The notes under the pieces: generated by a model | Told to the model about the DNA's origin: nothing | Seen by the model: the letters and a program-made list of their open reading frames with translations, nothing else | The model's database searches: none | Shown here: piece by piece, positions 1 to 35,282 of the stretch | Numbering within the stretch: the first letter of the stretch is position 1 | How the letters are laid out: every line of letters starts with the position of its first letter | Made by a program: the position numbers and the translations under genes | Assembly: GCA_903868795.1 (NCBI GenBank) | Contig: CAIPWR010000112.1 | Location: 1-35,282 of the forward strand | Reading direction: 5' to 3' | From: an uncultured Spartobacteria bacterium | GTDB taxonomy: Bacteria; Verrucomicrobiota; Verrucomicrobiia; Chthoniobacterales; UBA6821 | Length of the DNA: 35,282 bases

Positions 1-12
1 ACGTGGAGCGGA

Positions 13-429
13 TCAGGGAACCAAGAAGATCTTTCCGGAGTAGGGATCCTTAACCTCGGAACCGGGAGGGAATCCGCGGACATCGACATAACCGGCAGTC
101 GGAGAGTGGGGGCTTGTCACGAAGCCGGGCTTTCCCGGAACAGGGGTGCCATAAGGGAGATCGCGGGGAGCAGCTACGGGAACGGGAGTCGGGGTGGCAA
201 AAGGATTCGCCGGGCTTGAGATCACATTGGTCGCCGTGCTGTTGGTGTCGACGAGAGCCGTATTGGTGTCGGTGAGTGCGTTGGTGGAGGTCCCGTTCGT
301 CGTGAACTGGGTGTCAACCGAGTCCGTCGAGGGGTGCTTTTTCCTTGGAGTTGGCGTCTCGGTATCGGCGCATCCCGCCAAGATCAGGACAAGACAAAGA
401 GGAAGCAAGTGGAGTGATGATTTCATCAT
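13..429 (-). CDS. Small exported lipoprotein, unknown function
   Basis: The 138-aa product starts with a hydrophobic signal sequence ending in the lipobox LAGC (Cys20), so it should be lipidated and anchored in a membrane facing the periplasm. The middle (about residues 25-85) is low-complexity and rich in Thr, Asn, Asp and Pro, with repeated TNT/DTN units, and is probably a flexible linker. The last 50 residues are more ordered, with motifs such as PGKPGFVTSP, GYVDVRGFPPG and KDPYSGKIF. From memory, a similar C-terminal block occurs in other verrucomicrobial lipoproteins, but I cannot verify this here. Two adjacent ATG codons (429 and 426) are possible starts. It is the first gene of the window and reads away from the RNA-binding protein gene. 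No function can be assigned. Confidence 0.75.
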   Translation of the reverse strand: MMKSSLHLLPLCLVLILAGCADTETPTPRKKHPSTDSVDTQFTTNGTSTNALTDTNTALVDTNSTATNVISSPANPFATPTPVPVAAPRDLPYGTPVPGKPGFVTSPHSPTAGYVDVRGFPPGSEVKDPYSGKIFLVP

Positions 430-718
430 GGTGAATTCATTAGGTGATCACTCATTTGCCCCGTGACTTCAATGTTTTTCAACAGGAATTAGGATTTTGA
501 GTGAGGATGCCACTTGTGACGAAAGCGTCACATCGATAAATTCTGTTGCCAAAGTGATCCGGTGCCACCATAGCTTGTGATCGAAGTTCGATGATAGCGA
601 TTCAGGCAATGCAGGTTCCCCGCTGGTCGGGAGGGCTGCTCCAAGATCCTCAGGTGAGGGATTGGTGCATTCCAAGAAGCAGCCGTCAGCGTAACAGGAA
701 CCAACAAAAACAAGCAGT
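430..718. other. Non-coding gap between lipoprotein and RRM gene
   Basis: No convincing gene is seen here. The gap separates two divergent genes and so must hold both promoters. It contains a perfect inverted repeat at 515-532, listed separately. The last bases before the RRM start are A-rich (around 700-716) and lack a clear Shine-Dalgarno sequence, so the downstream gene probably starts translation without a strong one. The minus-strand frame open across 469-942 lacks any recognisable protein character and is treated as chance. Confidence 0.5.
515..532. promoter_or_regulatory. Perfect inverted repeat, possible operator or hairpin
   Basis: The sequence TGTGACGAAAGCGTCACA has two perfect 7-bp arms around a 4-base centre. 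The outer TGTGA/TCACA halves resemble a CRP/FNR-family half-site, but the spacing is 8 bases rather than the 6 of the classical CRP site. It lies in the intergenic gap about 190 bp upstream of the RRM gene and about 85 bp upstream of the divergent lipoprotein gene, where a transcription factor could act on either. It could equally form a small RNA hairpin. Confidence 0.35.
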
Positions 719-1183
719 ATGAAGTTATATATCGGGAATCTTCCCTTCTCAGCAACCGACGCTGACCTCCGTGAGGTTTTCGGCGCACACGGCACCGTCA
801 CGGATGCAATCGTCATGATTGACCGCACAACCGGCCGCTCCCGCGGATTCGGATTTGTCACCATGGGCAGCGACGACGAAGGTCGTGCAGCCATCACAGC
901 TCTCAGCGGTGCCGACATGGGCGGCCGCAATCTCACTGTCAATGAAGCCCGTCCGATGGAGGATCGTCCTCGCGGTGGTGGCGGCGGTGGTGGATATGGC
1001 GGCGGCGGCGGCGGTGGATACCGCGGCGGTGGTGGTGGCGGCGGTGGAGGATACCGCGGCGGTGGTGGTGGCGGCGGCGGTGGATACCGTGGTGGTGGCG
1101 GCGGCGGTGGATACCGCGGCGGCGACGACCGTGGTGGATACCGTGGTGGCGACGATCGCGGCGGCCGTCAGGACTACCGCTAA
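719..1183 (+). CDS. RRM-domain RNA-binding protein with glycine-rich RGG tail
   Basis: This 154-aa protein has one N-terminal RNA-recognition motif (about residues 1-80) and a glycine/arginine-rich tail. RNP2 is seen as LYIGNL (3-8) and RNP1 as RGFGFV (42-47), with the aromatic residues that stack on RNA bases in place. From about residue 85 the chain is nearly all Gly with regularly spaced Tyr-Arg-Gly, then GGDDRGGYR repeats. Bacterial proteins with this layout (for example cyanobacterial Rbp) bind single-stranded RNA and are often cold-induced. Here the role is inferred only as RNA binding, perhaps chaperone-like. The RGG tail should be disordered and could support RNA-driven condensation. 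The ATG at 719 starts exactly at the RRM. A strong terminator follows. Confidence 0.93.
   Translation: MKLYIGNLPFSATDADLREVFGAHGTVTDAIVMIDRTTGRSRGFGFVTMGSDDEGRAAITALSGADMGGRNLTVNEARPMEDRPRGGGGGGGYGGGGGGGYRGGGGGGGGGYRGGGGGGGGGYRGGGGGGGYRGGDDRGGYRGGDDRGGRQDYR
970..1176 (+). repeat. Tandem GGC/GGT-rich repeat encoding the RGG tail
   Basis: The 3' part of the RRM gene is a degenerate tandem array of GGC/GGT codons punctuated by GGATACCG(C/T)GG units (around 1015-1030, 1049-1062, 1081-1092, 1109-1118), followed by two copies of a GACGA(C/T)CG(T/C)GG-containing unit. It encodes poly-Gly with Tyr-Arg-Gly, then Asp-Asp-Arg-Gly. Mixed GGC/GGT use keeps it from being a pure triplet run. Such arrays often vary in length by slippage, and this one creates open frames in the other phases. 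Confidence 0.85.
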
Positions 1184-1221
1184 GTTCTCATCAGGTCCCT
1201 TACACAGGGATTTTTTCTACG

Positions 1222-1255
1222 AAAGACCCGGAAGTTTGCTTCCGGGTCTTTTTTT
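1222..1255 (+). terminator. Rho-independent terminator of the RRM gene
   Basis: A perfect 13-bp stem (arms 1222-1234 and 1239-1251, core AGACCCGGAAG / CTTCCGGGTCT) with a TTTG loop runs into a T tract at 1249-1255. It sits about 40 bp after the RRM stop and just before the convergent end of pabB. The opposite strand has only a short T run after the stem, so it is mainly a plus-strand terminator. Confidence 0.9.
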
Positions 1256-1260
1256 GTCTC

Positions 1261-2430
1261 TTAGAAACTTCGGGCAGCGTTCAAAATCCCTGCCGCCTTA
1301 TGGAGGGTCTCCTCCCATTCCTTTTCGGGATCAGAGTCGGCAGTGATGCCCGCACCGACATGGAATTCGGCCACGGTATCCCTGATGACCAAGGTACGGA
1401 TCGCGATGTTAAACTGGCTCTCCCCATTGTAGCCGAAGTATCCGATGGCCCCGGTGAAAAGGCCGCGAGGGGTTGGCTCTAACTCCCGGATAATTTCCAG
1501 GGCCCGCTTTTTCGGAGCTCCTGAGATGGACCCTCCTGGGAAACAAGCTGCTACGGCTGCGACATGGGAAACTTCTTCCCTCAGGGTTCCCTCCACTGTG
1601 GAAACGAGGTGGAAGACCTGGGCATAGCGTTCCAACTCGACCAGACGAGGGGCCGTGACGGTGCCGTACTCACAGACGCTTCCCAGATCGTTTCTCTCGA
1701 GATCGGTAATCATAATGAGCTCCGCGATCTCCTTCGGGGAGGATCTGAGTTCTAGAGCCTCCTTTTCATCAGCAGTGTTTTCATCGCGTCGTGGTCGCGT
1801 GCCCTTGATGGGGCGAGTTGAGATCTTTCGTCCGCTCATCTTGAGGAAGCATTCCGGAGAGCTGGAGAGGATCGTCTCGTCCCCCAAGGAGAGATAGGCC
1901 GCATGAGGAGCCGGAGAGGACCTCCGTAATGCCAGATAGAGCGGCCAGGGATCACTGGCGAATTTCGTGGAAAAGCGATGGGCTAGGCAGACCTGATAAA
2001 TGTCCCCAGCCGCAATGTACTCCTTGGCGCGGCGGACGATCCGCACATACTCGTCCCTTCCCATGTCGGATTTGAAGTCCAGAGAGGGCAGAGGAATATC
2101 GAGGGATGATTCCTCGGGGGAAAACTCCTTGGAGTTCCCGATTTCTAGATGGTCGTAAAAACCGAATCGAAACGATCCGTCGAAACGAAAATAACCTATT
2201 GCGGCTCCATTGGGCATCTCGGAACAGCTTGCCGGACGCTTTCTTGCTTCCAACGCACTCTCGATCCGATGCCACTCTGAGGCTCCTCCCTCGAGGATCA
2301 GGTCTGGCTCGGTCGCCATCAGTGATATGCCACCAGGTGTTCCCAAGGAGGAGTCCAGCCAAACAAAACCTTCCCGTTTCCTGAGTGACGAGATCTCTGG
2401 GATGCTTGGTTTTTGATGCGGTGCTGACAT
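1261..2430 (-). CDS. pabB: Aminodeoxychorismate synthase component I (PabB)
   Basis: This 389-aa chorismate-utilising enzyme should convert chorismate (with ammonia from a PabA-type glutaminase) to 4-amino-4-deoxychorismate for folate synthesis. The C-terminal chorismate-binding domain is intact: AGDIYQVCLAHRF, PIKGTRPR (207-211, with Lys209), ELIMITDLERNDLG and the GGSISGAPKKRALEII segment. PIKGT with Lys is the PabB signature, whereas anthranilate synthase TrpE has PIAGT, which is why PabB is preferred. The N-terminal domain is shorter than in E. coli PabB. The ATG at 2430 is preferred over a GTG at 2466 that adds 12 unremarkable residues. No pabA or pabC is in the window. The gene converges on the RRM gene and is divergent from the next one. 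Confidence 0.88.
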   Translation of the reverse strand: MSAPHQKPSIPEISSLRKREGFVWLDSSLGTPGGISLMATEPDLILEGGASEWHRIESALEARKRPASCSEMPNGAAIGYFRFDGSFRFGFYDHLEIGNSKEFSPEESSLDIPLPSLDFKSDMGRDEYVRIVRRAKEYIAAGDIYQVCLAHRFSTKFASDPWPLYLALRRSSPAPHAAYLSLGDETILSSSPECFLKMSGRKISTRPIKGTRPRRDENTADEKEALELRSSPKEIAELIMITDLERNDLGSVCEYGTVTAPRLVELERYAQVFHLVSTVEGTLREEVSHVAAVAACFPGGSISGAPKKRALEIIRELEPTPRGLFTGAIGYFGYNGESQFNIAIRTLVIRDTVAEFHVGAGITADSDPEKEWEETLHKAAGILNAARSF

Positions 2431-2496
2431 GGGGAAGGGATGCTGACTCACAGTTGCGCTCGGCACATCTTGCCATCACCTCGCATTTTTGGTTCT

Positions 2497-2527
2497 TTGA
2501 CAAGGACTCAAGGGCTTGATTTGTAAA
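2497..2527 (+). promoter_or_regulatory. Candidate sigma70-type promoter
   Basis: A perfect -35 hexamer TTGACA (2497-2502) is followed, after a rather long 19-base spacer, by TGTAAA (2522-2527) as a weak -10. It points toward the exported protein gene starting at 2555, giving a leader of roughly 20 bases. The -10 is poor, so this is tentative. Confidence 0.35.
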
Positions 2528-2554
2528 GCCCACATCCTTTCACCCCTTCCACTT

Positions 2555-3454
2555 ATGATAAACCGGTTCCTTCTCTCCTCGCTGATCGCTCTCTCCCTGA
2601 GCTTAATACCCGCAGTTGCACAAGATCAGTCGGCCTCGAACTCAACGAACCCACCAACCGCCCCCGCCCCTCTCCAGATCCAAGATAACGCACAACCTGG
2701 GGCAACTTCCGCTCCCTCTCTCTTCTCCACTTCACCAGCAGTAGCTCCTGCTTCGAATGCCCCTGCCCCTGCTCCTGTCGATACGACTGCCGCTGCTTCG
2801 AATCAGACCTCCAATGCAACAACGCCCGCTGATCCGCTAGCTCCCGCAGCAAATTCCGGCGTGGGTTCCCCGGGGCAGAACCCGCCTCAGAGTGATCCTA
2901 ACTCCCTGATTCCACCACCGATCGAGCCGTCGCAGCCTTCCCCGATCAATTCTGCCGGTAACGAGGAGAAGCAGCGCCAGGACCAAAAAGCCAAGTATTA
3001 CGCGGCGAAGGTGAAAGCTGACAAGGAAGAGGGCCTTGCTTCACTTCTGACGAAGAGCGACAAGGCGAAGAATGACGAGACCAAGCGTGAAATCCTCCGT
3101 GAATATTACGATCTGCTCGCGAAGCGGATGAAGAAGATCGACCCTTCCATTTCGGAGTGGATTGACACGATGCACGCTGCCTATCTCCGCCGTATTCAGC
3201 AGATCCGCGTCGAGCCCAGCATTCCCCAGGGACTGCCTCCCGCAGTCGATGCTTCCTCCAATGCCTCTCCCGCCCCGTCACCCACCGCGACTCCCGTGCA
3301 TCACAAGAAGAAGAAAAAAACGGATGATGATGAATCCACTTCCCCCTCTCCGTCTCCGTCGAAGAAGTCTCAATCAAATTCCTCAGCCAAAGCCTCTCCT
3401 TCCCCTTCTCCAAAATCTTCCGAAAAGAAAAAGGCAGATTCCAATAACGACTAG
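2555..3454 (+). CDS. Exported low-complexity protein with central helical domain
   Basis: The 299-aa product from the ATG at 2555 begins with a clean signal peptide ending in PAVAQ (about residue 22). An upstream TTG at 2516 only adds a non-signal extension and is rejected. Residues about 25-130 are rich in Pro, Ala, Ser, Asn and Gln. A charged helical core follows (about 140-225: the NEEKQRQDQKAKYYAAKVKADK stretch through to the RRIQQIRVEPSIP stretch). The tail is Ser/Pro-rich with Lys clusters and SPSPSP repeats. Only the core looks conserved-domain-like, and I do not recognise the family. The protein is probably periplasmic or surface-associated, with the basic tail possibly contacting nucleic acid, peptidoglycan or membranes. 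It ends 29 bp before the glycosyltransferase gene. Confidence 0.75.
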   Translation: MINRFLLSSLIALSLSLIPAVAQDQSASNSTNPPTAPAPLQIQDNAQPGATSAPSLFSTSPAVAPASNAPAPAPVDTTAAASNQTSNATTPADPLAPAANSGVGSPGQNPPQSDPNSLIPPPIEPSQPSPINSAGNEEKQRQDQKAKYYAAKVKADKEEGLASLLTKSDKAKNDETKREILREYYDLLAKRMKKIDPSISEWIDTMHAAYLRRIQQIRVEPSIPQGLPPAVDASSNASPAPSPTATPVHHKKKKKTDDDESTSPSPSPSKKSQSNSSAKASPSPSPKSSEKKKADSNND

Positions 3455-3483
3455 GGTCGCCTTTTAAGCAGTTGATCGCTTCC

Positions 3484-4713
3484 ATGCAGGGGTTCATTCA
3501 TCTCCTGCTGCAATTGCTTCTTTGGGGTCTTCTAATTCCCCTGCTGGGCCTATGTTTCATTCACTCCCTCATGAACATGAGGTTGCTGAGGAGATTGAAG
3601 TCCATGGTTCCTGTGAGTGGAGAACTGCAAGATGTGTCGGTGCTGGTTCCGGCTCGTAATGAGGAGGGACGGATCCGTGACTGTCTTGCGTCTCTCATCG
3701 CGCAGGAGCCTCCGGTCCGGGAGATCATCCTGCTAGATGATCGGTCCAGTGATGGAACGGCCGCGATTGCACTGGAACTAGGGTTCCAAAAGGAGCCAGG
3801 AAGCCGTCTGAGAATTATTCATGGGCAGGATTTGCCACAGGAGTGGGTTGGTAAAAACTGGGCCTGCCATCAACTCTCTCTGGCCGCCTCACCAGAGAGC
3901 ACGCATCTTCTCTTCACCGATGCCGACACGGTTCATGGTCCCGCTTGTGTTCGTTCGGCGATCGCGCATGCTCTATCCACGAAGGCCGATCTTCTCTCGC
4001 TCTGGCCCGATCAGATTACTGGCACCTGGTCTGAAAAAATGGTGATTCCCCTGGGATATCTCCTCTTCATGGCGTTTCATCCATTTCCCCTTCTCGGCCT
4101 CTTGCAACAGAAACCAGAAAGGGCTGCACGGTGGGGCTTCACTCGGGCTCAGTTGGGCGCGCTTGGAGCAGCCAATGGACAATTCCTTCTTTTTAAGCGT
4201 TCCTCGTATGAGGCCCTCGGGGGGCATGAATTCCTGAAGAATCATCTCGTTGAAGACATTGCTTTTGGCCGAAGGGTGGCCTCTCGGACAGGCGAGGGGA
4301 TGCGGTTGGTCAATGCCGATGGCATCGATCTTCTGAAGTGCCGTATGTACACGGGCTTTCCAGAACTCTGGGAGGGCTTCTCCAAGAATCTTCGCCCCGT
4401 CTTTGAGGAGTCGCATGTCGGTTTTGTGCTCTTTGGAGTGGTGATTTTCAGTTTCTTCCTTTTGCCGTTTCTGTTGCTGATGCTCAAAGGGCCGTTGTTT
4501 GAAGCTGCCATGATTGCAGTCCTGTTGATCATGGGAATGAGGTTGATGTTGACTGTGCGGTTCCGCACCTCGTGGCTTGGATTCATCACTCACCCATTCG
4601 CCGTGATCCTCTCGCTTCTCATTGCGCTCAATAGCTGGAGACTTTGCCAAACGTCCGGGGTGAGCTGGAAGGGGCGTAACTATTCCGGCAAAACCCGCTC
4701 CCTTCTCGACTGA
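3484..4713 (+). CDS. Membrane GT2 glycosyltransferase (HpnB/CrtQ-like)
   Basis: This 409-aa protein has an N-terminal membrane anchor (about 5-28), a GT-A family 2 catalytic domain and two or three C-terminal membrane helices (from about residue 310). Visible motifs are VPARNEE, LLDDRSSDG (Asp85/Asp86), the metal-binding DAD (146-148), NGQFLLFKRSSYEALGGH and the catalytic-base region VEDIAFG (Glu257-Asp258). It should move a sugar from a nucleotide-sugar onto a lipid-like acceptor at the cytoplasmic face. The layout resembles hopanoid-associated HpnB and carotenoid CrtQ enzymes, but no hopanoid or carotenoid gene is nearby, so the acceptor is unknown. The ATG at 3484 is preferred to a TTG four codons upstream. 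It heads a tightly spaced run of genes that continues to livF. Confidence 0.85.
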   Translation: MQGFIHLLLQLLLWGLLIPLLGLCFIHSLMNMRLLRRLKSMVPVSGELQDVSVLVPARNEEGRIRDCLASLIAQEPPVREIILLDDRSSDGTAAIALELGFQKEPGSRLRIIHGQDLPQEWVGKNWACHQLSLAASPESTHLLFTDADTVHGPACVRSAIAHALSTKADLLSLWPDQITGTWSEKMVIPLGYLLFMAFHPFPLLGLLQQKPERAARWGFTRAQLGALGAANGQFLLFKRSSYEALGGHEFLKNHLVEDIAFGRRVASRTGEGMRLVNADGIDLLKCRMYTGFPELWEGFSKNLRPVFEESHVGFVLFGVVIFSFFLLPFLLLMLKGPLFEAAMIAVLLIMGMRLMLTVRFRTSWLGFITHPFAVILSLLIALNSWRLCQTSGVSWKGRNYSGKTRSLLD

Positions 4714-4744
4714 AATCAACGAAGGGAGTTTTTTGAACGCGCAC

Positions 4745-5227
4745 ATGAAAAAATCGGAGCGTATCGAGGTGTTTGTCCGTGAATTGGAGGGAAGCTGCGG
4801 GGAGAGATCCTTCGATGCGTGTTACCTAGGATACTTTGAGTGCTTTAACTCCGGGCGCTATTACGAGGCTCATGACGTGCTGGAGCACCTTTGGTTAAAG
4901 AATGGCCGCAGGGCCCCCGATTACGCTTTCTACAAAGGACTGATCCAGCTCGCCGGAGGTTTTGTCCATCTCAGACTCCAGTACCTAAACCCTGCTCATT
5001 TGAAGCATGGTCGACGCTTACGCCCCGCACGGAGGCTCTTCCTTCTGGCGGAGACGAATCTTACCCCTTACGGCCCCTTGCATCATGGCTTAGAACTCAA
5101 GCCGGTACTTTCTCTCTGCTGGAACATGATCGTCCTGTTGGAGAAATCCGATTGTACTGATAATCCCTGGACTCCTGACACCACTCCTCTATTGCCGAAT
5201 CCCGTTGCCAGAAAAGGCTCCGATTGA
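4745..5227 (+). CDS. DUF309 domain protein
   Basis: The 160-aa product matches the DUF309 pattern by eye: a helical core with GRYYEAHDVLEHLWL followed by FYKGLIQLAGGFVHLR. The conserved Glu-Ala-His...Glu-His residues look like a possible metal or ligand site. The biochemical role of DUF309 proteins is not established. The ATG at 4745 is chosen over a TTG four codons earlier. The gene sits 31 bp after the glycosyltransferase and 27 bp before livM, so it is probably co-transcribed with both. Confidence 0.8.
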   Translation: MKKSERIEVFVRELEGSCGERSFDACYLGYFECFNSGRYYEAHDVLEHLWLKNGRRAPDYAFYKGLIQLAGGFVHLRLQYLNPAHLKHGRRLRPARRLFLLAETNLTPYGPLHHGLELKPVLSLCWNMIVLLEKSDCTDNPWTPDTTPLLPNPVARKGSD

Positions 5228-5254
5228 GCACAACTTGAGGGTAATCTTTTCATC

Positions 5255-6268
5255 GTGTTCCGTTCCTATCACGCCCGCATCAAGAATCCCCGCGTCGCCT
5301 TGGTCGCTGGACTCACCGTGGCGCTGCTCTTGCAGCTTGGCAGCGGATGGATTGATCCTTACACAACGCAGGTCATTCTCTTTGCCGCCATCAATGTCAT
5401 TCTGGCCGTCTCCTTGAATCTCGTGATGGGTGAGACTGGGCAGTTTTCGCTCTGTCATGCTGCTTTCATGGCTGTCGGTGCCTACACCTCGGCACTGCTT
5501 ACCGGCAAGGCTCTCCCTGCGCTCTTTCCCCATCTCGCATGGACGGGGTCTTCCTGGGCCTCGCAGCTGACCTTCCTTCCTGTCCTAATTATCGCGGGGC
5601 TTATTGCGGCCTTTGCAGGCCTGATCGTCGGCGGCCCGTCGCTCCGTCTTCGGGGGGATTATCTGGCAATGGTGACGCTCGGATTCGGTGAGATCATCCG
5701 CGTCCTCCTGCAGAATACCAATGCCGTTGGCGGAGCGCGCGGCATTGAGGGGATCCTGCCGGCGACGAATCTTTTCTGGGCGATCGGCTTTGCCGCCGTG
5801 ACCCTCTATACGATGATTGCGCTGGTCCGATCGACCTATGGCCGAGGATTCCAAGCAGTGAGGGATGATGAGATTGCCGCCGCGGCGATGGGGATCAACA
5901 CCACACGATTCAAGGTGACCGCCTTTATCATCGGGGCCTTCTTCGCCGGCGTTGCCGGCGCTCTCTATGCCCATGCCGTTGAGTTTATCAGCCCAGAGGG
6001 ATTCAATTTTCTCCGCTCCTTCGAGATCATAGTCATGGTCATTCTTGGTGGACTGGGGAGGCCGGTGGGGGTTGCCGTGGCGGCGATCTTGATCACCCTG
6101 CTGAATGAATGGCTGCGTGACCTTTCGCAGTACCGCATGGTTGTGTATGCCCTCATTATCATTCTTTTCATGATCTTTCGTCCCACGGAATCGCTGGGAC
6201 CCTTCTTCGGAAGGCTGATTCCCGAAAGATTGAGATCCGTCCGATTCAAAAAATCACAAGCTGCATGA
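5255..6268 (+). CDS. livM: Branched-chain amino-acid ABC transporter permease LivM
   Basis: This 337-aa inner-membrane permease (about eight hydrophobic segments) belongs to the LivM half of the high-affinity branched-chain amino-acid or amide ABC importer. The typical LivM sequence blocks are present: ILAVSLNLVMGETGQFSLCHAAFMAVGAY, GGPSLRLRGDYLAMVTLGFGEI, and the ATPase-coupling stretch AMGINTTRFKVTAFIIGAFFAGVAGALYA. The start is a GTG at 5255 with a GAGG about 14 bases upstream. Its stop overlaps the livG start (ATGA). In known systems LivM pairs with LivH and a periplasmic binding protein. Neither is present in this window, so the partners must be encoded elsewhere. Confidence 0.92.
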   Translation: MFRSYHARIKNPRVALVAGLTVALLLQLGSGWIDPYTTQVILFAAINVILAVSLNLVMGETGQFSLCHAAFMAVGAYTSALLTGKALPALFPHLAWTGSSWASQLTFLPVLIIAGLIAAFAGLIVGGPSLRLRGDYLAMVTLGFGEIIRVLLQNTNAVGGARGIEGILPATNLFWAIGFAAVTLYTMIALVRSTYGRGFQAVRDDEIAAAAMGINTTRFKVTAFIIGAFFAGVAGALYAHAVEFISPEGFNFLRSFEIIVMVILGGLGRPVGVAVAAILITLLNEWLRDLSQYRMVVYALIIILFMIFRPTESLGPFFGRLIPERLRSVRFKKSQAA

Positions 6269-7056
6269 GCACCTTACGACCCTTACTTGAGGTCAGGAAC
6301 TGCTCTCTCCGCTTCGGAGGTATTGCCGCTCTCACTGATGTCTCAATAAAGATTAATCCTGGGGAGTTGCTTGGATTGATCGGCCCTAACGGAGCCGGCA
6401 AAACCTCGCTTTTCAATATCTTAACCGGGGTCTATCGCCCAACCGAGGGGGAGATTCTGTTTGAGGGAGGACTCATCGCCGGTCTTCCATCCCATGCCAT
6501 CAATACGCTCGGCATGGCGCGCACGTTCCAGAACATCCGTCTCTTCGGCTCGCTGGATGTCGGAATGAATGTACGCACCTCGTTTATCGCAAGGTTGCGC
6601 AATGGTCTCGTCAATACGGTATGCCGCGGGCGATCCTTTCGCAGCGAGGAGGAGGAGGTTCAGGAAGAGGGGCGTCGGTTGCTTGCCTACTTTGGACTCG
6701 AACACGCAGCCATGCATCCAAGCCGCAGTCTTCCGTATGGGGACCAGCGTCGACTGGAGATCGTCCGGGCTCTTGCAACCAAGCCACGCCTTCTTCTGCT
6801 TGATGAACCTGCCGCGGGAATGAATCCGACCGAAAAAGAAGAACTGAAGCAGTTAATCGCGCGCGTCCGTGATGAATTCGGCACAGCAGTGATGCTCGTC
6901 GAGCATGACATGAAGGTTGTGATGGGGATCTGTGAGCGTCTCTATGTGCTCGATCAAGGTAAGGTTCTTGCTTCGGGAACGCCCGCAGAGATCCGTGCCA
7001 ATTCCAAGGTGATCACAGCTTATCTTGGGGAGAGTCATGGGGAGGAGGTTGCATGA
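6265..7056 (+). CDS. livG: Branched-chain amino-acid ABC transporter ATPase LivG
   Basis: The 263-aa ATP-binding subunit powers the Liv importer on the cytoplasmic side. The Walker A motif GPNGAGKT (40-47) and the Walker B region LLLLDEPAAGMNP are clear. The ABC signature is the LivG-typical LPYGDQRRLEI rather than LSGGQ, and the switch histidine is in VMLVEHDMKVVMGICERLYVLDQGKVLASG. The C-terminal extension with VITAYLGE is also LivG-like. It overlaps livM by four bases at the start and livF by four at the end, indicating translational coupling. Confidence 0.95.
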   Translation: MSTLRPLLEVRNCSLRFGGIAALTDVSIKINPGELLGLIGPNGAGKTSLFNILTGVYRPTEGEILFEGGLIAGLPSHAINTLGMARTFQNIRLFGSLDVGMNVRTSFIARLRNGLVNTVCRGRSFRSEEEEVQEEGRRLLAYFGLEHAAMHPSRSLPYGDQRRLEIVRALATKPRLLLLDEPAAGMNPTEKEELKQLIARVRDEFGTAVMLVEHDMKVVMGICERLYVLDQGKVLASGTPAEIRANSKVITAYLGESHGEEVA

Positions 7057-7784
7057 GTACTGATCCACTTGCTCCCATGTTGGAAATCACGGCGTTGGAG
7101 GTTTGCTACGGCGGGATCCGTGCACTGAATGGACTTTCGCTGAAAGTTCCTAAAGGCAGCATTGTGACGCTTATCGGAGCCAATGGTGCTGGCAAATCGA
7201 CAACCCTTCGGACGATTTCCGGACTCGTGCCAGCAACTGCCGGATCCATCATCTTCGATGGCCAAGAGATCGCAGGATGCCCCGCTCATCGTATTGTGGC
7301 AGATGGTCTTGCGCATGTCCCGGAGGGGAGGCTGGTTTTTCCTGATTTGACCGTGAAGGAGAACCTGATGATGGGGGCCTACCTGCGGCGCGATCGCAAA
7401 GAGATCTCCGCTGATCTGGAGTGGGTTGGAGAATTTTTCCCTCGTCTCAAGGAGCGTATCACTCAACGCGCTGGTACGCTCAGCGGTGGAGAACAGCAGA
7501 TGCTGGCAATCGGCCGCGCCCTCATGGGGAGACCCCGCTGCCTCATGCTCGATGAGCCTTCGCTCGGAATCGCCCCCCTCCTTGTGGAGACCATCTTTGA
7601 GCGACTGGTGGCTCTGAACAAGGAGCGTGGAATGACGATGCTACTGGTGGAGCAGAATGCTTCACTTGCCCTAAAGGTCAGTGATTACGCCTACGTCCTT
7701 GAGACCGGGCACATTCATCTGGAAGGCCCCTCCTCCGAGATCAAGAATCGTCCAGAGATTCAGGCGGCTTATCTGGGACACTAA
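7053..7784 (+). CDS. livF: Branched-chain amino-acid ABC transporter ATPase LivF
   Basis: The 243-aa second ATPase of the importer is expected to form a heterodimer with LivG. It has Walker A GANGAGKS (42-49), the LivF hallmark HVPEGRLVFPDLTVKENL, ABC signature LSGGEQQML, Walker B CLMLDEPSLGIAPL and the switch region LLVEQNASLALKVSDYAYVLETG. The end IQAAYLGH is typical of LivF. It is the last gene of the GT2-DUF309-livMGF run. The next gene starts 89 bp further on and belongs to a different function. Confidence 0.95.
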   Translation: MSTDPLAPMLEITALEVCYGGIRALNGLSLKVPKGSIVTLIGANGAGKSTTLRTISGLVPATAGSIIFDGQEIAGCPAHRIVADGLAHVPEGRLVFPDLTVKENLMMGAYLRRDRKEISADLEWVGEFFPRLKERITQRAGTLSGGEQQMLAIGRALMGRPRCLMLDEPSLGIAPLLVETIFERLVALNKERGMTMLLVEQNASLALKVSDYAYVLETGHIHLEGPSSEIKNRPEIQAAYLGH

Positions 7785-7873
7785 GAACTCCTTTTTCCGG
7801 CTGGATTAAGTGATGGCAAGTTGGGATCTGTGGCCTTGCTCTTGGAGGTGCTCCTAGGATACGTAGAGAGGCT

Positions 7874-8227
7874 ATGGTTTTTTCCGCAACAGCCCTTTTA
7901 CTCCTCGATGCCGCCGCCTCCGCGCCACAGGCACCCAGCCCCATTACCCAGTTTGCCCCACTGATCTTCATCGGTGTCATCTTCTACTTCCTTCTGATCC
8001 GTCCCCAGCAGAAGCAACGCAAGGAGCAGCAGAAGCTGATCGAATCCATTAAGACGGGTGACAAGGTGGTCACCAGCGCTGGCATCCATGGCATGATCTC
8101 TAATGTGAAAGAGCGCACCGTTCTGCTGAAGGTTGCTGACAATGTGAAGATCGAGATCGACAAGGCAGCTGTCGCAACGGTGCTTGACCGCTCCTCTGAA
8201 GAATCCACGGAGACCCCGGCCTCTTAA
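7874..8227 (+). CDS. yajC: Preprotein translocase accessory subunit YajC
   Basis: This 117-aa protein has a single membrane helix (about residues 24-42, FAPLIFIGVIFYFLLI) followed by the YajC signature RPQQKQRKEQQKLIESIKTGDKVVTSAGIHGMI and a C-terminal acidic tail. YajC joins SecD and SecF at the Sec translocon and aids late steps of protein export. The ATG at 7874 is preceded by AGAGAGG. The secDF fusion follows 80 bp downstream, the classic gene order, which supports both calls. Confidence 0.95.
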   Translation: MVFSATALLLLDAAASAPQAPSPITQFAPLIFIGVIFYFLLIRPQQKQRKEQQKLIESIKTGDKVVTSAGIHGMISNVKERTVLLKVADNVKIEIDKAAVATVLDRSSEESTETPAS

Positions 8228-8307
8228 ACCCGGCACCGCTCCGCAAATCTCCCCCTGACAGCCACTAGACGTTCTAACTGATTGACTCCTCGACGCCACC
8301 GCTCCAA

Positions 8308-10605
8308 ATGACACCTCTACTCACCTTTTTCTTCGGGCTGCTGATTCTGGGCCTCTTTGCCTGGTACTTCTCCACAGAGAGTGATGGCAAGAAGCGTTGG
8401 CTTGGCGCTGTTCTGACGATCCTGCTGTTGCTCTTCTGCCTCGATTCGGCAACACCCCCTGCCAAGAAAATCCACCTCGGTCTGGATCTTCGCGGCGGCA
8501 CGTCCTTCCTTCTTCAGTTAGTTCCGCAGAACGACCAACCAATCACCGCCGACATGCTTCAGCAGGCTGTCGAGGTGATCCGTAAGCGTGTCGATAAGTT
8601 CGGCGTCAGTGAGCCTGTGATCGCACCGCAGGGCTCCAGCAGGATTCTTGTGCAGATCCCTGGCCTTGATCCCGCTCAGATTCAGTCCACCAAGGAGCAG
8701 CTCCAGCAGGTGGCGAAGCTCGAGTTCGCTGAGGTTCACCCCGATTCCGTCGCTCTCATCGCTCAGATCGACAAGGGAGAGGCGATCCTGCCGCCAGGCT
8801 TTGTCATCAAGGAGCATGTCCAGAACTATCAGGGCAAGGAGATCAAGGAGCGCCTGCTCGTGAAGAAAGAGGCTGACCTGACCGGCGAGCATGTGAACCG
8901 CGCTTTTGCCTTCTTCGATCAGCAAGGCTACGGCGTATCGCTCAATCTTGATGGCGAAGGAGCCAAGACCTTCTTCGAGCTAACTCAGCAACTCGCCCCT
9001 CATCAGGGTCGTCTTGCGATCCTTCTCGATGGGAAAATTCAGAGCGCCCCCTCGGTGAAGAACCCCATCGCGGGAGGTCAGGCGCAGATTACAGGAAATT
9101 TCAAAGAGAAGGAGGCCCGCGAACTTGCTAGCGTCCTTGAGAATCCACTGCGCACTCCGGTGACGATCGAGGAGACCCGCAGTGTCTCGCCGACTCTGGG
9201 TCAAGATTCGATCCGTAGCGGCATCGTCTCCGGTATCGGGGGCCTCGCCCTTGTGATGCTCTTTGTGCTTTTCTACTACCGCCTCGCCGGTTCGGTTGCC
9301 CTGATCGGACTCTGGATCAATATCATTCTGCTCTTCGGAATGATGGCGATGTTCCATTTCGTCCTGACCCTCCCAGGTATCGCCGGTATCATCCTGACGA
9401 TCGGCCTCGCTGTGGATGCGAATGTGCTGCTCTATGAGCGCCTGCGTGAAGAGCTTGGTGCAGGGAAGTCACTTGGTGCCGCCATCGACGGAGCCTACAA
9501 CAAGGCCTTTAGCGCGATTTTCGACGCGAACGCCACAACGCTCATCACCGCCGGCATCCTCTTCTGGCAGGCTACTGGACCTGTGCGCGGATTCTCCGTT
9601 ACGCTGATGCTTGGCATCGTTGCCTCGCTCTTCTCGGCGATCCTTTTCACCCGCACCGCCTTCCGTTGGATGATGAAATTTGCGGGCCTGAAGCGCCTTA
9701 CCATGGCGAATCTGGCGCCAACCCATCAGTTCAATTTCCTAGGCAAGCGGGTGATCGCTGTTTTTATCTCTGTCATCTTGATCGGAGGCTCGATTGTCTT
9801 CTTCGCAGTACGTGGGGCCAATAACTTCGGTATTGATTTCCGGGGTGGAGATCTGTTGGTCATCGATTCGCAACCCGCTCTCACGGTGAACGAGGTTCGT
9901 GGTGCGCTGGCTCCTCTTCACCTTACCGAGGAGACGATCCAGCTCGAACAGGCCGGCACCCAGCAGATGATTGCCATCCGAAGCGCGGAGGATACTTCCA
10001 GCCGGATCTTCGAGAAACTGAAGGCCAGCTTCACCGATCGTAAGCTGGTTGCCGCCCAGCAGGAGAAAGTTGGTGCCCAGATTGGTCTCGAATTTGCCAA
10101 GAAGGCGCTCCTCGCACTCGGCCTCGGTATGGTCGGTATCCTGATTTACGTGACGCTTCGCTTTGAGTTCTCCTTCGCGGTGGGTGCCCTTGTGGCTCTC
10201 CTTCACGATGTGATCATCACGGTCGGGGTCTTCTCCCTGACTGGCGGAGAACTCTCTCTCGTGATGGTCGGTGCAATCCTAACGATTGCCGGTTACTCGA
10301 TCAACGATACGATTGTCGTTTACGATCGTATTCGTGAGGGACTCCGCAACGGCGCTGGCGGAAGTGTCGAGGCCTTGATGAATCGTAGTATCAACGAAAC
10401 CCTCGGCCGCACGATCCTGACGGGTGGTATGACGCTTCTCTCCGTGGCGACCCTCTTCTTCTTCGGTGGCGCCGTGCTTAAAGACTTCGCTTTCGCGATC
10501 TTGATAGGAATCCTTGTCGGAACCTACTCCTCGGTTTTTGTCGCCTCGCCGATTGTTCTCTGGTGTTCCAAGCTCGGAGCCAAGAAAGCAGCCGCAGGGA
10601 AATAG
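8308..10605 (+). CDS. secDF: Protein translocase SecD-SecF fusion
   Basis: The 765-aa single chain carries SecD (about 1-460) and SecF (about 470-765) and uses the proton-motive force to pull preproteins through SecYEG. The SecD half has HLGLDLRGGTSFLLQL, the periplasmic P1 region, LGQDSIRSGIVSG and the helix with GLAVDANVLLYERLREEL, which carries the proton-relay Asp. The SecF half starts at FNFLGKRVIAVFISVILIGG and shows NNFGIDFRGGDLL and GYSINDTIVVYDRIREGL. Twelve membrane helices are expected. An extra N-terminal helix pair (residues 3-50) precedes the SecD core. Separate secD and secF genes are common in other phyla, and fusions occur in several lineages. Confidence 0.95.
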   Translation: MTPLLTFFFGLLILGLFAWYFSTESDGKKRWLGAVLTILLLLFCLDSATPPAKKIHLGLDLRGGTSFLLQLVPQNDQPITADMLQQAVEVIRKRVDKFGVSEPVIAPQGSSRILVQIPGLDPAQIQSTKEQLQQVAKLEFAEVHPDSVALIAQIDKGEAILPPGFVIKEHVQNYQGKEIKERLLVKKEADLTGEHVNRAFAFFDQQGYGVSLNLDGEGAKTFFELTQQLAPHQGRLAILLDGKIQSAPSVKNPIAGGQAQITGNFKEKEARELASVLENPLRTPVTIEETRSVSPTLGQDSIRSGIVSGIGGLALVMLFVLFYYRLAGSVALIGLWINIILLFGMMAMFHFVLTLPGIAGIILTIGLAVDANVLLYERLREELGAGKSLGAAIDGAYNKAFSAIFDANATTLITAGILFWQATGPVRGFSVTLMLGIVASLFSAILFTRTAFRWMMKFAGLKRLTMANLAPTHQFNFLGKRVIAVFISVILIGGSIVFFAVRGANNFGIDFRGGDLLVIDSQPALTVNEVRGALAPLHLTEETIQLEQAGTQQMIAIRSAEDTSSRIFEKLKASFTDRKLVAAQQEKVGAQIGLEFAKKALLALGLGMVGILIYVTLRFEFSFAVGALVALLHDVIITVGVFSLTGGELSLVMVGAILTIAGYSINDTIVVYDRIREGLRNGAGGSVEALMNRSINETLGRTILTGGMTLLSVATLFFFGGAVLKDFAFAILIGILVGTYSSVFVASPIVLWCSKLGAKKAAAGK

Positions 10606-10643
10606 TCGGCAACCACCTTTCACTTTCTAACCTCAGCTCATTC

Positions 10644-11582
10644 ATGTCACTTCTCGTCCTTGGTTCCATTGCTCTCGACACTGTCAAAACACCACTTGAG
10701 GAGCGTGCCGACATCCTTGGCGGCTCAGCTTCCTATGCGGCTGTTGCTGCCAGTTTCTTTTCCCCGGTGAATCTTGTGGGAATTGTCGGAGATGATTTTC
10801 CCAAGGAGAACATCGAGTTTTTCAGAAGTCGGAACATCGATCTTGAGGGACTGCAGGTTGTTCCTGGGAAGACCTTCCGCTGGTCCGGGGAATATATGTG
10901 GGACATGAATCAGCGGGAGACTCGCTCGGTGGAATTAAATGTCTTCGAGAATTTCACCCCTGATCTTCCCGAGGCCTATCGTTCCGCCCGGATGGTCCTG
11001 CTGGGCAATATCGCTCCGGCGCTCCAACACCACGTGCATGATCAGTTGACCCGTCCCCATTTCGTCATCGCCGATACGATGGATCTCTGGATCAATATCG
11101 CCAAGGAGGAGCTGGTGCGCCTGATCGCCCGGGTCGACATGCTTATCCTGAATGATGGTGAGGCCCGTGAACTGACTGGAGAAACGAGCCTGATCAAGGC
11201 TGGTCGCCGTATTCGCGAGATGGGACCCTCCACGGTGGCGATTAAAAAGGGTGAGCATGGCTGCCTTCTCTTCGGCAATGGACAGTTCTTCAGCTGCCCT
11301 GCCTATCCCCTGGAGGATATTCATGATCCGACCGGAGCCGGCGACTGCTTCGCCGGTGGACTTGCAGGATATCTGGCCAGTCGTCACCTCAGTGATGAAG
11401 AGCTGAGTGAGAAAAAAGAGATCCCTTTTGAATACCTTCGCCAAGCCGTTGTGGAAGGAAGCGTTCTTGCCAGTTTCAATGTCCAGTCCTTCAGCATGGA
11501 TCGTCTAAGGACGGTGACCAAGGAGGACATCGCTGAGCGGTACGAGATCTTCCGCACGCTGAGCCGCTTCGAGGCGATCTGA
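10644..11582 (+). CDS. PfkB-family sugar/nucleoside kinase
   Basis: The 312-aa protein has the ribokinase/PfkB fold. It starts with SLLVLGSIALDTV, has the GGSASYAAVAASFF glycine motif (PfkB signature 1) and ends with DPTGAGDCFAGGLAGYLA (signature 2), in which Asp234 is the catalytic base. The family phosphorylates a sugar or nucleoside hydroxyl with ATP. The substrate cannot be read from sequence alone. The ATG at 10644 begins the first strand, whereas an upstream frame starting at 10563 overlaps the end of secDF and is rejected. It lies 38 bp after secDF and 69 bp before glgB, so it may belong to sugar metabolism with glgB. Confidence 0.85.
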   Translation: MSLLVLGSIALDTVKTPLEERADILGGSASYAAVAASFFSPVNLVGIVGDDFPKENIEFFRSRNIDLEGLQVVPGKTFRWSGEYMWDMNQRETRSVELNVFENFTPDLPEAYRSARMVLLGNIAPALQHHVHDQLTRPHFVIADTMDLWINIAKEELVRLIARVDMLILNDGEARELTGETSLIKAGRRIREMGPSTVAIKKGEHGCLLFGNGQFFSCPAYPLEDIHDPTGAGDCFAGGLAGYLASRHLSDEELSEKKEIPFEYLRQAVVEGSVLASFNVQSFSMDRLRTVTKEDIAERYEIFRTLSRFEAI

Positions 11583-11651
11583 CCCTCGTTTTCGGAGCAG
11601 ATCGGTGCGGATGACCTTGTCCTCGGAAGGTTTGGGGAGCATGGTGGAGCC

Positions 11652-13922
11652 ATGAACAAGAGTCCCAAGCCCACCCCCACTGGGAGCCTCTCGGCCTCCG
11701 TGCTTCTCCCTCCCGAGGATCTCTATCCCTTATTGGAATGTCGTCACTGTGATCCCCATCGGATTCTCGGCGTTCGATCCCATCGGGGGGGAGGAACGAT
11801 AGCCCGGGTCTTCTATCCCGGCGCATCAAGCGTGGCTCTAAGCTTCTCGAGTGGCGAAAAGCTCTCTCTCACGAAAGTCCATGCTGATGGATTGTTTGAA
11901 GCTGAGAGCGCAAAGCAGATTGCCTCCGGCCCCGGCGATTACAATGTCGAGGTGACACGGGCAGACGGCTCGGCGGTTCATTTCAGGGATGCGTATGCGT
12001 TTGCTCCCATACTCGGCGAACTCGATCTCTATCTACTGGGCCAGGGTGAACATTTGGAGGCTTACAAGGTTCTTGGTGCTCATCCCCGCAGCATCGATGG
12101 CATTTTCGGGACTTCTTTTGCAGTCTGGGCGCCGAATGCACAACGGGTAAGCGTCGTTGGCGACTTCAATGGATGGGATGGTCGTCGCCATATGATGCGG
12201 CGTCTTGGGGGATCTGGTATTTGGGAGGTTTTTATTCCCGGAGTTGCCGAAGGGGAGCATTACAAATTCGAGATTCGTGGTCCTCATGGGGATGTCTTTC
12301 TCAAGACAGATCCCTATGGTTTTTTTGCCCAGCATGACCTGAGGACAGCCTGCATGGTGACCGACCTCGGACGCTATTCCTGGAGTGACCAGAACTGGAT
12401 GGAGCGGAGAGCCAGCCGGAATGCTTACGTCGAGCCGATGTCTGTTTATGAAGTCCATCTTGGATCCTGGCGCAGGCGCCCCGAGGAGAAGGATAGACCT
12501 CTCAGCTACCTGGAGCTATCTGTGGAGTTGGTTACCTACGTGAAGGAAATGGGATTCACCCATGTCGAGTTACTGCCCGTCATGGAGCATCCCTTCGACG
12601 GATCGTGGGGCTACCAAGTGGTCAATTTCTTTGCTCCGAGCAGTCGCTTCGGCTCGCCGGATGAATTTCGGCATCTCATCGATGCTCTTCATCAAGCAGG
12701 TATCGGGGTGATTCTCGATTGGGTGCCCGGCCACTTCCCGAAGGATGCGCATGGGCTTGCACGCTTCGATGGTACGGCACTCTATGAGCATGAAGATCCT
12801 CGTCTCGGTGAACATCGTGACTGGGGAACGCTGATCTTTAACTACGGACGCAATGAGGTTCGGAATTTCCTGATCGCGAATGCGCTCTTCTGGCTTGAGC
12901 AGTACCACATCGATGGCCTCCGAGTGGATGCCGTCGCCTCGATGCTCTATCTCGATTACTCGCGCAATGCTGGTGAATGGATTCCAAATTGCTTTGGCGG
13001 ACGTGAGAACCTCGAGGCGATCGAGTTCCTGAAGGCCTTTAACGCCGCCTGCTACGCCCGCCATCCGGGAGTCGTGACGATTGCCGAGGAATCGACGGCA
13101 TGGCCTGGAGTCTCCAAGCCCGTCTACGACGGTGGGCTCGGTTTTGGATTCAAGTGGAACATGGGGTGGATGAACGACTCGCTTCGCTACATCGCGCGTC
13201 CTCCAATCCACCGTAAGCATCATCAAGGTGATATTACCTTCTCCATGCTCTACGCCTACCATGAGCACTTCGTGCTGGTTCTGAGCCATGACGAAGTGGT
13301 GCATGGGAAGGGATCCCTGCTGAATAAGATGCCCGGGGATGACTGGCAGAAGGCGGCAAATCTGCGGATGTTCCTGAGCTGGATGTGGACTCACCCCGGA
13401 AAAAAGCTTCTGTTCCAGGGCTGTGAAATCGGGCAGTGGCGCGAGTGGGATCACTCCCACAGCATCGATTGGCATTTGCTGGAAAATCAACCTCATGAGG
13501 GCATTCAGAAATTGGTGCGGAGACTCAATGAGATCTATCGGAAGGAGGCTGCTCTAAGCCTTCTTGATGATAGCCCGGAGGGATTCGAGTGGGTCGACTT
13601 CCATGATGCTGAGAACACGGTCTGGTCGTTTCTTCGCAAGACTCCTGCCGGGGCAGGAAACGACCTGCTGGTCGTTGTCAACGCCACCCCGGTTGTGCGC
13701 CATGAGTACCGCGTCGGCGTTCCATGCCCGGGAACCTATGAGCAGATTCTGAATTCAGACGCTGAAGAATTCGGGGGTAGCGGATGTGTGCACATTGCTA
13801 ACATTGAATCCGCTGGGATTGCCGCTCATGGACGAGATCACTCCATCACAATCGACCTTCCTCCCTTGGCTGTTTTGATCCTGAGAGTTCCCTCAACTGA
13901 TTCCTTGGCTCCTGACTCCTGA
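11652..13922 (+). CDS. glgB: 1,4-alpha-glucan branching enzyme GlgB
   Basis: The 756-aa enzyme makes alpha-1,6 branches in glycogen. It has the full GlgB layout: an N-terminal N1 domain (about 18-115), a CBM48 domain (about 130-235, FAVWAPNAQRVSVVGDFNGWDG), a GH13 barrel and a C-terminal beta domain. The catalytic residues are in place: nucleophile Asp426 in GLRVDAVASMLY, acid/base Glu479 in TIAEEST and Asp547 in LSHDEVVHGKGS. Their spacings (53 and 68 residues) equal those I recall for the E. coli enzyme. The PfkB-family kinase lies upstream, but no glgA, glgC or glgP is within the window. Confidence 0.97.
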   Translation: MNKSPKPTPTGSLSASVLLPPEDLYPLLECRHCDPHRILGVRSHRGGGTIARVFYPGASSVALSFSSGEKLSLTKVHADGLFEAESAKQIASGPGDYNVEVTRADGSAVHFRDAYAFAPILGELDLYLLGQGEHLEAYKVLGAHPRSIDGIFGTSFAVWAPNAQRVSVVGDFNGWDGRRHMMRRLGGSGIWEVFIPGVAEGEHYKFEIRGPHGDVFLKTDPYGFFAQHDLRTACMVTDLGRYSWSDQNWMERRASRNAYVEPMSVYEVHLGSWRRRPEEKDRPLSYLELSVELVTYVKEMGFTHVELLPVMEHPFDGSWGYQVVNFFAPSSRFGSPDEFRHLIDALHQAGIGVILDWVPGHFPKDAHGLARFDGTALYEHEDPRLGEHRDWGTLIFNYGRNEVRNFLIANALFWLEQYHIDGLRVDAVASMLYLDYSRNAGEWIPNCFGGRENLEAIEFLKAFNAACYARHPGVVTIAEESTAWPGVSKPVYDGGLGFGFKWNMGWMNDSLRYIARPPIHRKHHQGDITFSMLYAYHEHFVLVLSHDEVVHGKGSLLNKMPGDDWQKAANLRMFLSWMWTHPGKKLLFQGCEIGQWREWDHSHSIDWHLLENQPHEGIQKLVRRLNEIYRKEAALSLLDDSPEGFEWVDFHDAENTVWSFLRKTPAGAGNDLLVVVNATPVVRHEYRVGVPCPGTYEQILNSDAEEFGGSGCVHIANIESAGIAAHGRDHSITIDLPPLAVLILRVPSTDSLAPDS

Positions 13923-14039
13923 GTGTTGGAAAAATAAAAAAGATAAAATCAGCACTTGACCCAAGAACAGCGCAAATCCATCTTGCCCCAACTGGAAATC
14001 CTCCTAAAACAACACTCAACAATCACCAATACAAACCAC

Positions 14040-14600
14040 ATGAAAACCCTCAAAACCCTCCGCGGCAAATTTGCTGCTTTCACCCTGATTGAACTCTTGG
14101 TCGTTATCTCGATCATTGCGGTTCTTGCATCACTGGCGCTCCCTGCAATCACCGGAGCTCTGGCTAAGGGGCAAATTGCCCAGACTACCAGTAACTATCG
14201 CCAAGTATACATTCTTACCCAGAGCGCCTCTTTGGACAATCAGCAGGCAGGAGGGTCTGGATGTTTCCCTGCAGATGGCGGTAACAGCGGCACGAATTTC
14301 GTGACAAATCTGGTTCCTGCCTATATCTCGTCCACTGCATTTAACAATCTGGTAACTGTCAAAGGACAGCTGTCAAACTCTCAAGTTATGAGTGTGGCAT
14401 CAACCAATGATCAAGGATCAATCTTCATATCCGTTGCAGGTATTACCGGAACAGCGGCTACTTACAATGGTTCTGGACCTTATGGTGCCAAGGGTGGTTC
14501 TTTCGTGACCCTTGGCGGCTCGGCTGTAAGTTTTGTTGGAACCAACTCTCCTGCACTAACCAATGGGGTAACAAACCCAGGTACTGCAACGGCGTTCTAA
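14040..14600 (+). CDS. Type II secretion/type IV pilin-like pseudopilin
   Basis: The 186-aa product has a prepilin leader: basic MKTLKTLRGKFAA, then FTLIELLVVISIIAVLASLALPAI, the class III signal cleaved just before Phe with Glu at +5. The residue before the cleavage site is Ala instead of the usual Gly. The soluble part is rich in Ser, Thr, Asn and Gly with no catalytic motif. It is probably a minor or stand-alone pseudopilin of the kind found in many copies in Verrucomicrobiota and Planctomycetota. The ATG at 14040 is chosen because it gives a short basic leader. The upstream frame from 13956 adds 28 unlikely residues. Codon use looks less GC-rich than in neighbours. No secretion apparatus gene is adjacent. 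Confidence 0.8.
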   Translation: MKTLKTLRGKFAAFTLIELLVVISIIAVLASLALPAITGALAKGQIAQTTSNYRQVYILTQSASLDNQQAGGSGCFPADGGNSGTNFVTNLVPAYISSTAFNNLVTVKGQLSNSQVMSVASTNDQGSIFISVAGITGTAATYNGSGPYGAKGGSFVTLGGSAVSFVGTNSPALTNGVTNPGTATAF

Positions 14601-14635
14601 TTCAGTATTTCTAAGAATCTTCATATTACACTAGG

Positions 14636-14664
14636 GGGGTCTCCATACTGGAGACCCCTTTTTT
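14636..14664 (+). terminator. Rho-independent terminator after the pseudopilin
   Basis: A perfect 9-bp stem GGGGTCTCC (14636-14644) / GGAGACCCC (14650-14658) with loop ATACT is followed directly by six T residues (14659-14664). It lies 36 bp after the pseudopilin stop and isolates it from ilvB. Confidence 0.93.
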
Positions 14665-14710
14665 GTCTCTCGACACAGACCTTCCGTTTCGGTGACATAG
14701 TCTCCTCGTT

Positions 14711-16510
14711 ATGGCTTCAAAAACAGCTCCCAAAAAAACCAAATCAGCCAAGACCTCCTCTCCTGGAAATTCCAAGGGTGAGCGTGGGGTCGTTATGAAT
14801 GGCGCCGAGATCTTGGTCGCCTCATTGGAGCGTGAGGGAGTGGATTTTGTTTTTGCCTATCCCGGTGGCTGCTCGATGCCGATCCATCAGGCGCTGACGA
14901 AATCGAAGAAGATCCGAACGATCCTTCCCCGACATGAGCAGGGTGGAGGATTTGCCGCCGAAGGATATGCCCGAGTGACTGGGAAGGCTGGCGTCTGCAT
15001 GGCGACTTCGGGGCCCGGTGCTACGAATCTCGTGACCTGTATCGCCGATGCCTACATGGACTCTGTGCCGCTTGTTGCGATCACGGGGCAGGTGCCTCAG
15101 GAGATGATCGGACGCGGGGCGTTCCAAGAGACCGATTTCTTCGGAATGACCCTTCCCGTAGTCAAGCACAGCTACCTGGTCTGGGATATCAATGATATTC
15201 CCCGGATCATCAAGGAGGCATTCCATATCGCCCAGAGCGGACGCCCCGGTCCTGTGCTGGTCGATATCCCCAAGAATATCCAGAACCAGACAGCGCAGCC
15301 AATCTTCCCCAAGAGCATCAGTCTGCGCGGTTATAATCCCGTGCGCCGTGCGGATGATGTGGCCCTTCAGGAAATGTTTGGACTGATTGCCTCCGCCAAG
15401 AAGCCGATGATCTATTGCGGTGGCGGCGTGATCACTGCGGAAGCCTCCAAGGAATTGACCGAGTTTGCCGAGCGCACCCAGATCCCTGTGGCCACCACCC
15501 TCATGGGAATCGGTTGCTTCCCCGAGACACACCCCCTCTCTCTCAAATGGCTGGGTATGCATGGAACCGTCTATGCCAACAATGCCGTCAACGAGGCTGA
15601 TCTCCTGCTGGCCATCGGTGTCCGTTTTGATGACCGGGTGACGGGAAAGGTTGAGAAATTCTGTGAGCACGGAACGATCGTCCATATCGACATCGATAAC
15701 TCGGAAATCAACAAGAACCGCTCCGTGAAGCTTCCCATCCTTGGTGATGTGAAGGATGCCCTGACGCGCCTCAATAAGGAACTCGACCGCTCGGGCAGCA
15801 AGCCGGTGAAGAAAGATCACACCCGCTTTCCGGCTTGGTATAAGCAGATCGCCAAGTGGAAGAAGGATCATCCTCTCCGCTACAAGGATACTCCTGATGC
15901 CATCCAGCCGCAGCATGTGATCGAACTGCTGATGGAACTGACCAAGGGGCAGGCGATCATTACTACGGGCGTTGGTCAGCATCAGATGTGGGCTGCCCAG
16001 TACTACAACTTCACCGAACCCCGCACGTTGGTGACCTCGGCCGGTCTGGGATCGATGGGATTCGGCTATCCTGCCGCACTGGGTGCGAAACTTGGGCGCC
16101 CTGACAAGCAGGTCATTGACATCGATGGGGATGGTTCCTTCCTGATGAATGTTCAGGAACTTGCCACGGCTCATATCGATGGAATTGCCTCCAAGGTGAT
16201 CATTCTCAACAACCAACATCTTGGCATGGTGGTGCAGTGGGAAGACCGATTCTACGACAGTAATCGCGGGCACACCTTCCTCGGTGACCCGAAGGATCTC
16301 AAGCGTATCTATCCCGATTATCTCGGAATCTGCAAGGGATTCGGAGTTCCTGCCGAGCGAGTGCTCCACAAAAAGGATCTTCGGGCTGCCCTGCAGCGCA
16401 TGTTGGACTCCAAGGAGACCTATGTGCTGGATGTCATGACTCCCTACACGGAGCATGTGCTTCCGATGATTCCCTCGGGCAAGACCTACAAGGATATCAT
16501 TACGGAGTAG
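14711..16510 (+). CDS. ilvB: Acetolactate synthase large (catalytic) subunit
   Basis: The 599-aa thiamine-diphosphate enzyme condenses pyruvate into acetolactate or acetohydroxybutyrate, the first common step of branched-chain amino-acid synthesis. The catalytic Glu76 sits in [17 protein letters not shown]. The ThDP/Mg motif runs from GDG (473-475) to NN (500-501). The FAD region and C-terminal [18 protein letters not shown] match anabolic AHAS rather than catabolic AlsS. A lysine/serine-rich stretch of about 28 residues precedes the usual start. An internal ATG at 14795 would remove it. No ilvN regulatory subunit follows, although in many bacteria it does, so it is presumably elsewhere. Confidence 0.95.
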
Positions 16511-16535
16511 CGGTGCAGTATTGCTGCCCCGCTAC
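16507..16535 (+). other. Hairpin overlapping the ilvB stop codon
   Basis: Arms GTAGCGG (16507-16513) and CCGCTAC (16529-16535), extended inward by GCAG/CTGC across a single mismatch, form an 11-bp stem with a 5-base loop. The ilvB stop codon is in the left arm. No T tract follows, so it is not a standard intrinsic terminator. It may protect the 3' end of the message or help termination with Rho. Confidence 0.5.
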
Positions 16536-16726
16536 ATGTTCAAGGCAGATAGAATGAAGGCTGAAAAAGCCATCCTGAATTGAATGAGGGCAAACTCAGA
16601 TTCTTAATGAGGAGGTTTTAGACGGTCAGATTTGTGGTTTTGGAGTATCACCCCATCTACGATTGGGGCTCTGAACTAAAAGTCTTCAGCCTTCTGTCCT
16701 TAGCCTAAGAGCCTTTCACTCTCTCC
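16511..16726 (+). other. Non-coding gap upstream of priA with candidate promoter
   Basis: About 215 bp separates ilvB and priA. Besides the hairpin at its start it holds a possible promoter: TTGAAT (16580-16585), a 17-base spacer and CTTAAT (16603-16608). This would give priA a leader of about 110 bases. An AGGAGG-like stretch (16610-16616) has no properly spaced start codon after it. I see no structured RNA family that I recognise. Confidence 0.4.
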
Positions 16727-18973
16727 ATGCCCTCCTTCGTCCGCATTCTGATCGATCGCTCTGAGGGGAGAAAATTAGATTACTCGGTTCCGGAGGAATT
16801 GAAGGGACAGATCGCCATCGGTTCTCGCGTGATCGTGATGGTGCGCAACCGCCGCGCTCTGGGAACTGTCCTGGAAGTGTTGGAGCACTCTGATGTGCCT
16901 GGAATTAGGTCTCTGGTCTCCTTGGTTGGTGAAGAAACAAGCCTGCCGCCCACCATGCTCAGACTGGCTCACTGGATGGCTGATTACTATTGCGCCCCGA
17001 TCGCCTCCGTCATGCGTTCCATGCTCCCTCCGATGTTGAGAGGCGAGACCATTGCGGGTAGAAAAGTGCGTATGGTGTCACTCGCTCGACGGATCGAGCC
17101 AGAAGAGTTGCAACGGATTGAAAAGAGTGCTCCTAAACAAGGAGCGATCCTGAAGCATTTCCAGATGTTTCCTGCGCCGATTGCCTCCCAGGAATTGTTG
17201 AACCGATGCACGGCTTCCGAGTCCTCCCTCAAGGCTCTGACGGTGGGTGGATTGGTTCGAGTCGTGCTTGAACGCAGAACGGGTGGGCAATGCGAATCTG
17301 AGGAAATCCTTCCCGGGAAAATCCCAAAGTTGAATGCGGATCAACAGGTGGTCGTCGGGAGGCTTGAGCAGGCTCTGGAAGATCTGGCTGCAGGCACACC
17401 GACACCCTCTCCCTACCTGCTGCATGGAGTCACCGGCAGCGGGAAGACGGAGGTTTATCTCCGGGCTCTTGCTCGTGCCCTTGAGTCAGGCAAGAGCGGT
17501 TTGGTGCTTGTGCCCGAGATTGCTCTGACGCCCCAGACTGTGGAGCGTTTTCGATCCCGATTTGATCATGCCGGCAAAGCGGGAGCCGGCGTTGCCGTGC
17601 TGCACAGTCATCTAAGCGATGCCGAGCGGCGTGAGGAGTGGATGCGACTTCAGCGTGGTGATGCGCGTATCGCCATCGGGGCGCGCAGTGCGGTCTTCGC
17701 GCCCCTCCGAAACCTGGGAATCATCATCGTGGATGAGGAGCACGAAAACACCTATAAGCAGGAGGAAACCCCTCGCTACCATGCTCGGGATGTAGCAGTC
17801 ATGCGAGGAAGGATTGAGGGGGCCCTCGTGATTCTCGGAAGTGCCACCCCATCGGTGGAGAGCTTTCAGAATGTCCAATGCGGCAAGTATACGCTCTTAG
17901 AGCTTCCGCGCCGTGCCGACGGTCAGCTCATGCCACTGATCCGGGTAGTGGATCTAAGGCTCCAAGGAAAGCGTGCAAAGTCTGATGGAGGACTCTCCGC
18001 CCCGTTACAAATGGCCATGACCAAGCGTCTCGAGGCTGGTCAGCAGACCATTCTTTTTCTGAATAGGCGCGGTTACTCAACCGCTCTGCTCTGTGAGCAG
18101 TGCGGGCATGTCTGCCGCTGCCCAAACTGCAGTCTCTCCCTAACGCTGCATCGCGCACAAAACCGGCTGGCTTGTCATCTCTGTGGTCATGGTTCTCAGC
18201 CACCCGAGCGTTGTCCCGAATGTAGGGATCCGGGCATTCAGCATTCCGGCATCGGCACGCAACGGGTGGAGGAGACGGTCCGGCGGCTTTTTCCCAAGGC
18301 ACGCTTGGCACGGATGGATGCCGACACCATGTCCCGTCGCGGATCCTATGCCGAGGTGCTGGGAAAATTCCGAGCCCGCCAGATCGATATCCTACTGGGC
18401 ACACAGATGATCGCTAAGGGCTTGGATTTTCCGAACGTCACCCTTGTGGGAATCATCAATGCCGACATTGGGCTTCACTCTCCTGATTTCCGCGCTGGGG
18501 AACGGACGTTCCAACTGCTCACCCAGGTTGCGGGTCGTGCTGGTCGAGGTGATACCGAGGGAGAGGTGATCGTCCAGACATTCTCTCCAGCAAGCCCCTC
18601 AATCCAACATGCGCGACATCATGATTATGCTGGTTTTTTTGAGCAGGAAATCTCTTTCCGAGAGGCCTTCAGGCACCCTCCTTTCACTCGAATGGTTCTG
18701 GTTCAGATTCGCGGGGTCTCCCTAGAACGAACGAGCCGCACCGCAAGCTTGATAGCTGCGGTTTTTCATGCAAAGGCCTCCTCCTCAATCGAGGTCTCGG
18801 AGGCTGCAGCAGCCCCTCTGGAAAGAGCCCATGGGCAGTATCGGTTTCATGTCACACTGAAGGCGAAGTCAGGTGTCGTTTTGGCTAGGCTTGTCCGGGA
18901 GGTTACCGCGGAATTGAATCTTCCGGAGGACGTTATCATGACGATTGATGTCGATCCCTACTCCTTGATGTAG
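16727..18973 (+). CDS. priA: Primosomal replication-restart helicase PriA
   Basis: The 748-aa superfamily 2 helicase recognises stalled forks and reloads the replisome. The N-terminal DNA-binding domain (about 1-190) is followed by Walker A GVTGSGKT (234-241), the DEEH box (336-339) and GSATPS. A zinc-binding module with eight cysteines lies between Cys456 and Cys499 (CEQCGHVCRCPNC ... CHLCG ... CPEC). The C-terminal helicase half contains GTQMIAKGLDFPNVTLV and QVAGRAGRG. All motifs are intact and length is normal for PriA. The AsmA-like gene follows 51 bp downstream. Confidence 0.97.
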   Translation: MPSFVRILIDRSEGRKLDYSVPEELKGQIAIGSRVIVMVRNRRALGTVLEVLEHSDVPGIRSLVSLVGEETSLPPTMLRLAHWMADYYCAPIASVMRSMLPPMLRGETIAGRKVRMVSLARRIEPEELQRIEKSAPKQGAILKHFQMFPAPIASQELLNRCTASESSLKALTVGGLVRVVLERRTGGQCESEEILPGKIPKLNADQQVVVGRLEQALEDLAAGTPTPSPYLLHGVTGSGKTEVYLRALARALESGKSGLVLVPEIALTPQTVERFRSRFDHAGKAGAGVAVLHSHLSDAERREEWMRLQRGDARIAIGARSAVFAPLRNLGIIIVDEEHENTYKQEETPRYHARDVAVMRGRIEGALVILGSATPSVESFQNVQCGKYTLLELPRRADGQLMPLIRVVDLRLQGKRAKSDGGLSAPLQMAMTKRLEAGQQTILFLNRRGYSTALLCEQCGHVCRCPNCSLSLTLHRAQNRLACHLCGHGSQPPERCPECRDPGIQHSGIGTQRVEETVRRLFPKARLARMDADTMSRRGSYAEVLGKFRARQIDILLGTQMIAKGLDFPNVTLVGIINADIGLHSPDFRAGERTFQLLTQVAGRAGRGDTEGEVIVQTFSPASPSIQHARHHDYAGFFEQEISFREAFRHPPFTRMVLVQIRGVSLERTSRTASLIAAVFHAKASSSIEVSEAAAAPLERAHGQYRFHVTLKAKSGVVLARLVREVTAELNLPEDVIMTIDVDPYSLM

Positions 18974-19027
18974 GCGCGCTCTTCCCCTGCTTTACAAGAG
19001 GCGCTGCAATCCAGAAGGTTAAGAGTG

Positions 19028-21490
19028 ATGAGTAATCCGGAACCAACGATTATCTCCCGATTGAGGAGAGGGGAGGTGATGGATCGTCATACCTTTCGAG
19101 GCAAGCTGGATCATCTTTTGAGATATGTTGCCGCCTCGATTTTCGGCATTCTTTTCTTCGGCTTCCTTCTCGGAATTCCCATCCTTCTGGTCATTACCTC
19201 TACTTATGGACTTGGGGATTCTGTGCGGCTAAAGGCAGAAGGCCTGCTTGGAGGCAAATTCTACAGGGTCAGTATCGGCCGTGTGCTCTTCAGTCCTACC
19301 CGAGGTTTTATTCTGGATCATCTTGAGATTCACGATCTAACGCTAGCTCAACGATTGATCGTTTCCGCAAACAGGATAGCCGTTTCCGTGAACATGGATT
19401 CGCTCTTGCGTCGCAAGCCACGTCTTGAGCGGATCTTTCTCCGCGACGCGACCCTGGATATCCCCTTGGGTCCTTCCGAAGAGCCCCGACTCAGACTTGA
19501 TCATGTCAGAGGTCTGATTATCTGCCCTCCCTCTCAGTTTCGATTGAGTTCAGCCACCTTTGAGATTGCTGGCGTCAAGGTCAGCATTTCGGGGTCATTC
19601 CTTAATCCTCAAAAGTTCTCTCCAAAACCGGTCTCCTCGGAGGGCCCGGGAAAGACAGCGCAGACCATTGATAAGATTCAACGTGAGTTGCGCTCCGTTC
19701 GTTGGAGCGGAGGGAAGCCATTGCTCACGATTCAAGCAGGAGGGGATCTCAGTGACTCCGAGAGCCTTCGGGTGGATAAGGCGGAATTCCGGACAGGAGC
19801 TGGAGAGTGGCATGGTATCGCTTTTCAACGGATCGGACTGGCACTCCATTATCAAGACGGCAAGTTAACCTTGGATCGACTCTTAACGGATGATGGTGTC
19901 GGAACTTTTCAGGCTGCGGGTAAGGCGGATTTTCTTGGGAAAAACGCTTCTGTGGAGTTTTCGGGGGCCTTGAATGGGAGTGTGATCCCATCCCTGCTTC
20001 TATCTCCTGCTAAGGCGAGTGATTGGACATGCAGCGATCCACTACGCCTTGAGGGGAATTTTTCCGCAAATTGGGTTTCTGAAAAACCTGTTTTCGGAGG
20101 GATTGCGAGATTCAATGCCGGGCATCTCGGTTTTCGGGGAGTGATCTTCGATACACTCTCTGCTGGAGTTGCTTTTCGAGATGGAAAGCTGCTTGTTCGC
20201 GACCTTCACGCCTCCGGCGCACCCGGGACAATTGATGCCGATCTGATGGCTGCGCCGGGTGATAACCGCCTGCGCCTTAGAGTTGTACTCTTCCCCTCAA
20301 AGTTTTCACCAATGACAGCGGGGAAAACACGGGAGGCTTTCGAGGCGATGGATTTCAAGGACCCCTTGCAGATCAGTTTCGATGGGGGAGCGCCTAACCT
20401 GGATCCCCTGCAACTCTTTGGAGACGGGACTCTCAACCTCGGAAAAGCATCCATGCGTGGAGCTGGGATCGACGGGCTGAGTGCTAAAATTAGGGCAGCC
20501 AATGGCGCCATCACCTTTCGGGATATCTTGGTGAAAATGGGCGATGGGTTGGGCCGGGGTGAGTTTGTCTATGACTACAAGAACTGGGAGGGGCTCTTTC
20601 CGAAAGTGCAGTCAACGCTTGATCCCGTCAAAATGATGACTTGGATCGATCCAAGGATTGCCCAGACGCTTACGGCTTATCGGTTTATCAAAGCCCCCAA
20701 TGTCCGGCTCACGGGAAAAGTGGGATTGCGTGATCCCGAAAAAAACGACCTCCAAATCGAACTCAACGCTCCCGCTGGCCTTGGATACACTTTGATTGGC
20801 AAAGATCTCCCATTCGGCGCAACAGCCGGCACGGTGCATCTGAAGGGGCAGAAACTCCAGATCGACCTTCCTCAGTCTCACCTCTTCGGGGGCGATGTGG
20901 CTTTAAAGGCTGATGTTTCCGTCCTTCCGGGGGATCCCAGTTATGGGGCATCCGTGCATCTGGAGAATATCGACTTCAAGACGCTCACCAAACTCTATTT
21001 TGACTACAACGAATCGAGTGGAAAGCTCACCGGTGACTATGCCTTCCGAGCCGTCGGCGGGAATGATCGGGCGATGTCAGGAAAGGGCAACCTGCTGATT
21101 CGCGACGGCAATGTGCTGGCCATGCCGATCCTCGGCCCACTCTCTCTCCTGATGAATGATGTGATTCCTGGTTTGGGCTACCAATCTGCAAAAAAAGCCA
21201 CGGCCGATTTCACCGTCGACAATGGAGTTATCACGACCCGGAATCTCCTGATCCAAGGTACGGGATTCAACATGATCGGGCATGGTGACATCCACTACCT
21301 GGATGACGCTATGGACATGAGCATCAGGCTCAATGCCCAGGGGATACCGGGACTTGCGACCTTCCTGATCAGTAAAATCTTCGAGTATGAGTCGACAGGA
21401 TCCGCAAAGCATCCAAAGTGGCGGCCAAAGCTTCTTCCCAAGGGCAACACTGCTCCGAAGCCCACGCCCGTTTCTTCCCCATCTAACTGA
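19028..21490 (+). CDS. AsmA-like inner-membrane/periplasmic protein
   Basis: The 820-aa protein has one N-terminal membrane helix (about residues 34-60, FGILFFGFLLGIPILLVIT) and a long beta-rich periplasmic region. The C-terminal third (GDVALKADVSVLPGDPSYGASVHLENIDFKTLTKLYF, SGKLTGDYAFRAVGGNDRAMSGKGNLLIRDGNV, NGVITTRNLLIQGTGFNMIGHGDIHYLDDAMDM) resembles the AsmA/YhdP C-terminal domain. Such proteins form groove-like bridges implicated in phospholipid movement to the outer membrane or in outer-membrane homeostasis. The exact role here is inferred. The start is uncertain: ATG 19028 is used, but ATG 19079 with a strong GGGGAGG in front (803 aa) is also plausible. The tail is Pro/Lys-rich. It converges on the methyltransferase gene with a 9-bp gap. 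Confidence 0.75.
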   Translation: MSNPEPTIISRLRRGEVMDRHTFRGKLDHLLRYVAASIFGILFFGFLLGIPILLVITSTYGLGDSVRLKAEGLLGGKFYRVSIGRVLFSPTRGFILDHLEIHDLTLAQRLIVSANRIAVSVNMDSLLRRKPRLERIFLRDATLDIPLGPSEEPRLRLDHVRGLIICPPSQFRLSSATFEIAGVKVSISGSFLNPQKFSPKPVSSEGPGKTAQTIDKIQRELRSVRWSGGKPLLTIQAGGDLSDSESLRVDKAEFRTGAGEWHGIAFQRIGLALHYQDGKLTLDRLLTDDGVGTFQAAGKADFLGKNASVEFSGALNGSVIPSLLLSPAKASDWTCSDPLRLEGNFSANWVSEKPVFGGIARFNAGHLGFRGVIFDTLSAGVAFRDGKLLVRDLHASGAPGTIDADLMAAPGDNRLRLRVVLFPSKFSPMTAGKTREAFEAMDFKDPLQISFDGGAPNLDPLQLFGDGTLNLGKASMRGAGIDGLSAKIRAANGAITFRDILVKMGDGLGRGEFVYDYKNWEGLFPKVQSTLDPVKMMTWIDPRIAQTLTAYRFIKAPNVRLTGKVGLRDPEKNDLQIELNAPAGLGYTLIGKDLPFGATAGTVHLKGQKLQIDLPQSHLFGGDVALKADVSVLPGDPSYGASVHLENIDFKTLTKLYFDYNESSGKLTGDYAFRAVGGNDRAMSGKGNLLIRDGNVLAMPILGPLSLLMNDVIPGLGYQSAKKATADFTVDNGVITTRNLLIQGTGFNMIGHGDIHYLDDAMDMSIRLNAQGIPGLATFLISKIFEYESTGSAKHPKWRPKLLPKGNTAPKPTPVSSPSN

Positions 21491-21499
21491 TAGGGAGGG

Positions 21500-22222
21500 T
21501 TAGCCTGATACTCGATCGATCCAGAGAGCCTGACGAGTGACGGGAAATCTGGCGTGTCCGAACTGTTTCCACCCGGCTCTGGTGGCTAACGAATGAAATT
21601 CGTTAAAGGAGAAAGCCCTGCGTATAGAAATGCGGGCATCGTGTTTCGTCATGGGCTCCCTTAGCAAGAGTGCGGTCAACAGCCAGATGCCAAAAGCACC
21701 AATGGAATTTCGCTCTAGATCGGCTATGAGCAATTGATGGGAGGAGAGCCGTCGGGCATTACTCATCACTAGAAGGGCATCATCTTCGCTGAAGTGATGG
21801 AGCGCCAAAGAACAGAGAACCAGTTCCCACGAACCTGAGCCCCAATTCCGAATATCTCCTTGCTGAAAGGTGATCTCGGGAAAGTCCCGACTCCTTTCAC
21901 GGGCTACTGCGAGGGTAGCCTCGTTCATATCAATGGCATCGACAGTGACGGGAATACTCCGCTCTCGACACCAGAGAACCAATTCCCTGGGAAGATCTCC
22001 CTCACCAGTGGCCAGATCCAAGACCCTGAGCAATGGCCCTCCGTAAGGACGCTTCCAAAACCAGCGTTTCAAAAACCGATGAAGGATCGAGTAGGCTCCA
22101 AAGTAACGATTGAGCCATCGCAGGTTGGCAAGGTCCCGTTCTAACTCCGCTGAGGGTTTCCCGTTTTCGAGGACGGCCAAATCCATGAGCTCGGGAAGAT
22201 CCGGGTCGAATTCCCGCTTCAT
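21500..22222 (-). CDS. Class I SAM-dependent methyltransferase
   Basis: The 240-aa protein has a Rossmann methyltransferase fold. Motif I is VLDLATGEGDLPREL, the acidic end of strand 2 is VDAIDMNEATL, and motif II/III follows with QQGDIRNW and LVLCSLALHHFSEDDA. The N-terminal helix (LERDLANLRWLNRYFGAYSILHRFL) resembles methyltransferases found beside polyketide or quinone genes, but no such genes are present, so the substrate is unknown. The ATG at 22222 is preferred. An ATG at 22258 would overlap the previous gene by 29 bases. It is the last gene of the minus-strand marR-tolC-yfiH set. Confidence 0.8.
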   Translation of the reverse strand: MKREFDPDLPELMDLAVLENGKPSAELERDLANLRWLNRYFGAYSILHRFLKRWFWKRPYGGPLLRVLDLATGEGDLPRELVLWCRERSIPVTVDAIDMNEATLAVARERSRDFPEITFQQGDIRNWGSGSWELVLCSLALHHFSEDDALLVMSNARRLSSHQLLIADLERNSIGAFGIWLLTALLLREPMTKHDARISIRRAFSFNEFHSLATRAGWKQFGHARFPVTRQALWIDRVSG

Positions 22223-22229
22223 TAGGAAA

Positions 22230-22889
22230 TCACGACGGAAGGAGGGTGAGTGTTGCAAGCATCCGACCGGTTAGACCTTTTTCGCTGCGGTAGGAGTAGT
22301 AGAGTTCGGGATGACAGGCTGTGCAGATTTCAGGGTCGTGAATATCCAGTACGCCGCAGGCACGTGCCTGCTCCCGAATCCTCGCTGCAAAATCGATCTC
22401 ATAGCAGGGGGGGCGAATGCAGGGGCCAATGACCACGATGAGATCCTGGCTATCAAGTTCGGTAATCTTCAGGAGTTTCTCAATTACGAGAGGGACAATC
22501 CCAAGTTCGGTCCCCTTTTTTCCGGCGTGGACAAGTGCGCCTGCCGATCCGTCACGCGCCACAATCCAGACAGGAGCGCAATCAGCCACATAGATACCGA
22601 GGGTCAGAGCCCGTGTACAGGTGATGAGGGCATCCACTCCCTGAATCGCAGAGGTCGTAGCCCCGGTGACTATGGCGATCTCCTTTCCGTGAATCTGTTC
22701 GGCCGTGACCAGAGGAAAGTTCTCAAGACCTGATTGCTGAAGAATGCGGTGATGTTGGGGGGCCAGCAATGCCATCGCCTCGGATCGCTCCACGGAAATC
22801 GAAAGCCCGGGAATGCGGCCAATAAAATGGGCCTCGATCCCGGGTGTTCCCTCGAGAGTTTGAACCGACTCGATGGGAGTTCTGTTCAA
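22230..22889 (-). CDS. YfiH/LACC1-family (DUF152) multicopper-like or purine nucleoside phosphorylase protein
   Basis: This 219-aa member of the YfiH (PF02578) family keeps the metal-binding triad: His67 in AEQIHG, Cys104 in VADCAPVWIV and His121 in LVHAGKKG. It also keeps GPCIRPPCYEID. Family members were annotated as laccase-like polyphenol oxidases and have since been shown to act on purine nucleosides. In some bacteria YfiH edits peptidoglycan precursors. The N-terminal third lacks the usual F-S-T-R-x-GG-V-S motif (HFIGRIPGLSISVERSEAM instead). The start is a TTG at 22889, 22 bp after the tolC stop, which fits an operon. Confidence 0.82.
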   Translation of the reverse strand: MNRTPIESVQTLEGTPGIEAHFIGRIPGLSISVERSEAMALLAPQHHRILQQSGLENFPLVTAEQIHGKEIAIVTGATTSAIQGVDALITCTRALTLGIYVADCAPVWIVARDGSAGALVHAGKKGTELGIVPLVIEKLLKITELDSQDLIVVIGPCIRPPCYEIDFAARIREQARACGVLDIHDPEICTACHPELYYSYRSEKGLTGRMLATLTLLPS

Positions 22890-22911
22890 AGCCGATAGAA
22901 AGTTAAAAGGA

Positions 22912-24975
22912 TTAGTCGGTCGCCTTCGAGGGGGTCTTCTCTTGCTTTCTGACCATGGAACTCTTGATCAAATCATTGAAGTTATCAGAAGGGGGAAGGG
23001 GGTCATCCTTGCGGAGTGCACGAGGAAGCTCCGGGCGCTTTTTATGTTCGTCGTTAATATCCTGGTAGCGCTTCTTTTCCCATTTGTTCATCGGATCATT
23101 GAAGAACTCCTCGTACTGAGTATTGAGCGAAAGAGCCTGATCATACTGAGCCAGTCCCTGGATGTAGCTATAGTAGGCGTTGAGTACCGATGTCTGGGCT
23201 TGGAGAAGCTGAACCTGCGCATTGATGACGTCGAGTTGGACTCCGGCACCCGCATCGAGTCGCTCACGCGAGAGACGCAAGGCCTCAACCGCCTGCTCGA
23301 CGGTCGCCTTCTGGCTGTCGATGGTTTCGCTGGCTTGTTTGAGATTGGAGATTGCCTGCTGGACTTGGAGGATGACTTGGCGCACCCCGTTATCATACGC
23401 GACCTTGTAGTTCATCATTGTCGCTTTTGCCGACTTCACATTTCCGTAGGTGGCAAGGCCGTCGAAGATGGCCCAGTTTCCACTTGCCCCCACAAACCAT
23501 CCCTGAAGTGTATCATCGATATTTCGTCCCTGGTAACCCTCGTATTGGCGACCACCATTCGCATTGATGGTTGGGAGCCAGCCAGCGATAGCTGCAGTGA
23601 TCTGGCGCGCAGCAACAAGGATGTTCATGCGCTGAGCCTTGAGCTGTGGATTGCGAACGAGTGCGGTGTGGATCGAGGCATTGCTGTCGATCTTGCGGGG
23701 CGTGTAATCGAGATTTCCAACGACATCGAAGGGGATTTCGATGTTCTGAATGTTGGGATAGTTGAGGCCGATCGTGGTCACCAGGGTGAAGAGAGCGATA
23801 CGGAGGTTGTTCTTGGCCTGAATCAGGGGTGGTTCGGCATTCGCCAGCTGGACCTGCGCCTGAAGCACGTTGAATCTGGGGACTGTTCCCGCATCGTAGC
23901 GGCTTTGTTGATCAGTGACTTGTGTCTGGTAGAGCGCAACCTGCTGTTCGTTGGCGATCACGAGTGCACGGTCGAGAACGACTTGGTAGAACTGCTGGAT
24001 GACCGTTGCGATCGTGGCATCAATCGTCTGGCGGAGTTGGAAGTAGGCGATCTGTTCGGAGAGCTTGGCAGCCGCCGTGAGAGAGGGGGTCTTCCAACCG
24101 TCAAACAAAAGTTGGGTTCCCTGAAGCTGGATGTTCCACTGCTGGAAGCCTTGCTCCGTCCGATTGTTATTAGAGATTTGGTTTACCCCCTGGTTCACGG
24201 TTCCGTAGCTGTACTGGTAAGCATTGGGTGCGGAGATGCCGAACTGGGGAAGAAGACCAGCCCGCACGGTGATGTAGTTTCCGGATGCCTGACGAATCGA
24301 GGCGATATTTGTCAGGATCTGGGGATTCTTCTCGAGAGTGAGTTGAACGCAGTCGTCGATGGTCAGCTTGCGGGCATTTTTGGCGATGACGCCCGGGATC
24401 ACCGCGTTTCCCGCCTTGGCAAGGGCTTCCGCCGTCAGGGGAATGTCCTTCACGCTGTTCTTGAGGCCGAAGGCATTCGTTCCTGCTGTCGGCATCGTGA
24501 TGGGGCCGCCCGTGCTTGTCGGGAGAGGTGCCATCAGGGAACTCGGGGTGATGGGATTGGTGATCATGGGAGCCTGCGGAAGATTGGGCGCCGTGATCGT
24601 CGGGAGATTTGGGAGAGTATTGGTGCCGGCATTAAGACTTTCTGGCGTTGCCGGAGGGTTTGAAGCCAAGGAGGGCATCACGGAGGCACCCATCACCGAC
24701 TGGTCATTCGTCGAGGGTGCATTCGTTGCGAGGACGGGGGAATTCGTTGTGGCTTGTACGTTCACCTGGGCGCCAACCGAAAGGCCGAGAAGTGACTGGT
24801 CAGCCGCAGAGGGCTTGTTGGTTGCAACGATAGGATTGGTGCTCAGTGCCTGCAGGGCATCAATCGCTCCGGTTGCAATGCCCGATTCGGTGTCATTGTT
24901 TGAAGAGGCGGCCTTGGATGGATGCGCAACCGCAAGCAGGAAACTCGCGGCAAGAAGTGTGGTGAGTGTTTTCAT
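22912..24975 (-). CDS. TolC-family outer-membrane efflux channel
   Basis: The 687-aa protein starts with a signal peptide (MKTLTTLLAASFLLAVAHPSKA). From about residue 202 (RKLTIDDCVQLTLEKNPQIL) it shows two outer-membrane-efflux-protein repeats with long helices, e.g. FNVLQAQVQLANAEPPLIQAKNNLR and VQLDVINAQVQLLQAQTSVLNAYYSYIQGLAQYDQAL. It should form a trimeric channel through the outer membrane for efflux or type I secretion. Between the signal and the channel is an extension of about 180 residues rich in Pro, Ala, Asn and Ser, with two 21-residue imperfect repeats (47-67 and 79-99), not part of normal TolC. The ATG at 24975 overlaps the marR stop by four bases (ATGA). No adaptor or pump gene is adjacent. 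Confidence 0.9.
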   Translation of the reverse strand: MKTLTTLLAASFLLAVAHPSKAASSNNDTESGIATGAIDALQALSTNPIVATNKPSAADQSLLGLSVGAQVNVQATTNSPVLATNAPSTNDQSVMGASVMPSLASNPPATPESLNAGTNTLPNLPTITAPNLPQAPMITNPITPSSLMAPLPTSTGGPITMPTAGTNAFGLKNSVKDIPLTAEALAKAGNAVIPGVIAKNARKLTIDDCVQLTLEKNPQILTNIASIRQASGNYITVRAGLLPQFGISAPNAYQYSYGTVNQGVNQISNNNRTEQGFQQWNIQLQGTQLLFDGWKTPSLTAAAKLSEQIAYFQLRQTIDATIATVIQQFYQVVLDRALVIANEQQVALYQTQVTDQQSRYDAGTVPRFNVLQAQVQLANAEPPLIQAKNNLRIALFTLVTTIGLNYPNIQNIEIPFDVVGNLDYTPRKIDSNASIHTALVRNPQLKAQRMNILVAARQITAAIAGWLPTINANGGRQYEGYQGRNIDDTLQGWFVGASGNWAIFDGLATYGNVKSAKATMMNYKVAYDNGVRQVILQVQQAISNLKQASETIDSQKATVEQAVEALRLSRERLDAGAGVQLDVINAQVQLLQAQTSVLNAYYSYIQGLAQYDQALSLNTQYEEFFNDPMNKWEKKRYQDINDEHKKRPELPRALRKDDPLPPSDNFNDLIKSSMVRKQEKTPSKATD

Positions 24976-25442
24976 CGGTGGCAGGTGGTGCAGTAGTCGT
25001 TTATTTTTCTGTAAATGTCCAACCAAGCCCTTTGTTCCGTAGGCTCAAGACGTTCCATGACTTTTTCGAGGTTGGCTGCCATTTCTTGGCGGATTCCTTC
25101 CACGAGACGGCTTCCTTTGGTGGTTGCTTGAACCAATACTTTCCTCCGGTCTTCCTTGTCCGCGGAGCGTTTAACGTAGCCCAGTTTTTCAAGACGCTGC
25201 ACAAGTCCCGTCGCCGCAGGCATGCTGTGATCCATGAGTGTGGCAATACAGCTCATTCCGGAAGGGCCCTGGGTATAGAGATGTCCAAGCAGGAAAAACT
25301 GGGGGAAGGAGACCTTTCCCCGGGATAGTTCTCCCATGAGGTTCGCCAAGAAACGGCGCTGCATCACCATGATGATCGAGGCAAGCGAATCCACCTCCTC
25401 TAAATTCAGAGGAGTGAGAGAGTGGTCTGCTGCGGGAGTCAT
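24972..25442 (-). CDS. MarR-family transcriptional regulator
   Basis: The 156-aa winged-helix protein has the MarR arrangement: an N-terminal dimer helix (VDSLASIIMVMQRRFLANLM), a helix-turn-helix around SCIATLMDHSMPAATGLVQRLEKLGYV, and the wing with the conserved Asp-Arg-Arg (ADKEDRRKVLVQATTKG). MarR proteins generally repress their own operon until they bind a small toxic molecule. Here tolC overlaps its 3' end, so it probably controls efflux. The ATG at 25442 is chosen over a TTG at 25472, which would place the start only 5 bases from the candidate operator. The C-terminus has two cysteines (CTTCHR), possibly redox- or metal-sensitive, but this is speculative. Confidence 0.88.
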   Translation of the reverse strand: MTPAADHSLTPLNLEEVDSLASIIMVMQRRFLANLMGELSRGKVSFPQFFLLGHLYTQGPSGMSCIATLMDHSMPAATGLVQRLEKLGYVKRSADKEDRRKVLVQATTKGSRLVEGIRQEMAANLEKVMERLEPTEQRAWLDIYRKINDYCTTCHR

Positions 25443-25477
25443 GACGAGAAGGGTATCACCTAGGAATTCCAAAGAGT

Positions 25478-25496
25478 TCCTTAATGTGATTAAGGA
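25478..25496. promoter_or_regulatory. Candidate MarR operator, perfect inverted repeat
   Basis: TCCTTAATGTGATTAAGGA has perfect 8-bp arms around GTG. It lies 35 bp upstream of the marR ATG, at or just after the expected transcription start of the promoter beside it. An AT-rich palindrome of about this length in front of its own gene is the usual MarR-family arrangement, so autoregulation is a reasonable inference. Confidence 0.6.
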
Positions 25497-25501
25497 TTCC
25501 G

Positions 25502-25531
25502 ATAGTGCTTGGAATTAGGGCTTAAAGTCAA
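25502..25531 (-). promoter_or_regulatory. Candidate promoter of the marR-tolC operon
   Basis: On the minus strand, TTGACT (25526-25531) is followed by an 18-base spacer and CACTAT (25502-25507). The -35 is good (5 of 6) and the -10 is weak. The predicted start falls within the palindrome at 25478-25496. Confidence 0.4.
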
Positions 25532-25568
25532 CTTCTTGCGCTCCCATTTAACAGATGCTTAAAGGAAG

Positions 25569-25982
25569 CTATTGCCGCAGAAGGTCGCCGGGTTCCGGAT
25601 GGCCAGTTACTATTTCTGCCACAAAGTAAGGAGGCGTGATTTCGGCGACTTTCAGATGAGCGGTTTCCTCGCCGTTGGCAGTGACTAGAAGAGGGTTGCC
25701 TGCGGCGACCATGATGCCGGGTTCAAGCTCAGCAATGACATAACTTCCATCGTTTGAGATAGTCCTGATTGTGCCAACCGTTAGCAGTGCGATGGCTTTT
25801 GGTGGAAGAGGCTTGCGAGCGATAGGATGGAGAAGGGTAAGCGGGCCGCTCAACCATGCAAGTGACACCAGGCTCTTTGGTTGCGCTGGTGAGCTCACCG
25901 AAGGGCGCTTTGTATGCATGCATCCGCCAAAGAAAAAGAGGCAGCAGAGCGTAAGTAACAGCTTAGTCGTTTTGAAGCGCAT
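25569..25982 (-). CDS. Small lipoprotein, unknown function
   Basis: From the ATG at 25982 (directly preceded by GAGAGGGAG) the product is 137 aa with the signal MRFKTTKLLLTLCCLFFF and lipobox FGGC (Cys21), so it should be a lipid-anchored envelope protein. Upstream in-frame ATGs (25997, 26006, 26021) are possible but would put a non-signal extension in front. The mature part has a small beta-rich domain (AIALLTVGTIRTISNDGSYVIAELEPGIMVAAGNPLLVTANGEETAHLKVAEI) that suggests a short barrel-like fold. No family is recognised. It is divergent from pheA and lies about 70 bp downstream of the marR promoter region. Confidence 0.7.
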   Translation of the reverse strand: MRFKTTKLLLTLCCLFFFGGCMHTKRPSVSSPAQPKSLVSLAWLSGPLTLLHPIARKPLPPKAIALLTVGTIRTISNDGSYVIAELEPGIMVAAGNPLLVTANGEETAHLKVAEITPPYFVAEIVTGHPEPGDLLRQ

Positions 25983-26088
25983 CTCCCTCTCATGCATGGA
26001 GGCCATCGGGAAATCAATCATCCATTGGGAGGCACGCTCCTGCTCAGACTTGCATGGAGCTCAATCCATCCCCATAAATCTTGTCGAC

Positions 26089-26964
26089 ATGCCTTCTTCC
26101 CCAATCGCCAAGTCCGCCACGTCCGGCAAGGTTGCCTACCTTGGACCCGAAGGTACTTTTTCCCACCTTGTGGCGCTTAGACGTTTTCCAAAACGTGCGG
26201 GACTTCCTGTGGCCACAATCACCGAGGTGTTTCATGCTGTCAGTTCCGGAAAGGCGCTGCTGGGGGTGGTGCCGATCGAGAACTCCTCCGGAGGAACCAT
26301 CACGGAGACGGTCGATCTGATTATCGAGCAGGTGGGCAGGATTTTTATTGCCGAGGAACTGGCCCTTGATGTGCGTCTCGCATTGCTGGGGCGCGCCGGA
26401 ACAGCGTTTGGGAAGTTGAAGTCCGTTTATTCCCATGTGATGCCCCTCAGGCATCACCGTGACTGGATTTTGGAAAACCTGCCGGGCGTCACCATGGTTG
26501 AGAGCTCGAGCACGGCGGAGGCAGCCAAGAGGGCGGCGCTTTCCGGCGCCTCGGCCGCCTTGGCTGCCCCGGGGGCCGCAGAGTTGTATGGGCTTTCAAT
26601 CCTAAAGTTTCCTGTTCGCCCTGAGGCGGTGAATGTCACTCATTTCTTTGTGATCTCGGCCATGCCATCCGAAGTGCCGGAAGAGAAGCGGAGCAAGACG
26701 GCAATCGTGGCGGCTCTTCCCCAGACGTCCGGCAGCCTGCATCGATTTCTCGGCCCCTTTGCACGAGCAGGCGTGAATCTTTGCAGGATTGTCTCTCGTC
26801 CGGTCCCCGGACAGCCGGAGACCTATGTCTTTTATTTGGAGGTCGAGGGTGCAGCGGGGGATGCCAAAGTGAAAAAAGCCCTTGCAGGGGCGCGTCGTCT
26901 TTCGGTCCGCCTTGAGTTGCCGGGATCGTATGTGACCAGACCCCGCTATCGGAGCGCGCGCTGA
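26089..26964 (+). CDS. pheA: Prephenate dehydratase with ACT domain (PheA-type), altered motifs
   Basis: The 291-aa protein converts prephenate to phenylpyruvate in phenylalanine synthesis. The catalytic domain shows KVAYLGPEGTFSHLVA and VVPIENSSGGTITETVD, and a C-terminal ACT domain (about 200-280) follows. The usual TRF catalytic motif reads Thr184-His185-Phe186 (NVTHFFVIS), so the Arg is changed. The ACT motifs GALV and ESRP read GSLH and VSRP, so Phe feedback may be altered. There is no chorismate mutase domain, so this is the stand-alone type. The ATG at 26089 starts 14 residues before the fold. The frame open upstream to 25771 overlaps the divergent lipoprotein and is rejected. tolB follows after 36 bp. 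Confidence 0.85.
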   Translation: MPSSPIAKSATSGKVAYLGPEGTFSHLVALRRFPKRAGLPVATITEVFHAVSSGKALLGVVPIENSSGGTITETVDLIIEQVGRIFIAEELALDVRLALLGRAGTAFGKLKSVYSHVMPLRHHRDWILENLPGVTMVESSSTAEAAKRAALSGASAALAAPGAAELYGLSILKFPVRPEAVNVTHFFVISAMPSEVPEEKRSKTAIVAALPQTSGSLHRFLGPFARAGVNLCRIVSRPVPGQPETYVFYLEVEGAAGDAKVKKALAGARRLSVRLELPGSYVTRPRYRSAR

Positions 26965-27000
26965 CTTGCCTTTCATTTTTAGATACACCAAACAGATACC

Positions 27001-28149
27001 ATGATCCGACCTAGCCGCTTCCTTCCTCTTCTTGCGATTTATCTTCTTGGAGCATCTCTCCAGGCGACCGATGCCCCGACGATTACCGTCCGAAAGAGTG
27101 ATGCCCTGAATGTTGCCTTCACCGGGATCGGCGGCAGCGACGGGGCAGTGGCCTCCAAGGTGGTTCAGAATGATCTGACGCTTGCGGGTTGGTTCGCGCT
27201 AGTTCAGCCAGGGATGGCTTCCTTCACCGTGAGTGGTACCTTTGCAGGTGGAGTGCTTCAGGGAAAGGTAGTCAAGGGAGGTGAGGTGGTACTCTCCAAG
27301 AACTACAGCGGAACCCCCCGCATGGCTGCCCATCAATTCGTCGACGATATCGTGCAGACCCTGACCGGCCATCAAGGGATCGCCACCAGCACGATTGCCT
27401 TTGTCAGTAACAGGAGCGGAAGGAAAGAGATCTACCTTGCCGACTATGACGGCTCCAACGGACGCCAGCTTACCCACGACAATGCATTGAGCGTTTCCCC
27501 CGCACTCAGCCCCAACGGGCGTCGACTCGCCTACACTGGCTATCAGGCTGGCTATGCGGATATCTATGTCGTCGATCTCGCAACGGGTGCCCGTGTCCGA
27601 TTGGTCAAGTTTCCCGGAACCAACTCCGGGGCCCGCTTTTCACCAGACGGGAATCTTCTCGCCTGCACTGTGAGCAAGGATGGGAATCCAGAGCTTTATG
27701 TGGTTGCTCTGGGTGGTGGGGCTCGCCGCCTGACGCATACCCGAGGTGCGGAGTCCTGCCCATCCTGGTCCCCTGATGCTGCAGAGATCATTTACTCCAG
27801 TGATGAAACCGGCGCGCCGCAACTCTACCGCATCTCCTCCAGTGGCGGAAGTGGGCGTCTTGTGCCGACAGGATTCGGTTACTGCACCGAGCCCAGTTGG
27901 TCGCCCGACGGGCAGAGACTCACCTTCAATGTGCGTTCCGGTGGGGGTTTCTCCATTGCCGTGATGGATGTGAATGGTGGTGCTGCTCGGATCGTTACTC
28001 AGGGAGAGAATCCTGTCTGGGGTGCAGACTCACGCCACATTGTTTACAGCACTGGGAGTACGATTTCCTTGCTAGATGTGCCAAGCGGCAAATCCACTCC
28101 TGTGGTCAGCGGTCTTGGGAAAGTTACCGAGCCGACCTGGAGCAGGTAG
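27001..28149 (+). CDS. tolB: TolB-like periplasmic beta-propeller protein
   Basis: The 382-aa protein has a signal peptide (to about residue 22, GASLQA), an N-terminal alpha/beta domain (about 25-125) and a C-terminal propeller of PD40 blades, visible as repeated IAFVSNRSG-KEIYLAD, SPALSPNGRRLAYTG, ARFSPDGNLL, PSWSPDAAEIIYSS and PSWSPDGQRLTF. TolB links the inner-membrane Tol motor with the Pal lipoprotein and helps outer-membrane constriction at division. It is somewhat shorter than the usual 420-430 aa. The pal gene lies 72 bp downstream, which supports the call. tolQ, tolR and tolA are not in the window. Confidence 0.92.
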   Translation: MIRPSRFLPLLAIYLLGASLQATDAPTITVRKSDALNVAFTGIGGSDGAVASKVVQNDLTLAGWFALVQPGMASFTVSGTFAGGVLQGKVVKGGEVVLSKNYSGTPRMAAHQFVDDIVQTLTGHQGIATSTIAFVSNRSGRKEIYLADYDGSNGRQLTHDNALSVSPALSPNGRRLAYTGYQAGYADIYVVDLATGARVRLVKFPGTNSGARFSPDGNLLACTVSKDGNPELYVVALGGGARRLTHTRGAESCPSWSPDAAEIIYSSDETGAPQLYRISSSGGSGRLVPTGFGYCTEPSWSPDGQRLTFNVRSGGGFSIAVMDVNGGAARIVTQGENPVWGADSRHIVYSTGSTISLLDVPSGKSTPVVSGLGKVTEPTWSR

Positions 28150-28221
28150 TCGACTTGAGGAAGTCTCACTTTTACGCTTCCGGTTCTTGATCTTTTGGCG
28201 CGTTTGACCCTGTATAGAGGA

Positions 28222-28722
28222 ATGCGAATTCACTCTTTTGCGATTCTTTCCGTCACTGCCCTGCTTGCGCTCTCCGGTTGCGCGAATAAAAAAAATAAAC
28301 AGTATGCCGGTGTCGATGGCGATTATGTGAGTGGCACTCCTCTTGGAGAGCGGACAGAGGGTGCCAATTTCATGGGTGCAAACGTGCAGCGTGGTCTCTA
28401 TGCACCTGTCCAGTTTGGATATGATAGCTCCGCCGTTGCTCCCGACCAGGAGTCCAAGGTAGCCGCTGTCGCCGACGCCCTTAAGGGAAGCGGCAAGACC
28501 GTGATTGTCGCCGGATTCACCGACGAGCGGGGTACGCAGGAATACAACCGCAGCTTGGGTGAAAAGCGCGCCCTTGCCGTGCGAGAGGCACTGATCGCGA
28601 AAGGAATCAAGGCCAACACTGTTCAGACCGTGAGCTTTGGTTCCGAAATGCCTGTCGATCCCGCAAGTACCGAAGCCGCCTGGGCGAAGAATCGTCGCGC
28701 CGAGTTTGGCATCGTGAAGTAA
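28222..28722 (+). CDS. pal: Peptidoglycan-associated lipoprotein Pal (OmpA family)
   Basis: From the ATG at 28222 (AGAGG just upstream) the protein is 166 aa with signal and lipobox ALSGC (Cys20). The C-terminal OmpA-like domain carries VQFGYDSSAVAPDQ, the peptidoglycan-binding signature AGFTDERGTQEYNRSLGEKRALAVREAL and the end KNRRAEFGIV. It should anchor the outer membrane to peptidoglycan and bind TolB. A TTG start at 28195 adds nine residues before the signal and is rejected. The linker between Cys20 and the OmpA domain is about 45 residues, longer than a minimal tether. Confidence 0.94.
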   Translation: MRIHSFAILSVTALLALSGCANKKNKQYAGVDGDYVSGTPLGERTEGANFMGANVQRGLYAPVQFGYDSSAVAPDQESKVAAVADALKGSGKTVIVAGFTDERGTQEYNRSLGEKRALAVREALIAKGIKANTVQTVSFGSEMPVDPASTEAAWAKNRRAEFGIVK

Positions 28723-28750
28723 TCTTCAGTTAGCGCTTTTTTCGCACAAG

Positions 28751-29935
28751 GTGTCTGTTCCACTTTTTGACCTGAGTCGTCTCGGAACGCAGGTCGATGA
28801 GGCTGTCCGTGAGGCGGCACTTCGCGTCCTTGCTCACCGAGGGTATGTCCTTGGTGCGGAGGTGGAGGCATTCGAGAGTGAGTTGACCGCCTACCTCGGT
28901 GGGGGGCACGCGGTTGGGATTTCCTCCGGAACGGATGCCCAATTGGCGCTGCTGATGGCCATGGGAATAGGCTCTGGGGACGCCGTGATCTCCACCCCCT
29001 ACACCTTCTTTGCAACAGCCGGCTGCATTCATCGTACCGGTGCCGAAATCCTCTTTTGTGATATCGATCCCGCGACTTTCATGATGGATCCCGTGAGCTT
29101 GCGGACCTTGCTTTCCTCGCTCCAGAGGGATGCCGATGGGGTTCTTCGCTCCCCCAAGAGAAACCGAATCCGACTGATCGTTCCCATCCATCTTTTCGGA
29201 ACCTGCTGCGATATGGATGGGATCGCTGCAGTTGCTGCTGAATACGGGATCGAAATCCTTGAGGATGCCGCCCAGATCCTCGGAGCTAAATATCCCTCCA
29301 AAGATGGTGTGAAGTCCGCTGGTCTTATGGCTCCGACTTCCTATGTCAGCTTCTATCCGAGCAAGAACCTGGGGGCCGCAGGAGATGCAGGCGTGGCTCT
29401 CTGTCTCGACGCCGACATGGCCGATAAACTCCGTCGCGTTCGCAATCACGGCATGGAGCAGCGCTACTACCACAAGGTCGTTGGAGGGAACTTTCGCATC
29501 GATGCGATCCAGGCTGCCGTACTCAGGGCAAAACTCCCCTTCCTTGATGGATGGAATGCTACGCGCCGTTCCAATGCAGCGATCTACCGCGAAGCCTTCA
29601 ACGCGTCGGGACTGCTCGACCGGGTCCATCTTCCGTCCGAGCCCTTTCACGAATCTGGCCTGCGCGATCATCACATTTATCACCAGTATGTGATCCGGTT
29701 GCCAAAGCGCGATGCCGTGATGGCTTATCTTGCTGATCAGAAGATCGGTTGTGCCATCTACTATCCCGTCCCGCTGCATCTGCAGGAGTGCTTCGCCTAT
29801 CTCGGTCATAAGGCCGGGGACTTCCCGGCCAGTGAGCAGGCGGCAAACGAGAGCCTGGCACTTCCCATCTTCCCCGGTCTCCGACCCGACGAGCAGCAGC
29901 AGGTTGTGGCTGCGATTAAGCAGGCACTGGATTAA
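28751..29935 (+). CDS. DegT/DnrJ/EryC1-family sugar aminotransferase
   Basis: The 394-aa PLP-dependent enzyme belongs to the nucleotide-sugar aminotransferase family. The PLP lysine is Lys205 in SFYPSKNLGAAGDAG. Further motifs are GISSGTDAQLALLMAMGIGSGDAVISTPYTFFATA, the PLP-binding Asp in ILEDAAQILGA, and RVRNHGMEQRYYHKVVGGNFRIDAIQAAVLRAKL. Such enzymes aminate keto-sugars for lipopolysaccharide or glycan building. The substrate is unknown and no sugar-nucleotide genes surround it. The start is a GTG at 28751, 28 bp after pal. The stop overlaps the convergent membrane-protein gene by four bases. Confidence 0.92.
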   Translation: MSVPLFDLSRLGTQVDEAVREAALRVLAHRGYVLGAEVEAFESELTAYLGGGHAVGISSGTDAQLALLMAMGIGSGDAVISTPYTFFATAGCIHRTGAEILFCDIDPATFMMDPVSLRTLLSSLQRDADGVLRSPKRNRIRLIVPIHLFGTCCDMDGIAAVAAEYGIEILEDAAQILGAKYPSKDGVKSAGLMAPTSYVSFYPSKNLGAAGDAGVALCLDADMADKLRRVRNHGMEQRYYHKVVGGNFRIDAIQAAVLRAKLPFLDGWNATRRSNAAIYREAFNASGLLDRVHLPSEPFHESGLRDHHIYHQYVIRLPKRDAVMAYLADQKIGCAIYYPVPLHLQECFAYLGHKAGDFPASEQAANESLALPIFPGLRPDEQQQVVAAIKQALD

Positions 29936-30648
29936 GCCACCTTCGGATTCTCTCCTGAGATCTTGAGGGCTCCAATCAGGAGTACCACTCCCGGAACAAC
30001 CAGCGCGAGAAGGTCACAGAGGGCATGAACGATTTCACTCCGTATTAGAATCACGTCAGCAGATTTTCCCAGTGGGAGCAGATGGAGGTATCCCAATTCA
30101 GTAACAAAAAAACCTAGAGCCATACTTGTCACAGCAATGATTGTTACCGCGCGCATCCCTTGCTGGTTTTCAGAGGAGGCCTTCAGAATTCTGCGAAAAT
30201 GAACCATGCAGAGCACGAAGCCTATCAGCGCCACGATCTGAAAAAACGGCCCCAGAACTGCCCATCCCAGAGCTATCCAACACAGACTGCGGAAACCTTT
30301 TCCCCGAGGATCGAGGTAAAGCATGCCAAAGCAGACAAAAATCAAAGGAAGCCCTAGAGACCATGCGATAATCCGGTCTTCTCCGGCAAGCAGGTGGCCG
30401 GTTACGCAGTAAGAGGTCCCGGCGAGCTCAAAGGCATCTCTCCAAGCAACCCAGACATTGGACTCGAACCATGCAGCCCCCAGCAAGGCCACTCCGGAGA
30501 GCGCAAGGGGCAGGCGAACGGTTCGTGTAACCACGCTGAGGCAGAGAATCTGGAGAAGCCCCGTCATGACCATCAGCGTCACCGCGAGGCGCAGAGTCAA
30601 CTCTACCGCACGATAATCTCCGATGGGCAGTGTTAGGAGGGATTCCAT
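29932..30648 (-). CDS. Seven-helix membrane protein, rhodopsin-like but lacking the retinal lysine
   Basis: The 238-aa integral membrane protein has about seven hydrophobic segments (roughly 17-41, 47-69, 92-112, 119-139, 138-155, 165-191, 199-228). By eye it aligns with bacterial rhodopsins. Helix 3 reads Arg92-x-x-Ala95-Trp96-x4-Pro101, matching Arg-x-x-Asp-Trp-x4-Pro. Helix 7 keeps Asp212 but has Leu216 four residues on, where retinal-binding Lys is expected. The counter-ion Asp is Ala95 and the donor acidic site is Cys106. The helix-6 Trp/Tyr/Pro retinal pocket is also missing. Under this reading it is a non-retinylidene rhodopsin-fold protein, comparable to lysine-less fungal opsin-related proteins. 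It cannot be a normal light-driven pump. If the alignment is chance it is simply an unknown 7-helix protein. No carotenoid or dioxygenase gene is nearby. Confidence 0.5.
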   Translation of the reverse strand: MESLLTLPIGDYRAVELTLRLAVTLMVMTGLLQILCLSVVTRTVRLPLALSGVALLGAAWFESNVWVAWRDAFELAGTSYCVTGHLLAGEDRIIAWSLGLPLIFVCFGMLYLDPRGKGFRSLCWIALGWAVLGPFFQIVALIGFVLCMVHFRRILKASSENQQGMRAVTIIAVTSMALGFFVTELGYLHLLPLGKSADVILIRSEIVHALCDLLALVVPGVVLLIGALKISGENPKVA

Positions 30649-30664
30649 CGTGTCGCTTGGTACG

Positions 30665-30678
30665 GATTCTTAAGAATC
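30665..30678. promoter_or_regulatory. Perfect 14-bp palindrome upstream of the membrane protein
   Basis: GATTCTTAAGAATC is a perfect self-complementary sequence, 16 bp upstream of the membrane-protein ATG (30648) and downstream of pfkA on the same strand. This position fits an operator overlapping the promoter or leader. No T tract follows, so it is not a terminator. Confidence 0.4.
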
Positions 30679-30709
30679 AGTGAAATTAGAAGAGGGGAAA
30701 GGGATGGGA

Positions 30710-31708
30710 TCAGAGTTCGACAGTGTCGCCGAATTCAACCTTCAGATTCCTTGCAAGGCGGATGAGCTCCGGCGCGGGATGTTTTTTCTTTCCGATCACC
30801 TGATCAAGATCGATCAGTGTGGCGCGTCCCTTGGAGAGTGCGGTCATGCATCCCGTTTCCTGCTGGAGAAGTCCCATGACGGCTAGTTCGCCGAATCTGG
30901 CGCCAAGCATGCGATCAAAGTGCGTTGGTATGCCCCCGCGCTGCACATGGCCCAGGACAGTGATTCGTATTTCCTGCTCGAATTCCCCGCCTGGAACGGC
31001 TTCCTGCATGCGCTCCATGAAGTTTACGGCACCGCAGACCCCTTCGGCCAGCATCACAATGGAATTATCCTGAGCCTCCTGATAGCGCTGGTGAAGAACC
31101 GAGACGATTTTCTCCATGTTATAACGGAACTCGGGAATGACAGCAACCGTGGCACCCGAACTGATAGCCGTGGTGAGGGCGAGGTAGCCAGAATTACGAC
31201 CCATTACCTCGATTAGGAAGCACCGACGGTGGGATCGTGCCGTGTCACGAATCCGGTCGACTAACTGCATGATCGTGTTGGTGGCAGTATCGACACCGAT
31301 GGCCATTTCCGTGCCGGAGAGGTCGTTGTCGATGCTGGCGGGTATGCCAACGACAGGCATGCCTCGCCTTGCGAGTTCGCGTGCTCCCGTCAGCGAACCA
31401 TCACCTCCGATGACCACCAAGCCGTGGATGCCTAGTTCGGCAAGTCGAGATCTTGCTGCATCCACTCCTTCGGAGCTGTACATCCTTTTGCAACGGCTCG
31501 ACTGGAGGATTGTCCCTCCCCGATCGATGATGGCTGCCAGACTGCGATTCCCGAGCTCTTCGACAGTACCATCAAAAATCCCGTCATAGCCGTTGGAAAT
31601 GCCGATGACTCGACAGTTTTGCTGAGATGCCGTTCTTGCGACTGCGCGAATCGCCGGATTCATTCCCGGAGCATCTCCACCCGAAGTCAATACGCCGATG
31701 GTTTTCAT
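30710..31708 (-). CDS. pfkA: ATP-dependent 6-phosphofructokinase
   Basis: The 332-aa glycolytic enzyme phosphorylates fructose-6-phosphate. It has the N-terminal GVLTSGGDAPGMNPAIRA ATP loop, VVIGGDGSLTGA (Gly after GGD typical of ATP rather than PPi enzymes), the catalytic GIPASIDNDLSGTEMAIGVDTA with the essential Asp (usually P-x-TIDND, here SIDND), EVMGRNSGYLAL, and the F6P-binding VLGHVQRGGIPTHFDRMLGARFG. Length is typical of the short bacterial PfkA. It is transcribed away from the PhoB-like gene. The membrane protein lies 61 bp downstream on the same strand and may be co-transcribed. Confidence 0.95.
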   Translation of the reverse strand: MKTIGVLTSGGDAPGMNPAIRAVARTASQQNCRVIGISNGYDGIFDGTVEELGNRSLAAIIDRGGTILQSSRCKRMYSSEGVDAARSRLAELGIHGLVVIGGDGSLTGARELARRGMPVVGIPASIDNDLSGTEMAIGVDTATNTIMQLVDRIRDTARSHRRCFLIEVMGRNSGYLALTTAISSGATVAVIPEFRYNMEKIVSVLHQRYQEAQDNSIVMLAEGVCGAVNFMERMQEAVPGGEFEQEIRITVLGHVQRGGIPTHFDRMLGARFGELAVMGLLQQETGCMTALSKGRATLIDLDQVIGKKKHPAPELIRLARNLKVEFGDTVEL

Positions 31709-31747
31709 AATCTTGTTTGGGAAGCCACCGGGGGACGTGACAACTCA

Positions 31748-31774
31748 TGTATACCAGAACTGCTAAAAAATCAA
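31748..31774 (-). promoter_or_regulatory. Candidate pfkA promoter (extended -10)
   Basis: On the minus strand TGGTATACA (TG motif plus TATACA at 31748-31753) is preceded at short spacing by TTGATT (31769-31774, 15-base spacer). An extended -10 can compensate for a poor -35. It would give pfkA a leader of about 33 bases. Confidence 0.35.
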
Positions 31775-31789
31775 AGGGTGATAAAAACT

Positions 31790-31819
31790 TTGAACGAACA
31801 CCCAAGGCGGATGTCGAAT
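31790..31819 (+). promoter_or_regulatory. Candidate promoter in front of the orphan hairpin
   Basis: TTGAAC (31790-31795), an 18-base spacer and TCGAAT (31814-31819) form a plausible plus-strand promoter. Transcription would start near 31826 and immediately enter the hairpin ending at 31900, giving an RNA of about 75 bases or an attenuated leader for the response-regulator gene. Confidence 0.3.
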
Positions 31820-31839
31820 TAAATAGGTTAACAATGGGG

Positions 31840-31900
31840 GCGGGCCGCCTCGTTTCGGTTTTATGGTTTTTCCGGGGCGAATCAGGCGGCCCGCTTTTTT
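31840..31900 (+). terminator. Long hairpin plus U tract upstream of the two-component genes
   Basis: A perfect 11-bp GC-rich stem (GCGGGCCGCCT 31840-31850 / AGGCGGCCCGC 31884-31894) continues inward as an 8-bp stem with three G-U pairs (31851-31858 / 31872-31879), closes on a 13-base loop and is followed by six T residues (31895-31900). It has the form of a strong plus-strand intrinsic terminator, but no plus-strand gene lies upstream because pfkA points the other way. It may end a small RNA or attenuate transcription into the response-regulator gene. Confidence 0.8.
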
Positions 31901-32014
31901 GTGGCCGTGCTCTCTGAAGGCAAACGAAACATTCCAAAGAGGCACTTGCCACCATGACGTCACTCGGGTAGCTCCTACGGGGTAAACGGGATTCCATTAT
32001 CCACCACCCACACC

Positions 32015-32707
32015 ATGTCTGAAACAATTCTTGTTATTGAGGATGAAGAGGATGTTTCTGACTTGATCCGATATCATCTGAAAAAAGCCAAGCTGCGCGT
32101 CATCGTTGCAGCTGATGGTGTCGAGGGGTTGGCATTGGCGACCGAGGAGCGTCCTGACGCGATCATTCTCGATATCATGCTTCCCCGGCTCAACGGATTC
32201 GAGGTGGCCAAAAAATTAAAAGCCAATGAGCGGACGGCGACTATTCCGCTTCTGATCCTTAGTGCCAAGGGCGAGGCGGATAGCCGGATCAAGGGACTTG
32301 AACTGGGGGCCGATGATTATCTGCCCAAACCATTCAGTCCGAGGGAACTACTTCTCAGGATCCAATCCCTTTTGAAAAGGGCGCGTCCCACCGTGGTTTC
32401 AGAATCGACTTCTTCGGGTCCTTTTGTTCTGGATCGTACGTCCTTGAAGGTGACGCTTGATGGAGAGCGAATCGAGCTGACTTCAACGGAATTCAAATTG
32501 TTATCTCTTCTCATCGGAAAGGGAGGGGCAATACAATCCCGTGAGGAGTTGCTCCACGAGGTCTGGGGATATCGCAGCACGGTCGATACCCGTACGGTCG
32601 ACACCCATATGCGACGCCTCCGTGAAAAACTGGGCACTCATGCCTCCTATTTGGAGACGGTTCGCGGTGAGGGGTACCGTTTCATGGCGCCGACATCGCT
32701 CAACTGA
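32015..32707 (+). CDS. OmpR/PhoB-family response regulator
   Basis: The 230-aa regulator has a receiver domain (1-120) with the acidic pair Glu9-Asp10, phospho-acceptor Asp53 (ILDIMLPRLNG), Ser/Thr in LILSAKG and Lys in LPKPFSPREL. A winged-helix output domain follows (about 135-228) with ELTSTEFKLLSLLI, HEVWGY and the recognition helix TRTVDTHMRRLREKLG. The sequence is closest in feel to PhoB, the phosphate-starvation regulator, but this is not proven. No pst or phoU genes are near, and I see no clear Pho box upstream. Its stop overlaps the kinase start by one base. Confidence 0.92.
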   Translation: MSETILVIEDEEDVSDLIRYHLKKAKLRVIVAADGVEGLALATEERPDAIILDIMLPRLNGFEVAKKLKANERTATIPLLILSAKGEADSRIKGLELGADDYLPKPFSPRELLLRIQSLLKRARPTVVSESTSSGPFVLDRTSLKVTLDGERIELTSTEFKLLSLLIGKGGAIQSREELLHEVWGYRSTVDTRTVDTHMRRLREKLGTHASYLETVRGEGYRFMAPTSLN

Positions 32708-33987
32708 TGAAGGAAGCCCTCCTCTGGGGTGCCGGCTTTTTGTTCGCCGGGAGTTGCCTCTGGTGGATCATTTTTTCCGTTGTCCTCCCGGCGGGTGAAC
32801 TGTTGGAAGTTCTCAGGAGAATAGCAGATGGGGATTTTAGGCCGGTGATTCTGAGCGGATTGCCAAGGCTCTTCAGGCAGCATGCCGGTGAGTTGCGGGT
32901 CATTGCGGAAACGCTTGCTCGTCAAAAAAGCCTTCTGGCCGAGGAAGAAATCAGCATCTCCGTCATTCTCGAGAGCATGACGGAAGGAGTGGTCATCACC
33001 GGTGAAGATCTGCGTATTCGTTTGGTGAACAAGGCCGCGGTCGCGATGTTCAATCTTCGTGGAGACGTGAAGGGGCTCTTGCTGCCGGAGGTCTTCATGG
33101 GTCATGAACTCCAGGGGGTGGCACAACGTGCGGCTACAACGGGTGAAGTGCAGCGAGGGGAACTGACCCTTGGTATTCCTGGCAGAAGCGAACGCTGCCA
33201 TCTCGTGGTGACTGCCGCCACGCTTAATGCCCCCGACCTAGAGTCTTCAGGTGGATGCCTCATGGTGTTACATGACGTCACAAGGCTTCGAGAATTGGAG
33301 TCGGTGAGGAGGGAATTCGTGGCCAATGTTTCTCACGAGTTTCGCACGCCTTTATCGATCATTAACGGCTACTTGGAGACGCTTCAAGAGGGAGGGGTGG
33401 GTCGTGAGATGATGAGAAAGTCAATCACCGTGATGCGCCGGCATGCCGATCGGTTGAACCATTTGATTGAGGATCTTCTCACCATCAGCCGCATGGAGGA
33501 GAAGGGAGGGAGCCTCGAAACCATTCCAACGGATGTGGGGGTGCTCTTGACGAATGTAATTGAGCATTTGGAAAGCGAAGTGAAGGAGCGCGGCGCACGT
33601 GTCAGACTGGAAGTGCCTTCAGGCCTCCCTGCGATCAATGTAGACGGATACAGGATTGAACAAGCCTTCTCAAATCTTCTGGTCAATGCGCTTCGACATG
33701 GCGTTTCCCAGGAAGGCGGCGGGGGTGATGTCGTGATCAGCGTCTTGCTTCAGGGGTCCGAAATGGCAATCAGTTTCCGCGATCAAGGCCCTGGCATTCC
33801 ACTCCATGATCAGGAACATATTTTCGAACGTTTTTATCGTGTCGGCGGCGACCGTACCCGACACACCGGAGGCACTGGTCTGGGATTGTCGATTGTGAAA
33901 AATGTGGTCCAAGCCCATGGAGGGCGTGTGGCGCTCTCGAGTCGTCCCGGGGAGGGATCCACTTTTACGATTTTTCTTCCGGTGTAA
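32707..33987 (+). CDS. PhoR-like sensor histidine kinase
   Basis: The 426-aa kinase has a single N-terminal membrane segment (about residues 4-30), a short linker, a PAS-like domain (about 90-195, starting ESMTEGVVITGEDLRIRLVNKAAVAMF), a HisKA dimerisation domain with phospho-acceptor His210 in FVANVSHEFRTPLS, and an ATPase domain with the N box (NLLVNALRHG), G1 (FRDQGPGIP), F box (IFERFYRV) and G2 (GGTGLGLSIVKNV). There is no large extracellular sensing domain. This is the PhoR layout, where the signal comes through partner proteins or the PAS domain. It is co-transcribed with the response regulator. Confidence 0.93.
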   Translation: MKEALLWGAGFLFAGSCLWWIIFSVVLPAGELLEVLRRIADGDFRPVILSGLPRLFRQHAGELRVIAETLARQKSLLAEEEISISVILESMTEGVVITGEDLRIRLVNKAAVAMFNLRGDVKGLLLPEVFMGHELQGVAQRAATTGEVQRGELTLGIPGRSERCHLVVTAATLNAPDLESSGGCLMVLHDVTRLRELESVRREFVANVSHEFRTPLSIINGYLETLQEGGVGREMMRKSITVMRRHADRLNHLIEDLLTISRMEEKGGSLETIPTDVGVLLTNVIEHLESEVKERGARVRLEVPSGLPAINVDGYRIEQAFSNLLVNALRHGVSQEGGGGDVVISVLLQGSEMAISFRDQGPGIPLHDQEHIFERFYRVGGDRTRHTGGTGLGLSIVKNVVQAHGGRVALSSRPGEGSTFTIFLPV

Positions 33988-34005
33988 GGATATACTAATG
34001 ATGAA

Positions 34006-34986
34006 TCACACTATGGGTTGAGCCGTCTCCTCCCGAACTTCCTGCAGGTGCCCTTCGATGATGTCATCGAGTTCCATGAGTGAGGCAACCATCGAGAGGC
34101 TGGCGCGAAGGGGACGGGCCGCTGGCATGCCCCGGGTGTAGGCCATGAGGCGTGACCTCATCCCCTGCATTGCAAAGCGCTCGTTTCCCTTAGAGGCAAC
34201 TTCCTTGGCGCAATGCAGGCGCACGAGTTCCCATTTCTCATGCAGCGATGGAGGCGTGTAGGGGATTCCCTCAAGTGCCGCTTTGACTTCGGTGAAAATC
34301 CAAGGATTGGTCATTGCTGCCCGTCCGATCATGAGTCCCGAGACGCCTGATCTCAGACGATTGGATGCCGTGGCGCCATCGGTGATATCTCCATTGCCAA
34401 TGACCGGAACTGAGACAGTAGAGGCGACGGAGGCGATCACTTCCCAGTCCGCTTCACCCGAGTATCCTTGAGCCTTGGTGCGCCCATGGACAGCGATGCG
34501 ATGGATCCCGGAATCCTCTAGGAGTCGTGCGGTCTGGATGGCGTTGATCGAGTTGGCGTCCCACCCGATACGGATCTTCGCAGTAACAGGAAGTGGAGAG
34601 CAGGCTCGAACGACCGCTTTAGCAACCCTTTCCAGCAGCGGGCAGTCGCGGAGGAGCGAGGAGCCTCCGTTTCGGCAGACCACCTTGGTTGCGGGACACC
34701 CAAAGTTGATGTCGATAAAGTCCGGATTCACCCAGTCGATGACCTGCCGAGCGGCCTCCCCTAATCGATCAGGATCCGCTCCGAAGAGCTGCACCCCCAT
34801 GGGGCGCTCCATCGGCGTGAACTCGACGTATCCTCGAGTGCGCGCATTACGATGCATAATGCCGTCGGCGGAGACAAATTCTGTGGTCAGGATATCAGCC
34901 CCCTTCTCCTTACAGATAGTGCGGAAAATCGAATTCGTGACTCCGGCCATAGGGGCCAGGAAGAGCGGAAGGGAGCCCTTCTCCAT
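34006..34986 (-). CDS. dusB: tRNA-dihydrouridine synthase (DusB-like)
   Basis: The 326-aa flavoenzyme reduces specific uridines in the tRNA D-loop using FMN and NADPH. The barrel starts with LFLAPMAGVTNSIFRTICKEKGADILTTEFVSADG. The catalytic cysteine is Cys97 in DINFGCPATKVV, and the substrate-binding VTAKIRIGWD, HGRTKAQGYSGEADW, VIGNGDI and GLMIGRAAMTNPWIF blocks follow. It is closest to the DusB subfamily by eye. A small gene ends 17 bp upstream on the same strand, so the two may form an operon. It converges on the sensor kinase gene with an 18-bp gap and no terminator. Confidence 0.92.
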   Translation of the reverse strand: MEKGSLPLFLAPMAGVTNSIFRTICKEKGADILTTEFVSADGIMHRNARTRGYVEFTPMERPMGVQLFGADPDRLGEAARQVIDWVNPDFIDINFGCPATKVVCRNGGSSLLRDCPLLERVAKAVVRACSPLPVTAKIRIGWDANSINAIQTARLLEDSGIHRIAVHGRTKAQGYSGEADWEVIASVASTVSVPVIGNGDITDGATASNRLRSGVSGLMIGRAAMTNPWIFTEVKAALEGIPYTPPSLHEKWELVRLHCAKEVASKGNERFAMQGMRSRLMAYTRGMPAARPLRASLSMVASLMELDDIIEGHLQEVREETAQPIV

Positions 34987-35003
34987 AAAAACCCAAGAAT
35001 GAT

Positions 35004-35282
35004 CTATAGCGCTTCCGCCGGAGACGGGAGGGACTCGGGCTCTGCAGTGGCTTCCTGATTGGGAGTTATTACTGGGGCAGAGAGACCCGAAAGCAGCGCC
35101 GAGACCTCCTCTTGGACGGCTACCAGATCCGAGAGGGAGAGATTGGGGTCTGTGATGATGAAAGTTTCACCTGTTCCAGCCCGTTCATAGATCAATGTGC
35201 TTTTGTCAGGTGAAGGTTGAGGTCGGAGAACGCGCTTGCGTTCCAGCATCACGGCAAGGAGATAACGGGTATTTGTGTGAGC
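35004..35282 (-). CDS. 3' part of a small conserved-looking gene, cut by the window edge
   Basis: The reading frame is open from the stop at 35004 to the end of the window, giving at least 92 residues. Possible internal starts are GTG 35252 and ATG 35249, but neither has a good ribosome-binding site, and the upstream residues (TRYLLAVMLERKRVL) read like real protein, so the true start is probably outside. The visible part has a basic segment, a small domain LIYERAGTGETFIITDPNLSLSDLVAVQEEVSALL and a Pro/Glu-rich tail. I recognise no family for certain. It precedes dusB by 17 bp. Confidence 0.6.
   Translation of the reverse strand, partial: AHTNTRYLLAVMLERKRVLRPQPSPDKSTLIYERAGTGETFIITDPNLSLSDLVAVQEEVSALLSGLSAPVITPNQEATAEPESLPSPAEAL

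Follow-up and report, generated by a model that had tools for sequence, protein, structure and literature searches.

Four genes in the window (here, the whole 35,282-bp stretch of DNA analysed, from an uncultured Verrucomicrobia lineage) form a tight minus-strand unit, in which marR is followed by tolC, yfiH, and a methyltransferase (MT) gene. In our preferred reading, to which we give a probability of roughly 0.6, this unit is an autoregulated marR-tolC-pgeF-MT operon, a remote pump encoded on contig C149 is under the same MarR, and the MT acts in a pathway with a ketosynthase (KS), an SRPBCC protein, and an FAD oxidoreductase. Most of the analysed Chthoniobacterales loci, and a second family of the class, retain the tolC-pgeF pair amid changing flanks. 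This pattern suggests that efflux is linked to the editing of cell-wall precursors; no such link was found among the literature matches listed. The features, in window coordinates, are:

25442-24972, minus strand: marR, MarR-family regulator; ATG start, 156 aa; PF01047, E 7e-12
24975-22912, minus strand: tolC, outer-membrane channel; 687 aa; PF02321, E 2e-61, in two stretches
22889-22230, minus strand: yfiH/pgeF, peptidoglycan editing factor-like hydrolase; TTG start; PF02578, E 1.5e-40
22222-21500, minus strand: MT, class I SAM methyltransferase; ATG start, 240 aa; PF13649 Methyltransf_25, weak NF004851
25478-25496, no strand: predicted MarR operator, a 19-bp inverted repeat without mismatches; its core, TTAA-N5-TTAA (25481-25493), is conserved
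25526-25531, minus strand: -35-like box TTGACT, conserved in the genus comparison (15/15)
25502-25507, minus strand: weak -10-like CACTAT, 18 nt after TTGACT
25569-26021, minus strand: small lipoprotein-like gene, family unassigned, 5' of marR

The ORF coordinates bear out the layout given in the initial annotation: the marR stop and the tolC start overlap as ATGA, and gaps of 22 bp and 7 bp separate tolC from yfiH and yfiH from the MT gene, respectively. All four products scored above their Pfam cut-offs (PF01047 MarR, PF02321 OEP, PF02578 Cu-oxidase_4 (YfiH/PgeF), and PF13649 Methyltransf_25). The marR product, with 45.4 bits against a PF01047 cut-off of 24.6, also matched MarR-family chains in the PDB. 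Two OEP repeats are present in the tolC product (PF02321, 207.2 bits), preceded by an N-terminal extension of ~185 aa as read from the sequence; the protein falls under the NCBIfam TolC subfamily cut-off (TIGR01844, 164.7 bits vs 225.15). The lipoprotein-like gene, which has no Pfam or NCBIfam match, has a relative no more than 3500 bp 5' of the tolC match in 41/68 named loci having at least 2000 bp of upstream sequence; being often 5' of marR-tolC in relatives, it may be a neighbour rather than an operon member. Pfam searches with ten genes around the operon revealed no pump or adaptor, the other genes of the window being read from the ORF listing. Rfam and tRNA scans of the window returned nothing, and a promoter/terminator scan gave no more matches than shuffled sequence.

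The inverted repeat described in the initial annotation at 25478-25496, 5' of marR, is exact, its two arms of 8 bp flanking a 3-nt spacer (TCCTTAAT-cac-ATTAAGGA). Comparable inverted repeats occur at eight distinct sites in the 35,282 bp, three of them within the MT, yfiH, and tolC genes. We consider the marR palindrome to be more than chance because its core is conserved across the genus, not because such repeats are rare. TTAA-N5-TTAA lies 5' of marR in 15/15 genus genomes with usable upstream DNA, the present genome included (the sixteenth, L010, was left out of the count because its marR is cut by a contig end), and a TTGAC box starts 37-39 bp before the start of this core in 15/15 testable genus genomes. 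The outer arms TCC/GGA show no conservation among these genomes, and the marR promoter, whose -10 (CACTAT) is poor, is missing from the output of the sigma-70 scan. Outside the genus, 29 named MarR loci were readable (31 minus L117 and L131, in which marR is cut at the contig start and the wrong stretch was read). The exact core was present in five (L081, L082, L087, and L104 at -52 to -61; L141 at -155), a degenerate core of 11-16 bits in six more at -52 to -69, and no clear operator site was seen in the other 18. The conserved promoter palindrome thus lends support to the MarR-controlled operon that had been proposed, the association of the channel gene with both enzyme genes is likewise conserved, and, judging from these sequences, a MarR-type regulator probably controls the genes for the channel, the PgeF-like enzyme, and the MT. 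MarR would bind TTAA-N5-TTAA just 3' of the -10 and so block transcription of marR-tolC-pgeF-MT; a ligand, probably lipophilic or aromatic, would free it from the operator.

A channel gene with no pump beside it had been thought unusual. The arrangement is ordinary: an outer-membrane gene may be located away from those for the pump (PMC8277102, in the part available), and two RND operons of this genome have no OEP gene alongside. When the locus was examined as a tripartite operon, no adaptor or inner-membrane pump was present, and the candidates lie on contigs C149 and C48. These carry the three RND genes of the genome that score above cut-off, in two operons with adaptors, and no OEP gene adjoins either. 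The genome has three OEP proteins: that of the operon, one encoded next to HlyD-FUSC genes, and one next to SRPBCC-KS genes.

A second operator-like site, at positions 4080-4098 of L064, lies 24 bp before the start codon of the adaptor-RND operon on C149; the C48 operon has no such site. Scored with the operator profile, whose 15 training sites span 20.0-28.9 bits, the C149 site reaches 21.8 bits and is the only other match of at least 16 bits in ~147 kb of the genome (149,919 bp minus 2.5 kb shared by L066 and L193; about 5% of the genome). Simulated sequence of 19.8 Mb gave two matches of at least 20 bits. Because the sole other strong site in the scanned part of the genome precedes an adaptor-RND operon that has no outer-membrane gene, remote co-regulation of a pump with the tolC operon is probable: the same MarR would probably also govern the C149 operon, and TolC from the marR operon would serve as the exit for the C149 pump. 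In the relative G003, no match of at least 18 bits was found in the 1,896,392 bp scanned with its own marR promoter excluded. Within the portion of G003 read (79%), no ortholog of the C149 RND protein turned up, the sole RND protein in these 1.90 Mb being 31% identical; the second operator is therefore known from one genome only. With this common operator-like site, what looked like an operon lacking a pump becomes a regulon open to testing, and a route to pump partners in uncultured bacteria suggests itself.

A MarR-family repressor over efflux genes has a counterpart in the MexR-type control of mexAB-oprM, and a channel gene apart from its pump (PMC8277102) has one in the stand-alone tolC of E. 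coli. Unlike either system, marR is grouped here with the channel gene, pgeF, and the MT gene, and the candidate pump operon is remote, with an operator-like site in common.

YfiH resembles the peptidoglycan editing factor PgeF in sequence. It scores 139.5 bits against the PF02578 cut-off of 22.9, and no second member of this family was found in the genome; its score for the NCBIfam PgeF equivalog is under the cut-off (TIGR00726, 113.1 bits vs 141.15), and we therefore call the product PgeF-like. Residues described for E. coli YfiH/PgeF in the part of PMC8844914 available (Gln65, His67, Asp86, Cys104, His121, Tyr200, Arg201, and Arg209) fit when mapped by spacing, to within one residue, and by alignment to YlmD. 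The catalytic Cys-His-Asp residues (H67, D86, C104, and H121) are unchanged in 19/19 aligned YfiH proteins; of the Gln/Arg substrate residues, Q65 is nearly invariant, and R209 is His in 2/19 and Arg in the present protein. In contrast to Trp127-Arg128 of E. coli PgeF, the present YfiH has Lys124-Lys125, and that Trp occurs in none of the 19 aligned relatives (HSG[K/R]xG). Given the single copy and the PgeF residues, we reject a laccase acting on a compound. PgeF would be carried along in the operon as the cell's sole peptidoglycan-precursor editing enzyme.

The initial annotation had named gene order in relatives as a check, and here the pair held: yfiH directly follows tolC in 65/76 named Chthoniobacterales loci with enough sequence, these loci having been picked by tolC, and the flanking genes are not carried along. 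Together with conservation in the genus, this rules out chance gene order. It is still conceivable, though we think it unlikely, that there is no functional coupling, and that an old accident gave tolC and yfiH a common promoter, with the MT as a passenger and the order kept by steady co-transcription. Independent loss in some genomes fits this account, as the genomes G017-G020 have yfiH without a close ortholog of the operon tolC and two 0.9-Mb genomes have tolC without yfiH; so does the literature, in which no tolC-yfiH link was found, as judged from listings and, for PMC8844914, from part of its text. Two observations fit it less well. Beyond the genus, 51/62 usable loci have tolC and yfiH adjacent, with AsmA found in no locus and PheA and TolB found in 3. 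Of 18 genomes of the class that lie outside the order and carry both genes, six have them adjacent, all of family f18. The regulator is found upstream in 38/68 named loci and in none of the six f18 loci (one of which, L151, ends within tolC), and MarR control is therefore less stable than the tolC-yfiH pair. A phylum-wide YfiH search matched 23/135 genomes at E 1e-15. No operon of the marR-tolC-yfiH-MT kind appeared by title among the literature matches listed.

The proposal of the initial annotation, that YfiH and the MT modify one compound exported by the operon TolC as a dedicated unit, appears improbable to us. In its favour, the adjacency of the genes is conserved in the genus, tolC-yfiH-MT runs uninterrupted into polyketide-type SRPBCC-KS-FAD genes in three f18 loci (the set is scattered in the present genome), and a second TolC of the genome adjoins SRPBCC-KS genes. 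However, YfiH is single-copy with PgeF residues kept, and 37/57 named tolC-yfiH loci with room for an MT have none next. In addition, four genus genomes keep marR-tolC-yfiH and have no MT; MT and SRPBCC are jointly absent on three branches of the genus tree (G007; G006; G002 with G014), in which some support values are weak (0.33, 0.59, 0.79) and assembly gaps could mimic absence. Modification coupled to export thus suits YfiH poorly; the MT itself is likely to act on a polyketide-type product, but its presence tracks the SRPBCC-KS genes, not tolC.

In the autoregulated-operon reading, the MT would methylate the product of the KS/SRPBCC/FAD-oxidoreductase pathway, the other genes of which would lie elsewhere in the genome. 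Its best family is NF004851 (PRK06202 methyltransferases), of which it is not a member (117.1 bits vs a cut-off of 243), and a PDB sequence search gave two weak matches. The association with the polyketide-type set was seen across 58 genomes: 27 have both MT and SRPBCC, six the MT only, none SRPBCC only, and 25 neither (Fisher value 4e-11, kinship ignored), and KS adjoins SRPBCC in 27/27 genomes having both. The joint absence of MT and SRPBCC marks an assayable polyketide-type gene set. More speculatively, and with odds well against it, one MarR ligand might raise the remote RND pump, TolC, and PgeF together, as an envelope-defence regulon wiring efflux to wall proofreading; some lineages would add an MT from a polyketide-type lipid pathway, and the product of that pathway may itself serve as ligand or cargo.

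Likened by gene company, an MT beside a PKS and an FAD oxidoreductase recalls the type III PKS-MT-oxidoreductase operons of Planctomycetota and the cyanobacterial hidABC, as described in the accessible part of PMC10896814, whereas the MT partner here is a FabF-like KS with SRPBCC. A type III PKS partner in the present genome was ruled out, there being no PF02797 match. In other families of the phylum, five of nine loci with distant relatives of this MT have chalcone-synthase-type PKS genes no more than ~4 kb away.

Our genome of interest comprises 2.77 Mb in 169 contigs, of which the window is contig C112. The operon reported in the initial annotation stands, with its gene order, its overlap and gaps and its exact inverted repeat at 25478-25496. 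Its genes and their neighbors are:

25442-24972, minus strand: marR
24975-22912, minus strand: tolC, overlapping marR by ATGA
22889-22230, minus strand: yfiH, 22 bp after tolC
22222-21500, minus strand: class I methyltransferase (MT), 7 bp after yfiH
25569-26021, upstream of marR: lipo, a small lipoprotein-like protein without family assignment, aligned here and often found upstream of marR-tolC
beyond lipo, opposite in direction to the operon: prephenate dehydratase and TolB genes
downstream of the operon, convergent: a gene with weak YhdP/AsmA matches

Ahead of its OEP repeats, TolC carries an N-terminal stretch of ~185 residues (24421-24975) enriched in Pro, Thr, Asn and Ser, and the length of the tolC open frame varies among families of the order.

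The operon had been called unusual for lacking a pump, a view that was not borne out when the genome was surveyed for RND pumps and OEP channels. Three RND genes scored over the cut-off: two in tandem behind one adaptor on C48 and one behind one adaptor on C149, neither operon having an adjoining OEP gene. Of the OEP proteins, one is the operon's TolC, another is encoded on C31, and a third on C154 next to HlyD and FUSC genes. According to excerpts from PMC8277102, a channel gene can lie within a pump operon or elsewhere, as does tolC of E. coli. Thus, the operon looks pump-less because the RND operons are remote.

To search for the predicted MarR operator, we built a weight matrix from 15 genus sites, which score 20.0-28.9 bits. 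In ~147 kb of the genome, it recovered only the marR site and L064:4080-4098 on C149 (21.8 bits); the best remaining match scored 15.3 bits. The C149 site ends 24 bp ahead of the adaptor ATG at 4123, with the RND gene following the adaptor, while the scan found no site at the C48 operon. Simulated sequence gave 2 matches of at least 20 bits in 19.8 Mb, and therefore the chance that such a site falls within 200 bp ahead of one of the two RND operons is estimated to be of the order of 4e-5. On this sequence evidence, one remote RND operon is apparently co-regulated with the tolC operon. In 1.90 Mb of a relative (G003), neither an operator match of at least 18 bits nor an ortholog of the C149 pump was found.

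The core TTAA-N5-TTAA precedes marR in 15/15 testable genus genomes; in each, its start and that of the preceding TTGAC are 37-39 bp apart. Outside the genus, 31 named MarR loci were read and 29 counted, two being left out with marR cut at the contig start. Of the 29, five have the exact core (L081 and L082 alike), six a degenerate core (scoring 11-16 bits) that is equally far away, and 18 no clear core.

Gene order in relatives, which the initial annotation had left to be checked, is mostly kept for tolC-yfiH. Searching named genomes with a tolC profile gave 235 pattern matches; confirmation left 170, and the best 80 of these, in 79 loci, were retained. By title these are mostly Spartobacteria, Chthoniobacterales or Verrucomicrobia MAGs, with one titled Proteobacteria. 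Sequence reaches 900 bp or more past the tolC match in 76 loci, and in 65 of these (51/62 outside the genus) yfiH lies within 700 bp after tolC. The 11 without it there are L087, L089, L090, L092, L094, L098, L102, L111, L120, L124 and L138, of which L098 and L111 carry it farther away. Upstream sequence of 2000 bp or more was available for 68 loci; marR was detected up to 1500 bp ahead of tolC in 38 of them and lipo up to 3500 bp ahead in 41. Of the 57 linked loci long enough to include MT, 20 have it next after yfiH. The row lipo-marR-tolC-yfiH was found in the 15 genus relatives, except that in L010 lipo falls past the contig end. Genes flanking the operon do not persist across loci: outside the genus, AsmA occurs in none, and PheA and TolB in three.

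Because the 79 loci were selected by tolC, they are uninformative on genomes without it. A close tolC ortholog is missing from five genomes of the sister genus g2 (G016-G020), of which G017-G020 retain yfiH. A sample of 103 genomes from across the class (thresholds E 1e-12 and 1e-40) includes 18 that fall outside the order and carry both genes; by a hand tally from listings they adjoin in six, all from one family, f18, which has ten yfiH-bearing genomes. Two 0.9-Mb single-contig genomes within the order (G028, G038) have a tolC relative, with an inner stop in G028, and yfiH was not found in them.

In three f18 loci (L146-L148), the order is tolC, yfiH, MT, SRPBCC, FabF-like ketosynthase (KS) and FAD oxidoreductase, with families assigned from L190; a TMTC/TPR protein gene lies ahead of tolC in L146. 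Our genome encodes SRPBCC and KS as a pair on C31 (48% and 54% identity to the f18 counterparts), and C133 holds a relative of the FAD enzyme (37%). SRPBCC was matched at E 1e-6 or better in 27 of 58 genomes, every one of which also has a strong MT match (E 1e-40 or better); six have MT without SRPBCC (G012, G034, G039, G044, G047, G055) and 25 have neither. KS adjoins SRPBCC in 27/29 SRPBCC loci, covering all 27 genomes. Within the genus, the four genomes without MT (G002, G006, G007, G014), on three tree branches, also have no SRPBCC, and G012 has MT but no SRPBCC. Near distant MT relatives from other parts of the phylum (nine loci; a tenth, G173, was left out), type III PKS genes lie in five, with none shown among the chosen ORFs run for the other four. 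Excerpts from PMC10896814 describe operons of MT, oxidoreductase and type III PKS genes in which the PKS produces alkylresorcinols; co-expressing the MT and oxidoreductase genes of Gimesia maris is reported there to add one methyl group.

PF02578 matched 54/58 genomes, our own included, with two matched stretches each; in our genome these are two halves of the single yfiH gene. The E. coli YfiH residues named in the available part of PMC8844914 map here within one residue of spacing, also by alignment. Trp127-Arg128 of E. coli YfiH is replaced by Lys-Lys, and our YfiH scores below the NCBIfam PgeF cut-off. The turn carrying this motif, HAGWRG in PgeF, binds diphosphate in E. coli YfiH; at 22512-22529 it reads HAGKKG, and HSG[K/R]xG in aligned relatives. 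YfiH and MT are predicted to do separate, sensible jobs.

On C31 (L066:1872-10235), genes for an amine-oxidase-type FAD protein, a TIM-barrel protein, a flippase-like protein, SRPBCC and KS lie in a row, with a second TolC converging on the row. Flippase-SRPBCC-KS recurs in 11/11 genus loci and the C31-type TolC in five of these short loci; the yfiH-less tolC relatives of L120 and L138 lie near TIM-barrel and flippase-like genes of this set. A further row, at C108:3000-20000 (L228), resembles by eye an aryl-polyene-type cluster, with genes read as carrier protein, AMP ligase, glycosyltransferase, dehydratase, LolA-like and MMPL-like.

What the first reader, a model, noticed from the sequence alone, without database searches (positions are those of the whole stretch)
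31790..31900. Orphan terminator: small RNA or attenuator before the two-component operon
A 19-bp nested hairpin with a six-T tract lies on the plus strand, with no plus-strand gene upstream. A plausible promoter sits just before it. Either a short RNA of about 75 bases ends here, or the hairpin conditionally stops transcription into the response-regulator and kinase genes 115 bp downstream.
Basis: partly seen in the sequence, partly recalled or inferred. Interest (0 to 1): 0.55.

Follow-up and report, generated by a model that had tools for sequence, protein, structure and literature searches.

The report
Envelope-stress-type small RNA gene beside phoB
The lone terminator is the 3' end of a short, about 75-base RNA gene with its own stress-type promoter, conserved for shape and promoter across many Verrucomicrobiota relatives, so it looks like an undescribed regulatory small RNA and not a switch for the neighbouring genes.

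Summary
The hairpin is real: 11+8 pairs and six T (31840-31900), the most stable terminator-like structure in the window. It is conserved in 15 of 16 same-genus genomes and, less closely, in other families of the order. Over 36 copies, 15 of 19 pairs show compensatory double changes and 94.9% of cells pair. The conserved promoter is not sigma-70: GAAC-N17-GTC (ECF/sigma-E type) precedes 47 of 49 copies. The response-regulator operon has its own conserved promoter-like element after the terminator. A sister genus has lost the regulator gene, keeps the RNA (up to six copies per genome at unrelated loci, 14 of 15 with the promoter), and has exactly one ECF sigma factor, an RpoE-like one orthologous to one in the window's genome. 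Some other genes carry the same promoter (MoxR-type ATPase, secreted Hsp20-like protein). Best reading: a trans-acting small RNA of an RpoE-like envelope-stress response, working like MicA/RybB or FoxI/FoxJ, in bacteria where no Hfq was found. It matches no Rfam family. The attenuator reading is not favoured: the leader has no room for an anti-terminator, and the RNA outlives the operon. Transcription, sigma dependence and targets are inferred.

The parts
31790..31815 (+). ECF/sigma-E-type promoter, TTGAAC-N17-GTC (-35 GAAC 31792-31795, -10 GTC 31813-31815)
   Evidence: invariant TTTGAAC-N17-GTC in 15 of 15 genus copies; GAAC-N17-GTC in 47 of 49 copies across families
31822..31900 (+). predicted small RNA of about 75-79 nt (start inferred, about 6-10 nt after the -10 element)
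   Evidence: conserved block in 15 of 16 genus genomes; covariance models R1/R2; no transcript data
31822..31839 (+). short single-stranded 5' tail (AGGTTAACA...; GGTTAAGGC... in other families), possible seed
   Evidence: alignments and listings
31840..31894 (+). terminator hairpin, 11 + 8 pairs, U-rich apical loop at 31859-31871
31895..31900 (+). T6 tract of the intrinsic terminator
   Evidence: T tract in all genus copies
31946..31974 (+). separate conserved promoter-like element of the response-regulator operon (TTGCCA-N17-TAGCTC)
   Evidence: CTTGC and TCGG-TAGC conserved in the 15-sequence alignment; function inferred
32015..32707 (+). PhoB-like response regulator (neighbour, not part of the RNA gene)
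   Evidence: best NCBIfam model PhoB, below its cut-off
32707..33987 (+). PhoR/PnpS-like histidine kinase (neighbour)
30710..31708 (-). pfkA, 6-phosphofructokinase, divergent neighbour

Best explanation
A free-standing small-RNA gene. An RpoE-like ECF sigma factor (in this genome at G000:C154, followed by a protein with one hydrophobic segment that is probably its anti-sigma) transcribes it from GAAC-N17-GTC at 31790-31815. The transcript of about 75-79 nt has a short 5' tail and one long hairpin and ends at its own intrinsic terminator at 31900. It then acts in trans, most likely by base pairing of its 5' tail and/or apical loop with translation-start regions of envelope-protein mRNAs, lowering their synthesis during envelope stress. 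Shown by comparison: the promoter, the structure, the terminator, and independence from the neighbouring operon. Inferred: transcription, the sigma factor involved, pairing mode, targets, and repression as outcome.
For: Present in 15 of 16 genus genomes, each with one strong copy, beside pfkA and the regulator. Structure: 7 of 19 pairs with double changes in 15 genus sequences (MAFFT alignment); 15 of 19 in 36 sequences, 94.9% paired against at most 40.1% when slid. Promoter: 47 of 49 copies have GAAC-N17-GTC, any other spacing at most 2 of 49. ECF promoters are described as AAC at -35 and CGT at -10 (PMC8103513 and PMC3426412, passages). In the sister genus (6 genomes) the regulator gene is gone (0-1 weak hits, E 1e-5 to 1e-9), yet 15 RNA copies exist, mostly at unrelated loci, 14 with the promoter. 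That genus has three sigma-70-type factors per genome and one ECF only, 64-69% identical to the RpoE-like ECF of this genus; nearest NCBIfam model RpoE. Other genes with the promoter: MoxR-type ATPase (verified in 4 genomes of both genera), secreted Hsp20-like protein (2 genomes), envelope proteins; 46 hits against 12 control hits in 22 genomes. R2 finds the RNA at E<1e-8 in 60 of 213 genomes of the order; that ECF was found in 56 of those 60.
Against: No RNA-seq or term-seq was available. None of the 20 ECF-type sigma genes examined carries the motif upstream, although autoregulation is usual for ECF factors. ECF presence does not predict the RNA: 198 of 210 genomes of the order have a match to that ECF, but only 60 of 213 a strong match to the RNA. 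Outside f1 the RNA mostly stays just upstream of a response-regulator gene, which could point to a cis role. The exact short pattern in the own genome alone is at chance level (18 hits against 22 control). No target was tested.
Confidence: 0.72

Rival explanations
1. A cis-acting leader: the hairpin is an attenuator, and regulated read-through (for example by a protein binding the conserved loop) feeds the PhoB-PhoR-like operon.
For: Same strand, just upstream of the operon in 15 of 15 genus loci and in 18 of 33 other regulator loci of the order that were examined (13 of 15, 5 of 18); conserved loop.
Against: Sister genus keeps and multiplies the RNA without the regulator. The operon has its own promoter-like element after the terminator. 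About 18 nt of leader, with outer terminator pairs at 0.99 or more in the read-through leader except the innermost of them at 0.4, leaves no room for an RNA anti-terminator. In G053 the RNA (C2) lies on another contig than the regulator hit of L029 (C65).
Confidence: 0.13
2. Both at once: a small RNA whose terminator also leaks, so that ECF stress raises the two-component operon.
For: Conserved ECF-type promoter upstream of the operon on the same strand; the distance to the ATG is compatible.
Against: Near-perfect outer stem and T5-T8 in nearly all genus copies suggest strong termination; weaker T tracts only in some other families.
Confidence: 0.1
3. A plain insulating terminator with no RNA function.
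For: Strong hairpin between divergent genes; in one genus of f7 an exonuclease-III-like gene seems to end just upstream on the same strand (inspection).
Against: In f1 no plus-strand gene lies upstream. A conserved promoter at fixed spacing, a conserved loop and 5' tail, and dispersed copies each with a promoter are not expected of an insulator.
Confidence: 0.04
4. A very short coding gene in the 79-nt transcript.
For: An ATG at about 31833 opens a short frame in the window (by inspection).
Against: The frame is shifted by single-base length changes and the ATG is not conserved among the 15 genus sequences, while base pairs are kept by compensatory change.
Confidence: 0.01

Closest known systems
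FoxI and FoxJ of Fusobacterium nucleatum (PMC11005410, passages read)
   Same: sigma-E-dependent small RNAs outside Proteobacteria in a bacterium without Hfq; FoxJ has its likely seed in a hairpin loop and was first annotated as a 5' UTR of a coding gene
   Different: FoxJ is about 156 nt with a C-rich seed and tested targets; here about 75 nt, one hairpin, U-rich loop, targets untested
MicA, RybB and MicL of E. coli/Salmonella (PMC8103513 and PMC11005410, passages)
   Same: short RNAs from RpoE-dependent promoters, forming the non-coding arm of envelope stress
   Different: those work with Hfq (recalled); no Hfq found in 58 relatives here; no sequence similarity claimed; dependence and targets untested here
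Rfam release 15 families
   Same: none reached its gathering score
   Different: 0 matches in the window and 0 in 17 related loci; best sub-threshold hits 17.7 bits of 60 and 17.4 of 72.2

Membership tests
ECF/sigma-E-dependent small RNA | ECF-type promoter (AAC at -35, CGT-like at -10) just upstream | tested here: met
   GAAC-N17-GTC in 47 of 49 copies; CGTC in several families; sequence match only
ECF/sigma-E-dependent small RNA | ends at an intrinsic terminator | tested here: met
   (predicted)
ECF/sigma-E-dependent small RNA | conserved RNA structure independent of neighbouring genes | tested here: met
ECF/sigma-E-dependent small RNA | genome encodes a suitable RpoE-like ECF factor | tested here: met
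ECF/sigma-E-dependent small RNA | transcript made only when the sigma factor is active | not testable with these tools
   needs RNA-seq and a sigma mutant
ECF/sigma-E-dependent small RNA | represses envelope mRNAs by base pairing | not testable with these tools
   no target test was made
MicA/RybB-like Hfq-dependent sRNA | works with Hfq | tested here: not met
   PF17209 in 0 of 58 relatives, controls positive
Transcription attenuator of the downstream operon | mutually exclusive anti-terminator pairing | tested here: not met
   about 18-nt leader; no competing fold
Transcription attenuator of the downstream operon | found only with the operon it controls | tested here: not met
   sister genus lacks the regulator and keeps the RNA
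Any Rfam 15 family | score at or above the gathering threshold | tested here: not met

The most novel reading that the evidence does not exclude
This is one branch of a phylum-level family of ECF-driven small RNAs in Hfq-less Verrucomicrobiota. Their business end is the apical loop (U-rich with a central G in most families; a CU-rich, anti-Shine-Dalgarno-like loop in f4 and f5), and the loop module recurs in a second order (f15: GGUUUUUGGGUUUUUCC) under a different ECF-like promoter (GAAAC-N17-CGTT). Loop-to-start-region pairing, or a loop-binding protein in place of Hfq, would then be the working principle.
Probability: 0.35. Interest if true: 0.75.

Novelty: new member of a known kind. Interest (0 to 1): 0.6.

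Why it matters
Envelope-stress small RNAs are known from Proteobacteria and lately from Fusobacteria. My searches found no paper on such an RNA in Verrucomicrobiota (open-licence library only). If true, the non-coding arm of an RpoE-like response exists in a third, distant phylum without Hfq, with a promoter motif, a covariance model and a candidate sigma factor that make it directly testable. The multi-copy sister genus is a natural experiment on how such RNAs multiply after separation from their home locus.

Tried and rejected
Attenuator, insulator and peptide readings: see rivals. A sigma-70 promoter before the hairpin: the scan found none there. Rfam: nothing, even at loose thresholds. R1 on 24 other loci (18 from genome contigs, 6 of the order) gave nothing convincing, although four of those six order loci hold diverged copies that I saw by eye. 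ECF autoregulation as proof of the cognate sigma: no motif upstream of the 20 sigma genes examined; elimination in the sister genus was used instead. ECF co-occurrence does not discriminate. Start-codon targeting by the loop (its complement contains AUG-AAA in many genus members) was dropped by inspection because the window's own loop and several others lack it; no computed target search was made. Weak phylum hits outside f15 (L271, L274-L280, L285) look mostly like ordinary GC-rich terminators and were not counted, nor was L287 of f15 (inspection).

Full report
Observation. The hairpin is as described. It has 11 outer pairs, 8 inner pairs, a 13-nt loop and T6, at 31840-31900. It is the most stable of 30 terminator-like candidates in the window. 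The left neighbour is pfkA on the minus strand. On the right are a PhoB-like response regulator and a PhoR/PnpS-like kinase, both below the NCBIfam cut-offs of those names.

Conservation in the genus. The whole-genome search gave 14 other same-genus genomes with an orthologous regulator (70-97% identity) and pfkA beside it. Aligning the intergenic stretch of all 15 shows three conserved blocks: TTTGAAC-N17-GTC, then the hairpin with its loop and T tract, then CTTGC...TCGG-TAGC some 40 nt before the regulator's ATG. The first spacing is exactly 17 in 15 of 15. The RNA model R1 finds the element in 15 of 16 genus genomes. The miss is G011, 76% complete, whose best regulator hit is only 55% identical. 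R1 finds one match in the window's genome even at E up to 1. Other genus genomes have at most further weak matches (E above 0.1), some of them the opposite strand of the same hairpin.

Structure. On the MAFFT alignment of 15 genus sequences, 93.7% of cells pair, 7 of 19 pairs show double changes (shuffles 3.3), and sliding the partner drops pairing to at most 54%. On 36 copies from f1 (both genera), f7, f10 and f13, fitted to the model and so leaning towards it, 94.9% pair, 15 of 19 pairs show double changes, and slides give at most 40.1%. I chose 34 source loci for that set and left out, among others, L162-L164, whose tandem hairpins also match on the opposite strand.

Beyond the genus. Nine regulator loci from f7, f10 and f13 carry the element upstream, and four more from f2, f4 and f5 were found by eye: 13 of 15 non-genus loci of the first fetch. 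In a second fetch of 18 regulator loci chosen to cover other families, 5 have it (f4, f5) and 13 do not (f2, f3, f6, f9, f12). In f4 and f5 the promoter, a GGTTAAGG 5' tail and the terminator are kept, but the loop is CU-rich. R2 matches 67 of 213 genomes of the order at E<=0.05. Sixty of these have E<1e-8, and the other seven are weak. Most f4/f5 copies escape R2 in that scan.

Promoter. GAAC-N17-GTC precedes 47 of 49 copies checked; L166 has N18 and L180 has none. Any other spacing occurs in at most 2 of 49 (L166 by inspection). ECF sigma factors are described as reading AAC at -35 and CGT at -10 (PMC8103513, PMC3426412; passages). The likeness to the E. coli RpoE consensus is recalled; a paper search for it returned nothing. 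In 22 genomes of f1, TTTTTGAAC-N17-GTC gives 46 hits against 12 for the reversed control. Eleven of the 46 are this RNA. Among the rest, by ORF inspection and Pfam, are a MoxR-type ATPase in four genomes of both genera, a secreted Hsp20-like protein in the window's genome and G005, and several genes with signal-peptide-like starts. Others lie inside ORFs and are probably chance. Not all hits were fetched.

Independence from the operon. Sister genus g2 has 0-1 weak regulator hits per genome. It keeps the RNA: 15 copies in six genomes, up to six per genome (G020), mostly next to unrelated genes. Fourteen of 15 have the promoter. In three g2 genomes the copy beside pfkA carries two tandem hairpins behind one promoter. 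Each g2 genome has only three sigma-70-type factors: an RpoD, an RpoD-like protein and one ECF (the first two named by length and sequence, not by a family scan). That ECF is 64-69% identical to the RpoE-like ECF of the window's genus, which is followed by a 157-aa protein with one hydrophobic segment and no Pfam match. By elimination it is the likely cognate factor. The weak points: it lacks the motif in its own upstream region, and its relatives are nearly universal in the order (198 of 210 at E<=1e-30).

Mechanism. The transcript (start inferred near 31822) would be 75-79 nt, with an 18-nt tail, a long hairpin and T6. The read-through leader folds with the same terminator (outer pairs at 0.99 or more except the innermost). 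No Hfq was found in 58 relatives while controls rang. I infer base pairing by tail and/or loop with translation-start regions of envelope mRNAs, as in FoxI/FoxJ (PMC11005410, passages) and MicA/RybB. This is the least certain step.

A second order. In f15 of the same class, R2 finds related hairpins with the loop GGTTTTTGGGTTTTTCC. One type (L267, L269, L273, L282) has GAAAC-N17-CGTT upstream in 4 of 4, again an ECF-like pattern. The other type (L266, L268, L270, L272, L283, L284, L286) has none of that, and a TTGAC-type promoter by my pattern in 3 of 7. Whether these are homologous or convergent is open.

Taxon. No tool named the window's organism.

Literature. Four searches for small RNAs in Verrucomicrobiota, Akkermansia and Chthoniobacter (listings only, plus passages of PMC9029176) showed no description of this RNA. 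The library holds open-licence papers only.

Noticed in passing
L267, L269, L273, L282 (f15, another order): Small-RNA-like hairpins with the loop GGTTTTTGGGTTTTTCC behind GAAAC-N17-CGTT (4 of 4), an ECF-like promoter; a second type beside a biotin-carboxylase-like gene shares the loop but not the promoter.
   Followed up: partly
L162, L163, L164 (sister genus, beside pfkA): Two tandem near-identical hairpins behind one ECF-type promoter where the window's genus has one hairpin followed by the regulator operon.
   Followed up: partly
L196, L200, L211, L252: The same GAAC-N17-GTC promoter upstream of a MoxR-type AAA ATPase in four genomes of two genera; G004:C108 and G019:C141 have near-identical motifs but were not examined.
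   Followed up: partly
L239 (G000:C131, own genome) and L201: Secreted Hsp20-like protein gene about 27 nt after the same promoter motif: a candidate periplasmic chaperone of the regulon.
   Followed up: partly
L034, L035, L038, L326-L330 (f4, f5): Orthologous RNAs with CU-rich loops (for example ACUCCUUGG) instead of the U-rich loop, suggesting an anti-Shine-Dalgarno seed.
   Followed up: no
L023:1383-1430 (same-genus genome G015): A second palindromic stretch (AGTGAAGCACTGATTTAATCAGTGCTTCACT) between this terminator and the regulator promoter, seen in this genome only among the 15.
   Followed up: no
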